Below, piece by piece: positions 1-64,000 of a DNA stretch of 64,000 nucleotides. Source of the DNA: Sphingomonas sp. (GTDB lineage: Bacteria > Pseudomonadota > Alphaproteobacteria > Sphingomonadales > Sphingomonadaceae). A model generated the notes under the pieces. The model worked only from the letters and a program-made list of their open reading frames with translations. It searched no databases and was not told the origin of the DNA. The translations under genes were made by a program, and so were the position numbers. The stretch spans positions 24,724 through 88,723 of the forward strand of contig JAIELC010000027.1 in assembly GCA_019753375.1 (NCBI GenBank), in the 5' to 3' direction. Within the stretch, counting starts at the first letter, position 1; every line of letters starts with the position of its first letter.

Positions 1-231
1 GCGCTTGTCAATCATGCGCTTCGCAAGGCGCAGCCGCTTGATGCGGCGGCGCGCGAAGCGGCGGCACTGATTGGCCAATGGGAAGCCAAGGGCAAGCTGA
101 CCCCGTCACAGCCACAGATTCAGATCGGCGCCAATGCCGCGTTGTGGCTCGCCATCCTCGATAAGCGTACACCGCGTGAGACGAGTGCGTCGGTCGGTCG
201 GCCCGCGATAACGCTGCTCGATCAGCCATAA
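1..231 (+). CDS. C-terminal fragment of a hypothetical protein (truncated by window edge)
   Basis: Open frame from base 1 (ALVNHALRKAQPLDAAAREAAALIGQW...ITLLDQP) to TAA at 229-231; family not recognised. Confidence 0.5.
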   Translation, partial: ALVNHALRKAQPLDAAAREAAALIGQWEAKGKLTPSQPQIQIGANAALWLAILDKRTPRETSASVGRPAITLLDQP

Positions 232-351
232 CGCCGCCGCGCGGCGCGCCTGCACATCCTCTGCACATCTCCTCCTCCATAGCGCCATTGGCTTTTGGGT
301 CCGCGCATCGCCACTGGAATTGGCCGACTGTCACAACAGGAGGCTCAGTCC

Positions 352-1755
352 ATGGTTCGACGATTTGGCGACACCGAACGATCACCCGGTGCCAGAATGC
401 TGTTCGCGGCGTTGGCCGCGATGGCGCTCGTGATCCCGCTCTTCACCGTGTATCTGCTGGTTTACGACCGGCAATCGCAGTCCAAGACCGCGCAGGCGAG
501 CATCGTGCAGGGCTGGGGCAGGCCGCAGCTGATCGATGGCCCGGTGCTGGTTATCCCCTATTGGGAAGACAGCACCCAGACGATCACCGAAAAAGGGCGC
601 ACGATCGTCAAACCAGTGCGTACCGAACGGGAACTGGTTATTGCGCCGGATACAGCGACGCTCGACACCAGAATGCGGCCCCAACGGCTCAAGCGATCAA
701 TCTATCAGGCTGTTGTCTATGAAGCCGAGAATAGCGGGCATGCACGCTTCGCCATGCCTGCGGCACTGGCCCGGCTGGGTATTGCCGTTGACCAGCTGGC
801 GCTTGACCGGGCCGAACTGCGGTTCGGGTTCAGCGATGCACGTGGACTGTTTGGGCCGCGACCGGTGGTCAGCGCCAATGGACGATCGCTCAATCCTGAA
901 ACCGGGCGGTCCTCCAGTAATGGGGGCGCGGGTTTCCACAGCCTGATCGATGCCACGGCGCTGCCGAACACGCCGATCGACATTGACTATCGCTATGCGC
1001 TTCGTGGCAACGCGTCGCTCACGCTTGTGCCGCAGGCAGGGGATACACGCTGGATCGTCCGGTCGCCCTGGCAAAACCCCAGCTTCACCGGGGATTTCCT
1101 GCCGGCATCGCACCCGCAATCGGCAAAGGGTTTTGTCGCGACCTGGCAGATCGGCAATCTTGCGCTTGGCCGCCCGCTGGTCAGCATTGGCGATTCCGAT
1201 CGCCCGGGCGCGGCGCCGTCGGACGCGCTGTTGGCATTACCATACGGCGACCCGGATCGAACCGCGGGCGGCGCGCGGGTTGAGCTGATCACGCCGGTTG
1301 ATCTTTACGATCAGATCAACCGATCGGTGAAATATGGCTTTTTGTTTATTGGCTTCACCTTTGCCGCGCTGCTGATGTTCGACGTGGTTGGCGGGGTCCG
1401 GGTGTCCGCAATCGAATATCTGCTCGTGGGCATGGCGCTGGTCCTGTTCTTCGTCATGCTGCTGGCTTTTTCCGAAGTGGTTGGCTTTGCAACCGCCTAT
1501 GCGGGTGCTGCTGCCGCGATCATCGCGTTGATCACCGCCTATGCGGCATCGGTGCTGAAAAGCTGGCGTCGCGCCCAGGCGATCGGGTTGATGCTGATCG
1601 GCCTCTATGGGGTGCTGTACGTGCTGCTCAGCCTTGAAGCCTATGCGCTGATGGTGGGATCGCTGCTGCTGTTTGTGGCGCTGGCGATGGTCATGTACCT
1701 GACCCGTCATCTCGACTGGAGCGGTCGCGAGGAAGAAGCGGCAACCTCCGGCTGA
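352..1755 (+). CDS. creD: CreD family inner membrane protein
   Basis: N-terminal TM, 'QGWGRPQLIDGPVLVIPY' and multi-TM C-terminus typical of CreD; start at MVRRFGD. Confidence 0.85.
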   Translation: MVRRFGDTERSPGARMLFAALAAMALVIPLFTVYLLVYDRQSQSKTAQASIVQGWGRPQLIDGPVLVIPYWEDSTQTITEKGRTIVKPVRTERELVIAPDTATLDTRMRPQRLKRSIYQAVVYEAENSGHARFAMPAALARLGIAVDQLALDRAELRFGFSDARGLFGPRPVVSANGRSLNPETGRSSSNGGAGFHSLIDATALPNTPIDIDYRYALRGNASLTLVPQAGDTRWIVRSPWQNPSFTGDFLPASHPQSAKGFVATWQIGNLALGRPLVSIGDSDRPGAAPSDALLALPYGDPDRTAGGARVELITPVDLYDQINRSVKYGFLFIGFTFAALLMFDVVGGVRVSAIEYLLVGMALVLFFVMLLAFSEVVGFATAYAGAAAAIIALITAYAASVLKSWRRAQAIGLMLIGLYGVLYVLLSLEAYALMVGSLLLFVALAMVMYLTRHLDWSGREEEAATSG

Positions 1756-2904
1756 TCAACGCCAGCGAAGATTGGCGCGCGTCAGGTCGCTTACCTGGCG
1801 CGCGCCCATCAATTTCATGTCGCGTTCGATTTCGCTGCGCAGATTGCCCAATGTCCGCTCGACGCCCGCCTGCCCCGCAGCGGCAAGCGCATACAGGTAC
1901 AGCCGCCCCCCTGAACAGGCCGTGGCCCCGACACTCAGTGCCTTCAGCACATGGCTGCCCCGGGTAATGCCGCCGTCACAGATCACGTCGATCTTGTCGC
2001 CGACCGCGTCGACGATTTCCGCCAGCTGGTCAAAGGGGGCACGGCTGCCATCCAGTTGGCGGCCGCCATGGTTCGACACCATGATCGCGGTGGCGCCGAT
2101 ATCGACCGCGCGGCGCGCGTCTTCCACCGACATGATCCCTTTCAGGCAAAACTGGCCGCCCCAGTCGGCACGGATCGCTTCGGCGGTTTTCCAGTCCAGC
2201 GACTGATCGAGCATTTTGGTGAAATAGTCGCCGACCGACATCGACTTGCGCGATCCTTCGTCAAGGTAATCCTTCAGGTTGGACAGCTCAAATGGGTCGC
2301 GGAACAGGTAATTGAGCGTCCACCGCGGGTGCATGGCAAAGCTGAGTGCGGAACCCGGGGTCAGGCGCGGGGGCGATGTGAAGCCGGTTCGCAAACAGCG
2401 TTCGCGGTTGCCCCCGACGATCGTGTCGACGGTCAGCGCGATCGCGTCGAACTTCGCCGCCTTGCACGCCGCAATCATCGCGGCATTCAGGCCCTTGTCC
2501 TTATGGACGTAAAGCTGAAACAGCTTGGGGCTGCTGATTGACTGGCCGATTTCGGCGATACTGACCGTGGCGAGCGAGGAAATACCGAACCAGGTGCCAA
2601 ATTTTTCGGCGGCGGCGGCCACCGCGCGCTCGCCGCGCCAATGGAACAGCCGCTGCAGCGCAGTCGGCGACAGGAACAGCGGCATCGCAATCCGCTTGCC
2701 CATCACCGTGACGCTCATGTCGATGTCTTCGACGCCCGCCAGCACATTGGGGACCAGATCGCAGCTTTCATACGCCGCCGTGTTGCGCCGCCGGGTGACT
2801 TCATCGTCGGCCGCGCCGTCGATGTAATGGAACACCGGCCCGGGCAGCCGCGCGCGTGCCAGCCGCCGGAAATCGTCGATATTGTGGCAGTCGTTAAGCC
2901 GCAT
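1756..2904 (-). CDS. lldD: alpha-hydroxy-acid oxidizing protein (FMN-dependent L-lactate dehydrogenase type)
   Basis: FMN_dh family motifs: '[10 protein letters not shown]', '[18 protein letters not shown]'. Confidence 0.85.
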
Positions 2905-3057
2905 CGCTCTGGGCTAGGCGGTGAGGGCAGCGAGGGCAAGCGCTCTCCACCAGCGACCGCGCTCGGCATCGCCAACGCCGGCGCCGGGTACGGTCTTGAG
3001 GCCGGGGTGGCATCTTTGGCTTTGAACTCTTGCGCCGAACCGCTTAGCCGGGACGAT

Positions 3058-4707
3058 ATGAGCGACACCAACTCCCGCAAGACTGCTATCGTAATTGGCT
3101 CCGGCATCGGCGGCATTGCCTGCGCGATCCGCCTGCAAAGCCTGGGCTTCGATACCAGCTTGCTCGAAAAACTCGATGCACCGGGCGGCCGCGCCTATGT
3201 TCGCCGTGCCGAGGGCTTTACGTTCGACATGGGGCCGACGGTCTTGACCGTGCCGCACTTCATCGAAGAGTTGTTCAGCCTTGAACGCGATCACGCGATG
3301 CTCGGCCTGCCTGATTTCCCGCCGGAAATCCTGGGCGATGACAAGCGCATCACGAGCGGCATCAGTGGCGGACCCAACACAAGCCGTTATCTGGAAATCA
3401 TCCCGATCCTGCCGTTCTACCGCATCTATTTCGACGATGGCACTTTCTTTGATTACGATGCCGATCCGGTGCGCGTGCGCGAACAGATCAAGGCATTGGC
3501 GCCCGAAGACCTCGACGGCTATGAACGCTTCCACGAAGCCGCCCGGGCGATTTTCAATCGGGGGTTCCTCGAACTTGGCTACACCTATTTCGGCAATGTC
3601 GGCCGGATGCTCGGCGTGGTGCCCGATCTGCTCAAGCTCGGCGCGGTCCAGCCGCTGTTTTCGCTGATCAAGAAGTATTTCAAGTCCGACAAAATGCGCC
3701 AGGTGTTCAGCTTTGAACCCCTGCTGGTGGGCGGCAACCCGATGAAGGTGCCCGCCATCTATGCGATGATCCATTTCGTCGAAAAGACCTGGGGCATCCA
3801 TTTCGCGCGCGGCGGTACCGGCGCGCTGGTCGCCGCAATGATCACCAAATTCGAGGAAATGGGCGGCACCACGCGGCTGAATGCAGGCGTGACGCGGATC
3901 AATGTCGAAAAGCGCGGCGGCAAGCGCGTTGCAACCGGGGTGACGCTGGAATCGGGCGAAACGATTGCCGCCGATCTGGTGGTCTCGAACGCCGATTACG
4001 CGACGACGTATATGAAGCTGATCGACAAGAAGCACCGCACGATCAACCGCGACGCGCTGGTCAAGTTCCGCAAGCAGTCAATGTCGCTAATGGTGATCTA
4101 TTTCGGCTATCGGAAGCAGGCGGGCGATCCCGATCTGCAGCACCACAACATCATCCTCGGGCCGCGCTACGAGGAATTGCTGACCGACATCTTCGAGCGG
4201 AAAATTCTCGCGCCCGATTTCTCGCAATATCTCCACATCCCCACGCTCACCGACCCGAGCCTCGCGCCCGAGGGGCATCACGCGGCCTATACGCTGATCC
4301 CGGTGCCGAATAATCACAGCGATCTCGATTGGAGCAAGGTCGGCGAAGGCTTCAAGGACAAGGTGCTGACGTTCCTCGAAGAGCGCGGCTATATTCCCAA
4401 CCTGAAAGAACGGCTGGTGTACGAAAGTTTCGTCACGCCCGATTATTTCGAGCAGGTGCTGAGTTCGTACGTTGGCAATGGCTTTGGCGTCGAGCCGGTG
4501 TTGACCCAGACAGCGTTCTTCCGCCCGCACAACCGCAGCGAGGATGTGTCCAACCTTTATCTGGTCGGCCAAAGCACCCAGCCCGGCGGCGGGACGCCAT
4601 CGGTGATGATGTCGGCAAAGATGACCGCGCGTGAAATCGCCAAGGATTTCGCGGTCGATCCGGCGGTGGTCAACGGCGTCCCGGAGCCGCTGTCGGTCGC
4701 AGCATAG
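3058..4707 (+). CDS. crtI: phytoene desaturase
   Basis: N-terminal FAD-binding [13 protein letters not shown], 'GGRAYV', C-terminal '[21 protein letters not shown]'; start MSDTNSRK. Confidence 0.93.
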
Positions 4708-4779
4708 CGCCCGCTGCGCCAGCTATCGTCATCACGGCGCTGCGCGCCCCCGGCACCAGCGCCGGGAGCGCCCATTGCG

Positions 4780-5523
4780 TCAAATCGTAAAGCCGCCGTC
4801 GATATCGATCAGCGCGCCCGTGATGTAGCTTGCCTCATCGCTCGCGAGGAAGGCGGCAAGCGCGGCGACTTCATCGGCCTTGCCATAACGGCCAAGCGCG
4901 GTGAGGGGGGTCAGCACACTGGCAAACGGACCTTCGGCAGGGTTCAGATCGGTATCGATCGGCCCCGGCTGGATGACATTAACCAATATGCCGCGCGCAC
5001 CCAGATCGCGCGCCCAGCCGCGCGCCAGCCCGGCGACCGCAGCCTTGGTGGCGCCGTAAACCGCACCGCCCTGAACCGGCATGCTATGCGCATTGATGCT
5101 GCCGATAATCAGGATCCGGCCGCCATCGTTCAGATGTGGCATGGCTGCCTTGGTACCGTGATAGACGCCGTCAACGTTGATCGCGAACATCCGTTCGTAG
5201 GACGCAGTGTCCTCGACCGAAACCGGAGCGAAATCAGCGACGCCGGCGTTGTGGACAAGAATATCGATCTTGCCGAGCATCGCGGCAGCGTCGTTGATGG
5301 CGCGCTCGGTTTCGACCCGGTCGCCGGCATTGGCCTTGATGGCCGACCCCTTGCGGCCCGCCGCGGTGATCGCGGCAACCACCTGATTGGCGGCGTCCTG
5401 ATTACCGGCATAGGTAATGACAACGTCGGCGCCTTCAGCGGCCAGCCGCTTGGCGATCGCGGCGCCAATGCCGCGTGCGCCGCCTGTGACGAGGGCGGTC
5501 TTGCCTTCAAGTTTCTTGGTCAT
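4780..5523 (-). CDS. SDR family oxidoreductase (3-oxoacyl-ACP reductase-like)
   Basis: TGGARGIGAAIAKRL, NNAG-type 'HNAG', YGATKAA; start MTKKLEGKTALVTGG. Confidence 0.88.
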   Translation of the reverse strand: MTKKLEGKTALVTGGARGIGAAIAKRLAAEGADVVITYAGNQDAANQVVAAITAAGRKGSAIKANAGDRVETERAINDAAAMLGKIDILVHNAGVADFAPVSVEDTASYERMFAINVDGVYHGTKAAMPHLNDGGRILIIGSINAHSMPVQGGAVYGATKAAVAGLARGWARDLGARGILVNVIQPGPIDTDLNPAEGPFASVLTPLTALGRYGKADEVAALAAFLASDEASYITGALIDIDGGFTI

Positions 5524-5721
5524 GGATGCGTTCCTTCTGGTCGGACGAAAGCGGCCCAACGCCGTCCCGTTCGCTCTTGCGGGAAATGGGCCCGCGCGGC
5601 GGGCAATCAATAGACGAACGCAGGATGCACTGTCGGATGCAAAATTTACACCAGCTAGCATTTGCGGGGCGGCGCGCGCTTGTGTATCGGACGGGCACGC
5701 AATGAAGGGAAGACGCTAGCA

Positions 5722-6507
5722 ATGGCCGAGTTCGCGCTGCCGAAAAATTCCAGGATCACGTCTAACGGCAAGTCTCATCAAGCGACCGGCGATGCGAAAC
5801 GCATCAAGAAATTCAAAATCTATCGCTATGATCCCGATAGCGGCGCCAATCCGCGCTATGACCGGTTCGAGGTCAATCTGGACGAGTGCGGTCCGATGGT
5901 ACTCGACGCGCTGATCAAGATGAAGGCCGAGCAGGATTCGTCGCTGACTTTTCGTCGATCGTGCCGCGAGGGGATTTGCGGATCGTGCGCGATGAACATC
6001 GATGGCACCAACACGCTCGCCTGCACCAAGGCGATCGAGGATGTGAAGGGCGAGGTCCAGATCACGCCCTTGCCGCATATGGAAGTCATCAAGGATCTGG
6101 TCCCCGACTTCACCCATTTTTACGCCCAATATGCCTCGATCAAGCCGTGGCTGCAGACCGTCACGGCCCCGCCCAGCGGCAAGGAACGACTGCAGTCGCC
6201 CGAAGATCGGTCAAAGCTTGATGGATTGTACGAGTGCATCCTGTGCGCCTGCTGCTCGACGAGCTGCCCCAGCTATTGGTGGAACAGTGACAAATTTCTT
6301 GGTCCGGCTATTCTGCTGCAGGCCTATCGCTGGCTGGCCGACAGCCGCGACGAAATGACCGGCGAGCGGCTCGACGAGCTGGAAGACCCCTTCCGGCTGT
6401 ATCGGTGCCACACGATCATGAACTGCGCGAATGTTTGCCCCAAGGGGCTCAACCCCGCCAAGGCGATCGCGGAGATCAAGAAGATGGAAGTAGAGCGAGT
6501 CGCCTGA
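5722..6507 (+). CDS. sdhB: succinate dehydrogenase iron-sulfur subunit
   Basis: [48 protein letters not shown] motifs. Confidence 0.97.
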
Positions 6508-6518
6508 TCGGGACATTT

Positions 6519-6980
6519 GTGTCGGACGCTCCCCACTTCACCTATGCACCGGCGCCCGATCATCCCGGCTGGATGACATGGCAACTCGCGGACACGACAC
6601 GGTTCAACAGCCTGTTCGGACCGTTACTGCTCAAGGTTGAGGATGGCGTCGCACGGGTACGGATGACCCCGGCGCTGATCCATGCCAATCTGTCGGGGCG
6701 CATGCATGGCGGCGCGCTGCTGGGCTTTATCGATATTGCCCTGTTCGCGGCGTCGCGGGGCTTTGGGCTGATTCAGGCGGGGACGTCGGTCACCGTTGAT
6801 CTTTCGACACAGTTTATGGGCGGTGCGCGGATTGGCGAGCCTGTCGAGGTGCAGGTCGAGCTGCTGCGCCAGACGCGCCGATTGCTGTTCCTGCGCGGTC
6901 TGGTGGTCCAGGATGCCGATAATATCGCGTCGTTTGGCGCGACGATCCGCAAGCCGACGGGGGATGGTGCGGCCGCATGA
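6519..6980 (+). CDS. PaaI family thioesterase
   Basis: Hotdog fold 'HANLSGRMHGGALLGFID'; GTG start. Confidence 0.75.
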   Translation: MSDAPHFTYAPAPDHPGWMTWQLADTTRFNSLFGPLLLKVEDGVARVRMTPALIHANLSGRMHGGALLGFIDIALFAASRGFGLIQAGTSVTVDLSTQFMGGARIGEPVEVQVELLRQTRRLLFLRGLVVQDADNIASFGATIRKPTGDGAAA

Positions 6981-8089
6981 CCTTTGTCATTGATCGCTAC
7001 AACCAGCTGATCGCGGCGGGCGAATTGCGGCCCGATCCCGAACAGCAGGCCGCGGTTCTTCGACTGGCGGCGGTTGCGACTGAATTGGAAGCGACGCCGC
7101 CGCGCGGATCGGTCTTGTGGCGCGCCTTAGGGCGGCTGCCCGATCCACCGCGCGGCGTTTACCTGTGGGGTGGGGTCGGCCGCGGCAAATCGATGCTGAT
7201 GGATCTGTTTTTCAGCTGCGTCGACATTCGCCGCAAACGCCGCGTGCATTTTCATGAATTCATGATCGAAGTGCATGCGCGCATCGCGCAGGAGCGCGAG
7301 AAAGAGGCCGGCGATCCGATTGTGCCGGTTGCCACCGCGATGGTTGGCGAAGCGCGGTTGCTGGCCTTTGATGAAATGGTGATCAACAATTCGGCGGATG
7401 CGATGATCCTGTCGCGGTTGTTCACCGCGATGTGGGCGCGCGGGCTGACCGTGGTCGCAACATCCAACCGCCCGCCCGGCGACCTCTACAAGGACGGGCT
7501 GAACCGCGAACATTTCCTGCCCTTTATCGCGTTGTTGCGCGACAAGACCGATGTGATCGGCCTGAACGGCCCGACCGATTATCGCCGCGACCGGCTGGGG
7601 CCGATGGATTTATGGCACGTCCCCAATGGCCCGGCCGCGACCGCCGCGCTGTCGGCGGCGTTTTTCCGGCTGACCGATTACCCGCCCGAAGACCGCGCGC
7701 ATGTGCCGACCGAGGATATTCCGGTCGGGCAGGGGCGCACGCTGCACGTGCCCAAAAGCCTGAAGGGCGTGGCGGTATTCAGTTTCAGGCGATTGTGCGG
7801 TGAACCGCGCGGCGCGTCTGATTATCTGGCGATCGCGCGGCGCTTTCACACCGTTATCATTGTGGGTATCCCCCGGCTCGGCCCGGAAAACCGCAACGAA
7901 GCGGCGCGCTTCGTCACCTTGATCGACGCGCTATATGAAAACAGCGTCAAACTGATTGCGGCGGCCGATGCGCCGCCCGAGCAATTATACCGCGCGGGCG
8001 ACGGCGCGTTTGAATTTGAACGGACCGTCAGCCGGCTGAAGGAGATGCAGTCGGACGCGTATCTGGCGCGCGGTCACGGAATCGGTTGA
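6977..8089 (+). CDS. zapE: cell division protein ZapE (AFG1-like ATPase)
   Basis: Walker A 'GGVGRGKSMLMDLFF', 'RVHFHEFM', 'LAFDEMVINNSADAMIL'; 4 bp overlap with upstream thioesterase. Confidence 0.92.
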   Translation: MTFVIDRYNQLIAAGELRPDPEQQAAVLRLAAVATELEATPPRGSVLWRALGRLPDPPRGVYLWGGVGRGKSMLMDLFFSCVDIRRKRRVHFHEFMIEVHARIAQEREKEAGDPIVPVATAMVGEARLLAFDEMVINNSADAMILSRLFTAMWARGLTVVATSNRPPGDLYKDGLNREHFLPFIALLRDKTDVIGLNGPTDYRRDRLGPMDLWHVPNGPAATAALSAAFFRLTDYPPEDRAHVPTEDIPVGQGRTLHVPKSLKGVAVFSFRRLCGEPRGASDYLAIARRFHTVIIVGIPRLGPENRNEAARFVTLIDALYENSVKLIAAADAPPEQLYRAGDGAFEFERTVSRLKEMQSDAYLARGHGIG

Positions 8090-9170
8090 ACAGCGTCGCC
8101 AGCCGCGCGCGCAGCCACGGTTCTGGCCAGCGCGCAATCGCCCAGGCGAGCAGCAGCATTAGCAAAACCGTCAGCGCCTGTGCGACGCGCAGCGGCACAT
8201 TGTGTCCCAGCAACGTGGCGATCACGACGGCGCCGGCGTCCTGATGGATCAGGTAAAGCGGATACGTCATCAACCCGACCGTGCGGGCGGTGCCGGGGGA
8301 TATCCAGCGAGAAAGCGGTGTCTGCAGGTGCGGGGCCAATATCACAACGCCCAAAGCAACCAGAAAAATGCCCTGTGCCGTGCTGCCGGATACTGCGACG
8401 GCCATTGCCGCCTCGCGGCCCTCGCTGTGGGCGCTGATCTCGATAAGCGCCGCCGCCGTCAGCACGACCATCAATGCGCCGCGCGCAGGACCCAAGGGCC
8501 GGGTGTGGATCGCGGCAATCATCATGCCGAGCGCAAAGAACACGCCATAAGGCAGCAGTAATAAGGTTGCGGCTTGATTGGACATGACCGCAAGCATCAG
8601 CGTGGGCTGGAAAAGCGTGGCTAGCCATCCAGCTGCACTGACGAGGCCAAGCACCCAGGCGAGCTGTTCTATCCTCTGCGGTGTCCCATGGCTGCCCAAC
8701 GTTATCGCCACCGCAAGGTAGAAAAAGGTCTCGACGCCCAACGTCCAATAGACATCGTCGATCTGGTTGCCGATCGGCCAGAATGCCACGGACCGCAGCC
8801 AATCAAAGCCAATGGCAGGACCAAAATGGCCGCTGGCCGCGAGCATTGCAAACGTGACCGTCGCGCATATCCAGACGGCGGGAACCAAGCGTAAGAATCG
8901 CCGTCGCACAAATGAACGCCAGTCGGCTTGTAGTGCGGATCGGGCGATTACCAGACCCGAAATCACGAAGAATATCTCTACACCGACCCACCCGACCCGG
9001 CTGATCGCCATCCCCGAATTGGCCTCGCCATAGGACGTCAGCACAGACGCCGCGTGGTTGCTGGGTGACAGCCAATATCCCACGTCGACATGGTAGACGA
9101 CAACCAGCATTGCGCAGGCAAAGCGGATCATATCAATCGCAATGATTGGCTCGGATCGTTTGCCTCGCAT
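8028..9170 (-). CDS. acyltransferase family protein (OafA/Acyl_transf_3)
   Basis: 'IDMIRFACAMLVVVYHV', 'GWVGVEIFFVISGLVIARSA', multi-TM. Confidence 0.85.
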   Translation of the reverse strand: MRGKRSEPIIAIDMIRFACAMLVVVYHVDVGYWLSPSNHAASVLTSYGEANSGMAISRVGWVGVEIFFVISGLVIARSALQADWRSFVRRRFLRLVPAVWICATVTFAMLAASGHFGPAIGFDWLRSVAFWPIGNQIDDVYWTLGVETFFYLAVAITLGSHGTPQRIEQLAWVLGLVSAAGWLATLFQPTLMLAVMSNQAATLLLLPYGVFFALGMMIAAIHTRPLGPARGALMVVLTAAALIEISAHSEGREAAMAVAVSGSTAQGIFLVALGVVILAPHLQTPLSRWISPGTARTVGLMTYPLYLIHQDAGAVVIATLLGHNVPLRVAQALTVLLMLLLAWAIARWPEPWLRARLATLFNRFRDRAPDTRPTASPSAG

Positions 9171-9268
9171 TCGGGACGGCCTAACCGGGCAGGTTTAAGA
9201 TCGGGTTGCCAGTGGCGTCGTCAAGCGCGACAAAGGCGCACGTGAGTTTCGGCAAAGGGGGGAACAGC

Positions 9269-9595
9269 ATGCTCGTCACCACCACGGAAAATGTGCCCGG
9301 CCATGCCGTCCGCGCGACGTTGGGGCAGGTCTTCGGCGTTGTTGTGCGCAGCCGGGGGATTGGCGGCAACATCACCGCCAGCCTGCGCTCGATCGTCGGG
9401 GGTGAAATCACCGAATATACCCAACTGGTCGAAGAAACCCGGCGGCAGGCGATTGACCGGATGATCCATAATGCGGTGCTGATGGGCGCAAACGCGGTGG
9501 TGATGATGCGGTTCGATTCGGGTGAGATTGCGCAGGCGATGAACGAAGTGATCGCCTATGGCACCGCTGTTATCCTTGATCCGGTGCCTGAGTGA
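9269..9595 (+). CDS. YbjQ family (UPF0145) protein
   Basis: 'TTTENVPGHAVRATLGQVFGVVVRS...MGANAVVMMRFDS' typical of YbjQ. Confidence 0.85.
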   Translation: MLVTTTENVPGHAVRATLGQVFGVVVRSRGIGGNITASLRSIVGGEITEYTQLVEETRRQAIDRMIHNAVLMGANAVVMMRFDSGEIAQAMNEVIAYGTAVILDPVPE

Positions 9596-9888
9596 TGCTG
9601 CGCAACGCCGTGCTGGCCTTTGCCGTCCTGCTCGCCGGCATCGGCATTGCGGGGCTGGTGGTCGACGGATCGACCTTTCCGTTCCTGCTGATGGCGCTGG
9701 TCATTCTGGGTGGCACGCTGTTCGAGCGCCGCCGGTACGGCGCGGCCGCAATGCGCGCGCCGGTCGGCCCTGCGTGGAAGGCGACACCGGAACGTTTTGT
9801 CGATGAATCGGGGGTTGCCGTGCGCGTCTGGTTCAACGCCGCAACCGGTGAACGACGCTACGTCGCAGACGATTCAGCACCCGACTGA
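9592..9888 (+). CDS. hypothetical membrane protein
   Basis: Two N-terminal TM segments, 4 bp overlap with upstream ybjQ-like gene. Confidence 0.6.
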   Translation: MMLRNAVLAFAVLLAGIGIAGLVVDGSTFPFLLMALVILGGTLFERRRYGAAAMRAPVGPAWKATPERFVDESGVAVRVWFNAATGERRYVADDSAPD

Positions 9889-9901
9889 CGGCGACATTCG
9901 C

Positions 9902-9922
9902 TATTGCGAATGAAATGCAATA
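9902..9922. promoter_or_regulatory. palindromic operator candidate TATTGC-N9-GCAATA upstream of mdh (Fur-like appearance)
   Basis: TATTGC 9902-9907 / GCAATA 9917-9922; overlaps the inverted repeat CATTCGC-TATT-GCGAATG 9895-9912. Confidence 0.35.
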
Positions 9923-9923
9923 A

Positions 9924-10999
<1,076 letters not shown>

Positions 11000-11000
<1 letters not shown>

Positions 11001-11650
11001 TGCGCGCCGTTGTGATTGCCCTTAGCATAGCCGTAACGTCATCTGCGGCTGCTCAATCCCTGACACTGTCCAGCAAGCGCGGAGAGCCCGCTATAGTCGG
11101 TGGCGGAACTGTACTGGGCGAGAATCTCGGCGTCACTTCGCAATCCCCACAGCAAATTGTCGCACAGTTTAAGAGCCTTTGTTTGCCTGATCCTGCAAAC
11201 GTGGATGCGAAGATACTGATACAACAAGGATTTACTGAGAAGCCTGTTCAATTGGCCGGTCCACCCGCATCCGCGAATGCCCTGACGCATTGGGTTAGCC
11301 CAGTTGCTACCGTGGCATATTGGCGAGGGGATACAGCCGCATTCAAGGGGCAGGCGGTGGCAGTGCCAAGTCGAGCTGCGCTGATAACAGGCCCTTTCAG
11401 CGCATTCGGTCCGCGCGATACGCAATGTACCTTCGTAACGAACGTGGCCGATTTCGAACAAGCCAAATTGGTCACTGAAGCACTCAGTGCAGATTTGGGT
11501 ACGCCTTCGAAACTCGTCGTCAAAAACACATTTGCCGATGGTTTTTGGGCCACGACGAATGGAACCACGACAGTCTACTTCAACACGCCGACGACACGAA
11601 ATGGACCGCAGCCCATACATATCGCGGCGCTTGTGAAAGCATCCAAATGA
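11000..11650 (+). CDS. hypothetical secreted protein between mdh and sucD
   Basis: Signal peptide [23 protein letters not shown] overlaps mdh stop (TGATG) and stop overlaps sucD ATG (ATGA). Confidence 0.75.
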
Positions 11651-12531
11651 GCATCCTCGTCGACAAGAATACCAAGGTCATCACCCAGGGCATGACCGGG
11701 GAAACCGGCAGCTTTCATACCAAGGCAGCGCTCGATTACGGGACGCAGATGGTCGGTGGCGTTACGCCGGGCAAAGGCGGGACGACGCATCTCGATCTGC
11801 CGGTGTTCAACACGGTCGAGGAAGCCGTCGCCAAGACCGGCGCGACCGCCAGCGTCATCTACGTGCCGCCACCCTTTGCCGCCGATTCGATCCTTGAGGC
11901 CATCGACGCGCAGGTGCCACTGATCGTGACGATTACAGAGGGTATTCCGGTACTCGACATGGTCAAGGTCAAACGCGCGCTGTCGGGCTCCAGGTCACGG
12001 CTGATCGGTCCCAACTGCCCGGGCGTGCTGACGCCCGGCGAGTGCAAGATCGGCATCATGCCGGGCAGCATCTTTAAAAAGGGATCGGTCGGCGTTGTCT
12101 CGCGATCGGGCACGCTGACCTATGAAGCCGTGTTCCAGACCAGCAACGCCGGGCTTGGCCAGACGACGGCGGTCGGCATCGGCGGCGATCCGGTCAACGG
12201 CACCAACTTCATCGACGTGCTCGAACTGTTTCTCGCCGATGATGCGACCAAGTCGATCATCATGATTGGTGAAATTGGCGGATCGGCCGAGGAAGAAGCG
12301 GCGCAGTTCCTGCGCGACGAGGCAAAGCGCGGCCGCAAAAAGCCGATGGCGGGCTTTATCGCCGGCCGCACCGCGCCGCCCGGGCGACGAATGGGCCATG
12401 CCGGCGCGATCGTGTCAGGCGGACAGGGCGGCGCCGAGGACAAGATCGCGGCGATGGAAGCCGCCGGCATCAAGGTGGCGGATTCGCCCAGCGAACTCGG
12501 CACGACCTTGCTTGCGGTTTTGAACGGGTGA
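11647..12531 (+). CDS. sucD: succinate--CoA ligase (ADP-forming) subunit alpha
   Basis: '[18 protein letters not shown]', '[20 protein letters not shown]', '[17 protein letters not shown]'. Confidence 0.97.
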
Positions 12532-12535
12532 GATT

Positions 12536-12713
12536 TCCCTCTCCCAATCGGGGAGGGGGATACCAACGCGTGTCAGCATGCTGACGGGCACAGATTGGAT
12601 GAGGGTCGGGGCGCGCGCGGTTGGCGGGCGGCTTTTACCCTCACCAGCTTCGACAGGGTCCGCATCGGGTATGCGAACCACGTCTGCGCAACCCTTTCTC
12701 CGCAGAGAAAGGG
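12536..12713. repeat. cluster of palindromic (REP-like) elements between sucD and sucA
   Basis: Hairpins 12536-12560 (TCCCTCTCCC/GGGGAGGGGGA), 12572-12585 (GTCAGCATGCTGAC), 12692-12713 (CCCTTTCTC-CGCA-GAGAAAGGG). Confidence 0.55.
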
Positions 12714-12731
12714 ATGAGAAGGACAAAGACC

Positions 12732-15665
12732 ATGGGCTATGAAGGCCAGGATTTCGAAGCGCTTGCCGGATCGGTAAGCCCGGCATTCATCGAGTCGCTT
12801 TACGCGCGGTACAAGGCATCGCCCGACAGCGTCGAGCCGGCATGGCGGGCGCTGTTCGACGGGCTTGACGGGACGCCGCAAGCACCAAGCTGGGGTCATC
12901 CCGGCTGGCCCGGCAGCGCAACCGACGATCTGACCTCGGCGCTCGATCCGACCCAGATGGAGCCAGCGCCCAAGCCAACGAAAAGCGGCGCGCCCAAGGC
13001 TGATGTCGCGCCCGTCGCCGCGCCGCAGCTCGATGTAACGCAGGCCGCGGCCGACTCGATCCGCGCGATGATGCTGATCCGCACCTATCGGGTGCGCGGG
13101 CATCTGGCCGCCGATCTCGATCCGCTGGGCATTGCCCACCATGATCTGCCCGCCGATCTGACTCCCGAATATCACGGCTTTTCGGGTGCTGACCTTGATC
13201 GTCCGGTCTATCTTGGCGGCACGCTGGGCATGCAATGGGGCACCGTGCGCCAGATCGTCGAGATCCTGCGCCGCAATTACTGCGGCAAGGTCGGCCTGGA
13301 ATATATGCATATCGCCGATGTCGAGGAGCGCCGCTTCCTGCAGGAGCGGATGGAGGGCCAGGACAAGGCGATCGAATTTTCGCCGATGGGCAAAAAGGCG
13401 ATCCTCAACAAGGTGATCGAAGGCGAGCAGTGGGAGAAATTCTGCGCCCGCAAATATGTCGGCACCAAACGTTTCGGGCTTGATGGCGGCGAATCGATGA
13501 TCCCCGCGCTTGAAGCGGTGATCAAATATGGCGGTCAGTTTGGTATCCGCGAAATTGTCTATGGCATGGCGCATCGCGGGCGACTGAACGTGCTGGCGAA
13601 CGTGATGGCCAAGGCGTACCGCGTGATCTTCCACGAATTCGGCGGGGGTTCGGACAATCCGGATGATGTCGCGGGTTCCGGCGACGTGAAATACCATCTC
13701 GGCACCAGCACCGACCGCGAATTTGACGGCATCAATGTCCATATGTCGTTGGTTGCCAACCCATCGCATCTGGAAGCCGCCGACCCGGTCGTGCTCGGCA
13801 AGGTGCGCGCCATTCAGACGATTGCGGGCGATCTGGCCGATCACAGCGGCTCGCTGCCGGTGCTGATTCACGGCGACGCGGCGTTTGCCGGGCAGGGCAT
13901 CGTTTGGGAATGTCTGGGTTTTTCGGGAATTCGCGGCTATAATACGGGCGGTTGCCTGCACTTCATCATCAACAACCAGATCGGCTTCACGACCAGCCCG
14001 CAATTTGCGCGGTCCTCGCCCTATCCGTCCGACGTGGCCAAGGGTGTTCAGGCGCCGATCTTCCACGTGAATGGCGATGATCCCGAAGCGGTGACGTTCG
14101 CGTGCAAGATGGCGATCGAGTTCCGCCAGCGCTTCAAACGCGACATCGTTATCGACATGTGGTGCTATCGCCGCTTTGGCCATAATGAAGGCGACGAGCC
14201 AAGTTTCACGCAGCCATTAATGTACGACCGCATCCGTAAGCATCCGCCGGTCAGCGATGTCTATGGCAAGAGACTGATGGAGCAGGGCGTGGTCGATCAG
14301 GCATGGATCGACGGCGCGGTCAAAAGCTTCAACGACCTGCTTGAGGGCGAATTTGAAGCGGGCGCCAGCTATAAACCCAACAAGGCGGACTGGTTTGCGG
14401 GCCGCTGGTCAGGGCTGCACGCCCCCGCCGACGCGGAAAGCGCGCGGCGCAATGTAGAAACCGGCATCGACAAAAAGCTGTTCGATGCGCTGGGTCGCAC
14501 GCTGACCACGGTCCCCGACACGGTGAAAATCCACAAGACGCTGGGCCGCGTGATCGATGCCAAGCGCGAGATGTTCAATTCGGGCACCAATTTCGACTGG
14601 GCAACCGGCGAAGCGCTCGCGTTCGGATCGCTGCTGTCCGAAGGCTACGGCGTCCGCCTGTCGGGTCAGGACTCGGGGCGCGGGACCTTCAGCCAGCGTC
14701 ATGCGGTGTGGGTCGATCAGACCGATGAGCACAAATATGTGCCGCTTCAGACCATCGAGCATGGCAGCTTCGAAGTACTCGACAGCCCGTTATCGGAATA
14801 TGGCGTGCTCGGCTTTGAATATGGCTATGCCCTTGCCGATCCAAAGACATTGGTGCTGTGGGAAGCGCAATTTGGCGATTTCATGAACGGCGCGCAGATC
14901 ATGATTGATCAGTTCATTGCCGCCGGCGAAGCCAAATGGCTGCGGGCCAACGGCCTCGTGATGCTGTTGCCGCACGGTTATGAAGGGCAGGGCCCTGAGC
15001 ATAGCTCGGCGCGGATCGAACGCTTCCTTCAGCTCTGTGCGCAGGACAATATGCAGGTCGCCAATTGCACGACACCGGCGAATTATTTCCATCTGCTGCG
15101 GCGCCAGATGCACCGCCCGTTCCGCAAGCCGCTGATCGTCTTCACGCCGAAATCGCTGCTGCGTCACAAGCTGGCGGTATCGAAGGCAGAAGATTTCCAG
15201 GGCGAGGCACATTTCATGCGCATCCTGTCTGATCCGGCGGCGCCGGCGGACAAGGACGTCAGGCGCCTGGTGCTGTGTTCGGGCAAGGTGGCGTATGACC
15301 TGATGGAGGCACGTGACGCGGCGGGCGACACCAGCACCGCGATCGTGCGCCTGGAACAGCTTTATCCCTTCCCGGGGGATCCGCTTACCGTCCGGCTGAA
15401 GCGCATGGCCGCGCTGGAAGACGTGGTGTGGGCGCAGGAAGAACCAAAGAATAACGGCGCATGGAGCTTTGTTGAACCGTTTATCGAGGAAAGCCTTGCC
15501 GCTGCCAAGACACAGGTCGCCCGGCCCCGTTATGCGGGCCGTGCTGCCTCTGCTTCGCCCGCAACGGGACTGATGAAACGCCACCAGATGGAACAGGCCG
15601 CGCTTGTCGCCGACGCCCTGGGGCATAATGTTCGCGGGGAAATCCGGCGGACAAGAAAGACCTGA
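12732..15665 (+). CDS. sucA: 2-oxoglutarate dehydrogenase E1 component
   Basis: N-terminal 'FIESLYARYKASPDSVEPAW', 'GMAHRGRLNVL', 'HGDAAFAGQGIVWE'. Confidence 0.97.
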   Translation: MGYEGQDFEALAGSVSPAFIESLYARYKASPDSVEPAWRALFDGLDGTPQAPSWGHPGWPGSATDDLTSALDPTQMEPAPKPTKSGAPKADVAPVAAPQLDVTQAAADSIRAMMLIRTYRVRGHLAADLDPLGIAHHDLPADLTPEYHGFSGADLDRPVYLGGTLGMQWGTVRQIVEILRRNYCGKVGLEYMHIADVEERRFLQERMEGQDKAIEFSPMGKKAILNKVIEGEQWEKFCARKYVGTKRFGLDGGESMIPALEAVIKYGGQFGIREIVYGMAHRGRLNVLANVMAKAYRVIFHEFGGGSDNPDDVAGSGDVKYHLGTSTDREFDGINVHMSLVANPSHLEAADPVVLGKVRAIQTIAGDLADHSGSLPVLIHGDAAFAGQGIVWECLGFSGIRGYNTGGCLHFIINNQIGFTTSPQFARSSPYPSDVAKGVQAPIFHVNGDDPEAVTFACKMAIEFRQRFKRDIVIDMWCYRRFGHNEGDEPSFTQPLMYDRIRKHPPVSDVYGKRLMEQGVVDQAWIDGAVKSFNDLLEGEFEAGASYKPNKADWFAGRWSGLHAPADAESARRNVETGIDKKLFDALGRTLTTVPDTVKIHKTLGRVIDAKREMFNSGTNFDWATGEALAFGSLLSEGYGVRLSGQDSGRGTFSQRHAVWVDQTDEHKYVPLQTIEHGSFEVLDSPLSEYGVLGFEYGYALADPKTLVLWEAQFGDFMNGAQIMIDQFIAAGEAKWLRANGLVMLLPHGYEGQGPEHSSARIERFLQLCAQDNMQVANCTTPANYFHLLRRQMHRPFRKPLIVFTPKSLLRHKLAVSKAEDFQGEAHFMRILSDPAAPADKDVRRLVLCSGKVAYDLMEARDAAGDTSTAIVRLEQLYPFPGDPLTVRLKRMAALEDVVWAQEEPKNNGAWSFVEPFIEESLAAAKTQVARPRYAGRAASASPATGLMKRHQMEQAALVADALGHNVRGEIRRTRKT

Positions 15666-15666
15666 T

Positions 15667-15734
15667 GTCCGATCCCTGCGTTCCTGCGAACGCAGCGTTT
15701 CGGACCGCAACCCTTGGCTCCTGCCGGCGCAGGA
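15667..15734. repeat. palindromic (REP-like) element between sucA and odhB
   Basis: Nested palindrome GTCCGA-..CTGCGTT..AACGCAG..-TCGGAC (15667-15705) followed by TCCTGC-CGGC-GCAGGA (15719-15734). Confidence 0.6.
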
Positions 15735-15753
15735 ACACAGCAGGAAGTAGAAT

Positions 15754-16965
15754 ATGGCAACCGAAGTCAAAGTGCCCGTTCTGGGTGAATCGATCACCGA
15801 AGCAACTTTGGGCGAATGGCTCAAGCAGCCCGGCGATGCGGTCGCCCTGGATGAACCAGTCGCCAGTCTGGAAACCGACAAGGTTACGGTGGAAGTCGGC
15901 GCGCCTGCCGCCGGCGTGATGGGCGAGCACGCCGTCAAGGTCGGCGACACGGTCGAAGTTGGCGCGATGATTGCGACGATCGAGGCAGGCGGTGCGGCCG
16001 CTGCCACCCCAGCTGCAGCGCCGGTTGCCCCGGCGCCCGTCGCAGAGCCCACCGGTGATGCGGCCCCTGCCGCCTTGTCGCCCTCGGTGCGCCGCGCGGT
16101 GCTCGAAACCGGGGTTGATCCGTCGACCGTTACCGGCACCGGCAAGGATGGCCGGCTGACCAAGGACGACGTGCTTGCGGCGGCCAGCACCCCGGCTGCG
16201 GCAGCGCCTGCGGCCCCCGCCGCTAGCGTCGGTACCTCCCTGCCGAGCGCGGCCACCTCGGGCGCGCGCAAGGAAGAACGTGTCCGCATGACGCGGCTGC
16301 GCCAGACCGTCGCCAAGCGACTGAAGGACGCCCAGAACACCGCTGCGATGCTCACCACGTTCAACGATGTCGACATGACGGCGGTGATCGAGGCGCGCGC
16401 CAGGTACAAGGATCTGTTTGAAAAGAAGCACGGCGTCCGGCTGGGCTTTATGGGCTTTTTCGTGAAGGCCGCCTGCCTCGCGCTGAAGGATGTCCCCAGC
16501 GTCAACGCGCAGATCGACGGCGACGAGATCGTTTATCATGACTATGCCGATATTTCGGTTGCGGTCTCCGCCCCCAACGGCCTTGTCGTTCCCGTCATCC
16601 GCGATGCCGACCAGCTGAGCGTTGCGGGCATCGAAAAGACAATCGGCGATTTTGGCAGGCGCGCCAAGGACGGCACGCTCAAGATGGAAGACATGAAGGG
16701 CGGCACCTTCACCATTTCCAACGGCGGCGTTTTCGGCAGCCTGATGTCGACGCCGATCATCAACCCGCCGCAGTCCGCCGTGCTGGGTTTGCACCGCATC
16801 GAAGACCGTCCGGTCGTCAAGAACGGCCAGATCGTCGCGCGTCCGATGATGTACCTCGCGCTCAGCTACGACCACCGTCTGATCGACGGGCGGGAAGCGG
16901 TGACGTTCCTCGTCGCGCTCAAGAATGCGATTGAGGACCCGACCCGGATCTTGATCGATTTGTGA
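15754..16965 (+). CDS. odhB: dihydrolipoyllysine-residue succinyltransferase (E2 of 2-oxoglutarate dehydrogenase)
   Basis: Lipoyl domain 'ETDKVTVEV', E3-binding '[13 protein letters not shown]', catalytic '[17 protein letters not shown]'. Confidence 0.97.
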
Positions 16966-16999
16966 TTGGTTCTTCGGAACACCCAACCGAAACCAAAGT

Positions 17000-17041
17000 G
17001 CGCCTGCCAACGCAGGCGCCCAGGGCCCAATTTCTGCCCTG
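17000..17041. repeat. palindromic (REP-like) element between odhB and lpdA
   Basis: GCGCCTGC-CAAC-GCAGGCGC (17000-17019) and CAGGGC/GCCCTG (17021-17041). Confidence 0.55.
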
Positions 17042-17086
17042 AAAACCCTGAGTTGCTGCTTGGGCAGGAACGCGACGGAGTGAACC

Positions 17087-18487
17087 ATGGCTGACTATGA
17101 TTTCGACGTCCTGATCATCGGCTCTGGCCCCGGTGGCTATGTCGCGGCGATCCGCGCCGCGCAGCTCGGGCTGAAGACCGCGTGTGTCGAAAGCCGCGAG
17201 ACACTTGGCGGGACCTGCCTCAACGTCGGGTGCATCCCGTCCAAGGCGATGCTCCACGCGTCCGAATTCTTCAACGATGCGGCGAACGGGATGATGGCGA
17301 AGCTGGGCATCAAGCTGGGGTCGGTCGAGCTCGATATGGACGCGCTCCATGCGCAGCGAAAGGATGCGGTCAAGCAGCTCACCGGCGGCATCGCGTTCCT
17401 GTTCAAAAAGAACAAGGTCGAATGGCTGAAGGGTCATGCCAGATTCACCGGCACCGACACGGTCGATGTGGCGGGCACCAGCTACCGCGCAAAGAATATC
17501 GTCATTGCCACCGGATCGAGCGTGACCCCGCTGCCCGGCGTCGCGGTCGATAACACCGCGCAAGTGATCGTCGATTCGACCGGTGCGCTTGAGCTGGCGA
17601 AGGTACCCGAACATCTGGTCGTTATTGGCGGCGGCGTTATCGGGCTCGAGCTGGGATCGGTGTGGAAGCGGCTCGGAGCGAAAGTGACCTGTGTCGAGTA
17701 TCTCGATCAGATCCTGCCCGGTTTCGACGGCGAGGTTCGCAAGGAATCGAACAAGGTTTTCAAAAAGCAGGGCATTGAATTCAAGCTGTCGACCAAGGTC
17801 ACAGGCGTCATGGTGCACGATGGCAAGGCCACCGTCACGGTCGAACCCGCCGCCGGCGGCGCGGCCGAGACGATCGAAGCTGATTGCGTTCTCGTCTCGA
17901 TCGGCCGCAAGCCCAATACCGATGGGTTGAACCTGGAAGTCACCGGCATCACCCCCAACAAACGCGGTCAGATCGAAATCGATCACAGCTTTAAAACCGG
18001 CGTTCCCGGCATCTGGGCGATCGGTGATGTCGTCCCCGGCCCGATGCTGGCGCACAAGGCCGAGGATGAAGGAATTGCGGTGGCCGAGAATATCGCCGGG
18101 CTGACCGGTATCGTGAACCACGATGTCATCCCGTCGGTCGTCTATACCTGGCCCGAAATCGCGGGCGTTGGCCTGACCGAAGAGCAGGCGACAGAAAAGG
18201 GCGCGGTTAAAATCGGCAAATTCCCGATGCTCGCCAACAGCCGGGCCAAGACCAACCACGAACCCGACGGTTTTGTGAAAGTAATCGCCGACGCCAAGAC
18301 TGATCGTGTGATCGGCGTCTGGATGATCGCCAGTGTCGCCGGATCAATGATCGCGCAAGCGGCGCAGGCAATGGAATTCGGCGCGACGAGTGAGGATATC
18401 GCCTATACCTGCCACGCGCATCCGACGCATGCCGAAGCGTTCAAGGAAGCGGCGATGGGCGTGCTGGGCAAGCCGATTCATATTTAG
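17087..18487 (+). CDS. lpdA: dihydrolipoyl dehydrogenase
   Basis: 'GGTCLNVGCIPSKAMLHASE', 'VVIGGGVIGLELGSVWKRLGA', 'HAHPTHAEAFKEAAM'. Confidence 0.97.
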   Translation: MADYDFDVLIIGSGPGGYVAAIRAAQLGLKTACVESRETLGGTCLNVGCIPSKAMLHASEFFNDAANGMMAKLGIKLGSVELDMDALHAQRKDAVKQLTGGIAFLFKKNKVEWLKGHARFTGTDTVDVAGTSYRAKNIVIATGSSVTPLPGVAVDNTAQVIVDSTGALELAKVPEHLVVIGGGVIGLELGSVWKRLGAKVTCVEYLDQILPGFDGEVRKESNKVFKKQGIEFKLSTKVTGVMVHDGKATVTVEPAAGGAAETIEADCVLVSIGRKPNTDGLNLEVTGITPNKRGQIEIDHSFKTGVPGIWAIGDVVPGPMLAHKAEDEGIAVAENIAGLTGIVNHDVIPSVVYTWPEIAGVGLTEEQATEKGAVKIGKFPMLANSRAKTNHEPDGFVKVIADAKTDRVIGVWMIASVAGSMIAQAAQAMEFGATSEDIAYTCHAHPTHAEAFKEAAMGVLGKPIHI

Positions 18488-18509
18488 CGGCGCCTGCCGC
18501 GTTGCCGGG

Positions 18510-18914
18510 TCAGCTGGTCGGCTTTGCCATCAGCTTTTGCAGCGCCTGAATTGCTGCTGCACCGACGGCGTTGATCATCGCGTCAGCCTCGAACGCGGGG
18601 CGCGGCGGTTCGTCATCGATGATCACGGCTTCTACCGTGCGTGCGGAGGGACGGGGCCCCTGGCCCGCTGTGGTCTGCGCATGCCTGTCCTTTGAACGGA
18701 CCGCATTGGCGACGATGGCCGCGATCCCGGCCGTTGCGATTTCGCGCGTCGCCGCATCGCGCAGTGCCTCGATGCCCGTTTCAATCAGCCGCTCACCCGA
18801 TTTGCGGAGCTCCTTGGGGAGTTTTACTGTGCCGATCTTCTTCGGCAGTTTGACCCGTCCGGTCTTACCCGGCGTAGCGGCAGCCTTTGCCGCCTTGTCT
18901 TTCTTTCGACTCAT
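18510..18914 (-). CDS. hypothetical Lys/Ala-rich protein
   Basis: Complete ORF with basic N-terminus (MSRKKDKAAKAAATPGKTGRVKLPKK...); no recognised domain. Confidence 0.6.
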   Translation of the reverse strand: MSRKKDKAAKAAATPGKTGRVKLPKKIGTVKLPKELRKSGERLIETGIEALRDAATREIATAGIAAIVANAVRSKDRHAQTTAGQGPRPSARTVEAVIIDDEPPRPAFEADAMINAVGAAAIQALQKLMAKPTS

Positions 18915-18925
18915 GGCGCCCTCAC

Positions 18926-18951
18926 TACTGTATTATTTGTACAATACAGTA
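18926..18951. promoter_or_regulatory. perfect inverted repeat TACTGTATT-N8-AATACAGTA, candidate operator
   Basis: 9 bp arms separated by ATTTGTAC, 11 bp upstream of the minus-strand ATG of the 18510-18914 ORF; contains a nested TTGTACAA palindrome. Confidence 0.5.
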
Positions 18952-19260
18952 ACACAACCTGCGAGTCGAGAGACTTGTGAACCGGGAGAAGGCGAACGCT
19001 GGCGTTCGATGGCGACGTAGCCGTTTCGCCGGTCGATAATGCCGATGCGGACCAGATCCAGTGTCGCCGCGGTACCGGCATTCTTCAATACCATGGTCGC
19101 AGCGAGGGATGGGCGAGGGGGGGAGGCCCGGAGTCAAGGCAGAGGGAGCTACGCCGACTCGTGCCGCGACCATGATATCGTTAGCGAAGTTATGAGAGGT
19201 CAAGTGATTGTTCTATACGGGTTTTCGACCGTAATCGATTACCACCCGGTTACCAATGTG

Positions 19261-19884
19261 TCATAGTCCGGCTTCGACGGCCAATCGGATCATATCGGCG
19301 GTGGTCGGTGTACCCAGCCGGTCCATCAGGATCGCGCGGTGCATTTTCACCGTTTTTTCCGACAAGCCCAGTTCGCCGGCAATCTGCTTGTTCAGCAACC
19401 CACTGGCGACCAGCTTGAGCACTTGCCACTGGCGTTGCGACAGCGATTTGACGAGTTCGGCCGCCTTCATCCGCCGCATGCTGCTGGGCGTCGGGGATCC
19501 GGCCTCAATCTCGATCTGCGATCCGAGGAAATAGACCAATTCGTCGTCCTCGTCATAAAGCGGTGCCACCAGTACCGCGTTCCGAAACGGCGTACCGTCG
19601 CGCTTGTAGTTCAGGATTTCGACCAGAATGGGTTTGTGTTCACGCACGCTGCGGCTGATCTGTTGGGACAACCAGGGCTCGGTCGCCGGACCCGACAGGA
19701 ATCGGCAATTGCGGCCGATAACATCTTCACGCGGATAGCCGGTCAATTCGCAAAACGCGTCGTTGCAGGCGACGATCGGATTGTCGGGCTGGCGCGGATC
19801 ACTGACCACCGACGCGATCGGGCTATCATAGACCAGCCGCGTCAGCCGTTCCATCGTGGGATTTTCGTGCGTCAGTGACGCCAT
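19261..19884 (-). CDS. LOV-HTH (PAS + LuxR-type HTH) blue-light responsive transcriptional regulator, EL222-like
   Basis: LOV flavin-binding motif 'GRNCRFLSG', '[45 protein letters not shown]', C-terminal LuxR HTH '[17 protein letters not shown]'. Confidence 0.92.
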
Positions 19885-19996
19885 TACGCGTGATGCCCCA
19901 TTGTTTGAACTCGTCGGCTACCATCCCCCAATGGCAGTGTGGATGTCGCAACAATGCCAGTCTTAGGGGACTGACGCCCAAAAAGCCAATGCTGCT

Positions 19997-20010
19997 TTAC
20001 ATCGATGTAA
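19997..20010. promoter_or_regulatory. palindrome TTACATCGATGTAA in the LOV-HTH/uvrA divergent intergenic region
   Basis: Perfect 14 bp palindrome read directly from sequence. Confidence 0.4.
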
Positions 20011-20155
20011 GCAACCCAGCCTTTCTGCGCAATGCGCGCACCAAATCGGCCGCCCGGCAACACCCGCTCGCGATCGGGCGGGGCAACGGATTGCCCCGAA
20101 TCCCGGGTGGCGGGGCGCCGGCGGCATCCCTATCTGGGGACTGGAACTTCCAACA

Positions 20156-20170
20156 GAACATAAGTAGAAC
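20156..20170. promoter_or_regulatory. alphaproteobacterial LexA SOS box (GAAC-N7-GAAC)
   Basis: GAAC ATAAGTA GAAC, reverse complement of GTTC-N7-GTTC, immediately upstream of uvrA ATG. Confidence 0.8.
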
Positions 20171-20178
20171 TTCGCTCT

Positions 20179-23118
20179 ATGCTGACTCACATAAGCGTTC
20201 GCGGCGCGCGCGAGCATAATCTTAAAGACGTTTCGGTGGATATTCCGCGCGACACGCTGACGGTCATTACCGGCCTGTCTGGCTCGGGCAAGTCGAGCCT
20301 GGCGTTCGACACCATCTATGCCGAAGGGCAGCGCCGCTATGTTGAATCGCTGTCGGCCTATGCGCGCCAATTTCTTGAAATGATGCAAAAGCCCGATGTC
20401 GATCATATCGAGGGACTGTCCCCGGCGATCAGCATCGAGCAGAAGACGACCAGCCGAAACCCGCGCTCGACTGTCGCGACCGTGACCGAAATCTATGATT
20501 ATATGCGGCTGTTATGGGCGCGGGTTGGGATTCCCTATTCGCCCGCCACCGGTCTGCCGATCTCGGCACAGACGGTCAGCCAGATGGTCGACCGGGTCAT
20601 GGCGCTGCCCGAAGGTACCCGGCTGTATCTGCTTGCGCCGGTGGTGCGCGGCCGCAAGGGTGAATATCGCAAGGAGCTGGCGGAGTGGCAAAAGGCCGGC
20701 TTCACCCGCGTCCGCATCGATGGCGACCTGTACGAAATTGATGAAGCCCCCGCGCTCGACAAGAAATACAAGCACGACATCGAAGTCGTTGTAGACCGGC
20801 TGGTCGTTGGCGCCGACATCGCGACGCGGCTGGCCGACAGTTTTGAAACCGCGCTGAAGCTGGCCGACGGGCTGGCCTTTGCCGATCTGGTCGATGGCGT
20901 CGTGCCGGGCCGTGAGGATGAGGCGCTCGACGCCGGCCAGATGAAAGGCGCGGGCATCCCGCCCAACCGCATCGTGTTCAGCGAAAAATTCGCCTGCCCC
21001 GTATCAGGTTTCACCATCGCCGAAATCGAACCCCGTCTGTTCAGCTTCAACGCCCCGCAAGGCGCGTGCCCGGCGTGCGACGGGCTGGGCGAAAAACTGC
21101 TGTTCGACGAAGACCTTGTTGTTCCCAACCACGCGCTCAGCATCAAAAAGGGCGCGGTCGTGCCCTGGGCGAAATCGCAACCGCCCAGCCCCTATTACAT
21201 GCAGGTACTGGGCAGCCTGGCGCGCGAATTCGGCTTCAGCCTTGATACCCCCTGGCAGGATCTGCCCGGCGACGTGCGGCTGATCATCCTCTACGGCACC
21301 GGCGGCAAGCCCGTCACGCTGACTTTTGTCGACGGGCGCAAGACCTATGACGTGAAAAAGCCGTTCGAGGGCGTGATCGGCAATCTCAACCGCCGCATGC
21401 TCAGCACCGAAAGCGCGTGGATGCGCGAGGAACTGAGCAAATATCAAAGCTCCGCTCCGTGCGAGGTGTGCGGCGGCGCGCGGTTGAAGCCAGAGGCGCT
21501 GGCGGTCAAAGTCGGCATGCGCGACATCAGCAGCATCACCCATTTGTCGGTGGTCGATGCGCTCGACTGGTTTCAGGCCATTCCGGCTGATTTGTCGCCG
21601 CAACAAAACGCCATCGCCGAACGCATCCTGAAGGAGATTCTCGAACGGCTTGGCTTTCTCAACAATGTCGGGCTCGATTACCTCAACCTTGATCGCACCA
21701 GCGGCACGCTCAGCGGCGGCGAAAGCCAGCGCATCCGGCTTGCCAGCCAGATCGGCAGTGGGCTGTCGGGCGTGCTCTATGTGCTCGATGAACCCAGCAT
21801 CGGTCTGCACCAGCGCGATAACGACATGCTGCTCGCCACGCTCCGCCGGCTGCGCGATCTGGGCAATACCGTGCTGGTCGTCGAACATGATGAAGACGCG
21901 ATCCGGTCTGCCGATTACATCCTTGATATGGGCCCCGGCGCGGGCGTGCACGGCGGCGACGTGGTTGCGCGCGGCACACTGGCGGAGATCCTCGCAACCA
22001 CCGGCAGCGTCACCGCCGATTATCTGAACGGCACGCGCGAAATCCCGGTGCCGGCCAAGCGCCGCAAGGGCAATGGCAAGAAACTGACCGTCCACGGCGC
22101 CACCGCCAATAATCTGCGCGGCGTTACCGCCGGCATCCCGCTGGGCACCTTTACCTGCGTCACCGGCGTATCGGGATCGGGCAAGTCGAGCTTCACGATC
22201 GACACGCTCTACGCCGCCGCTGCCCGCACGCTCAACGGCGCGCGGCTGATCGCGGGTAAGCATGACAAGATCACCGGCCTCGAATATTGCGACAAGGTCA
22301 TCGATATCGACCAGTCACCCATCGGCCGCACCCCGCGCAGCAACCCGGCCACCTATACCGGCGCCTTTACCTCGATCCGCGACTGGTTCGCCGGCCTGCC
22401 CGAGGCGCAGGCGCGGGGCTATAAACCCGGCCGCTTCAGCTTCAACGTCAAGGGCGGCCGCTGTGAAGCCTGCACCGGGGACGGGCTGATCAAGATCGAA
22501 ATGCACTTCCTGCCCGATGTCTATGTGACGTGCGATGTCTGCCACGGCGCGCGCTATAATCGCGAGACGCTGGAAGTGAAGTTCAAGGGCATGAGCATCG
22601 CCGACGTCCTGAACATGACGGTTGAGGACGCGGTGGAATTTTTCAAGGCAGTGCCCCCCATCCGCGACAAGATGGCGATGCTCGCCGAAGTCGGGCTGGG
22701 CTATGTCAAGGTTGGCCAGCAAGCCACCACCCTGTCGGGTGGCGAAGCACAGCGCGTCAAACTTGCCAAGGAACTCGCCCGCCGCTCCACCGGGCAAACG
22801 CTCTACATCCTCGATGAACCGACCACCGGGCTGCATTTCGAAGACGTCCGTAAACTCCTCGAAGTGCTCCACGCGCTGGTCGAACAGGGCAATACCGTGG
22901 TGGTGATCGAACATAATCTCGATGTCATCAAGACCGCCGACTGGGTGCTCGATCTGGGGCCGGAAGGCGGCGTAAAGGGCGGCGAGGTTGTGGCCGAGGG
23001 GACGCCCGAACAAGTGGTCAAGGAACCCCGCAGCTTCACCGGCCAGTATCTGAAGCCGCTGTTGGAACGAAAGGCCTTAACGGCGCGGTCGAAGCGCGAA
23101 GAGGTGGCGGCGGAGTGA
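20179..23118 (+). CDS. uvrA: excinuclease ABC subunit UvrA
   Basis: '[21 protein letters not shown]', '[14 protein letters not shown]', '[16 protein letters not shown]', zinc finger CEACTGDG. Confidence 0.98.
22810..23088. repeat. direct repeat copy 1: uvrA 3' end (within intact uvrA)
   Basis: Near-identical to 23861-24137; see findings. Confidence 0.95.
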
Positions 23119-23663
23119 GTTACCGCCCGGAATTCGAAGCCGCCCTCCGCCTGCTCGCTCGAGCCAGCGAGGCAATGGTGGCACGCGGTTATCAACGCCC
23201 AATCCTTGTCGGCGGCGCGGCGGCAGAATTCTGGTCGACCAGCGCGGTCAGCACCGGCGATTTTGATCTCTGCACACCGCGCCAGTCCGAACTTGAGGAA
23301 GAATTGCAGCGTCTCGGTTTCGTCAAACCGTCCGGACCGGGTATGGCGACGCGGGGCTGGATACATCCTGATCTGGTTTTGGGTTTTGAAGTCGTTGCCG
23401 ACGTGCCGATGGACGGCACCGTCGATGCGGCGCGCATCCGCCTCGTTCAGCCTGTTGGTGAGACCGCGCTGTTCCGGGTGATTTCGGTTGAAGACCTGAT
23501 CGCCGATCGCATGGGCCAATATGCGTCCGGCACGGCGCGCGACCGGCTTGATCAGGCGCGCTTGCTGCTTGCTCTTCATCCCGATGCCGATCTGGAGTAT
23601 CTCGATCGGCGGATACGCGAAGAAAGCGATGGCGATTATGGCGTCAAGGACATGCAAGGCTGA
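23115..23663 (+). CDS. nucleotidyltransferase-fold protein (MNT/AbiEii-like)
   Basis: '[23 protein letters not shown]' resembles the GG..(S)T.D.D nucleotidyltransferase signature; GTG start overlaps uvrA TGA. Confidence 0.7.
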
Positions 23664-23835
23664 CGTTGCGGAGGGGCAGTTGCCAGTCATCGACATGGCA
23701 GCAATGGGTCAGCGCATCGCCGCGCGCAAAGCCGCTCTTGGCTTGCCCGATCTGCCCCGCAACAGCGGCAAGCGCCGCACGGCGAGCAAGCAGGCGTTGC
23801 TCAAAGCGATTGAGGATGCGGGTGGAGATTGGTGA
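23638..23835 (+). CDS. small hypothetical protein overlapping the end of the nucleotidyltransferase gene
   Basis: In-frame ORF with C-terminus '[38 protein letters not shown]'; real start uncertain (23638 or further downstream). Confidence 0.5.
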
Positions 23836-23860
23836 GTTTAGCAAGCTGGCACCCCAATTT

Positions 23861-24152
23861 CTCGATGAACCAACCACTGGCCTGCATTTCGAAGACGTCC
23901 GTAAACTCCTCGAAGTGCTCCACGCGCTGGTCGAACAGGGCAATACCGTGGTGGTGACCGACCATAATCGATGTCATCAAGACCGCCGACTGGGTGCTCG
24001 ATCTGGGGCCGGAAGGCGGCGTAAAGGGCGGCGAGGTTGTGGCCGAGGGGACGCCCGAACAAGTGGTCAAGGAACCCCGCAGCTTCACCGGCCAGTATCT
24101 GAAGCCGCTGTTGGAACGAAAGGCCTTAACGGCGCGGGCAGCGGTCGGATGA
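23861..24152 (+). pseudogene. truncated, frameshifted second copy of the uvrA 3' end
   Basis: Matches 22810-23088 with synonymous differences at its 5' end and a 2 nt deletion (CATAATCTCGATG to CATAATCGATG); after the indel it reads through its own uvrA-frame C-terminus '...[14 protein letters not shown]'. Confidence 0.93.
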
Positions 24153-24189
24153 AATTGACGCCTGCCGATACGCCCAGCAAGATGCGCGC

Positions 24190-24408
24190 ATGACAGCGCG
24201 CGTGGTTATCGATCCGGAAGTATGCGGCGGTCGGCAGATCGTCGCTGGCACACGCATGCGGGTCAGCGACGTGCTCGATGCGTTAGCGTCATCCGTCAGC
24301 ATGGAGGAATTGCTCGGCGATTTTCCATATCTGACGCGCGAAGATGTCATCGCTTGCCTTACCTATGGCGCCCGCGCGGTTGATCATGCGGTGGTGCAAG
24401 CCGCCTGA
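24190..24408 (+). CDS. DUF433 domain-containing protein (putative antitoxin)
   Basis: '[56 protein letters not shown]' is typical DUF433. Confidence 0.88.
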
Positions 24409-24521
24409 TGCGGTTGCTGGTCGATGCCCAGCTTCCGCTTCACCGATGCCACCGTGATCATCCGCGCCTCTACCAAACGCGCGTGGCTTTTGCGCGTGGA
24501 CCTAAGGCGATCCCGCCTTCA
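24408..24521 (+). pseudogene. truncated DUF5615 (PIN-like) toxin start joined to a fragment of the SRAP gene
   Basis: Starts [10 protein letters not shown] (DUF5615 N-terminus), then similarity is lost at a 47 bp segment matching 25269-25315. Confidence 0.65.
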
Positions 24522-24800
24522 TTACAGGCCCACGGCCTTGCGCAGCGCCTCGTTCATCCGTCCCTGCCAGCCCGGCCCACCCTCCCGGAATTTGGCGATT
24601 ACATCAGGGTCAACCCGTAACGTCACCTGCTGCTTCGCCACGCCGCGGATCGGCGGGCGGCCCGCCGTGCGCCACGCGCCGGGGCGGATGACCTGATCGC
24701 CGACGCGCACTTCGGCGCTGTCGAACATCTCCTGAGTCCATTCGGGCGCGTCGTCGGGGTCAACCCAGCCGCTGGCCAAACCAGCTTTGTTCTCGCTCAT
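24522..24800 (-). CDS. brnA: BrnA family antitoxin
   Basis: 'TAGRPPIRGVAKQQVTLRVDPDVIAKFREGGPGWQGRMNEALRKAV' typical BrnA; overlaps the end of brnT. Confidence 0.88.
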   Translation of the reverse strand: MSENKAGLASGWVDPDDAPEWTQEMFDSAEVRVGDQVIRPGAWRTAGRPPIRGVAKQQVTLRVDPDVIAKFREGGPGWQGRMNEALRKAVGL

Positions 24801-25032
24801 TGCATTTCCTCATCGAAATAACGCGACGACCGGTTTTGGTCTCCGCCCACACTACCATCACCAGTCGTTCGTCGAGCAGGCCAAAAGTCTGGAACCGGGC
24901 TTCCGCATAATCGAACCGGTCATCCGGTTGCGTATAGGTCAGCCCCGCGAACAGCCGCGGCGCATCGGCGAAATCCAGACCGCGCTCGGACAACGTCTTC
25001 TTGCGCTTGGCAGGGTCGAAACTGATCTCCAC
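24760..25032 (-). CDS. brnT: BrnT family toxin
   Basis: 'ISFDPAKRKKTLSERGLDFADAPRLF...RVISMRKCNEREQ' typical BrnT. Confidence 0.9.
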   Translation of the reverse strand: MEISFDPAKRKKTLSERGLDFADAPRLFAGLTYTQPDDRFDYAEARFQTFGLLDERLVMVVWAETKTGRRVISMRKCNEREQSWFGQRLG

Positions 25033-25040
25033 ATGCCTGA

Positions 25041-25069
25041 ATATGTAGTTACGGAATTAGACTTGTCAA
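25041..25069 (-). promoter_or_regulatory. sigma70-like promoter for brnTA
   Basis: Minus strand TTGACA-N17-ACATAT directly upstream of brnT. Confidence 0.5.
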
Positions 25070-25159
25070 TTCTCGGGGCCTGACGGCGCTTTGGCGACGC
25101 CGCCCGACGCCGGGCTTGAGCCTCGATTGTGCCGCGCAAAATCGTTAGGCTGCCCGGTC

Positions 25160-25816
25160 ATGTGCAATGAAGCTGCTCGCCGCATCGCTCTGGGTCAGCT
25201 CCGCGATGATTGGTCGCAACTGAAGATCCCGCTGCGTTTTCCGGAGGGCGCGCCCAACATGGCGCCCTTGCCCAGCATCCGCATCACCGATGCCACCGTG
25301 ATCATCCGCGCCTCTGCCGAAGGCGCGGCCCCCGGCGTTGGGCTTGGCGCTGGCACCGGGCTTGCCGCCGAACTCGTCTCACGGCGGTGGAGCTGGCCGA
25401 TGGGCGGCAAAATGGGCAGCAAGCCGCTGTATAACTACCGCAGCGAGGGGCGCAGCTTTGCCAATAGCGCGACCGGCGGGCGCTGCCTGATCCCGGTGGA
25501 TGGTTTTTATGAATTCACCGCGCCCGTTGATCCGGCGCAGAAGCGCAAGACCAAATGGATCTTCACCCCCGCGCCCAATGGTCCGCTAGCGGGTGACTAT
25601 CTGTGCATCGCCGGGCTGTGGCGCGCCGATGCGGCGGTGGGGGAAGCCTTTACGATGCTCACCTGTGATCCCGGCCCCGATGTCGCGCCCTATCATGCGC
25701 GGCAAGTGGTGCTGATGCCGCGCGCGCATTGGGGCGACTGGATTGGTGGGGTGGTGCCCTCTGCCGATCTTATCGCACCGGCGGCGGCGGGGTCGTTGCT
25801 GGTCGCGCGGGTGTAA
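25160..25816 (+). CDS. SRAP domain-containing protein (YedK/HMCES-like)
   Basis: Catalytic M-C-N N-terminus, 'NYRSEGRSFANSATGGRCLIPVDGFYEF', 'PYHARQVVLMP'. Confidence 0.93.
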   Translation: MCNEAARRIALGQLRDDWSQLKIPLRFPEGAPNMAPLPSIRITDATVIIRASAEGAAPGVGLGAGTGLAAELVSRRWSWPMGGKMGSKPLYNYRSEGRSFANSATGGRCLIPVDGFYEFTAPVDPAQKRKTKWIFTPAPNGPLAGDYLCIAGLWRADAAVGEAFTMLTCDPGPDVAPYHARQVVLMPRAHWGDWIGGVVPSADLIAPAAAGSLLVARV

Positions 25817-25983
25817 GGCGCGAGAGAAGGCGCAGGGTTTTTCAGCGCGGGCGATGGCGCGCTGGCGTCGGCAGGACAAAGAAATGCCCCGGCGGTGCGA
25901 CACGGGGGGGTGTGCGCCGCCGGGGCCTTCTGATGGCCGAAGGGGATCTTGCCACCAGGAACCGGATTTAGGGGAAGACGCGA

Positions 25984-26310
25984 TCAGTGCGGCTTGGCTT
26001 TCGACGCGTCGTCATGGTTCATCATCGCATTATCGGTGTGCACCGAATCGCCTGCCTGCATTGCGTCGCCGGCCTTCATCGCGCCATCGCTGTGCATCGC
26101 ATCGCCTGCGTGCATCGAATCGGCGTGCGCCATGTCGTGCGCCTTGCACTTGGCATCTTTGGCGGCAGCAGCGGGGCTCAATTTGGCGCAATGCGCCTTG
26201 ATGGCGGCGGCTTGCTGGGCGGTGTGGGCGGCGGTGTGGCTGGCAAAGCCGGGGGCGCCGATGATCATGCTAAGCGACAGGGCGGCGGTAGAAAAAAGCG
26301 CGCGGGTCAT
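25984..26310 (-). CDS. secreted Met/His/Asp-repeat hypothetical protein
   Basis: Signal peptide MTRALFSTAALSLSMIIGAPGFA; C-terminal repeats HADSMHAGDAMHSDGAMKAGDAMQAGDSVHTDNAMMNHDD. Confidence 0.7.
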   Translation of the reverse strand: MTRALFSTAALSLSMIIGAPGFASHTAAHTAQQAAAIKAHCAKLSPAAAAKDAKCKAHDMAHADSMHAGDAMHSDGAMKAGDAMQAGDSVHTDNAMMNHDDASKAKPH

Positions 26311-26587
26311 GGCAATCTCTCCTGGATTGGCCGGACTGCATGGCCCGACATCCGCCATTCGCTCGCGCGCGCGGATTGGTTACACGGCGGTGTGCCGCGC
26401 GCGCGCCTTTTTTGCCGGGCAGGGGCGGTCTATTTGCTAAATCACCACAAAAGGCGCATAGCGCACTCGCTACAGTCGCAAATCGACGGTCTCTGGCGCT
26501 TTGCGGCTCCTCTTTCCTTCTTTCCCTGCTGCCAAGGCACCGGGCGTTCCGGTCGTCGGCACGCCCCCCAACGAAGAAGGAATGGTT

Positions 26588-26800
26588 ATGGCTATCACGG
26601 GCACCGTGAAGTTTTTCAACGCCGACAAGGGCTATGGTTTTATCGCGCCCGATGGCGGCGGCAATGATGCCTTTGTGCACATCACCGCAGTAGAGCGCGC
26701 TGGCCTCACCACGCTACGTCAGGATCAGCGCGTGACGTACGAGCTGGAAGAAGACAAGCGCGGCAAGATGGCGGCGGCCAATTTGTCGGCAATCGACTAA
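26588..26800 (+). CDS. cold shock domain protein
   Basis: 'GTVKFFNADKGYGFIAPDGGGNDAFVHITAVERAG'. Confidence 0.95.
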   Translation: MAITGTVKFFNADKGYGFIAPDGGGNDAFVHITAVERAGLTTLRQDQRVTYELEEDKRGKMAAANLSAID

Positions 26801-26923
26801 GCAATCATCGGCCGGTCTGATGATCGGCTGACTGATCTGCCGTTACCGGCGCCCCGACCTTTTCGCACGACGGATGGTCGGGGCGTCGTTCGCTCCTCTC
26901 AAGATACCAGGAAGGACCGCCGG

Positions 26924-27214
26924 ATGAGCAACGACGCCGCCTTCTACCGCGCTCGCGCCGAAGCCGAGCAGGCCAATGCGCAGGCCGCCACGCTGGACAA
27001 TGTCCGCGATCGCTGCACGCGCGCCGCCCATGCGTGGGAACAAATGGCCGAACGCGCCGAACAGACACGAGACCAGCGCCTGGTTCGCGAAGGCGCCGCT
27101 GCGCGCGCGCGGGTCGATGCGCTGCTAGATACCGAAATGGCGGCGGCGACCGCGGCTGATGAGACCGCCTCGGTCGATCATGAATGGCCCGAAAGCGCCC
27201 ACGCCGACGGCTGA
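26924..27214 (+). CDS. hypothetical protein
   Basis: MSNDAAFYRARAEAEQANAQAATLDNVRDRCTRAAHAWEQMAERAE..., coiled-coil-like. Confidence 0.7.
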   Translation: MSNDAAFYRARAEAEQANAQAATLDNVRDRCTRAAHAWEQMAERAEQTRDQRLVREGAAARARVDALLDTEMAAATAADETASVDHEWPESAHADG

Positions 27215-27321
27215 CCATTGGGTGGCGGCGCGCAGGCGGGCGTTCCTGCTGCGCTCCGTCCATGCAACCAATTGGGTTGGTCGCGCATTGATCCTGTATC
27301 GCAATGACCAGGAGAAAAACG

Positions 27322-27726
27322 ATGCGCGTCCTTGCCTTGGGGATGCTGGCGGCTGCCTGCACGCTGACCGGCTGTGCCACCGATGATGGCGGGCGGCCCG
27401 GCTATGCCAGCTATCGCCACTATGATTATAACCGGCCCGACCCGCACTATAACGGCTATTATGCCGATCATTATTACCGCGACGACACGTCCTATCGCGA
27501 ACGCCGTTTGCGCCGGAATGACCGCGTCTATCGCGGCCAGGACGGCCGCTATTATTGCCGCCGCTCAGATGGCACCACCGGCCTCATCGTCGGCGGTATT
27601 GCAGGCGGTTTGCTGGGCAATGTCATCGCACCCGGTGGCTCCAAGACCCTCGGCACCTTGCTGGGTGCGGCTGGCGGCGCGGCGATTGGCAATGCTGTCG
27701 ACAAGGATCAGGTGACATGCCGGTAA
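27322..27726 (+). CDS. glycine zipper 2TM domain lipoprotein
   Basis: Lipobox LTGC; 'GLIVGGIAGGLLGNVIAPGGSKTLGTLLGAAGGAAIG'. Confidence 0.82.
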   Translation: MRVLALGMLAAACTLTGCATDDGGRPGYASYRHYDYNRPDPHYNGYYADHYYRDDTSYRERRLRRNDRVYRGQDGRYYCRRSDGTTGLIVGGIAGGLLGNVIAPGGSKTLGTLLGAAGGAAIGNAVDKDQVTCR

Positions 27727-27735
27727 TCTAATTGA

Positions 27736-28749
27736 TCAGCGCAGCGGCTTGCCTGAGTCCTTCCATTTGTCGAGGATCTGGCTGTCCGCTGCGTTGGCGC
27801 CGGGTGCGGTGTCCCCGGGCTGGTTGGCCGGCCCGGGCGCCGGCGGCGTTAAGGTTCGAGCCGCATTGTCCGCATAATCGTTCGCAGCAAGGCTGCTGGT
27901 CGGGATCGCGGTCATCATAAAGGCGGCCAATGTCCGCTGATCGCCTGGCCCTGCCGGATTGGACGGGCGGGGATGGGGGCCGGGTTCTGGTTCGCCCCCG
28001 CGATAGACCTGGCGAAATGCCTGGGGTGTTCCCCAAAATCCCTGCCACCGGTGAAAAAAATGCGCGCCGATCGCGGCCGTCATCACCATGTGCCGGTTCC
28101 ACGCCGGGGTGACGGCATAGGTGTGATAGTGCGTCGCCATGCCAACCGGGGCATAGACATATCCCGATAGGGCATCGGCCGCGACCCCGGCGGCGCGCAG
28201 CCATAAAGCCCGGTTACGCGCCCGCGCCATCGATCCGTCGCACGCATAGGAAAACTGGCAGCCGGCATGGTCGCTGCCCTGATAGATGACGCCACAGACG
28301 GTTGCCGGAAACGCCGGGTGGCGGACCCGGTTCAGGATCACCTGCGCAACCGCGCGCTGGCCGCCGTCGGGCTCGTTCGCGGCTTCAAAATAAATGGCGT
28401 CGGTCAGGCAACTCAGCGCTCTTGCGCGGTCAGTTACAGAGGCGGCGCGCATGGAAAAGGGCGGTGCCGGATGGATGCTGGCATCGGCGGGCAGTCGATC
28501 GGCGCCATCGCTGCTGCCCGGGGCTGCTGCGTGTCCGGCATCGGTCGCATAGAAGGAGGCCGCGCCGGGAAAATGATCCTCAGCTTCATAACCGCGCAAG
28601 GGGGATGCGCTCCCTTCGGCGGCAATTGGGTGGGCGATGATCGCACGAATGGCGGCCTGCGCAGAATAGCCGACACCGGCCAGCACCGGCAGGGCGATCA
28701 GCCAAACCCGCATCCGTTGCAACGTGCGCTGTTGCTGCAAAAACACCAT
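27736..28749 (-). CDS. cell wall hydrolase (SleB-like)
   Basis: 'LTDAIYFEAANEPDGGQRAVAQVILNRVRHPAFPATVCGVIYQGSDHAGCQFSYACDG'. Confidence 0.9.
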   Translation of the reverse strand: MVFLQQQRTLQRMRVWLIALPVLAGVGYSAQAAIRAIIAHPIAAEGSASPLRGYEAEDHFPGAASFYATDAGHAAAPGSSDGADRLPADASIHPAPPFSMRAASVTDRARALSCLTDAIYFEAANEPDGGQRAVAQVILNRVRHPAFPATVCGVIYQGSDHAGCQFSYACDGSMARARNRALWLRAAGVAADALSGYVYAPVGMATHYHTYAVTPAWNRHMVMTAAIGAHFFHRWQGFWGTPQAFRQVYRGGEPEPGPHPRPSNPAGPGDQRTLAAFMMTAIPTSSLAANDYADNAARTLTPPAPGPANQPGDTAPGANAADSQILDKWKDSGKPLR

Positions 28750-28903
28750 CTACCGCTCCACCACGGCTCCAACACGCCGCTGAACGGTCAGGCGATAGCC
28801 GATTCCAACGGGGCCCGCGCCACCGCATTTCGGCGTGTCCCACCACGAAACGGTTGATGGTTAACGTCGTTCGTGGTGGCCCGTATTGCCCCGACAGGCG
28901 CGC

Positions 28904-31777
28904 TCACTTCATGGTCGGGCTGTCCAGATCAAGGCTGCTGGCGGGAATGACTTCCAGTCCCGGATAGGCCTTGCGCAGGTCATCGACGAACAATTTGGAA
29001 TCGCCCACCACCACAATGCTGGCTTGCGATGGATCGAGCAGCCGGGCCGCTGCCGCCTGCACCTGATCGGGCGTCACGCCTTCGATCGACGGCGTAAACG
29101 CCTGTATTTCGGTCAGCGGCACACCGGTGGTCACATAGCTGCCAATGATTCCCGCAATGCCCCCGTTGGTCTCTGCGGCCCTGCCAAAGCCGCCAATCAG
29201 CACGGCCTTGCGCGTTTCGAGTTCGGCGGCCGAGGTCGGTTCCGTCCCAAGCTTCTTCATCTCGCCGACGATCAACGCAACGACTTCGGTCGCCGATGGG
29301 TTCTTGGTCTGCGTGCTGGCCGAAAACGGGCCGGGTTGCCGGCGCGCATCAAGTCGACTGCCCGCCCCATAGGACAGCCCGCGCTTCACGCGAATTTCCT
29401 GATTCAGGCGCGATGAATAGCCGCCACCCAACGTCGCATTGGCAACCGCCGCCGGATAATAATCGGGATTGCTGCGGGCGATTCCTGCGCGGGCGACAAC
29501 CACGCCGGCCTGTCCGGCGCCGGGGAAATCAACGACAATCACGCGCGGCGCTGCGGTGGTCGTGGCGCCTGCCGCTGGCATTGTCCCCGATCCGGCTTTC
29601 CAGCTCCCGAAATTGGCGTCGGCCAGCGTCCTGGCCTGGGAAAGCGTAACGTCGCCGACCATGACCAATGTTGCCTGGTCGGGCCGCCAGCTCGCCGCGT
29701 AGTTTTTGACAACGTCGTTCCGTGTTATCGCAGCCAGCGATTTTGGGGTACCCGAAAGCAAATGCCCATAGCCGCCATTGCCGAACACCGCGCGCTGGGC
29801 GACAAACGACGACAGTCGGGCCGGGTCCTTCAATTCAACGCCTACCGCGTCGATCGCCTGGGTTCTCGCGCGATCAATCTCGTCCTGGGCAAAGGCCGGA
29901 TGCTGGGTAACATCGGCAAGGATCGCGATCGCTTTTGCGGCTTGATCGGATTTCACCCCGACATCGACCGAGCTTGAATCCCAGCCTGCATCGCTGCTGA
30001 TCGATCCGCCCAATGATTCAATTTCCTGGGCAATCCGGGTTGCAGAGCGGGTCGCGGTGCCTTTGGTCATCAGCGTTGCCGCAAGGTTGCCAAGACCGGC
30101 GCGATCAAGGGGATCGGCAGCACCACCACTTGGGACAATCACCGACGCGGTCACCAGCGGCAGATCGTGCTTTTCGACCACGATTACCCGCAGGCCATTG
30201 GCCAATCTGGTCTCAACCGGCGTCGGCAGTTGCGCCGAGATGGCGGCGCCGGGCGGGGGCGGCAGCACACGGTCGGCTGGCGCCGCCGGGGTTACGATCT
30301 CGATGTTGCCCGGGGCCTTCAGGTCGGCAACGGCAACCGTCGGCGCAATTGTGATCTTGTCGCCCTTGGCGGTATCGGCTTCGGTGGCGGCGGGCAAATA
30401 GCGGATCGTCGCTGCGCCATTTTCGACCAGATATTTGCGCGCGACCCGCTGGATATCGGCGGCCGTTACAGCGTTGATCTCGCTGAGCTGGCGGTCCGCT
30501 GCCTCTGCATCGCCATCGATGATCACCGCCTGGGCGATGCTGGATGCCTTGCCGTCGGCGGTTTCGCGCGACCGCAACGTGCCGGTTAGTATCTCGTTCT
30601 TGGCTTCGTTCAGTTCGGCCACCGACACCGGCGTTGTCCGCAGCCGGGCCAGTTCCTTCCTGAGTGCAGCCTCGCCGGCGTCGACCGATTTCCCGCCTGC
30701 CAGGATGACATACGCAGCAAGCGCCCCGGTCGACTGTTTGGAATCCAGAAACGTGCCCGCGCTCTGGGCAACCTGGTCGCGGTAGACAAGGGATTCGTAC
30801 AGACGGCTGCTTTCGCCCGCGGACAATATTGCGTTGAGCACGGCGAGCGGTGCGGAATCCGGGTCGCTATCCGCCGGGATTGCGAAACTCATGAGCACCG
30901 CCGGCAACGGCGTATTCTGTTCATACACCGTCTTGCTGACCGGTGTCTTGCGCGCCGGCTCGGTCGCCGTCACGCGCGGGATCGGGCGATCGGGCCGTTT
31001 GATGGGCGCAAAATATTTGTCCACCCAGCTGTCGAGCTCTGCCGGGTTAAAATTGCCCGCGACGACGAGCACGGCATTATCGGGCCGGTAATAGGTGGCA
31101 TGAAACGCGCGGACATCGTCGATCGATGCCGCTTCCAGATCCTCGATGCTCCCAATCCCGGGACGTGCATAGGGATGGGTCGAATAGCTGATTTCAGGAA
31201 AATAGAGGTAGAAGAGTTTGCCATAGGGCTGGGCGAGCACGCGCAGTCGCAGCTCTTCTTTCACCACATCGCGTTCAGAGGCAAAACTCTTGGGATCGAC
31301 CACCAGGCTCGACATCCGCTCTGCTTCAGCAAACAACAGGCGCTCAAGGTGATTGGCCGGAATGGTCTGATAATAGTTGGTATAATCATCATTGGTCGAC
31401 GCATTGTTGAATCCGCCAACGTCCTCGGTCAGCCGGTCAAACGCCTCATCGGGCAGGTTCCGGGTTGCCTTGAACATCAGGTGTTCAAACATATGGGCAA
31501 AGCCGGATTTGCCCTTCGGATCATTTTTTGATCCGACATTATACCAGACCTGTACCGAGACCGTTGCCGTGCCGGTGTCTCGCACCGCATAGACCTTCAG
31601 TCCGTTTGGCAGCGTGCGTTCGGTATAGGCAAGCGGCTTGACCAGCGGCTTGACCGGTTGCTTGACCAGTGGCGGGATCGCGGCCTTTGGCGCAGACTTT
31701 TTGGCGGGCGCGGCGATGGCGGGGGCGAACGGCAGGGCGGCAGCGCCCAGCATCAGGGCGGCACGGGTAAGGCGCAT
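28904..31777 (-). CDS. M16 family metallopeptidase (two-domain)
   Basis: Zinc motif 'GFAHMFEHLMFKATRN' (HxxEH), duplicated M16 architecture. Confidence 0.95.
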   Translation of the reverse strand: MRLTRAALMLGAAALPFAPAIAAPAKKSAPKAAIPPLVKQPVKPLVKPLAYTERTLPNGLKVYAVRDTGTATVSVQVWYNVGSKNDPKGKSGFAHMFEHLMFKATRNLPDEAFDRLTEDVGGFNNASTNDDYTNYYQTIPANHLERLLFAEAERMSSLVVDPKSFASERDVVKEELRLRVLAQPYGKLFYLYFPEISYSTHPYARPGIGSIEDLEAASIDDVRAFHATYYRPDNAVLVVAGNFNPAELDSWVDKYFAPIKRPDRPIPRVTATEPARKTPVSKTVYEQNTPLPAVLMSFAIPADSDPDSAPLAVLNAILSAGESSRLYESLVYRDQVAQSAGTFLDSKQSTGALAAYVILAGGKSVDAGEAALRKELARLRTTPVSVAELNEAKNEILTGTLRSRETADGKASSIAQAVIIDGDAEAADRQLSEINAVTAADIQRVARKYLVENGAATIRYLPAATEADTAKGDKITIAPTVAVADLKAPGNIEIVTPAAPADRVLPPPPGAAISAQLPTPVETRLANGLRVIVVEKHDLPLVTASVIVPSGGAADPLDRAGLGNLAATLMTKGTATRSATRIAQEIESLGGSISSDAGWDSSSVDVGVKSDQAAKAIAILADVTQHPAFAQDEIDRARTQAIDAVGVELKDPARLSSFVAQRAVFGNGGYGHLLSGTPKSLAAITRNDVVKNYAASWRPDQATLVMVGDVTLSQARTLADANFGSWKAGSGTMPAAGATTTAAPRVIVVDFPGAGQAGVVVARAGIARSNPDYYPAAVANATLGGGYSSRLNQEIRVKRGLSYGAGSRLDARRQPGPFSASTQTKNPSATEVVALIVGEMKKLGTEPTSAAELETRKAVLIGGFGRAAETNGGIAGIIGSYVTTGVPLTEIQAFTPSIEGVTPDQVQAAAARLLDPSQASIVVVGDSKLFVDDLRKAYPGLEVIPASSLDLDSPTMK

Positions 31778-31876
31778 CTAGGAAAGCTCCGCTAGATCGT
31801 TGGAATGGCCGGCAGGGTGGCCGGGTGCATCAGGCGAGTCAATCGGGCCATTGGCATGGCCGGCAGCCAAAGGTGG

Positions 31877-32083
31877 CTACTTCTTGCGGGACGAATTGAC
31901 GTACAGCATTGCTGCGGCCAGTGCCGCCGACCCAACGCCGATACCGATACCGATCGACAGCAATGGCCAGCTGCCCTTTTTCTCTTCGGCAGCTTTCGCC
32001 TGGGTTTCTGCGGCCGCTTCGCGCACCCGTTTTGCTTCATGCGCCGCCGCTTCGATTTCGTTCATTTCGGGCTCGTCGGACAC
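31877..32083 (-). CDS. small membrane-anchored hypothetical protein
   Basis: GTG start with AAGGAG RBS; helical region then 'SWPLLSIGIGIGVGSAALAAAMLYV' TM. Confidence 0.65.
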   Translation of the reverse strand: MSDEPEMNEIEAAAHEAKRVREAAAETQAKAAEEKKGSWPLLSIGIGIGVGSAALAAAMLYVNSSRKK

Positions 32084-32084
32084 G

Positions 32085-33239
32085 CTACCTACTCCTTGGT
32101 TCTCTGTTTTCGCTACCATAGGCCGCTCGAAAGTCTTTGGCGAATGCTGACAGCGTCTGCGCGGCAATCGCGGTGCGCAGATCGGCCATTAACGTCTGGT
32201 AGAACCACAGATTATGTTCGGTCATCAACATTGCACCCAATATTTCACCGGCGCGGACCAGATGGTGCAGATAGGCGCGGCTAAAGCTTGTACAGGCAGG
32301 ACAGGCGCAGCCGGGATCGAGCGGTCCGCGATCCTCGGCAAATTTCGCGTTACGGATATTGATGGGCCCCGTGCGGGTAAACGCTTGCCCCGTACGGCCG
32401 GACCGGGTTGGTAACACGCAGTCAAACATGTCGATGCCGCGTTCGACGGCACCAACAATGTCATCCGGCTTGCCAACGCCCATCAGATAGCGTGGACGAT
32501 CGACGGGTAGCTGATCAGGCGCATAGTCAAGGCAGCCAAACATGGCGTCCTGCCCCTCGCCAACGGCCAGGCCCCCTACGGCATAACCATCAAAGCCGAT
32601 ATCGATCAGGGCATCGGCGCTTGCCTTGCGCAACCCCTGGTCAAGCGCGCCTTGCTGAATGCCGAAAATCGCATTGGAGGCGGCATGGTCACTGCCGGCA
32701 TCAAATGCGTCGCGGCTCCGTTTCGCCCAGCGCATCGATCGTTCCATTGCCGCCGCCTGCACCTCTCGGGTCGATGTGGTTGGCACCAGCTCGTCAAAGG
32801 CCATGACGATGTTCGATCCCAGCAAGCGCTGAATTTCAATCGATCGTTCAGGGCTCAGCGTGTGGCGGGACCCGTCGAGGTGGCTTTTGAACGTTACCCC
32901 ATCCTCGCTGCGCGTCGTCAGGTCAGACAGGCTCATCACCTGATACCCGCCGCTGTCGGTCAGGATTGGACGCGGCCATTGCATAAAGTCGTGCAGGCCC
33001 CCCAGCCGGGCGATCCTTTCCGCGCCGGGTCGCAGCATCAGATGATAGGTGTTGCCCAGAATAATATCCGCCCCGGCGGCGCGCACATCGGCGGGCTTGA
33101 CGGCTTTGACCGTTGCCGCCGTGCCGACGGGCATGAAGGCCGGTGTCCGGATAACGCCGCGCTGCATCACGATGTCGCCGGTGCGCGCTTTGCCATCTGT
33201 GGCATGGATAGAGAATTGAAAGCGGGGATTCGTCATCAC
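32085..33239 (-). CDS. tgt: tRNA guanosine(34) transglycosylase
   Basis: '[12 protein letters not shown]', '[12 protein letters not shown]', '[13 protein letters not shown]', zinc ligands CACPAC. Confidence 0.97.
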
Positions 33240-33958
33240 GCGGTTACGCGGACCTCATCCAGAATATGCGCCAGCACTTCTGCAGGGTCGGTAAAGAAAT
33301 AATGCGGATTGCAGGCGGACAGCGCGTCCTTGTTGGCATATCCCCACAGCACCGCGCCCGCCGTTACGCCGACCTTGGCGGCGGCCGCCATATCACGCGT
33401 CTCGTCACCGATGCAGATCGCCTGATCGATGGGAATTTTGCTGCGCTTCAATACCCGGCGGAACAGTCGTGCTTTTCCAAACAGCGATGCGCCGCATTCG
33501 AAATGGCTGATCCGCGCGGCGATCTCCGGTCCCAGAATCTTGCGTGCGTTGGTTTCGGAATTCGACGTGACCAGCGCCAGCCTGATGCCCGCTGCATATA
33601 AAGTGTCGATCATCGCCGGAACGCCGTCGAACAGCGCGATCATATGCGCCTGCTTGCCAAGCTGGGCGTGCAAATATTTGGCTATTGCCGGCAGTTTCCA
33701 GCGCGGAATGCCCAGCGACTTGATCACGGCCCGACTCGTTTGGCCGCGCAGCGTTTCGATTTCATCGGGATTGATTTTTCGGAACTTGAACCGTTCGGCA
33801 AGCTCATCGGCCTTGCTCAGAAACCAGTCACCACTATCGGCCAACGTCCCGTCAAAATCGAACAGGACCAGCTGATATCGATGCCCGCCGCCCTGTGCGG
33901 CCGGGTAAGCAATCGCGTCGCGATCGCCTGATACAGGGTGACTGCCGGCTCGGCTCAT
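33236..33958 (-). CDS. HAD hydrolase-like protein (phosphoglycolate phosphatase type)
   Basis: '[18 protein letters not shown]', 'LALVTSNSE', '[12 protein letters not shown]'. Confidence 0.9.
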
Positions 33959-34464
33959 TGGGGCAATGGTCCGCCGCGTCGCTTTCTGCTGCGTTCTTCG
34001 ATGCCCGATCCGCCAAAACGGCGTGCGCCGTCCAGCGTCAGCAACTCGCTACGCACCAAAACGCCATCTTTATTGCGATCGAGCCGGTCAAAAATCGTCA
34101 TGATCTTTGCCTGCAATTCGCTCAGGGTAATGCGGTTATCATTGTCCGTATCGGTCTCGAACGGGCTGGGCAGCGCGTTGCGATCCCCCAGCCAGCGTTC
34201 GGCCCAGTCAGAAAAGTCGATATAGCCCAGCGAGCCCTTGCCGCTGGTATCGATGCTGCGAAAGGACCGTTCAATCCCGGCGATGCATTCCGCGCGGGTG
34301 GCACGTCCATCCCCATCGCTATCGAAACCGGCCAGCATCACGGCGACGGGTTCGGCCATGATCGTCGACGATGGCGGCTGCCCCAGCGGCGGCAGCGTGC
34401 CCCGGTCCTGCGCGGCAACGGGCGCGGCAATGATCAGCAGCAGGGCGGTGGTGAGGATACGCAT
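33955..34464 (-). CDS. secreted EF-hand domain protein
   Basis: Signal peptide; EF-hand loops 'DSDGDGRATRAE', 'DTDNDNRITLSE', 'DRNKDGVLVRSE'. Confidence 0.9.
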   Translation of the reverse strand: MRILTTALLLIIAAPVAAQDRGTLPPLGQPPSSTIMAEPVAVMLAGFDSDGDGRATRAECIAGIERSFRSIDTSGKGSLGYIDFSDWAERWLGDRNALPSPFETDTDNDNRITLSELQAKIMTIFDRLDRNKDGVLVRSELLTLDGARRFGGSGIEERSRKRRGGPLPQ

Positions 34465-34491
34465 TGGGACATCCCTTTCGGGGATTAACGG

Positions 34492-35517
34492 TCAGGGCAC
34501 AAGCAAACAGGCATCGCCGTAGCTGTAAAATCGATAGTCTGCGTCGATGGCGTGGCGGTAGGCCGCTTGCATGCGGTCGGTTCCCATCAATGACGACACC
34601 AACATGAACAGCGTTGATCTGGGCAAGTGGAAATTCGTCAGCAAGCCGTCGATCCCCTTGAATCGATAGCCCGGCGTAATGAAGATATCGGTGTCCCCCT
34701 CAAACGGCCGGATTACGCCGTCTTCACCCGTCGCGCTTTCGAGGAGCCGCAGCGAGGTCGTGCCGACGGCGATAACGCGACCGCCCCGCGCCCGCGCCGC
34801 GTTTAGCGTGTTCGCCGTGACCGGATCGATTCGGCCCCATTCCGCGTGCATCCGGTGATCATTGGTATCGTCTGCCTTGACCGGCAGAAAGGTCCCGGCG
34901 CCAACATGCAGCGTCAGCGTCGCATGCGAGACGCCGGCGTTGGCAAGCGCGGCCAATAGGTCGGGCGTGAAGTGAAGCGCGGCGGTCGGCGCGGCCACTG
35001 CCCCGGCTTCGCGCGCGAACATCGTCTGGTAATCGGTCGCGTCGCGCGCATCGGTTGGGCGCTTCGACGCGATGTACGGCGGCAACGGCATGCGCCCGGC
35101 GCGCTCGAGCAAAAGCTCAACCGGATCGGATCCGGCAAAGGTCAGGGCGAGGCTGCCATCAGAGTCCCGTTCGCTGACGGTTGCGAGAACGTCGTGCCCA
35201 AAGTCGACGACATCGCCGTCGCGCAGGCGACGTGCGTTGCGGATAAAGGCGCGCCAGCGCCGCGGGCCTTCGCGCTTGTGCAGCGTGGCACCGATTCGCG
35301 CATCGCCGCGACGGCCTTCCAGCTGGGCCGGGATAACACGGGTATCGTTGAAGACCAGGATGTCCCCCGCGCTGAGCAAACCCGGCAGATCGCGCACGAT
35401 CGAATCGACGTGGCTATTTTGGGTGACCACCAGCAATCGCGCCGCATCGCGCGGCGACACGGGTCGCAACGCTATCCGCTCCGGCGGTAGATCAAAGTCG
35501 AACAGATCGACCTTCAT
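34492..35517 (-). CDS. queA: tRNA preQ1(34) S-adenosylmethionine ribosyltransferase-isomerase
   Basis: '[12 protein letters not shown]', '[20 protein letters not shown]', '[13 protein letters not shown]', '[18 protein letters not shown]'. Confidence 0.97.
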
Positions 35518-35564
35518 GCGCTATCCATTGATCGTCAGTCGTCACACCCGGCGGGAAAGATGGC

Positions 35565-36287
35565 TCAGCGACGCCGCTTTCCGACGGTCGCGGGCTTTGC
35601 AGGCGCAGGTTTAGGCGCAGGCGCTGCCTTGGGCGCAGCCGCCGCGTCGGTCAGCGACACCGGCGGACCCAGCGCGGCCGGGGCCTCGGGCGCCGGGGGG
35701 ACATAGGCAGGGGGGCTGTCGGCCGCGATATAGGCATGCAAAATGCGCGATGGATTGGCGGGCGGCTCACCCCGTTCGACCTCGTCGACATAGGCCATGC
35801 CGTCGATCACCCGGCCGAATACGGTATATTTCTTGTCCAGCTTCAACGTCGGCTGAAAAACGATGAAAAACTGGCTGTTGGCGCTGTCATCGCTTTCGGC
35901 GCGGGCGGCGGACACCGCACCACGGACGTGCGGCAGGTAATTAAACTCTGCCTTCAGGTCGGGCATCGGCGATCCGCCCGTGCCATCACCCTTCGGGTCG
36001 CCGGTCTGGGCCATGAAACCTTCGATGACGCGGTGGAATTTCAACCCGTCATAGAAATGCTGCCGCGTCAGCGTCTTGATCCGCTCGACCGTTTTGGGCG
36101 CGACATCGGGGCGCAACAAAATCGTCACCCTGCCGCCTGTCGACAGATCGAGCAGCAGGATATTTTCCAGATCGGTCACCGCCGGCGCCGGCGTGCGCCC
36201 TGGCACCGGAACAATCTCTGTCTGCGCGAGCGCGGGAAGGGAAAACAGGCAGGCCAAGGCCGCGCCAACACCAATAAGAAAACGCAT
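35565..36287 (-). CDS. peptidylprolyl isomerase (cyclophilin type)
   Basis: 'FYDGLKFHRVIEGFMAQTGDPKGDGTGG', 'ANSQFFIVF'. Confidence 0.95.
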   Translation of the reverse strand: MRFLIGVGAALACLFSLPALAQTEIVPVPGRTPAPAVTDLENILLLDLSTGGRVTILLRPDVAPKTVERIKTLTRQHFYDGLKFHRVIEGFMAQTGDPKGDGTGGSPMPDLKAEFNYLPHVRGAVSAARAESDDSANSQFFIVFQPTLKLDKKYTVFGRVIDGMAYVDEVERGEPPANPSRILHAYIAADSPPAYVPPAPEAPAALGPPVSLTDAAAAPKAAPAPKPAPAKPATVGKRRR

Positions 36288-36377
36288 CACGTCCCCGTCG
36301 AGAGTCTGTTGATGTCCGCGCTTAGAGCATAACCCGCATTGCGCCAAACTGAACCTGCGCCCGCTGCCGGTCGTGCC

Positions 36378-36884
36378 TTAACTGCCCTTGCGACCGATTT
36401 CCGTCACGCGGGCCCGGACGTCCGCATCAACCGCCGGCGGCACAAATTTACGGATATCGCCGCCGTACATGGCGATCTCCTTGACCCAGCGGCTGGCAAT
36501 TGGCTGCAGGGCGACGTCGGCCATCAGGAAAACCGTCTCGATCCGGCTGTTGAGCTGCTGGTTCATGCCCGTCATCTGATATTCATATTCGAAATCGGTC
36601 ACCGCGCGCAGCCCGCGAACGATAACGCCGGCGCCTTCGCGTTCGGCAAAGTCCATCAGCAGCGAATCAAACGCCACCACATGAATTTCACCGCCGATAT
36701 GGGCGACTTCCCGCTGCACCATTTCCATTCGTTCAGCGAGCGTGAACATCGGTGATTTGCTGGGATTGGTGGTCACGCCGATAACCAGACGATCAACCAG
36801 CTTTGCCCCGCGACGAATGATATCAAGATGACCCAGCGTCACCGGATCAAAGGTGCCGGGGTAAACACCGGTGCGCGGCGTCAC
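36378..36884 (-). CDS. coaD: pantetheine-phosphate adenylyltransferase
   Basis: 'GVYPGTFDPVTLGHLDIIRRGAKLVDRLVIGV', 'VIVRGLRAVTDFEYEYQM'. Confidence 0.97.
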   Translation of the reverse strand: MTPRTGVYPGTFDPVTLGHLDIIRRGAKLVDRLVIGVTTNPSKSPMFTLAERMEMVQREVAHIGGEIHVVAFDSLLMDFAEREGAGVIVRGLRAVTDFEYEYQMTGMNQQLNSRIETVFLMADVALQPIASRWVKEIAMYGGDIRKFVPPAVDADVRARVTEIGRKGS

Positions 36885-37780
36885 CGGTCACGTTCCAGCG
36901 TGTAGCGTGCAATGTCGCGCAACAAATCTGCTTCATGGCCATAGCCATGCAAATGCTGGATCGCCTGATCGACCAGCATTTTGGCTTGCTCGCGCGCGCG
37001 ATCGACACCCAGCAGGCTCAGGAATGTCTCCTTGCCAGCGTTCTGGTCCTTGCCCACGCGCTTGCCCATTTTCTCTTCCTCGCCCTCATAATCGAGCAAG
37101 TCGTCGGCAATCTGGAACGCCAGGCCAACATCGCGGGCATAGCCGCGCAGGCCGGTCCGGCCTTCCGGTGGGACCTTGCCCAGAATCGCGCCGGCCTCAA
37201 CCGAACTGGCGATCAGCGCGCCCGTTTTCATCGCCTGCAGCCGGGTAATCGTTGGCAGGTCAAAGCTGGCCTTTTCGGCTTCGATATCCATCATCTGGCC
37301 GCCCGCCATGCCGGTTGGTCCGGCCGCGAGCGCAAGGTCAAGCACCAGTTCGGCCCGGACGAACGGATCGGGGTGCGTTTCGGCTTCCGCCAGCACTTCA
37401 AAGGCCAGGGCATGCAGACAGTCGCCCGCCAGGATTGCGGTCGCTTCGCCGAACACCTTGTGGACCGTTGGCTTGCCGCGGCGCAGATCATCATCATCCA
37501 TCGCCGGCAGATCGTCATGGATCAACGAATAAACATGGATGCACTCGATCGCGATTGCCGCGCGCGCCGCCGCTTCGCGCGCGACGCCAAACAGGCGGGC
37601 GGTTGCAAACACCAGCAACGGCCGCAGCCGCTTGCCGCCACCGATCGCCGCATGGCGCATGGCGCGATACAGGTCGGCGCGCGGATCGTCCGGCACCGTC
37701 AACAGCAGGTCAAAGCGGCGATCAATCTCCACCGAAACATCGGCCAGCGCGTCACGGAGCGAAGAGGACGTCTCGATCAT
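36881..37780 (-). CDS. ispA: polyprenyl synthetase (farnesyl diphosphate synthase)
   Basis: 'GGKRLRPLLV', 'YSLIHDDLPAMDDDDLRRGKPTVHK', 'LAFQIADDLLD'. Confidence 0.95.
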   Translation of the reverse strand: MIETSSSLRDALADVSVEIDRRFDLLLTVPDDPRADLYRAMRHAAIGGGKRLRPLLVFATARLFGVAREAAARAAIAIECIHVYSLIHDDLPAMDDDDLRRGKPTVHKVFGEATAILAGDCLHALAFEVLAEAETHPDPFVRAELVLDLALAAGPTGMAGGQMMDIEAEKASFDLPTITRLQAMKTGALIASSVEAGAILGKVPPEGRTGLRGYARDVGLAFQIADDLLDYEGEEEKMGKRVGKDQNAGKETFLSLLGVDRAREQAKMLVDQAIQHLHGYGHEADLLRDIARYTLERDR

Positions 37781-37788
37781 TCAGTTGG

Positions 37789-38034
37789 TCAGCCTGCAGC
37801 AAAAGGGGTGGTGCCGACGGCGCGGCCATCATTATCCAGTTTAATCGCTTCTATCCGCGCTTGTGCTGCGTCCAGTCGATCGGCGCAACGTTGTCTGAGA
37901 ATACTGCCTCGCTCGTACAGACGGATCGAATCGTCAAGGGGCGCGTCGCCGCGCTCGAGCAGACCGACAATCTGCTCCAGTTCCTTCAACGCTTCTTCAA
38001 ACGTCAGTTCTTCGACGGGACGCCCGGGTTCCAT
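37789..38034 (-). CDS. xseB: exodeoxyribonuclease VII small subunit
   Basis: 'LTFEEALKELEQIVGLLERGDAPLDDSIRLYERGSILRQRCADRL'. Confidence 0.95.
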   Translation of the reverse strand: MEPGRPVEELTFEEALKELEQIVGLLERGDAPLDDSIRLYERGSILRQRCADRLDAAQARIEAIKLDNDGRAVGTTPFAAG

Positions 38035-38139
38035 GCCGCCGCTATGGGCCACGCGGGCAATGGGGGTCAAGCGGGCGCTTGATCCCAATGTGACGCTAAT
38101 GCCCGCCGGGTTTGCGCGCGTCGGCGGCCCCACGGGTGT

Positions 38140-39828
38140 TTATGGGGTGCTCAGAACCTCGGCGACCAGGTCCTTGCGGCTAAGTTTGCCGATCATCGTC
38201 TTGGGCATGGTTTCGCGTACAACGACAGCATCGACCTGTTCGTGCTTGCCAAGCTGTGGGTTGACCCAGGACTTCAGCGCCTCCCCATCCACATCGGCGC
38301 CTTCGTTCAACGTCACATAGGCGCGCGGATGTTCGCCGCGATACCTATCGGGAATGCCGATGACCAGCGTCTCTTTAACAGCCGGATGCCGGTATAAAAT
38401 CGCTTCGATCTGGCTTGGAAAGACCTTGAACCCGCCGACCGCGATCATGTCCTTCAACCGGTCAACGATCCGGATAAATCCGTCATCGTCGATCTGCCCG
38501 ACATCGCCGGTGCGAAGCCATTTTGTGCCTGCCGCATCGGTGATGAACACGTCGGCATCCGCGTCCGGCCGGTTCCAATAGCCCTTCATGACCTGCGGGC
38601 CAGCGATCACGATTTCGCCGGGTTCGCCGTCCGGGGCAGGGCGCGAGGGATTTTCTTTGTCGACCAGATGGACGCGCGTGGCAGGAATTGGCTGGCCAAT
38701 CGTGCCGGGCTTTCCCTCTGCCTCATAAGGATTGGCGGCGACCACCCCGGAACTTTCAGACAGGCCATATCCTTCGACCAGCTTGGCGCGCGTTATCGCT
38801 TCAAAGCGCACCTTCAATTCAGGCGGCAGCGGCGCGCCACCCGAAATACACACGCGAAGCCCGGAAAAATCGGTCTTGGTGATCGCCGGATTGTCCAGCA
38901 ATGCTTGGTACATTGTGGGCACGCCCGGGATCGATGTTGCCTTGGACCGCGTGATCGCGGCCAGCGCCTGCGCGGCATTGAAACGCGGCAGCATGATGAT
39001 GCAGCCGCCATTGGCAACCGTGCGATTGAGCACGCAGGTATTTGCGAAGACGTGGAAAAGCGGCAGCACTCCCAGAATGCGGTCGGCAAGGCCGGGGTTG
39101 GGATCAAGCGCCACAATCTGGCGTGCGTTTGCGGTCAGATTCTGGTGCGTCAACATCGCCCCCTTGGGCGTGCCGGTGGTCCCCCCGGTATACTGGATCA
39201 ACGCCACATCCTCTGCCGGATCGATGGCCGGCTCAGGAAATGTGCCATCATTGGCGATCAGCGCCGAAAATGCGGTGATCCGGGGATCGTTCGGCCGTTT
39301 GGCAACCTCGGCGCCACGGAACAACCGATAGAAGATCGATTTGGTCGGCGGCAGGGCGCCGGCGACCGACCCAACGACAAGCCGTTCGAGCGAACTTGCC
39401 TCGAGCACCTTGTACGCGGTGGGAAGCAGCGCGCTGGCGGACAGGGTGAATAACAGGCGTGCTCCGGAATCAGCGACCTGCAGCGCCAGTTCATCAACGG
39501 TGTACAGCGGCGAGAAATTGACCACCGTCGCGCCGAGTTTCAAAATACCATAATAAGCGGCCAGGTAGTGCGGCGTGTTCGGCAGAAACAGGCCGATGCG
39601 ATCCCCGCGCTGATACCCCAATCGGTGCAAGCCCGCTGCCACCCGGTTTGCCCCGTCGAGCGTCTCGGCATAGCTGTAGCGGCGGCCAAGAAAATCGATC
39701 AATGGTGCCTTTGGATGTCGCGCTGCGGACTCGTCGAACATCTGGGTGAGCGATAGTGGCGGGAGCGCCATGTCCCAGCCCTGTGGATGCCGATAATGGG
39801 TGCGCCAAATGGCTTCCGGATCAATCAT
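38140..39828 (-). CDS. fadD: long-chain fatty acid--CoA ligase
   Basis: AMP-binding 'YTGGTTGTPKGAMLTH', 'KDMIAVGGFKVFPSQIE'. Confidence 0.93.
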   Translation of the reverse strand: MIDPEAIWRTHYRHPQGWDMALPPLSLTQMFDESAARHPKAPLIDFLGRRYSYAETLDGANRVAAGLHRLGYQRGDRIGLFLPNTPHYLAAYYGILKLGATVVNFSPLYTVDELALQVADSGARLLFTLSASALLPTAYKVLEASSLERLVVGSVAGALPPTKSIFYRLFRGAEVAKRPNDPRITAFSALIANDGTFPEPAIDPAEDVALIQYTGGTTGTPKGAMLTHQNLTANARQIVALDPNPGLADRILGVLPLFHVFANTCVLNRTVANGGCIIMLPRFNAAQALAAITRSKATSIPGVPTMYQALLDNPAITKTDFSGLRVCISGGAPLPPELKVRFEAITRAKLVEGYGLSESSGVVAANPYEAEGKPGTIGQPIPATRVHLVDKENPSRPAPDGEPGEIVIAGPQVMKGYWNRPDADADVFITDAAGTKWLRTGDVGQIDDDGFIRIVDRLKDMIAVGGFKVFPSQIEAILYRHPAVKETLVIGIPDRYRGEHPRAYVTLNEGADVDGEALKSWVNPQLGKHEQVDAVVVRETMPKTMIGKLSRKDLVAEVLSTP

Positions 39829-39886
39829 TCATCCACGATAGCAGTCAGCCATCGACACGCAATGGCGCGCGATCAACCCAATGGTC

Positions 39887-40093
39887 TTAGCGTCCAGATG
39901 TGAGGCGCTTACCCGTCCAGTCGACGATCACCGAGACCGCAAAGACCCCGACATCGAGGGCAGCCTCAACGCGCTGCACTGCCGGATCGGCGACGGTGTG
40001 GGTCGTAATCTGGATGTTCGCCGTCGGATGTCGGGTTGCCGCGACAACAAGGGCAAGCACGATAATGGCAAGGGCGATACGACGGTTGCGCAT
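39887..40093 (-). CDS. small hypothetical exported/membrane protein
   Basis: MRNRRIALAIIVLALVVAATRHPTANIQITTHTV..., complete ORF. Confidence 0.5.
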   Translation of the reverse strand: MRNRRIALAIIVLALVVAATRHPTANIQITTHTVADPAVQRVEAALDVGVFAVSVIVDWTGKRLTSGR

Positions 40094-40157
40094 GGCGACT
40101 ATTCTCCCGGACCGCTTTTTATATCGCGCGGCGCCGTTTTCGACAAGCAGATCACGG

Positions 40158-41855
40158 TCAGGCCGAAACCGGCACCACGACGCCCCTGCGCGCCCGATCG
40201 CGCCCTTCGCTTTTGGCATCATACAGCGCGCGATCCGCGCGGTGATACAGATGCTTCCAGTCGTTCTCAGTCAGCAGCGGACCCGAACAGCTGCCGATGC
40301 TGGCAGTGACGACCAGGTCGAAAGGCATGCGTTCGGTGCGCAGCCGGGCGAGGACGCTTTCGGCGTCAACATTCCGGCCAGCGTGCGCGACAATGGCGAA
40401 TTCCTCGCCGCCGATCCGCGCGAGCAGCGCATCGTCGGGAATCGATGCCCGCAGCGCCCGGGCCACCAACCGCAATACTTCATCGCCGCCGTCATGGCCG
40501 ATCGTCTCGTTGACCACCTTGAAATGGTCAATGTCGGCGACCAGCAGAATCTGTTCGCCTTCGCGTCCGATCGCCTGACGCAGAAAGGCGCGGCGATTGA
40601 GAAGACCCGTCAATGGATCGATATCGGCCAGCGCCCGGGCGGCCAGTTCCTTGACGCGGGCATCGTCGCGCTCTGCGCTCAGCAATCGTAACCGATAGAC
40701 AATGGCCATCGATGACAGCAGCGCCTCTGACATCATTGCCAGGATGGTCGAGTTGTCGACCCAGAAGCTCCAGCGGAAATAGTTCAGATTGTTGGCGACC
40801 CGGATTCCGGCGAACACCACCGGCATTGCCCAGGCAAGGCAGAATACCCAAAGATAGTTGCTGCGTTCAATCAACGCGCGACCCAGGATGAACGGCACCA
40901 GCGCCAGCATCGCGATAAAGGAAAATGAAAACAGGTAATTCAACAGATCAACGCGCCAGGGCGCCAGCGCGGCAAAGGTACAGGCCCCCAGCAACAGCAG
41001 GCCGCAGACCAGCTTGACCGCGGGGTTCAGCCATCCGCGGAACACCCGTTCTTCAAAGAATGTCCGGGCGAAGATGACAGCACTGGCAGCCGACAGACCA
41101 AGCGCAAAATAGTTGACCCGCAGCCGGGTCGCGCCGGACAGATCGGGCCATGCCCATAATATCGCCCCGGATGACGAAAAGGCGTAGACCAGCAGCGTCA
41201 GGACCATGGCGCAGTACAGCAATTGAAAGTGATGCCGCAGCGCCACCCACATCGCGAAATTGTAGATCAGCAGCGCCACGCACATGCCGGCAAACCCGCC
41301 ATACATGGCCGCCATCAACATGTTGGCGCGCAGGCTTTCTTTCGGGGTTGCAACCCGCGCACCCATCAGGATGCCGCGCAAATTGGCGGAACCGTCGATC
41401 CGCCACAGCAGCGATGTCAGAATAGCATCACGGCCAGGCATGCGGTGCTCGATGATACCGCCCAACTGGATATGGTTGGCCAGCGTCGCATCGGGCGCGC
41501 TGTCCCGGACGATCTTGCCGTCCTTGTATAGTCCATAGGCGGTTACACTATTCTGCCACAGAATCCCGCTGCGCAGGGCAACGGCCTCGCCTTGTCGAAC
41601 ACTGTTGGGCAAGCGTGGCGACCAGGCCCAAAAGTCCCCCGATCCGAGCTTTGTCTGGCGGGTCTTGCAATCGAAACGGGCGGGGCTGACCAGCATCTTC
41701 GCGGGGGTGTCGCCGGCCTGCACCCGCGCAAAACAGAGCGCTACCGGCTGGCCGGCCAGTCCGGCCTGCGCGGCCGCCGGTGCCGTGGCCGACATCATCG
41801 CCATTGTTGCCACGGCGAGCACCAGCAATGTTCTGAATAGTCGGCTAATCCCCAT
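40158..41855 (-). CDS. diguanylate cyclase with 7TMR-DISM-like sensor region
   Basis: Signal peptide, extracellular domain, 7 TM, GGDEF domain with 'RIGGEEFAIV'. Confidence 0.92.
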   Translation of the reverse strand: MGISRLFRTLLVLAVATMAMMSATAPAAAQAGLAGQPVALCFARVQAGDTPAKMLVSPARFDCKTRQTKLGSGDFWAWSPRLPNSVRQGEAVALRSGILWQNSVTAYGLYKDGKIVRDSAPDATLANHIQLGGIIEHRMPGRDAILTSLLWRIDGSANLRGILMGARVATPKESLRANMLMAAMYGGFAGMCVALLIYNFAMWVALRHHFQLLYCAMVLTLLVYAFSSSGAILWAWPDLSGATRLRVNYFALGLSAASAVIFARTFFEERVFRGWLNPAVKLVCGLLLLGACTFAALAPWRVDLLNYLFSFSFIAMLALVPFILGRALIERSNYLWVFCLAWAMPVVFAGIRVANNLNYFRWSFWVDNSTILAMMSEALLSSMAIVYRLRLLSAERDDARVKELAARALADIDPLTGLLNRRAFLRQAIGREGEQILLVADIDHFKVVNETIGHDGGDEVLRLVARALRASIPDDALLARIGGEEFAIVAHAGRNVDAESVLARLRTERMPFDLVVTASIGSCSGPLLTENDWKHLYHRADRALYDAKSEGRDRARRGVVVPVSA

Positions 41856-42007
41856 GCGACGGGACTAGCCCAACCAAGGCAAAGATTACGTAAACGATGT
41901 TTGGAATCGCGGGATGCCAAACATCGCCCGACTGTCGAGATCCAAAACGCCTCGGCGGCACCCTGATCCATCAGAGTTCCGCCGGGTTTCAGAGCAATAA
42001 CCTTGTC

Positions 42008-44338
42008 CTAGCTCGCCGATGTGGCGTCCGGCTTGGGGGCTTTGGCCGCACTTTTCTTTTTCGGCTTCTTGGGGGCGGCGGGCACGATTTCAAAGGCCAG
42101 CGCGCCGTCCTTCAGCTTCACGGTAACCTCGCCGCCATGGACCAGCTTGCCGAACAGCAACTCCTCGGCAAGCGGCTGCTTGACCTTTTCCTGGATCAAT
42201 CTGCCCATCGGACGGGCCCCATAAAGCTTGTCATACCCCTTGTCGGTGAGCCATTTCTTGGCGTCATCTTCAAGGTGGATATGCACACCGCGATCCGCCA
42301 GCTGCAATTCGAGCTGCAGGATGAACTTGTCGACGACGCGGGCAACAACTTCGGGGGGCAGATAGCCGAACGGCACGATGGCATCGAGCCGGTTGCGAAA
42401 TTCGGGCGTGAACATCCGCTGCACCGCTTGCTCATCCTCACCCTCACGGGTCAGGTTGCCGAAGCCAACGGTTTCGCGGGCCATGTCCGACGCCCCGGCA
42501 TTGGTGGTCATGATCAGGATGACGTTCCTGAAATCGACGGTCTTGCCGTGATGATCGGTCAATTTGCCATTGTCCATCACTTGCAACAGGATGTTGAACA
42601 GATCAGGATGCGCCTTTTCGATTTCATCGAGCAACAGCACCGAATGCGGCTGCTGGTCGACCGCATCGGTCAGCAGGCCGCCCTGATCATAGCCGACATA
42701 GCCGGGAGGTGCGCCGATCAGCCGGCTGACGGAATGCCGTTCCATATATTCCGACATGTCGAAGCGCTGGAGCGGGATGCCCATAATCGACGCAAGCTGC
42801 CGCGCAACTTCCGTTTTGCCAACGCCGGTTGGCCCCGTGAACAGGTAATTGCCAATCGGTTTGTCGGGATCGCGCAAGCCGGCGCGGCTCAGCTTGATGG
42901 CCGATGACAGCTTCTCGATCGCAGCATTTTGGCCGAAAACCACCCGCTTCAGATCGGTGTCGAGCGTTGCGAGTGCCTGGGTATCGTCCTTTGAGACGGA
43001 TTTGGGCGGGATGCGCGCCATTGTCGCAATAACCGCCTCGATTTCCTTGGCGGTGATGGTTTTCTTGCGCTTCGACGGCGCCACCAGCATCTGCATCGCG
43101 CCGACCTCGTCGATCACGTCGATCGCCTTGTCGGGCAATTTACGGTCGTTGATGTACCGCGCCGACAATTCGACGGCGGTCTTGATCGCGTCGGGCGTGT
43201 ATTTGACGTTGTGATGGTCCTCGAATGCAGAACGCAGACCGGCCAGAATCTTGATGGTGTCTTCAATCGTCGGTTCGTTCACATCAATTTTCTGGAACCG
43301 CCGGAGCAACGCGCGGTCCTTTTCAAAGTGATTGCGGAATTCCTTGTAGGTGGTTGATCCGATGCACCGGATCGTCCCGCCCGACAGTGCTGGCTTCAAC
43401 AAATTGGACGCATCCATCGCCCCGCCACTGGTCGCCCCCGCGCCAATAACGGTGTGGATCTCGTCGATGAACAGGATGGCGTCAGGCAATTTTTCCAGCT
43501 CATTGACGACGGCCTTCAGCCGCTCTTCAAAGTCGCCGCGGTACCGCGTGCCCGCCAGCAGGGCGCCCATGTCGAGCGAATAGATGACGGCGGGCTTCAG
43601 CACGTCGGGGACGTCACCCTCGATGATCTTGCGCGCAAGGCCCTCGGCAATCGCGGTTTTGCCGACGCCGGGGTCGCCGACATAGAGCGGGTTGTTCTTG
43701 CTGCGGCGGCACAGGATCTGGACGGTCCGGTCAACCTCTGCGCCACGGCCGATCAGCGGATCGACCTTGCCGTTCTTGGCCTTTTCGTTGAGGTCGACGC
43801 AGAACTGCTTGAGCGCGCTTTCGCCTTTGCCCTTGCCGTCGGACTTGGCGGGCTTTTCTTCCTCCGCGCCCTTAACTTCGCGGGGTTCCGGTGCCGCGCC
43901 GCCCTTGCCCACGCCGTGCGAAATATAACTTACCGCGTCCAGCCTGCTCATGTCCTGCTGTTGCAGGAAATACACCGCATAGCTTTCGCGCTCGCTGAAC
44001 AGCGCCACCAGCACGTTCGCGCCGGTAACCTCATCACGCCCCGATGACTGGACGTGCAGGATGGCGCGCTGGACCACGCGCTGAAATCCACTGGTCGGCG
44101 ATGGATCGGTCGCCGCTTCCACCTTCAGCGCTTCCAGCTCGGTATCGAGATAATGGGCGACGGTGGTTTTCAATTCGCCAAGATCGACCCCGCATGCCGA
44201 CATGACCTTCGACGCATGCTCGTCATCGACGAGCGCAAGCAAAAGATGTTCAAGCGTTGCATATTCGTGCCGGCGCGATGACGCGGCTTCGAGTGCCTTG
44301 TGCAATGTGCTCTCAAGGGCGGATGCGAAGGATGGCAT
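42008..44338 (-). CDS. clpA: ATP-dependent Clp protease ATP-binding subunit ClpA
   Basis: N-terminal repeat domain 'HEYATLEHLLLALVDD', two AAA+ modules 'GDPGVGKTAIAEGLA', 'GPTGVGKTEVARQLA'. Confidence 0.97.
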   Translation of the reverse strand: MPSFASALESTLHKALEAASSRRHEYATLEHLLLALVDDEHASKVMSACGVDLGELKTTVAHYLDTELEALKVEAATDPSPTSGFQRVVQRAILHVQSSGRDEVTGANVLVALFSERESYAVYFLQQQDMSRLDAVSYISHGVGKGGAAPEPREVKGAEEEKPAKSDGKGKGESALKQFCVDLNEKAKNGKVDPLIGRGAEVDRTVQILCRRSKNNPLYVGDPGVGKTAIAEGLARKIIEGDVPDVLKPAVIYSLDMGALLAGTRYRGDFEERLKAVVNELEKLPDAILFIDEIHTVIGAGATSGGAMDASNLLKPALSGGTIRCIGSTTYKEFRNHFEKDRALLRRFQKIDVNEPTIEDTIKILAGLRSAFEDHHNVKYTPDAIKTAVELSARYINDRKLPDKAIDVIDEVGAMQMLVAPSKRKKTITAKEIEAVIATMARIPPKSVSKDDTQALATLDTDLKRVVFGQNAAIEKLSSAIKLSRAGLRDPDKPIGNYLFTGPTGVGKTEVARQLASIMGIPLQRFDMSEYMERHSVSRLIGAPPGYVGYDQGGLLTDAVDQQPHSVLLLDEIEKAHPDLFNILLQVMDNGKLTDHHGKTVDFRNVILIMTTNAGASDMARETVGFGNLTREGEDEQAVQRMFTPEFRNRLDAIVPFGYLPPEVVARVVDKFILQLELQLADRGVHIHLEDDAKKWLTDKGYDKLYGARPMGRLIQEKVKQPLAEELLFGKLVHGGEVTVKLKDGALAFEIVPAAPKKPKKKSAAKAPKPDATSAS

Positions 44339-44465
44339 TACCAGTTTACTCCATGCGAGCGACAATCAATCGGTGCGCTCTGTCTGTCTATGTCGGGACC
44401 GGGCATCGCGGCATCAAGCTCTTGACAACCAGGCACCTGAAACAGGCCAAAGGATGTGACCGCCT

Positions 44466-44663
44466 TCACTGCCTGAATAACGCGTCGGCGCTTGCCCTAT
44501 GGTTAACAACGCGCTGCTTGTGCGCGCGCGTTCGGCTGATTTCCGCTTCAAGCGCTGCAACACGCGCGTCCAGTTCTTCCACCGAAAGCGGGTCAAGATC
44601 TTGCCGGGCCAACGCGTCCACCGGATCGCCCGCCCGACGCGGGAGATTGTCTTCGGACTCCAT
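44466..44663 (-). CDS. DUF1192 domain-containing protein
   Basis: 'DLDPLSVEELDARVAALEAEISRTRA' typical DUF1192. Confidence 0.85.
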   Translation of the reverse strand: MESEDNLPRRAGDPVDALARQDLDPLSVEELDARVAALEAEISRTRAHKQRVVNHRASADALFRQ

Positions 44664-44743
44664 TGCACTGAACGTTGACCGACGGGGCGGTCATGTCAAT
44701 AAGGCCAGTAGGGAAAATTGCCGGGATCAAGGGGCCTGACACA

Positions 44744-45745
44744 ATGAGCGCGCTGCCCGCGACAATGATTGCGATTGATCCGGAAGCACCGGGCGGACCG
44801 GAAGTGCTGGTGCCGGTGACGCGGCCCGTGCCGCAGCCGGGGCCCGGCGAGCTATTGATCCAGGTGGCGGGAGCCGGTGTAAATCGACCCGATGTTCTGC
44901 AGCGACGCGGCGGCTATCCGCCCCCGGCTGGCGCCCCGTCGATCCCGGGTCTGGAAGTCGCCGGCACCATCGTCGCGGTGGGCGAAGGGGTGGCGCGCGA
45001 TATGCTGGCCCAACCGGTCTGTGCGTTGCTGGCCGGCGGTGGCTATGCCGAATATGCCATTGCCCCGGCTGGTCAGTGCCTGCCGGTACCACCCGCGCTG
45101 ACCATGATCGAGGCGGCGGCGATCCCCGAAACGCTGTTTACAGTTTGGACCAATTTGTTCGAACGCGCCTTTGTTGCCGAAGGCGATACCGTCCTGATCC
45201 ATGGCGGCACCAGTGGGATCGGCACCATGGCGATCGCGCTGGGGCAGATCTTTGGCCTGACAACGATCATCACAGCGGGCAGCGATGATAAATGCGCCGC
45301 TGCGCTCGCGCTGGGTGCGTCGCACGCCATCAATTACAAAACGCAGGATTTCGTTGCCGAAGTCAAAGCCTTCACCAGCGGTGCCGGCGTGGCCGCGGTG
45401 CTCGACATGGTGGGGGGTGATTATGTGCCGCGCAATCTGCAATGCCTGGCTGACGACGGGCGCCATGTCTCGATCGCGGTTCAGGGCGGATTGACCGCGA
45501 CAATTCCGATCTTTGACGTCATGCGACGGCGGCTGACCCTGACGGGATCGACGCTGCGGCCCCGCGATGCCGAATTCAAATCGATGGTCGCCGATGAACT
45601 GCACCGCATCGTCTGGCCCTTTGTCGTCGATGGCCGGCTAAAACCGGTGATCGATCGCACTTTTCCGCTCGCCGACGCCGCTGCAGCGCATGCCCGGATG
45701 GAAGCTGGCGATCATATTGGCAAAATTGTACTGACCAACGATTGA
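44744..45745 (+). CDS. NAD(P)H-quinone oxidoreductase (zinc-independent MDR family)
   Basis: 'GAGVNRPDVLQRRGGYPPPAGAPSIPGLEVAGTI', 'LIHGGTSGIGTMAIALG'. Confidence 0.93.
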   Translation: MSALPATMIAIDPEAPGGPEVLVPVTRPVPQPGPGELLIQVAGAGVNRPDVLQRRGGYPPPAGAPSIPGLEVAGTIVAVGEGVARDMLAQPVCALLAGGGYAEYAIAPAGQCLPVPPALTMIEAAAIPETLFTVWTNLFERAFVAEGDTVLIHGGTSGIGTMAIALGQIFGLTTIITAGSDDKCAAALALGASHAINYKTQDFVAEVKAFTSGAGVAAVLDMVGGDYVPRNLQCLADDGRHVSIAVQGGLTATIPIFDVMRRRLTLTGSTLRPRDAEFKSMVADELHRIVWPFVVDGRLKPVIDRTFPLADAAAAHARMEAGDHIGKIVLTND

Positions 45746-45832
45746 TGATCTCGGCATGGCCGCCAACCGGCTATTGGTGGGCGGGGAACCACTGTCGTGA
45801 TTTAACCAGACCATCCTGCTGGAGACGCATTG

Positions 45833-46450
45833 ATGTCGTCACTTGTCCTTCACGAATATGCGGCGTCGGGGAATTGCTACAAGATCCGGCTGACGGCGGC
45901 GCATCTTGGGATTCCGCTTGAGCGGCGCGATTATGATATTGTCCAGGGTGAGACCCGAACGCCTGAATTCCTGGCAACCGTCAACGCCAATGGAAGGATT
46001 CCGGTGCTGCAGGATGGCGACCAGTTCCTGCCCGAAAGCAACGCCGCGTGCTTCTATCTTGCCGATGGGTCTGCGCTGATCCCGGCTGATCGCTTCGCGC
46101 GGGCGGACATGCTCCGCTGGATGTTCTGGGAACAATATAATCACGAACCCAACATCGCCACGCTGCGCTTTTGGCATGGGTGGATCGGCGAGGCCAATCT
46201 TACGGATTTGCAGCGCGCGACGCTGCCGGGGAAATTCGCGGCTGGCGAGGCAGCGCTCGCGCTGATTGACCAACGGCTTGCGGCGGCGCCGTTCCTTGTC
46301 GGGGACGCGCTGACGCTCGCCGATATCACGCTCTATGCCTATACCCATGTCGCGACCGATGCTGGTTTTGATTTGGGCGCCTACCCGGCAGTCGAAACCT
46401 GGCTGAACCGCGTCGGTTCGCAGCCTGGCCATATCGCCATCACCGACTAA
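45833..46450 (+). CDS. glutathione S-transferase family protein
   Basis: Thioredoxin-fold N-terminus 'SGNCYKIRLTAAHLGIPLERRDYD', C-terminal 'LTLADITLYAYTHVA'. Confidence 0.9.
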   Translation: MSSLVLHEYAASGNCYKIRLTAAHLGIPLERRDYDIVQGETRTPEFLATVNANGRIPVLQDGDQFLPESNAACFYLADGSALIPADRFARADMLRWMFWEQYNHEPNIATLRFWHGWIGEANLTDLQRATLPGKFAAGEAALALIDQRLAAAPFLVGDALTLADITLYAYTHVATDAGFDLGAYPAVETWLNRVGSQPGHIAITD

Positions 46451-46506
46451 GGTGCGGCCAACGGGTCGGTTTACCCCGATCACCCGATGCGGGGCATATT
46501 GCCGCA

Positions 46507-47271
46507 ATGCTGCCCCACGCCATAGGGTGGCGCGTGAGGCGTATCGATCAGAACCGGATGAAGGGCGCGCTGGGCGCTGCAATCGCGCAGGGCCTGATGA
46601 TCTATCTGCTTGTTATCGGGCTCGCGGTCGCATTGCCCGGGGTCCGGCAATCGACGCTGCAGACATTCGGCATGGTGCCCGTCGCCCCCAAATTGCCACC
46701 GCAAATGCTGGCGCGCGCCGATCGCGCAAAATCGGGCAAACCGGCGCCGCCAAAATTGAAAGCGCAAGCAACCCGGATTGTTGCGCCGTTGCCCGCCCTC
46801 AAGCCAAGCGCTGTCGCTGCGGCGCCCAAGCCAGGCCTGGGTAGCCAGATGGTCCAGGGTGCTGCACCCATTGCCGGGCCCGGCAGTGGCGCTGTCGGAA
46901 TCGGCGACGGCACCGGCGGTGGCGGCGCTGGGGACGGCACGGCTGATGGCGATGGCGGCAGCGACGCGACGTTGATCAGCGGTCGTATCCAGACATCGGA
47001 TTATCCACGCGACGCGCTGGCCGCCGAACAAAGCGGGACGGTCTACCTGCGCTTTGTCGTCGGCGTGAATGGCCGCGTCAGCGACTGCGCGGTCACGCGA
47101 TCAAGCGGCGTTCCATCGCTGGACGACGTCACGTGCAGGCTGATTACGAAGCGGTTCCGATATCGCCCTGCGCGCGATCGCGCCGGCAATCGGGTGCCGC
47201 AGGTCATTGACGGTGATCATGAATGGTCCGCCCCAAAGCCACCGCCCGCGCCGGATGATGACGCGGGCTGA
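46507..47271 (+). CDS. energy transducer TonB family protein
   Basis: N-terminal TM, Pro/Ala-rich linker, TonB C-terminal domain 'YPRDALAAEQSGTVYLRFVVGVNGRVSDCAVTRSSG'. Confidence 0.85.
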   Translation: MLPHAIGWRVRRIDQNRMKGALGAAIAQGLMIYLLVIGLAVALPGVRQSTLQTFGMVPVAPKLPPQMLARADRAKSGKPAPPKLKAQATRIVAPLPALKPSAVAAAPKPGLGSQMVQGAAPIAGPGSGAVGIGDGTGGGGAGDGTADGDGGSDATLISGRIQTSDYPRDALAAEQSGTVYLRFVVGVNGRVSDCAVTRSSGVPSLDDVTCRLITKRFRYRPARDRAGNRVPQVIDGDHEWSAPKPPPAPDDDAG

Positions 47272-47282
47272 GCGGCAAAAGA

Positions 47283-47594
47283 TCAGCGCCTTACCGTTAC
47301 GTACCGGCAGCGCTTTTTCGCGGTGATCGACCGATCAATGGCGCGGCCGGCAAAGGCACCACCAACGCCGCCTGCTGCGGTGCCCAGCAGCCCGCCGCCC
47401 AACGCGCCGCCGACGACCGCGCCGCCGACGGCGCCTGCCACCAGACCGGTAGTCCCTTTTGACTTGCGGCAAACCTTGCGCACCGTCTTGCCATGATAGG
47501 TGGCTTTGCTCGCCATGGCCTGGCTTGCGGGTAACACTGCGCTAACGGGCAAGGCCATCGATACGGCTCCCAGGGTCAACATCAAACGGCGCAT
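47283..47594 (-). CDS. glycine zipper domain protein
   Basis: Signal peptide; 'GTTGLVAGAVGGAVVGGALGGGLLGTAAGGVGGAFAGRAID'. Confidence 0.75.
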   Translation of the reverse strand: MRRLMLTLGAVSMALPVSAVLPASQAMASKATYHGKTVRKVCRKSKGTTGLVAGAVGGAVVGGALGGGLLGTAAGGVGGAFAGRAIDRSITAKKRCRYVTVRR

Positions 47595-47778
47595 GGCAGT
47601 CTCCCTTTGCGAATAGGTGGATTATCGTGGGTGCAACAACCGAACTCTCAAATGGTTGCGTGTGGGTACCAAGTCCTGACTCGATCGGCAAACCTGCAAC
47701 CCGCGACCCGATTATGACAAAGCTGCGTCACCCAACGATTCTATTTGTAACATATTCTGGCCATAGCCGCCTCGACAG

Positions 47779-48693
47779 ATGATCGCGGGGCATCTTATGA
47801 CGGTTGAATCATTCGCAAAAATTGCTGAAAATTCCGGGTTCGGCCCGGGCGACGTTACCTCATTTGCCGATTTCGTGCACTCGTCGCCGTCGATCCCGGA
47901 AAAGCCGGTGACGTCGCGACGGCGCTATCGCACTGTGTGGATATCGGATGTCCATCTGGGCACGCGCGGCTGCAATGCCGATATGCTGATCGACTTTCTC
48001 GATCATGTCGACAGCGACAAAATGTATCTGGTCGGGGATATCATCGACGGCTGGCGACTGAAAAAGAAATTTTACTGGCCCGCGGCGCATAATGATATTG
48101 TCTGGCGCATCCTGAAGCGGGCCAAGCGTGGCACGGACGTGGTGTATATTCCCGGCAACCATGATGAAGTGTTCCGGCAGTTCACCGGGCTGGATTTTGG
48201 CGGCGTCAAGATCCGGCGTCAGGCCATCCATGAAACCGCCGATGGCCGCCGATTACTGGTGCTGCACGGCGACGAATTTGACGCGATTACGCTTGCGCAC
48301 CGCTGGCTCGCGCATGTTGGTGACTATGCCTACACCGCGCTGATGACGTTGAACCGCTGGTTCAATGTGATCCGGCGGCGTCTGAACTTGCCGTATTGGT
48401 CGCTGTCGAAACATGCGAAGGCCAAGGTGAAAAATGCGGTGGAATTCATCTCGCATTATGAAGATGTCGTCGCGCAGGCGGCAGGCGCGCGCGGGGTCGA
48501 CGGCGTGGTGTGCGGCCATATCCACACCGCCGAAATTCGAAAGATCAACGGCATAGACTATTACAACGATGGCGATTGGGTAGAGGGTTGCACCGCGCTC
48601 GTCGAGCATTACGATGGCTATATGGAAGTGCTTCACTGGGCAGACGAGATTGCCGTGCGCAATCTGGCAGATATATCGGCGCTGGCGGCCTGA
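47779..48693 (+). CDS. UDP-2,3-diacylglucosamine diphosphatase-like metallophosphoesterase
   Basis: 'WISDVHLGTRGCNADMLIDFL', 'YIPGNHDEVFRQFTG', 'VCGHIHTAEI'. Confidence 0.9.
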   Translation: MIAGHLMTVESFAKIAENSGFGPGDVTSFADFVHSSPSIPEKPVTSRRRYRTVWISDVHLGTRGCNADMLIDFLDHVDSDKMYLVGDIIDGWRLKKKFYWPAAHNDIVWRILKRAKRGTDVVYIPGNHDEVFRQFTGLDFGGVKIRRQAIHETADGRRLLVLHGDEFDAITLAHRWLAHVGDYAYTALMTLNRWFNVIRRRLNLPYWSLSKHAKAKVKNAVEFISHYEDVVAQAAGARGVDGVVCGHIHTAEIRKINGIDYYNDGDWVEGCTALVEHYDGYMEVLHWADEIAVRNLADISALAA

Positions 48694-48698
48694 GCGGC

Positions 48699-49736
48699 GT
48701 GCGGATCGCCATCGCCACCGACGCCTGGTCGCCGCAAGTAAACGGCGTCGTGCGGACGTTGCAGTCGGTTCGTGCCGAGCTTGAGCGGCAGGGGCATGAA
48801 GTCCTTATTGTCTCGCCCGACCTGTTCTATTCGATGCCGTGCCCGACCTATCCCGAAATCCGCCTTGCCTTTGCGCGCACCGCGTCGGTCGGCAAGATGC
48901 TCGCTGATTTCCACCCTCATGCCATTCATCTCGCCACCGAAGGGCCCGTTTGCCTGGCCGCACGGCGCTGGTGCCTGGCGCATGGTTTCCCGTTCACCAC
49001 CGCCTATCATACCCAGTTTCCTGATTATATTTCGGCACGGACCGGCATCGATCCCGCATGGATTTGGCGATATATCGCGTGGTTCCACTGGCCGGCTCAG
49101 GCAATTCTGGCCTCGACGCCGTCAATTGCCGCGACGCTGAACGCGCATGGGCTGGAACGGACGCGGCATTGGGGCCGGGGTGTTGATCTGTCGACCTTTG
49201 GGACCGGCGTCGCGCCCGATCCGGCCATCAGGGCGCTTGCCGCCGATGGACCAGTCCAGCTGTACGTAGGGCGCGTGGCGGTTGAAAAGAATATCGAGGC
49301 TTTTTTGGAAACCAGCCAGCCCGGCGTCAAAGTTATCGTTGGCGATGGTCCGGCGCGCGCGGCGCTTCAGGCAAAATATCCCGAAGCCCATTTTCTGGGG
49401 CCAAGATTTGGTCGCGAACTGGCGGCGGCGTATGCGGCAGCCGATGTTTTTGTCTTTCCCAGCAAGACCGATACCTTTGGTCTGGTGATGATAGAGGCGC
49501 TGGCGTCCGGAGTGCCGGTCGCCGCTTATCCCGTCACGGGTCCCGTCGATGTCCTGCGGACAGGGGTCGGCGTCATGGATATTGACCTGAACCGGGCCAT
49601 CGCCGGCGCCCTGCGCCTCGATCGCGCGACCTGTGCGGCCTATGGCGGCGGCTTCACCTGGGAAGAGAGCGCGCGTCAGTTTCTGGAAGCGCTGGTACCG
49701 TTTGGTATTGATCAGGATCTGCGCAACGCGGCCTGA
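48699..49736 (+). CDS. glycosyltransferase family 1/4 protein
   Basis: 'IAIATDAWSPQVNGVVRTL', 'YVGRVAVEKNIEAFLE', 'FVFPSKTDTFGLVMIEALASGVPVAAYPVTGP'; GTG start. Confidence 0.92.
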   Translation: MRIAIATDAWSPQVNGVVRTLQSVRAELERQGHEVLIVSPDLFYSMPCPTYPEIRLAFARTASVGKMLADFHPHAIHLATEGPVCLAARRWCLAHGFPFTTAYHTQFPDYISARTGIDPAWIWRYIAWFHWPAQAILASTPSIAATLNAHGLERTRHWGRGVDLSTFGTGVAPDPAIRALAADGPVQLYVGRVAVEKNIEAFLETSQPGVKVIVGDGPARAALQAKYPEAHFLGPRFGRELAAAYAAADVFVFPSKTDTFGLVMIEALASGVPVAAYPVTGPVDVLRTGVGVMDIDLNRAIAGALRLDRATCAAYGGGFTWEESARQFLEALVPFGIDQDLRNAA

Positions 49737-49901
49737 TCAGTGCGTAAAGATGGAATCATGCAAGTTTGAATTGAAACTTGACCAGGCGCGCACCACCAGC
49801 TCAATCACCAGCGTCGTCCCGGCACCACCCCGGAACGCTTCGTCGGCAATGACGAGGACAATGATTAGGCCAAAGAATGCTTTGATCATAAGTTCGCGCA
49901 T
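49737..49901 (-). CDS. candidate 54-aa membrane microprotein
   Basis: MRELMIKAFFGLIIVLVIADEAFRGGAGTTLVIELVVRAWSSFNSNLHDSIFTH; abuts the glycosyltransferase stop; below the ORF-track length cutoff. Confidence 0.35.
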   Translation of the reverse strand: MRELMIKAFFGLIIVLVIADEAFRGGAGTTLVIELVVRAWSSFNSNLHDSIFTH

Positions 49902-50143
49902 AGCATTTCAGGGTTAATCGTTGGTTACCAGCGGCCGGGCGCCTGACTGGTCAACTGTGCCGCCGGCAGACCGCCAGCAGGCCGCCAGCAGGCCGCGAGC
50001 GGGTGGGCAGGGATTGCCCGTTTACAGGCCCCGTCATGCTGACTTGCCCCCAACGCGTATCCGCATTAAGTCACCAAGCGTAAAGTGGCCGCTCCGCGAG
50101 GGGCGGCCCTTGTCGTTTTTGGTGCTGTTTTTGGAGAATTCCC

Positions 50144-50821
50144 GTGGCTCAGCCGCTCATGCCGCATGCGACCGCTTCCTGGCTGGTCGACAATACCTCG
50201 CTCAGTTTTGAACAGATCGCCGAATTTTGCGGTCTGCATATCCTGGAAGTACAGGCAATTGCCGACGATACCGCAGCGACCAAGCTGACCGGGCGTGATC
50301 CCGTTCGCGCCCACGAGTTGACGCAGGACGAAATCGAAAAGGGTCAGGCTGACCCTGATTACCGGATGCAGATGACGCGCGGCCCCGATCAGGTCCGCCG
50401 GACCAAAGGGCCACGCTACACGCCGGTATCAAAGCGGCAGGACAAGCCCGATGGGATTGCGTGGATCATTCGCAATCATCCCGAGATTTCGGATGGCGCG
50501 ATATCAAACATCATCGGCACCACCCGCACCACCATCGCGGCGATTCGTGACCGTAGCCATTGGAACATCGCCAACATCACGCCCAAGGATCCGGTGACGC
50601 TGGGTTTGTGTTCGCAGCGCGAGCTTGATGCGATTGTTGCCAAGGCAGCCAAGGCCGCAGGCATTCAGGCGCCGGTCGACAACCGGCTGGAAGGCGATCG
50701 TGAAGCGCTGATCAATGAATTGCGCGCCGAACGCGAACAGGCCGTGCGCGACGCAGCGGCGGCCGAAGCGGGCGACAGCGGACCAATGCTTGGTGGATTT
50801 GCCGATCCCTTCAAGCGCTGA
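50144..50821 (+). CDS. trcR: DUF1013 protein / cell cycle transcriptional regulator TrcR
   Basis: 'HATASWLVDNTSLSFEQIAEFCGLHILEVQAIAD', 'DGAISNIIGTTRTTIAAIRDRSHWN'. Confidence 0.92.
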   Translation: MAQPLMPHATASWLVDNTSLSFEQIAEFCGLHILEVQAIADDTAATKLTGRDPVRAHELTQDEIEKGQADPDYRMQMTRGPDQVRRTKGPRYTPVSKRQDKPDGIAWIIRNHPEISDGAISNIIGTTRTTIAAIRDRSHWNIANITPKDPVTLGLCSQRELDAIVAKAAKAAGIQAPVDNRLEGDREALINELRAEREQAVRDAAAAEAGDSGPMLGGFADPFKR

Positions 50822-50828
50822 TCGGGTC

Positions 50829-51926
50829 ATGGCGTCCGTATCGCCCGATGCGTCGCTGGTCGGTGACGAAAGCTTCGTTGCCACCAGCCACCGCGGGCTG
50901 ACCTATCCGCTTGGCAAACGGGCGCCCGCCGATGGCGAGCTGATCGAGCTTGCGCCGGGTTTGCGCTGGGCGCGAATCGCGATGCCGGGCTCTTTGGCGC
51001 ATATCAATATCTGGTTTGCCGACGATCAGGACCTGGCCGGGCAGGGTGTTGCCGTGATCGATACCGGTATCAATCTGCCGCAGTGCCGTGACAGCTGGGC
51101 AGCGCTTGATGCCGGGCCGCTGGCCGGCGCGCGCCTGACCCGCGTAATTGGTACCCATCTGCATCCCGATCATATCGGGCTGGCTGGCTGGCTGTGCGAG
51201 CGTCACGGCATTGCATTATGGATGACGCGCGGCGAATGGCTGACCGCGCGGATGCTCACCGCCGATCAGCGCGACGAGACACCGGCGGAAATGATCGCGT
51301 TTTGGCGGGCCGCCGGCTGGAATGATGAGCAGCGCGAGCATGGCCGGATGCGCGGCTGGCGCCAGTTCGGCCACATGGTCACGCCCTTGCCGCTTGGCTA
51401 TGTCCGGTTGCGTGATGGCGATATTGTTCCGCTTGGCAACGCCAGTTGGCGGGTCGTCGTTGGCAGCGGGCATAGCCCGGAACATGCCTGCCTGGTCAAT
51501 GATCGCGACGGCGTGATGATTGCCGGCGACCAGGTGTTGCCGCGGATCAGTTCCAACGTCTCGCTTGGGGTCACCGAACCCGAAGGTGATCCGCTGGGCG
51601 ACTGGCTGGCATCGATTGCCAAATTGCGCGCGCTTCCTGCTGATCTGCTCGTCCTGCCGGCGCATGGGGAACCCTTTACCGGTCTGCACGTCCGGCTCGA
51701 CGCGTTGCGCGATGAACATCTCTCAAGGCTGGACGCGCTGCACGACTGGCTATCGGAGCCGCGCCGCGCGGTTGATTGCTTCCCGATTTTGTTCAACCGC
51801 ACGATTGACCAATCCGTGCTTGGCCTCGCGACCGGAGAGACGCTGGCGCATCTGCGACGGCTGGAAATTGAGGGCCGCGCCCGGCGTTCGGTCCGCGACG
51901 GCGTCTGGTGGTACGACCGCGCCTGA
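50829..51926 (+). CDS. MBL fold metallo-hydrolase
   Basis: 'VIGTHLHPDHIGLAGWL', 'GSGHSPEHACLVNDRDGVMIAGDQVLP'. Confidence 0.92.
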   Translation: MASVSPDASLVGDESFVATSHRGLTYPLGKRAPADGELIELAPGLRWARIAMPGSLAHINIWFADDQDLAGQGVAVIDTGINLPQCRDSWAALDAGPLAGARLTRVIGTHLHPDHIGLAGWLCERHGIALWMTRGEWLTARMLTADQRDETPAEMIAFWRAAGWNDEQREHGRMRGWRQFGHMVTPLPLGYVRLRDGDIVPLGNASWRVVVGSGHSPEHACLVNDRDGVMIAGDQVLPRISSNVSLGVTEPEGDPLGDWLASIAKLRALPADLLVLPAHGEPFTGLHVRLDALRDEHLSRLDALHDWLSEPRRAVDCFPILFNRTIDQSVLGLATGETLAHLRRLEIEGRARRSVRDGVWWYDRA

Positions 51927-51996
51927 CACACCGAGGCGGATGAACCGTTTGCCTATCGGGTAGTCCCACGCCACAAGATGCCGGTCGCTGGGGGGG

Positions 51997-52518
51997 ATGG
52001 GCATGATCCGCAGGCTGGAATTGTTTTTTGAAAACGCGCTGTTCGCGTCGCGCTGGATCCTCGCGCCTTTCTATGTCGGCTTGATCTTTGCGGTGCTCGG
52101 CCTGCTGATCGTCTTTGCCCGAGAGCTGCTTGAGGCAATGCCTTATACCATGACGATGTCGGTTGAGCAGGCCATCTTAAAGGTCCTCGCGCTGCTTGAT
52201 CTCGCGCTGGCTGCCAATCTCGTCGTGATCATCATCCTTGCCGGTTATGAGAATTTCGTGTCGAAAATCGATACGGCGGGTCATGAGGATCGCCCCGACT
52301 GGATGGGCACCACCAGCTTTTCGGGACTGAAGCTCAAACTCTATGCATCGATCGTTGCCATTTCGGCCATTCAGCTGCTCAAGTCCTTTATGGGCATTGG
52401 GCAAAAGGCGGCTGATCCAACGATGCTGTTATGGATGACAATCATCCATCTGACCTTTGTCGGCACGGCAGTCTTCTCAGCGTTGACCGATTTCCTCGCG
52501 TCAAAGGCCAAACACTAA
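51997..52518 (+). CDS. UPF0114 (YqhA) family membrane protein
   Basis: 'FENALFASRWILAPFYVGLI', 'LALAANLVVIIILAGYENFVSKID'. Confidence 0.92.
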   Translation: MGMIRRLELFFENALFASRWILAPFYVGLIFAVLGLLIVFARELLEAMPYTMTMSVEQAILKVLALLDLALAANLVVIIILAGYENFVSKIDTAGHEDRPDWMGTTSFSGLKLKLYASIVAISAIQLLKSFMGIGQKAADPTMLLWMTIIHLTFVGTAVFSALTDFLASKAKH

Positions 52519-52612
52519 AGCGCCGGTTTTGATCGGATCAACGCCGGTGCTCCAGGTTCTTGGTTTGCCGCGTTTTCCGGGTCGTCAGGTGTTTCCTCCT
52601 GACATGAACACT

Positions 52613-52834
52613 CTAGGCGCTTGAACGTCCCAGCGACGCCCGTCGCGCGTCGAGGCTGGCCATCACTGCCGCGCGCCATTCGGGGGTCGCCCGTGACCAA
52701 ACCCCGATTTCGGCCAAGGTCCGGCCGCAGCCGATGCACAGGCCACTGGGGCGATCAATCTCGCAGACCTGCACGCACGGGCTTTCGATCGCCACGGGCG
52801 GTACGAAGGTTACGATTGCGGGGGTGCCCGCCAT
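52613..52834 (-). CDS. DUF1289 domain-containing protein
   Basis: 'ESPCVQVCEIDRPSGLCIGCGRTLAEIGVWSRATPEWR'. Confidence 0.92.
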   Translation of the reverse strand: MAGTPAIVTFVPPVAIESPCVQVCEIDRPSGLCIGCGRTLAEIGVWSRATPEWRAAVMASLDARRASLGRSSA

Positions 52835-52839
52835 CGGGA

Positions 52840-54264
52840 TCAGACGATCCTGGCGCTTAGAAAGGCGGGCATCGGGCCGTTCCAGCCGTCGTCAGCGGCG
52901 TCGTCATCCTGCTGCGCGGTGCGGCGGCGCGGCGGTTCCGGGCGGTCGCGGGCCGGCGCTTTGGCCGCCCGCGCCGGGCGCTCTGCGTGCTCCCGTACAG
53001 GCGCGTCGGCGCGTTCCGGGGTCGCATCAGCGGCAATTGCCACCGGTGCGGCCTTGTCAGGCGCCTTGCGGCGTCCGCGTCCGCGGCGTTCGGCCGGTGC
53101 TGCGGGCGGTTCGGCCTCGATCGCGACGCTTGATTCTGTTGAATCGGGCCTGGCGGGGGCCAGTCGATCGATCTTAAGCCCGGTCAGCTTTTCGATATTG
53201 GTAATGTTTTCAGCGTCGTCGGGCGTGGCGAACGTATAGGCAACGCCGGATGCCCCAGCCCGGCCCGTCCGCCCGATCCGGTGAACATAATCATCCGGAT
53301 GCCACGGCGCGTCGTAATTGAAGACATGGCTGACGCCTTTGATGTCAAGGCCCCGGGCCGCCACGTCGGACGCCACCAGAATGTTCACATCGCCGTTCTT
53401 GAAGCGGTCAAGCTCGGCAATCCGTTGCGATTGCTCCATGTCGCCATGAATTTCGCTCGACCGATAGCCATCGCGCTGCAGCGCTTTGTTCAGGTCGCGC
53501 ACGGTCGTCTTGCGGTTGCAGAAAATAATCGCGGTACGCACTTCTTCGCCGCGGAGCAGGTCGCGCAACCGGTCGCGCTTCTTGGCATTCGATACCGGCA
53601 CCAGCCACTGGGTGATGTTGACATTGGCGGTCGCGGGGCGCGCCACTTCGATCATCTTGGGATTATCAAGAAACTTGTCTGCCAGCTTCTTGATCGGCGG
53701 CGGCATCGTTGCCGAAAACAACAATGTCTGGCGTTGCTTGGGCAGCTTGGTGCAGATTTCCTCGATGTCGGGGATAAAGCCCATGTCGAGCATCCGATCG
53801 GCTTCGTCGATCACGAGCAGCGAACAACCGTTGAGCATGATCTTGCCGCGCCCGAACAGGTCCATCAGCCGGCCCGGCGTTGCGATCAGCACATCGACGC
53901 CCTTTTCCAGCGCCGCCATCTGGTCGCCCATCGACACGCCGCCGATCAGCAGCGCCATCGATAGCTTGTGATATTTGCCGTATTTCTCGAAATTCTCGGC
54001 AACCTGCGCGGCGAGTTCGCGCGTTGGTTCAAGGATCAGCGATCGTGGCATCCGCGCGCGGCTGCGCCCATGCGCCAGAATATCGATCATCGGCAGCACA
54101 AACGAGGCTGTCTTGCCGGTTCCCGTTTGGGCGATACCGATGATGTCCTTCATCATCAGCACCGACGGGATCGCGCTCGCCTGAATCGGGGTGGGATCGG
54201 TATAGCCGGATTCGCCAACCGCTTTTAAGAGTTCATCAGAAAGGCCGAGATCGGCAAAGGTCAT
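52840..54264 (-). CDS. DEAD/DEAH box RNA helicase (RhlE type)
   Basis: 'AQTGTGKTASFVLPM', 'VIDEADRMLDMGF', 'SATMPPPI', 'HRIGRTGRAG'. Confidence 0.96.
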   Translation of the reverse strand: MTFADLGLSDELLKAVGESGYTDPTPIQASAIPSVLMMKDIIGIAQTGTGKTASFVLPMIDILAHGRSRARMPRSLILEPTRELAAQVAENFEKYGKYHKLSMALLIGGVSMGDQMAALEKGVDVLIATPGRLMDLFGRGKIMLNGCSLLVIDEADRMLDMGFIPDIEEICTKLPKQRQTLLFSATMPPPIKKLADKFLDNPKMIEVARPATANVNITQWLVPVSNAKKRDRLRDLLRGEEVRTAIIFCNRKTTVRDLNKALQRDGYRSSEIHGDMEQSQRIAELDRFKNGDVNILVASDVAARGLDIKGVSHVFNYDAPWHPDDYVHRIGRTGRAGASGVAYTFATPDDAENITNIEKLTGLKIDRLAPARPDSTESSVAIEAEPPAAPAERRGRGRRKAPDKAAPVAIAADATPERADAPVREHAERPARAAKAPARDRPEPPRRRTAQQDDDAADDGWNGPMPAFLSARIV

Positions 54265-54365
54265 AATCTGTCCGGAAAAGGGCACAAAAGCTGCGCCGTC
54301 ATGTCGCTTATGCGCTTGCGGATTCAACCGCCCTTGTCAAGGTTGCCGAAGGACCGGTGGTCGGT

Positions 54366-54854
54366 TCAGCGCCTGCGCACCAGTCGCTTGAACTGTTTGA
54401 TGCGGCACTCGCCGCCCGATCGCGCGCGCAATGCATCGCGGTCGGCGCATAGCAGGCCATCGCTGGTCTGCCGCAAATAAAAGCCGCGGTAGAAATCGAG
54501 CGCCGGGCATTGATCGTCAAAGCGCGCGCGATACCTGCCATCGGTTGTCACCAGATCAACGCTGTCCGCGCGCGTCACCGATACGCCGGCGATTGAGCCG
54601 GTCGCGACGCATTTTGGCCCTTTTTTCTCGACGATTCGCGCCGGTGCGGTGTCGGGGATATTGGCTCGGCTGGCCGATGGATCGGGCAATTGCGGAATGC
54701 GGATGACGATGCGCTGATGGAACGTCAATTGCGCCAGTTCGACCAGGGGCGGCGCTTCTCGCGCCGCCGCGCCCGCCGGCGCATGGCCAGCAGGCATAAG
54801 AGAAAGCAGTATTGCTGCTGGAATCGACGGACCTGCCATTATCGGCCACGTCAT
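54366..54854 (-). CDS. hypothetical protein
   Basis: Complete ORF with N-terminal hydrophobic segment; C-terminal '...DFYRGFYLRQTSDGLLCADRDALRARSGGECRIKQFKRLVRRR'. Confidence 0.7.
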   Translation of the reverse strand: MTWPIMAGPSIPAAILLSLMPAGHAPAGAAAREAPPLVELAQLTFHQRIVIRIPQLPDPSASRANIPDTAPARIVEKKGPKCVATGSIAGVSVTRADSVDLVTTDGRYRARFDDQCPALDFYRGFYLRQTSDGLLCADRDALRARSGGECRIKQFKRLVRRR

Positions 54855-54920
54855 AGTGAGTATCCTTGAACATCGGATGAACTGGCATGGCAGCGAATGG
54901 CGGTATAAGCCTTGTTCGTG

Positions 54921-56369
54921 ATGACGCCCGCCCAGACCCGTCTGCTCAATGCCTTGCGCGATCGCCTTGATCCCAAGGCCGTGACGACCGACCGCGACGA
55001 CATCGCGCCCTGGCTGAGCGACTGGCGGGGACGCTATCACGGCGATGCCCCGGCAATATTGTCACCGGCCAGCACCGAAGAAGTCGTCATGATCGTGGCG
55101 ATGGCCAATGATGCCGGGGTCGCGCTGGTCCCCCAGGGCGGCAATACTTCCATGGTCGGCGGGGCAACGCCACCGGCAGACGGCTCTGCGCTGATCCTGT
55201 CGCTGCGCCGGATGAACCGTCTTCGATCGATTGATCCCGAGGCGCAGTTGGCGGTGGCCGAAGCCGGCGTGATTCTGGCGGAACTCCACGCGGCGGCAGA
55301 AGCGCGGGGCATGCGCTTTCCCTTGACGCTGGGCGCGCGCGGATCGGCGACGATCGGCGGGCTGTGCTCAACCAATGCGGGTGGCACGCAGGTTTTGCGC
55401 TTCGGGACGATGCGCAATCTGGTTGCCGGTATCGAAGCGGTGCTGCCCGACGGTTCGGTCCATGCCGGTCTGGCGCCGCTGAAGAAGGACAATCGCGGCT
55501 ATGACCTCAACCAGTTGATGGTCGGGGCAGAAGGAACGCTTGGTATCATCACTGCTGCAACGCTCCGGATCGTGCCGGCGATTGCCGATCGGGCGGTGGC
55601 CTGGGCGGGCGTCGCCGATCCCGCTGCCGCGCTGGCCTTGCTGCGCCGCATGGAGCGCGCGACCGACAAGATCGAAAGCTTTGAGATTGTCCCAGGCGAT
55701 TCGCTCGCGCTCGTGCTCCGGCACATTCCCGATACCAGATCGCCGCTGTCCGGCTGCCACCCCTGGCATGTGCTGATCGAAGCGGTGACCAGCGATCGCG
55801 GTGCCGAGCCTCCTGCGCAGGTTCTCGAACGATTGTTGACGGCAGCGATTGGCGATGGCGCGGTGCTTGATGCCGTGATTGCCGCCAGCGAGGCGCAGGC
55901 CAATGCGTTTTGGCGGTTGCGCGACTCGCTGTCCGAAGCCGAGCGTGCCAGCGGCCCTGCCGCGCAGCATGATATTTCTGTGCCGGTGGATGCCATGCCG
56001 CGCTTTATGATCGATGCGGCCCGGGCCGCTGAACAACGCTATCCGGGTACGCACGCGACTGCCTTTGGTCATCTGGGCGATGGCAATGTGCATTTTCACG
56101 TGCGCGCGCCCGATGGCGTCGATCCGGCACGCTGGTATGCCGATGAAGCACCGGCGATCACGCGCTTTATCAATGATCTGGTCGTCGCGTCGGGGGGGTC
56201 GATTTCTGCCGAACACGGCATTGGCCAGATGAAGCTCGACGAGCTCGAACGGCTGTCGACACCGGCACGGATGGCTGCGCTCCGCGCCATCAAATCGGCG
56301 ATCGATCCGCATCAGATTATGAACCCGGGAAAGCTTGTCAGACTTGCACCGCCGCCCCCGGCACCATAG
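54921..56369 (+). CDS. FAD-binding oxidase (GlcD/D-2-hydroxyglutarate dehydrogenase-like)
   Basis: 'VALVPQGGNTSMVGGATP', 'GYDLNQLMVGAEGTLGIITAATLRI', 'FGHLGDGNVHFHV', 'SAEHGIGQMKLDEL'. Confidence 0.95.
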   Translation: MTPAQTRLLNALRDRLDPKAVTTDRDDIAPWLSDWRGRYHGDAPAILSPASTEEVVMIVAMANDAGVALVPQGGNTSMVGGATPPADGSALILSLRRMNRLRSIDPEAQLAVAEAGVILAELHAAAEARGMRFPLTLGARGSATIGGLCSTNAGGTQVLRFGTMRNLVAGIEAVLPDGSVHAGLAPLKKDNRGYDLNQLMVGAEGTLGIITAATLRIVPAIADRAVAWAGVADPAAALALLRRMERATDKIESFEIVPGDSLALVLRHIPDTRSPLSGCHPWHVLIEAVTSDRGAEPPAQVLERLLTAAIGDGAVLDAVIAASEAQANAFWRLRDSLSEAERASGPAAQHDISVPVDAMPRFMIDAARAAEQRYPGTHATAFGHLGDGNVHFHVRAPDGVDPARWYADEAPAITRFINDLVVASGGSISAEHGIGQMKLDELERLSTPARMAALRAIKSAIDPHQIMNPGKLVRLAPPPPAP

Positions 56370-56434
56370 AGCCGTCAGCAATTCTGCCCCGATCCGGGGC
56401 GTAAGGCAAAATTATCATTCTAATGGAGACTGTT

Positions 56435-57205
56435 ATGGCCAGCGCGCCGCAATCACTGCCGCTCTTTTATACCGAGGTGCAGCCGCTTTCGAGCGTGACT
56501 CACGCCAACTTCCGGACCCGGCCGGTTGATCGCGCGACATTTCTGGTCGACCAGCATGCCATTCCGCTGACCGTTGATGAATTCTCGCTTGTCCAGCGGT
56601 TCATGCCGATCGTGTTCACCGGTGGACCCGAAGCCATCCCGCTCGCGCTGATGGGCCTGAACGAAGGCGTGAATGTTTTTGTGGATTCGGAAGGCAAGAT
56701 TACCGAACCCAATTTCTATGTTCCGGCCTATATCCGTCGCTACCCCTATATGCTGGCCCGGTTGCGGCCTGACAGCGATGAACTGTCTTTGTGCTTCGAC
56801 CCGTCTTTTGAAGGTGTGGGCGAATTTGAAGAGGGCGATGCGCTGTTCGAAAATGGCGAGCCGACCGCCGTCACCAAGGCGGTGCTGGAATTCAACCAGA
56901 TGTTCGAAGAAGCCGGCATGCGGACCGCGCAATTCATGAAGGAAGTTCAGGAACTGGGCTTGCTGATGGAAGGCGAAGTGACGATTCAGCCGGAAGGATC
57001 CGACAAGCCCTTCGTCTACCGCGGATTCCAGATGATTGATCAGGAAAAGCTGAACAATCTGCGCGGGGATCAGCTGCGCAAGATTGCCCAGTCGGGGTTG
57101 TTGCCGTTGCTCTACGCCCATCTTTTTTCGCTGGGCCTGATGCGCGAAATCTTTGAACGCCAGGCGCAGCTCGGCAAAATTCCAACGCCGGAACTGTCTA
57201 TCTAA
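56435..57205 (+). CDS. SapC family protein
   Basis: 'FYTEVQPLSSVTHANFRTRPV', 'FVYRGFQMIDQEKLNNLRGDQLRKIAQSGLLPLLYAHLFSL' typical SapC. Confidence 0.88.
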   Translation: MASAPQSLPLFYTEVQPLSSVTHANFRTRPVDRATFLVDQHAIPLTVDEFSLVQRFMPIVFTGGPEAIPLALMGLNEGVNVFVDSEGKITEPNFYVPAYIRRYPYMLARLRPDSDELSLCFDPSFEGVGEFEEGDALFENGEPTAVTKAVLEFNQMFEEAGMRTAQFMKEVQELGLLMEGEVTIQPEGSDKPFVYRGFQMIDQEKLNNLRGDQLRKIAQSGLLPLLYAHLFSLGLMREIFERQAQLGKIPTPELSI

Positions 57206-57234
57206 AAATACAGCAAGATTGCGCATTCGCCGGC

Positions 57235-57263
57235 TTGAACACCGCGAAGCAGCCGCCTATATT
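57235..57263 (+). promoter_or_regulatory. sigma70-like promoter for candidate sRNA
   Basis: TTGAAC (57235-57240)-17 bp-TATATT (57258-57263). Confidence 0.7.
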
Positions 57264-57269
57264 TTGAGG

Positions 57270-57378
57270 GTAGAGCCGGGCTTCCCCCCTTTCGCCTGGC
57301 TCTGCGGCACGCCTTCGGGCGTGTCTCCTCCCTGAACCTTGGCCACCTCGTGCTCCTCGAGCACGGGGTGGTTTTTTT
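57270..57378 (+). ncRNA. candidate small regulatory RNA with anti-Shine-Dalgarno motifs
   Basis: Three hairpins: 57272-57303 (loop UUCCCCCCUUUC), 57306-57325 (UUCG tetraloop), 57343-57371 (13 bp) followed by T7; single-stranded CUCCUCCC at 57325-57332. Confidence 0.72.
57343..57378 (+). terminator. strong intrinsic terminator of candidate sRNA
   Basis: CCACCTCGTGCTC-CTC-GAGCACGGGGTGG followed by TTTTTTT. Confidence 0.85.
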
Positions 57379-58252
57379 ATTCGGCGGCAATCGGCGTGCG
57401 CAGGCTCAGTGCTTCGTCCGCGAGCGCGTCGATGATCGACCGCAGCAGGACCGCCGCCGCAGGCAGGCCCGTGCCCGGCTGGTCCAGCAGGGCATCAAGA
57501 TACAGCGATCGATCAAATTCGACCTGAACCGCGTGAATCCCCTGATTCGGTCGCGCGTGCCGGTCAAGGATATGGCCGCCCGAATAGGGCGTGTTGAGCG
57601 CATGGCGGACGCCATGCGAGTCGGCTGCCGCTTCGGCACGCGCCACGATCGCGCTGGCCGCCGCCCTGCCAAAGCGATCGCCAAAGACAATCCGGGCCGC
57701 GTCATCGGGCGCACCGAGCGGCGGCATCGAATGGATATCGAGCAGGATCGCAATCCCGAAGCGTGCCCGGGCGGCCGCCAGCGTGGCGCCAAGCGCGGCG
57801 TGATAGGGACGATAATCGTTGGCAATCCGCGCATCGACTTCATCACCGCGCAGCCGGCGCCGCCAGATATCGCCGCCGTCGGCAATCCGGCGCGGCACCA
57901 GCCCCAGCCCGCTGCGCAGTTTGATCGATTCGGTTGGCATGGTGCGGCGGTCGGCGCCGTCATCCAATTTGGGGTCTCGTTCATGTTCGCTGCGGTTCAG
58001 ATCGATCCACGCGCGTGCGGGCCGCTGGACGTACAGGGTTTCCTGGCGGCGCGCGGTCAACGCCACCTGGTCAATGAAGCGATCCTCCAGCGACAGCAGC
58101 GCGTCAATCGGCAGCCGAAGCGCGGACAGCATCGCCGCGGGGTACTCCCTGCCGGCATGGGGCACGGACAAGATGATCGGGCTGACAGGCATTGGCGGCC
58201 CGTGACGATCAAATGATATGGCAGGAACCGAACCCGTGGACATCGCTACCAT
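57377..58252 (-). CDS. N-formylglutamate amidohydrolase family protein
   Basis: 'ILSVPHAGREYPAAML', 'AILLDIHSMPP', 'FGDRFGRAA', 'PYSGGHILDRHARP'. Confidence 0.9.
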   Translation of the reverse strand: MVAMSTGSVPAISFDRHGPPMPVSPIILSVPHAGREYPAAMLSALRLPIDALLSLEDRFIDQVALTARRQETLYVQRPARAWIDLNRSEHERDPKLDDGADRRTMPTESIKLRSGLGLVPRRIADGGDIWRRRLRGDEVDARIANDYRPYHAALGATLAAARARFGIAILLDIHSMPPLGAPDDAARIVFGDRFGRAAASAIVARAEAAADSHGVRHALNTPYSGGHILDRHARPNQGIHAVQVEFDRSLYLDALLDQPGTGLPAAAVLLRSIIDALADEALSLRTPIAAE

Positions 58253-58358
58253 GACCTAGGCGCTCAATCTGATCGTCGCAATCATTCTGCCGCCAGACCA
58301 TCTGGAAAGTTTCAAGCGATTGGCGCATACACCGTCGGCCATGGATCGAGGGGCCTTG

Positions 58359-58736
58359 ATGATCAGAATATTGCTTGCCGAAGACGATCAGGTGATGCGC
58401 GATTATCTGACGCGCGCGCTTGAAAAGGCTGGCTATGCGGTCAGTGCGGTCGATCGGGGCACAGCCGCGATTCCCCTGCTGGAAACGGACCATTTTGATC
58501 TGTTGCTGACCGATATCGTGATGCCGGAAATGGACGGTATCGAACTGGCGCAGAAGGCTGCCGAAATGGACCCCAAATTGCGGGTGATGTTCATTACCGG
58601 TTTCGCTGCCGTGACGCTGAAGGCGGGAAAATCAATGCCCCAGGCGCGCGTCCTGTCCAAGCCGTTCCACCTGCGCGATCTGGTGCTTGAAGTGGATCGC
58701 ATGTTTGAATTGGGCAGCGCGAGCGGGCTGACCTGA
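58359..58736 (+). CDS. cpdR: response regulator CpdR
   Basis: Stand-alone receiver domain 'RILLAEDDQVMRDYLTRALEKAGYAV', 'LLLTDIVMPEMDGIELAQKAAE', 'VLSKPFHLRDLVLEVDRM'. Confidence 0.9.
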   Translation: MIRILLAEDDQVMRDYLTRALEKAGYAVSAVDRGTAAIPLLETDHFDLLLTDIVMPEMDGIELAQKAAEMDPKLRVMFITGFAAVTLKAGKSMPQARVLSKPFHLRDLVLEVDRMFELGSASGLT

Positions 58737-58794
58737 CATAATCTCCCAATTCGCTTGCGCGCGGCACGGCCCTTGGCTAAAGCGCGCGCCTCGT

Positions 58795-58869
58795 GGGCGT
58801 GTAGCTCAGTGGTAGAGCACTGTGTTGACATCGCAGGGGTCGCAAGTTCAATCCTTGCCACGCCCACCA
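58795..58869 (+). tRNA. tRNA-Val (anticodon GAC)
   Basis: Cloverleaf: acceptor GGGCGTG/CACGCCC, anticodon loop TTGACAT, T-arm GTTCAATC, encoded ACCA. Confidence 0.95.
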
Positions 58870-58871
58870 TT

Positions 58872-58907
58872 AAAAGCCCGCTTTCCTATTGGGACGGCGG
58901 GCTTTTT
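58872..58907 (+). terminator. intrinsic terminator after tRNA-Val
   Basis: GCCCGC...GCGGGC followed by TTTTT. Confidence 0.85.
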
Positions 58908-59031
58908 CGTGTCCGGGGCGCGCCCAGCTGTTCGGCCAGCCGCTGGCAGCACGCGGTGACGGACCGGATTGCCTCACAACGGTCGCTCGCGGTATCGCTT
59001 TGTGGCGTCGAACAAGGGGTGGGAAACATCA

Positions 59032-59442
59032 ATGAGTGAACAGATCGTCATCTGGCACAACCCGGCATGCGGCACGTCGCGCAACACGCTGGCGATGATC
59101 CGCGCAAGCGGTGCCGAACCCGTAGTAATCGAATATCTGAAAACACCCCCCAGCCGCGAGACGCTGACCGCGCTGATCGCCGCCGCCGGGCTGACGCCGC
59201 GCGCCCTGCTTCGTCAGAAAGGAACGCCCTTCGTCGAGATGGGTTTGGACGACGAAACGCTGAGCGACGACGCGCTGATCGATGCGATGATGGCGGCGCC
59301 GATTCTGATCAACCGGCCGATTGTCCAGACCCCGCTGGGGGTGCGGCTTTGCCGACCGTCGGAAATCGTTCTGGACATTCTGCCAACCGCGCTTGCCGAC
59401 GATTTCGCCAAAGAAGATGGCGAAATAATCAAGGCGCCATGA
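59032..59442 (+). CDS. arsC: arsenate reductase (glutaredoxin-type)
   Basis: 'IWHNPACGTSRNTLAMIRASGAEPVVIEYLKTPPSRETL', 'NRPIVQTPLGVRLCRPSE'. Confidence 0.95.
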   Translation: MSEQIVIWHNPACGTSRNTLAMIRASGAEPVVIEYLKTPPSRETLTALIAAAGLTPRALLRQKGTPFVEMGLDDETLSDDALIDAMMAAPILINRPIVQTPLGVRLCRPSEIVLDILPTALADDFAKEDGEIIKAP

Positions 59443-59503
59443 TGGCCAGGACACCGCTGCCCAACCGGAGGGGCGGTACCGGCGCCTTGCGGAGACTTCG
59501 GTC

Positions 59504-60172
59504 ATGACCGTTGCATTGCCGCGCCGATTGCTTGGCGAAGCGGTCGGCGCATTTTTCCTGTTTGCGACCGTGGTTGGTTCAGGAATCATGGCGGAGCGGC
59601 TGGCCGGTGGAAATGTTGCGGTTGCACTCCTGGCGAATACGATGGCGACGGGTGCGATCTTGTTTGTCCTGATCACGATGATTGGCCCGATTTCCGGCGC
59701 CCATTTCAATCCGGCGGTAAGCCTTGTGGCGGCGATGCGTGGCGATCTGCGGTGGTGGGATGCCATGGCCTATTCGGTTGTCGTGTCGTTAGGCGGCATT
59801 GTCGGTGTCTGGGCGGCGCATCTGATGTTCGACCTGCCGATATTGCAATGGTCTGTCCGGCCGCGCTCGGGAATTGGACAATGGATGGGGGAAGGCATTG
59901 CCACCTTCGGGTTGATGATGACCATTGTTGGAACCGTCCGCCACCGGCCAAGTTGGGTGCCGATCAGTGTCGCTTGCTATATTTCGGCCGCCTATTGGTT
60001 CACCTCGTCAACCAGCTTTGCCAACCCGGCAATAACCGTCGCGCGAAGTTTGACTGACAGCTTTGCAGGCATTGCTCCGGCCGATGTTGGCATGTTCATG
60101 ATCGCACAGCTGGCGGGGGCAGTGACCGGCGCAATATTCGCCTCCGCGCTGTTCGATAGCCCTCCTCCGTAG
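59504..60172 (+). CDS. MIP/aquaporin family channel (AqpS-like by arsC context)
   Basis: Two NPA motifs 'SGAHFNPAVSL' and 'SFANPAITVARSLTDSFAGI'. Confidence 0.9.
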   Translation: MTVALPRRLLGEAVGAFFLFATVVGSGIMAERLAGGNVAVALLANTMATGAILFVLITMIGPISGAHFNPAVSLVAAMRGDLRWWDAMAYSVVVSLGGIVGVWAAHLMFDLPILQWSVRPRSGIGQWMGEGIATFGLMMTIVGTVRHRPSWVPISVACYISAAYWFTSSTSFANPAITVARSLTDSFAGIAPADVGMFMIAQLAGAVTGAIFASALFDSPPP

Positions 60173-60274
60173 CCACCAGATGATTTTCACACCTGGTTGT
60201 TTGGTGTAGCGGCGAATTGCGAGCCAGCCACTGATCGACAGTTCGCGGACCCTGACTGCAAAAGGATCATCATC

Positions 60275-62239
60275 GTGCTGGGTGTCTGTTACTATCCCGA
60301 ACACTGGCCCGAAGCCTGTTGGGCAGACGATGCCGCCAGCATGGCCGCGCTGGGGCTTTCCTATGTCCGGATCGGCGAATTTGCCTGGTCGCGGCTGGAG
60401 CCTGATCCTGGCCGGTATGATTTCGGCTGGTTTGACCGTGCGATCGAAACGCTGGGCGCTGCGGGGCTGAAGGTCGTAATCGGCACGCCGACCGCAACCC
60501 CGCCGAAATGGCTGATTGATCGCCATCCCGATATCTTGCCCGTCGATCCCGCTACCGGGCGGGTGCGCGGTTTCGGATCGCGGCGGCATTATGATTTTTC
60601 CAGCGCCAATTATCACCGGGAAGCGATGCGGATCACCACCGTGCTTGCCGAACGCTATGGCCAACATGCTGCAGTCGCCGGCTGGCAGACCGATAATGAG
60701 ATCAGCTGTCACGACACGACGCTCAGCGCGTCAGACGCGGCGCGCGACGGCTTCCGCGCCTGGTGTCGCGATCGCTACGGCAGTATTGCCGCGCTCAACG
60801 CCGCCTGGGGCAATGTGTTCTGGTCGATGGAGTACCGCGATTTCGCCGAAATCGAGCTGCCCTTTGGTGCGGTGACCGAAACCAGCCCGGCGCACCGCAT
60901 GGCGTTCAAACGCTACGCGTCCGATCGGGTCGTGGCGTTCCATCGCGACATGGTTGCGATCCTGCGCGCGCATGCGCCCGGCCGCTTCATTACCCATAAT
61001 TTTATCCCGATGAACGAAACCGGGGTCGACAATCACGCGCTTGCCGCGCCGCTCGATTTTGCGAGTTATGACAATTATCCGCTCGGCCGCACCGATCTGG
61101 TGATGCAGCGGGCAACGGCGGCCGAATTCCGGCCCTATATGCGCACGGGTCACCCCGATTTCGGCGCGTTTTTCTTTGACCAGACGCGCTGCCTGACGGG
61201 TCGGTCCTTCTGGGTCATGGAACAGCAACCCGGGCCGGTGAACTGGGCTGGCCATAATCCAAGCCCGGCACCCGGCATGGTGCGGCTGTGGAGCTGGGAA
61301 GCCTTTGCGCACGGCGCTGATGTCGTCAGCTATTTTCGCTGGCGCCAGGTACCGTTCGCGCAGGAACAGATGCACGCCGGACTGCGTCGGCCCGATAACA
61401 GCGAAGCCGAGGCATGGCCGGAGATTGAACGCCTTGCCGCCGAATTGAGCGGGATCGACCTGACCGGAAACCCGGCCGCCAAGGCGAGCGTCGCGCTGAT
61501 CGTCGATACCGAAGCCCAATGGCTGAACGAGGTGGAGCGGCAAGGCGACAGCTATGATTACACCCGCGTCTTGCTCGATTGGTACCGGGCGCTGCGTGCG
61601 CTGGGGCTCGATGTCGATTTTGTCGCGCCGGGCGGCGATGTCGCGGGCTATCGGTTGATCCTGGCGCCCTGCCTGGCGATGCCGGATGCGGGGTTCGTCG
61701 AGCAACTGGCGCAAAGCGGCGCCACGCTGCTGTTCGGCCCGCGTTCCGGCGCCAAAACCAAAGACGTCACCATTGTCGACGGCCTGCCCCCCGGCCCGCT
61801 GCGCGCCCTGTTGCCCATCCGAATCCTGTCGACCGAAACACTGCGCCCCGACTGTCCTGAGACGATCCGGCTGGGGGATCGCACCCATGCCAGCACGATG
61901 TGGCGCGAATCGGTCGATCCGGGCAGTTGCGACGTTCTTGCTCGTTACGCCGATGACCGCCCGGCGCTGGTCAGGGCAGGCAAGGCCCATTATCTGGCCA
62001 CGCTGACCGATGACGCGTTCCTGGTCGAGCTTTTCGAACAATTATGCGCGACGATCGGCATCGCGACCGTGCGGCTCGCCCATGATCTGCGGCTCAGGAC
62101 GCGCGGCACGCTGGCATTTGCGCTCAACTACGCCGCTGTTGCGGTCGACACCCCCGCCCCGCCGGGAGCGCATTATCTGCTCGGCGGCCCCGTCATTCCT
62201 GCCCGGGATCTGGCGATCTGGCGCATCAGTTCGACGTGA
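60275..62239 (+). CDS. beta-galactosidase, glycoside hydrolase family 42
   Basis: '[51 protein letters not shown]', '[13 protein letters not shown]', '[11 protein letters not shown]'; GTG start. Confidence 0.95.
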
Positions 62240-62364
62240 CGCGAAGAAATTGGCGCGATTGGGTGCGCGCTGTGCATTGCCCCGGCTGACAGCCCGACTG
62301 GCTTGTGGCATCGGTAATTTAATTACAAAAAATCGAGTCGGCGGCACGGCCGTGGGAGATAGTC

Positions 62365-63864
62365 ATGCGTAGTATCGATCATCATATCGTGGGTCATTCG
62401 GGCGGCGGTGGATCGCGGCAAAGCGATGTGTTTGATCCCAATACGGGCGCGGTGCAGGCACGGGTGGTGCTGGGGACGGCGGCTGATCTGGAACGCGCGG
62501 TCGCGGCCGCGCTGAAGGTTCAGCCGGGCTGGGCGGCAACCAACCCGCAGCGCCGGGCGCGCGTGATGTTCGAATTCAAACGGCTGGTCGAAGCCAATAT
62601 CGACGAACTGGCGCAGCTATTGTCGTCGGAGCACGGCAAGGTTGTCGCAGACGCGAAGGGCGATGTGCAGCGCGGGCTCGACGTGATCGAATTTGCCTGC
62701 GGGGTCCCGCATTTGTTGAAGGGCGACTATACGCAGGGCGCAGGGCCCGGCATTGACGTGTACTCGATGCGCCAGCCGCTGGGGATCGGCGCCGGTATCA
62801 CCCCGTTCAACTTTCCGGCGATGATCCCGATGTGGATGTTTGGGGTGGCGATTGCCTGTGGCAATGCGTTCATCCTGAAGCCAAGCGAACGTGACCCCAG
62901 CGTGCCGGTGCGGCTGGCGCAGCTGATGCAGGAAGCCGGCGCTCCCGAAGGCATTTTGCAGGTCGTGAACGGCGACAAGGAAATGGTCGACGCGATCCTC
63001 GATCACCCGGCGATCAGCGCGGTCAGCTTTGTCGGATCGTCCGATGTCGCCCATTATATCTATCGGCGCGGCGTCGATGCGGGCAAGCGCGTGCAGGCAA
63101 TGGGCGGCGCCAAGAACCACGGCGTCGTGATGCCCGATGCCGATCTGGATCAGGTTGTTGCCGAGCTTTCGGGTGCGGCCTTTGGGTCGGCGGGCGAACG
63201 CTGCATGGCGTTGCCGGTCGTCGTCCCGGTTGGCGACAAGACCGCGGAAGCGCTGCGCGAGAAACTGCTGCCCGCGATCGCTGCGCTGCGCGTGGGTGTG
63301 TCGAGCGATGCCGAGGCGCATTACGGCCCGGTGGTGAACGCGGCGCACAAGGCGCGGGTGGAAAACTGGATTCAGACTGGCGTTGATGAAGGCGCGGAAC
63401 TGGTCGTCGACGGGCGCGGGTTCAGCCTGCAGGGCCATGAAAAGGGCTTTTTCATCGGTCCCAGCCTGTTCGATCACGTCAAGCCCGACATGCAAAGCTA
63501 TAAGGAAGAGATTTTCGGCCCGGTGCTGCAAATCGTCCGCGCCAGGGATTTTGAAGAAGCGCTGCGCCTGCCGAGCGAGCATCAATATGGCAATGGTGTC
63601 GCGCTTTTCACGCGCAACGGCCATGCCGCGCGTGAATTTGCAGCGCGCGTCAATGTCGGGATGGTCGGTATCAATGTGCCGATCCCGGTGCCGGTGGCGT
63701 ATCACAGCTTCGGCGGCTGGAAGCGCAGTGCGTTCGGGGACACCAACCAGCACGGGATGGAAGGCGTGAAGTTCTGGACCAAGATCAAAACCGTGACCCA
63801 GCGCTGGCCTGATGGCGGCGTTGGCGATACCGAAAACGCTTTCGTCATTCCGACCATGGGCTGA
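62365..63864 (+). CDS. mmsA: CoA-acylating methylmalonate-semialdehyde dehydrogenase
   Basis: 'GITPFNFPAMIPMWMFGVAIACGNAFILKPSERDPS', 'GSAGERCMALPVVVPVG'. Confidence 0.96.
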   Translation: MRSIDHHIVGHSGGGGSRQSDVFDPNTGAVQARVVLGTAADLERAVAAALKVQPGWAATNPQRRARVMFEFKRLVEANIDELAQLLSSEHGKVVADAKGDVQRGLDVIEFACGVPHLLKGDYTQGAGPGIDVYSMRQPLGIGAGITPFNFPAMIPMWMFGVAIACGNAFILKPSERDPSVPVRLAQLMQEAGAPEGILQVVNGDKEMVDAILDHPAISAVSFVGSSDVAHYIYRRGVDAGKRVQAMGGAKNHGVVMPDADLDQVVAELSGAAFGSAGERCMALPVVVPVGDKTAEALREKLLPAIAALRVGVSSDAEAHYGPVVNAAHKARVENWIQTGVDEGAELVVDGRGFSLQGHEKGFFIGPSLFDHVKPDMQSYKEEIFGPVLQIVRARDFEEALRLPSEHQYGNGVALFTRNGHAAREFAARVNVGMVGINVPIPVPVAYHSFGGWKRSAFGDTNQHGMEGVKFWTKIKTVTQRWPDGGVGDTENAFVIPTMG

Positions 63865-63866
63865 AC

Positions 63867-64000
63867 ATGACCAACCAATTTGATCTGACCGACGATCAGC
63901 GCGAGATCCAGGATCTGGCCCGCAAATTCACGGCTGACCGGATCACCCCCTTTGCCGGGGAATGGGATGAAAAGCACCTGTTCCCGCGATCGACGATCAA
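63867..64000 (+). CDS. acyl-CoA dehydrogenase (N-terminal fragment, truncated by window edge)
   Basis: MTNQFDLTDDQREIQDLARKFTADRITPFAGEWDEKHLFPRSTI. Confidence 0.88.
   Translation, partial: MTNQFDLTDDQREIQDLARKFTADRITPFAGEWDEKHLFPRSTI

Follow-up and report, generated by a model that had tools for sequence, protein, structure and literature searches.

Displaced uvrA 3' ends behind a nucleotidyltransferase-like gene pair in Sphingomonas: probable import by homologous recombination

Integrative elements such as genomic islands and prophages can restore the 3' end of a protein gene. The displacement seen in Vibrio T6SS effector-immunity arrays and in orphan 3' ends of Rhs genes has been attributed to homology-facilitated illegitimate recombination (PMC5361080), and in E. 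coli a defence island adjoins uvrA-ssb (PMC11728103). In the literature searched, we found no report of insertions behind uvrA in Sphingomonas. In this genus the region 3' of uvrA is an insertion hotspot, and a two-gene module found there is in several genomes followed by a second, displaced copy of the uvrA end.

The repeated uvrA 3' end in the window

The window, a stretch of 64,000 nucleotides from a draft Sphingomonas assembly (158 contigs, 88% complete), carries an intact uvrA gene whose 3' end recurs downstream as a direct repeat (Table 1). Pairwise alignment bore out the sequence-only reading on this point. The copies are identical at 272 of 277 aligned bases, with an offset of 1051 that becomes 1049 past a 2-nt deletion in copy 2 near 23967, and the alignment score of 520 compares with at most 27 in shuffled controls. 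Apart from the deletion, the copies differ by five substitutions. Three of these (22821 G/A, 22827 C/T and 22830 G/C, copy 1/copy 2) are all synonymous and fall within the first 21 bp of the repeat, while 22907 T/C and 22911 A/C adjoin the deletion; the 170 bp of the repeat past the deletion contain no differences. At the right end the copies part beyond GCGCGG, and they then end differently in the uvrA frame, with SKREEVAAE* in copy 1 and TARAAVG* in copy 2, so that the left-edge differences and the unlike ends were both correctly described. Copy 2 is frameshifted and most of uvrA is absent from it. The two copies bracket a nucleotidyltransferase (NTase)-like ORF and a 51-codon ORF, also as first described, and the GTG start of the NTase-like gene overlaps the uvrA stop by 4 nt (GTGA).

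Table 1. Features around the 3' end of uvrA, in window positions
Feature	Positions	Strand	Basis or remark
uvrA, intact	20179..23118	+	Pfam UvrA_inter and UvrA_DNA-bind; repeat
Copy 1, repeated uvrA 3' segment	22810..23088	+	Repeat alignment
uvrA tail (SKREEVAAE*)	after 23088	+	Probably imported, judging from G146
NTase-like gene, 182 aa, GTG start	23115..23663	+	GG(x14)DxD-type motif
51-codon gene, TTG start, ends GG.W*	23680..23835	+	Nearly always paired with NTase-like gene
25-bp spacer, right-hand junction of the module	23836..23860	+	Junction comparison
Copy 2 left edge, three synonymous differences	23861..23881	+	Probably donor-derived
Copy 2, displaced and frameshifted uvrA 3' remnant	23861..24137	+	Repeat alignment
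Copy 2 tail (...AAVG*)	24138..24153	+	Likely native uvrA end or later junction

Paralogy within UvrA was considered as a source of the repeat and rejected, the paralogous first ATPase half (21784-21892) matching at only 67%. An assembly artefact, which the sequence-only reading had named as an alternative, is unlikely because equivalent arrangements are present in the single-contig genome G033 and in other assemblies.

Displaced uvrA ends across the genus

The comparison set comprised 295 genomes of the genus Sphingomonas. In most of them the uvrA 3' end was matched twice, once per ATPase half, and about a dozen carried extra partial copies of the 3' end beyond these paralogues. Of the two control genes, tgt gave second matches to its C-terminal part in just 2 of the 295 genomes, and the second matches of mdh were clouded by full-length paralogues. 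G203 and G302, drafts with contamination or splitting that gave odd extra matches at contig ends, were left out.

A second uvrA 3' end was found behind the gene pair in nine genomes (the window, G186, G258, G108, G146, G152, G033, G191 and G065). G289 has a 25-bp trace of the uvrA end in this place, and in G141 and G143 the NTase-like gene is decayed and the uvrA remnant is still present. The remnant begins at differing uvrA codons from genome to genome, in most cases 0-40 bp past the stop of the small gene (67 bp in G191, 382 bp in G108). The right-hand joints vary accordingly between genomes, and later deletions may also have shaped them. At the G065 junction, the last bases and stop of the small gene coincide with a 7-bp uvrA microhomology, GTGGTGA. 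In G191 the remnant (L077, reverse strand, 1384-1520) is broken by short inserts resembling dispersed repetitive elements.

G033 has a third, more diverged uvrA copy 9 kb further on, past other genes. Several accessory genes lie between its second and third uvrA ends (L046, reverse strand, 2050-14000), and ImmA-like and HD-domain-like genes, named by eye, follow the third. This gene order suggests successive insertions.

Most relatives have an empty site, with uvrA but no module, as the sequence-only reading had predicted. Its further prediction, that uvrA in such relatives would end in TARAAVG*, failed: the ends are hypervariable and often read ...VAAE*, as in copy 1, and the set holds no close sister of the window species. 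Across Sphingomonas the last ~20 uvrA codons are hypervariable, with a mean DNA identity of 62% in the last 60-nt bin versus ~87% before it. The tails differ even between the close relatives G002 and G023, where the downstream genes differ too.

The native copy was called by comparison with the nearest relatives, which gave a clear answer in G146, an ambiguous one in G186, G033 and G141 and none for the window. Compared with its module-free close relatives G002 and G023, the uvrA of G146 is 95-100% identical per 60-nt window as far as about nt 720 of the fragment compared; beyond this, over the last ~75 bp, identity is only 77-78%. The remnant behind the NTase-like and small genes of G146 matches the native tail of G023 at 97% identity. 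This comparison settles the direction: the intact uvrA of G146 gained its foreign tail along with the module, and its native tail was moved downstream. The switch in identity lies within the coding sequence, where a homologous crossover would leave it, and the native sequence is kept downstream.

A second class of locus was found in G269, G100, G115 and G022, in which uvrA is intact but foreign in its 3' part or at its extreme tail, and a spacer and a native-looking remnant come after it. The spacer holds the palindrome AGTCCGGGGGACT. Spacer and remnant are seen at a contig start in G028, and G031 has a decayed form. GC3 in the uvrA tail is 0.65-0.71, versus 0.91-0.94 upstream (G269, G115 and G100), and therefore the intact copy is the foreign one in this class. 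The foreign part starts at differing places in uvrA, later in G022 than in the other genomes of the class, which fits homologous exchange. G269, G100 and G028 have a common left boundary at codon 208 of the compared fragment, after the shared palindromic spacer. The loci of this class are L074 (reverse strand, 880-1039), L075 (955-1163), L076 (865-1053), L045 (~790-900) and L044 (1-250); in the first three, no cargo lies between the AT-richer foreign uvrA tail and the native remnant.

Codon-level differences between the copies were used to examine their history. Synonymous differences outnumber nonsynonymous ones 33 to 6 in G186 (p=1.8e-14), 22 to 5 in G033 (27 to 6 for its third copy) and, in the second class, 20 to 1 in G269, 28 to 0 in G100 and 17 to 0 in G115. 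Such a strong excess indicates that the copies had evolved apart, each in a working uvrA gene of its own, before they were brought together. The excess is weaker in G218, G065, G141 and G258, and the differences in G108, G143 and G152 are equally explained by decay. The window copies, with 3 synonymous and 2 nonsynonymous differences, give no significant result (p=0.11).

The history of the module was also compared with that of uvrA. In 46 genomes, relatedness of the NTase-like gene is correlated with that of the final ~300 nt of the uvrA fragment (Mantel p=0.002) and not with that of the preceding 450 nt (p 0.08-0.67), with p=0.06-0.09 when the 3' and 5' parts are contrasted directly.

The gene pair and its surroundings

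The NTase-like protein is matched in 60 of the 295 genomes, two of these matches being distant (35%), and the 51-codon gene stands beside it in all but three of the matching genomes. The pair lies directly 3' of uvrA in 46 of the 295 genomes and 2 kb behind uvrA in one more. In ten others it lies behind a gene we take to be grpE and before one we take to be threonine-synthase-like, both named from their sequence (L114, L116, L117, L123, L125, L127, L132, L134, L135 and L138). Duplicated flanks were sought at the grpE-linked modules, in about ten genomes, and none were found.

The GG(x14)DxD-type motif, typical of nucleotidyltransferases, is invariant in 33 aligned relatives of the NTase-like protein. 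Searches of the protein against Pfam, NCBIfam and PDB profiles returned no family match, and its single-sequence AlphaFold model (pLDDT 51) was too poor for a structure search. The motif, the pairing and the neighbouring genes of such type (DUF433, BrnT/BrnA) suggest that the pair may have a toxin-antitoxin or defence role. AbiEii nucleotidyltransferase toxin-antitoxin systems likewise combine a GG...DxD motif with a small partner gene. Unlike them, the window protein has no Pfam or NCBIfam match and only a sub-threshold PADLOC match to AbiEii (E=0.02), and its 51-codon partner matches no family and falls far short of the AbiEi antitoxin in size.

The NTase-like gene is essentially absent from plasmids, where two distant matches were found. 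Carriage of the uvrA 3' end and the module by phages or plasmids was considered and set aside, since the phage and plasmid matches, judged without gene context, resembled ordinary uvrA homologues.

Further genes of toxin-antitoxin-like type follow copy 2 in the window. At 24190-24483 and 25269-25327, a DUF433 gene stands before a partner gene cut down to its first ~10 codons; this usual partner is intact in L041, L055, L034 and L074. The truncated partner leads into 59 bp that copy (92%) the interior of a downstream SRAP gene, and TGCCCAGCNTCCGC is shared at the joint. This joint is a second illegitimate-joining scar beside toxin-antitoxin-like genes. Between the 59-bp fragment and the SRAP gene lies a BrnT/BrnA toxin-antitoxin pair (24522-25032, minus strand).

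Origin of the arrangement and comparison with known systems

We consider it likely that homologous recombination in uvrA imported a foreign end of that gene and the module behind it, that the right junction was illegitimate and that the native end was left behind. Incoming DNA from another strain would bring its own uvrA 3' end followed by the passenger, the NTase-like and 51-codon genes. The donor DNA would recombine homologously inside the host uvrA, and the gene would stay intact with a foreign tail. The other end, with no long stretch of homology to pair with, would join at differing points within the native 3' end of the host uvrA, and that native end would stay downstream as a decaying remnant. 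Homologous recombination rather than a dedicated integration enzyme is most likely; the process would presumably depend on RecA, and some DNA vehicle would presumably have carried the incoming segment.

The sequence-only reading had proposed a cassette that carried in a replacement terminus, with the ancestral end remaining as a remnant. This holds in G146 when compared with G002 and G023, and the synonymous bias elsewhere supports it; in the window itself, the two copies do not form a simple foreign and native pair. Their middle ~250 bp are nearly identical and both edges differ. Since Sphingomonas species differ by ~14% across the uvrA stretch matching the repeat middle, a foreign and a native end would be expected to differ there too, and a second recombination or gene conversion is therefore needed. 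The import in the window is inferred from the other genomes; the nearest uvrA is only 89% identical over 510 nt, so that the window species has no empty-site comparison.

The second step probably took one of two routes. By one, two homologous crossovers would have exchanged a module that already had a remnant at its side. Both middles would then be host DNA, and donor DNA would make up the left edge of copy 2 as well as copy 1's tail. The other option is that gene conversion recently homogenised the copies of an older duplication, which may go back to an ancestral insertion shared with G186. This option is nested within the import explanation and we regard it as possible, if tentative. The closest NTase-like protein is that of G186 (87% aa), where the remnant lies at nearly the same place, and an identical middle with divergent edges is the classic pattern of conversion. 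The same data fit a two-crossover exchange, however, and the window and G186 have unlike junctions.

A tandem duplication within the genome, of the uvrA 3' end with the NTase-like and small genes, followed by loss of the second gene pair, appears improbable. The window taken alone would agree with it, as its middle ~250 bp are identical bar one small cluster, as for a recent local copy, and the joining of the small-gene end to the uvrA interior is the type of junction expected. Against it, the three synonymous changes in the window crowd at the left edge of copy 2, within 21 bp, and tblastn found no trace of a second NTase-like gene behind any remnant. Beyond the window, the copies in G186, G033, G269, G100 and G115 differ almost only synonymously, which is not the pattern of neutral decay, and in G146 it is the intact tail that is foreign and the remnant that is native.

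Site-specific integration at the uvrA 3' end, in which an attP would restore the gene in the manner of genomic islands and prophages and the integrase would since have been lost or act in trans, is highly improbable: it would account for the restored uvrA end (the foreign tail on the intact uvrA of G146 and the open uvrA frame in the window) and for the single left boundary of G269, G100 and G028, but no recombinase ORF lies between the window repeats, module junctions fall at many uvrA codons rather than at a fixed att core, tail crossover points differ in the second class also (for example in G022), and the repeats are far longer than att cores. No PF00589 integrase was found on the window's contig, in agreement with the earlier remark that none was visible, and in G146, G065 and G033 none lies within 60 kb of uvrA. 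With no integrase and variable right junctions, the att-like reading raised at first gives way to homologous recombination in uvrA, which the data fit.

A broader reading of the imported module, which we find doubtful, is that the gene pair is an integrase-free mobile unit with the uvrA 3' end as its homology handle, and at the same time a new toxin-antitoxin or defence type. Each insertion would create flanking uvrA copies, through which the unit could enter any other uvrA in a simple homologous exchange and leave again when the copies recombine with each other. The toxin-antitoxin or defence type would then be tied to repair and chaperone genes (uvrA and grpE).

These loci provide a natural and repeated record of accessory-gene gain behind a core gene without integrases, in which every event and its direction can be read from the imported core-gene end and the displaced native one. 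The UvrA C-terminus has been swapped repeatedly between species, which affects uvrA-based phylogenies. The record also brings to light an undescribed two-gene module that occupies essentially two sites, behind uvrA and behind grpE, in about one fifth of Sphingomonas species.

As in integrative elements that restore a 3' end, the host gene is intact with a replacement end and the native end lies at the far side. The uvrA module differs from them in having no integrase or fixed core, variable junctions, long repeats and a tiny cargo. The likeness to the displacement at Vibrio T6SS and Rhs loci extends to the probable mechanism: the module would be anchored by homology to a conserved upstream gene, its non-homologous end would be joined illegitimately with the old 3' sequence kept downstream, and later spread would be by ordinary homologous recombination. 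In contrast to those loci, the anchor in Sphingomonas is a core DNA-repair gene and not a toxin gene, and it is uvrA's own coding end that gives way to a replacement and lies displaced as a dead remnant without obvious use. In the replacement and displacement of the uvrA end we see a new form of the process that had been proposed to act at Rhs and T6SS loci.
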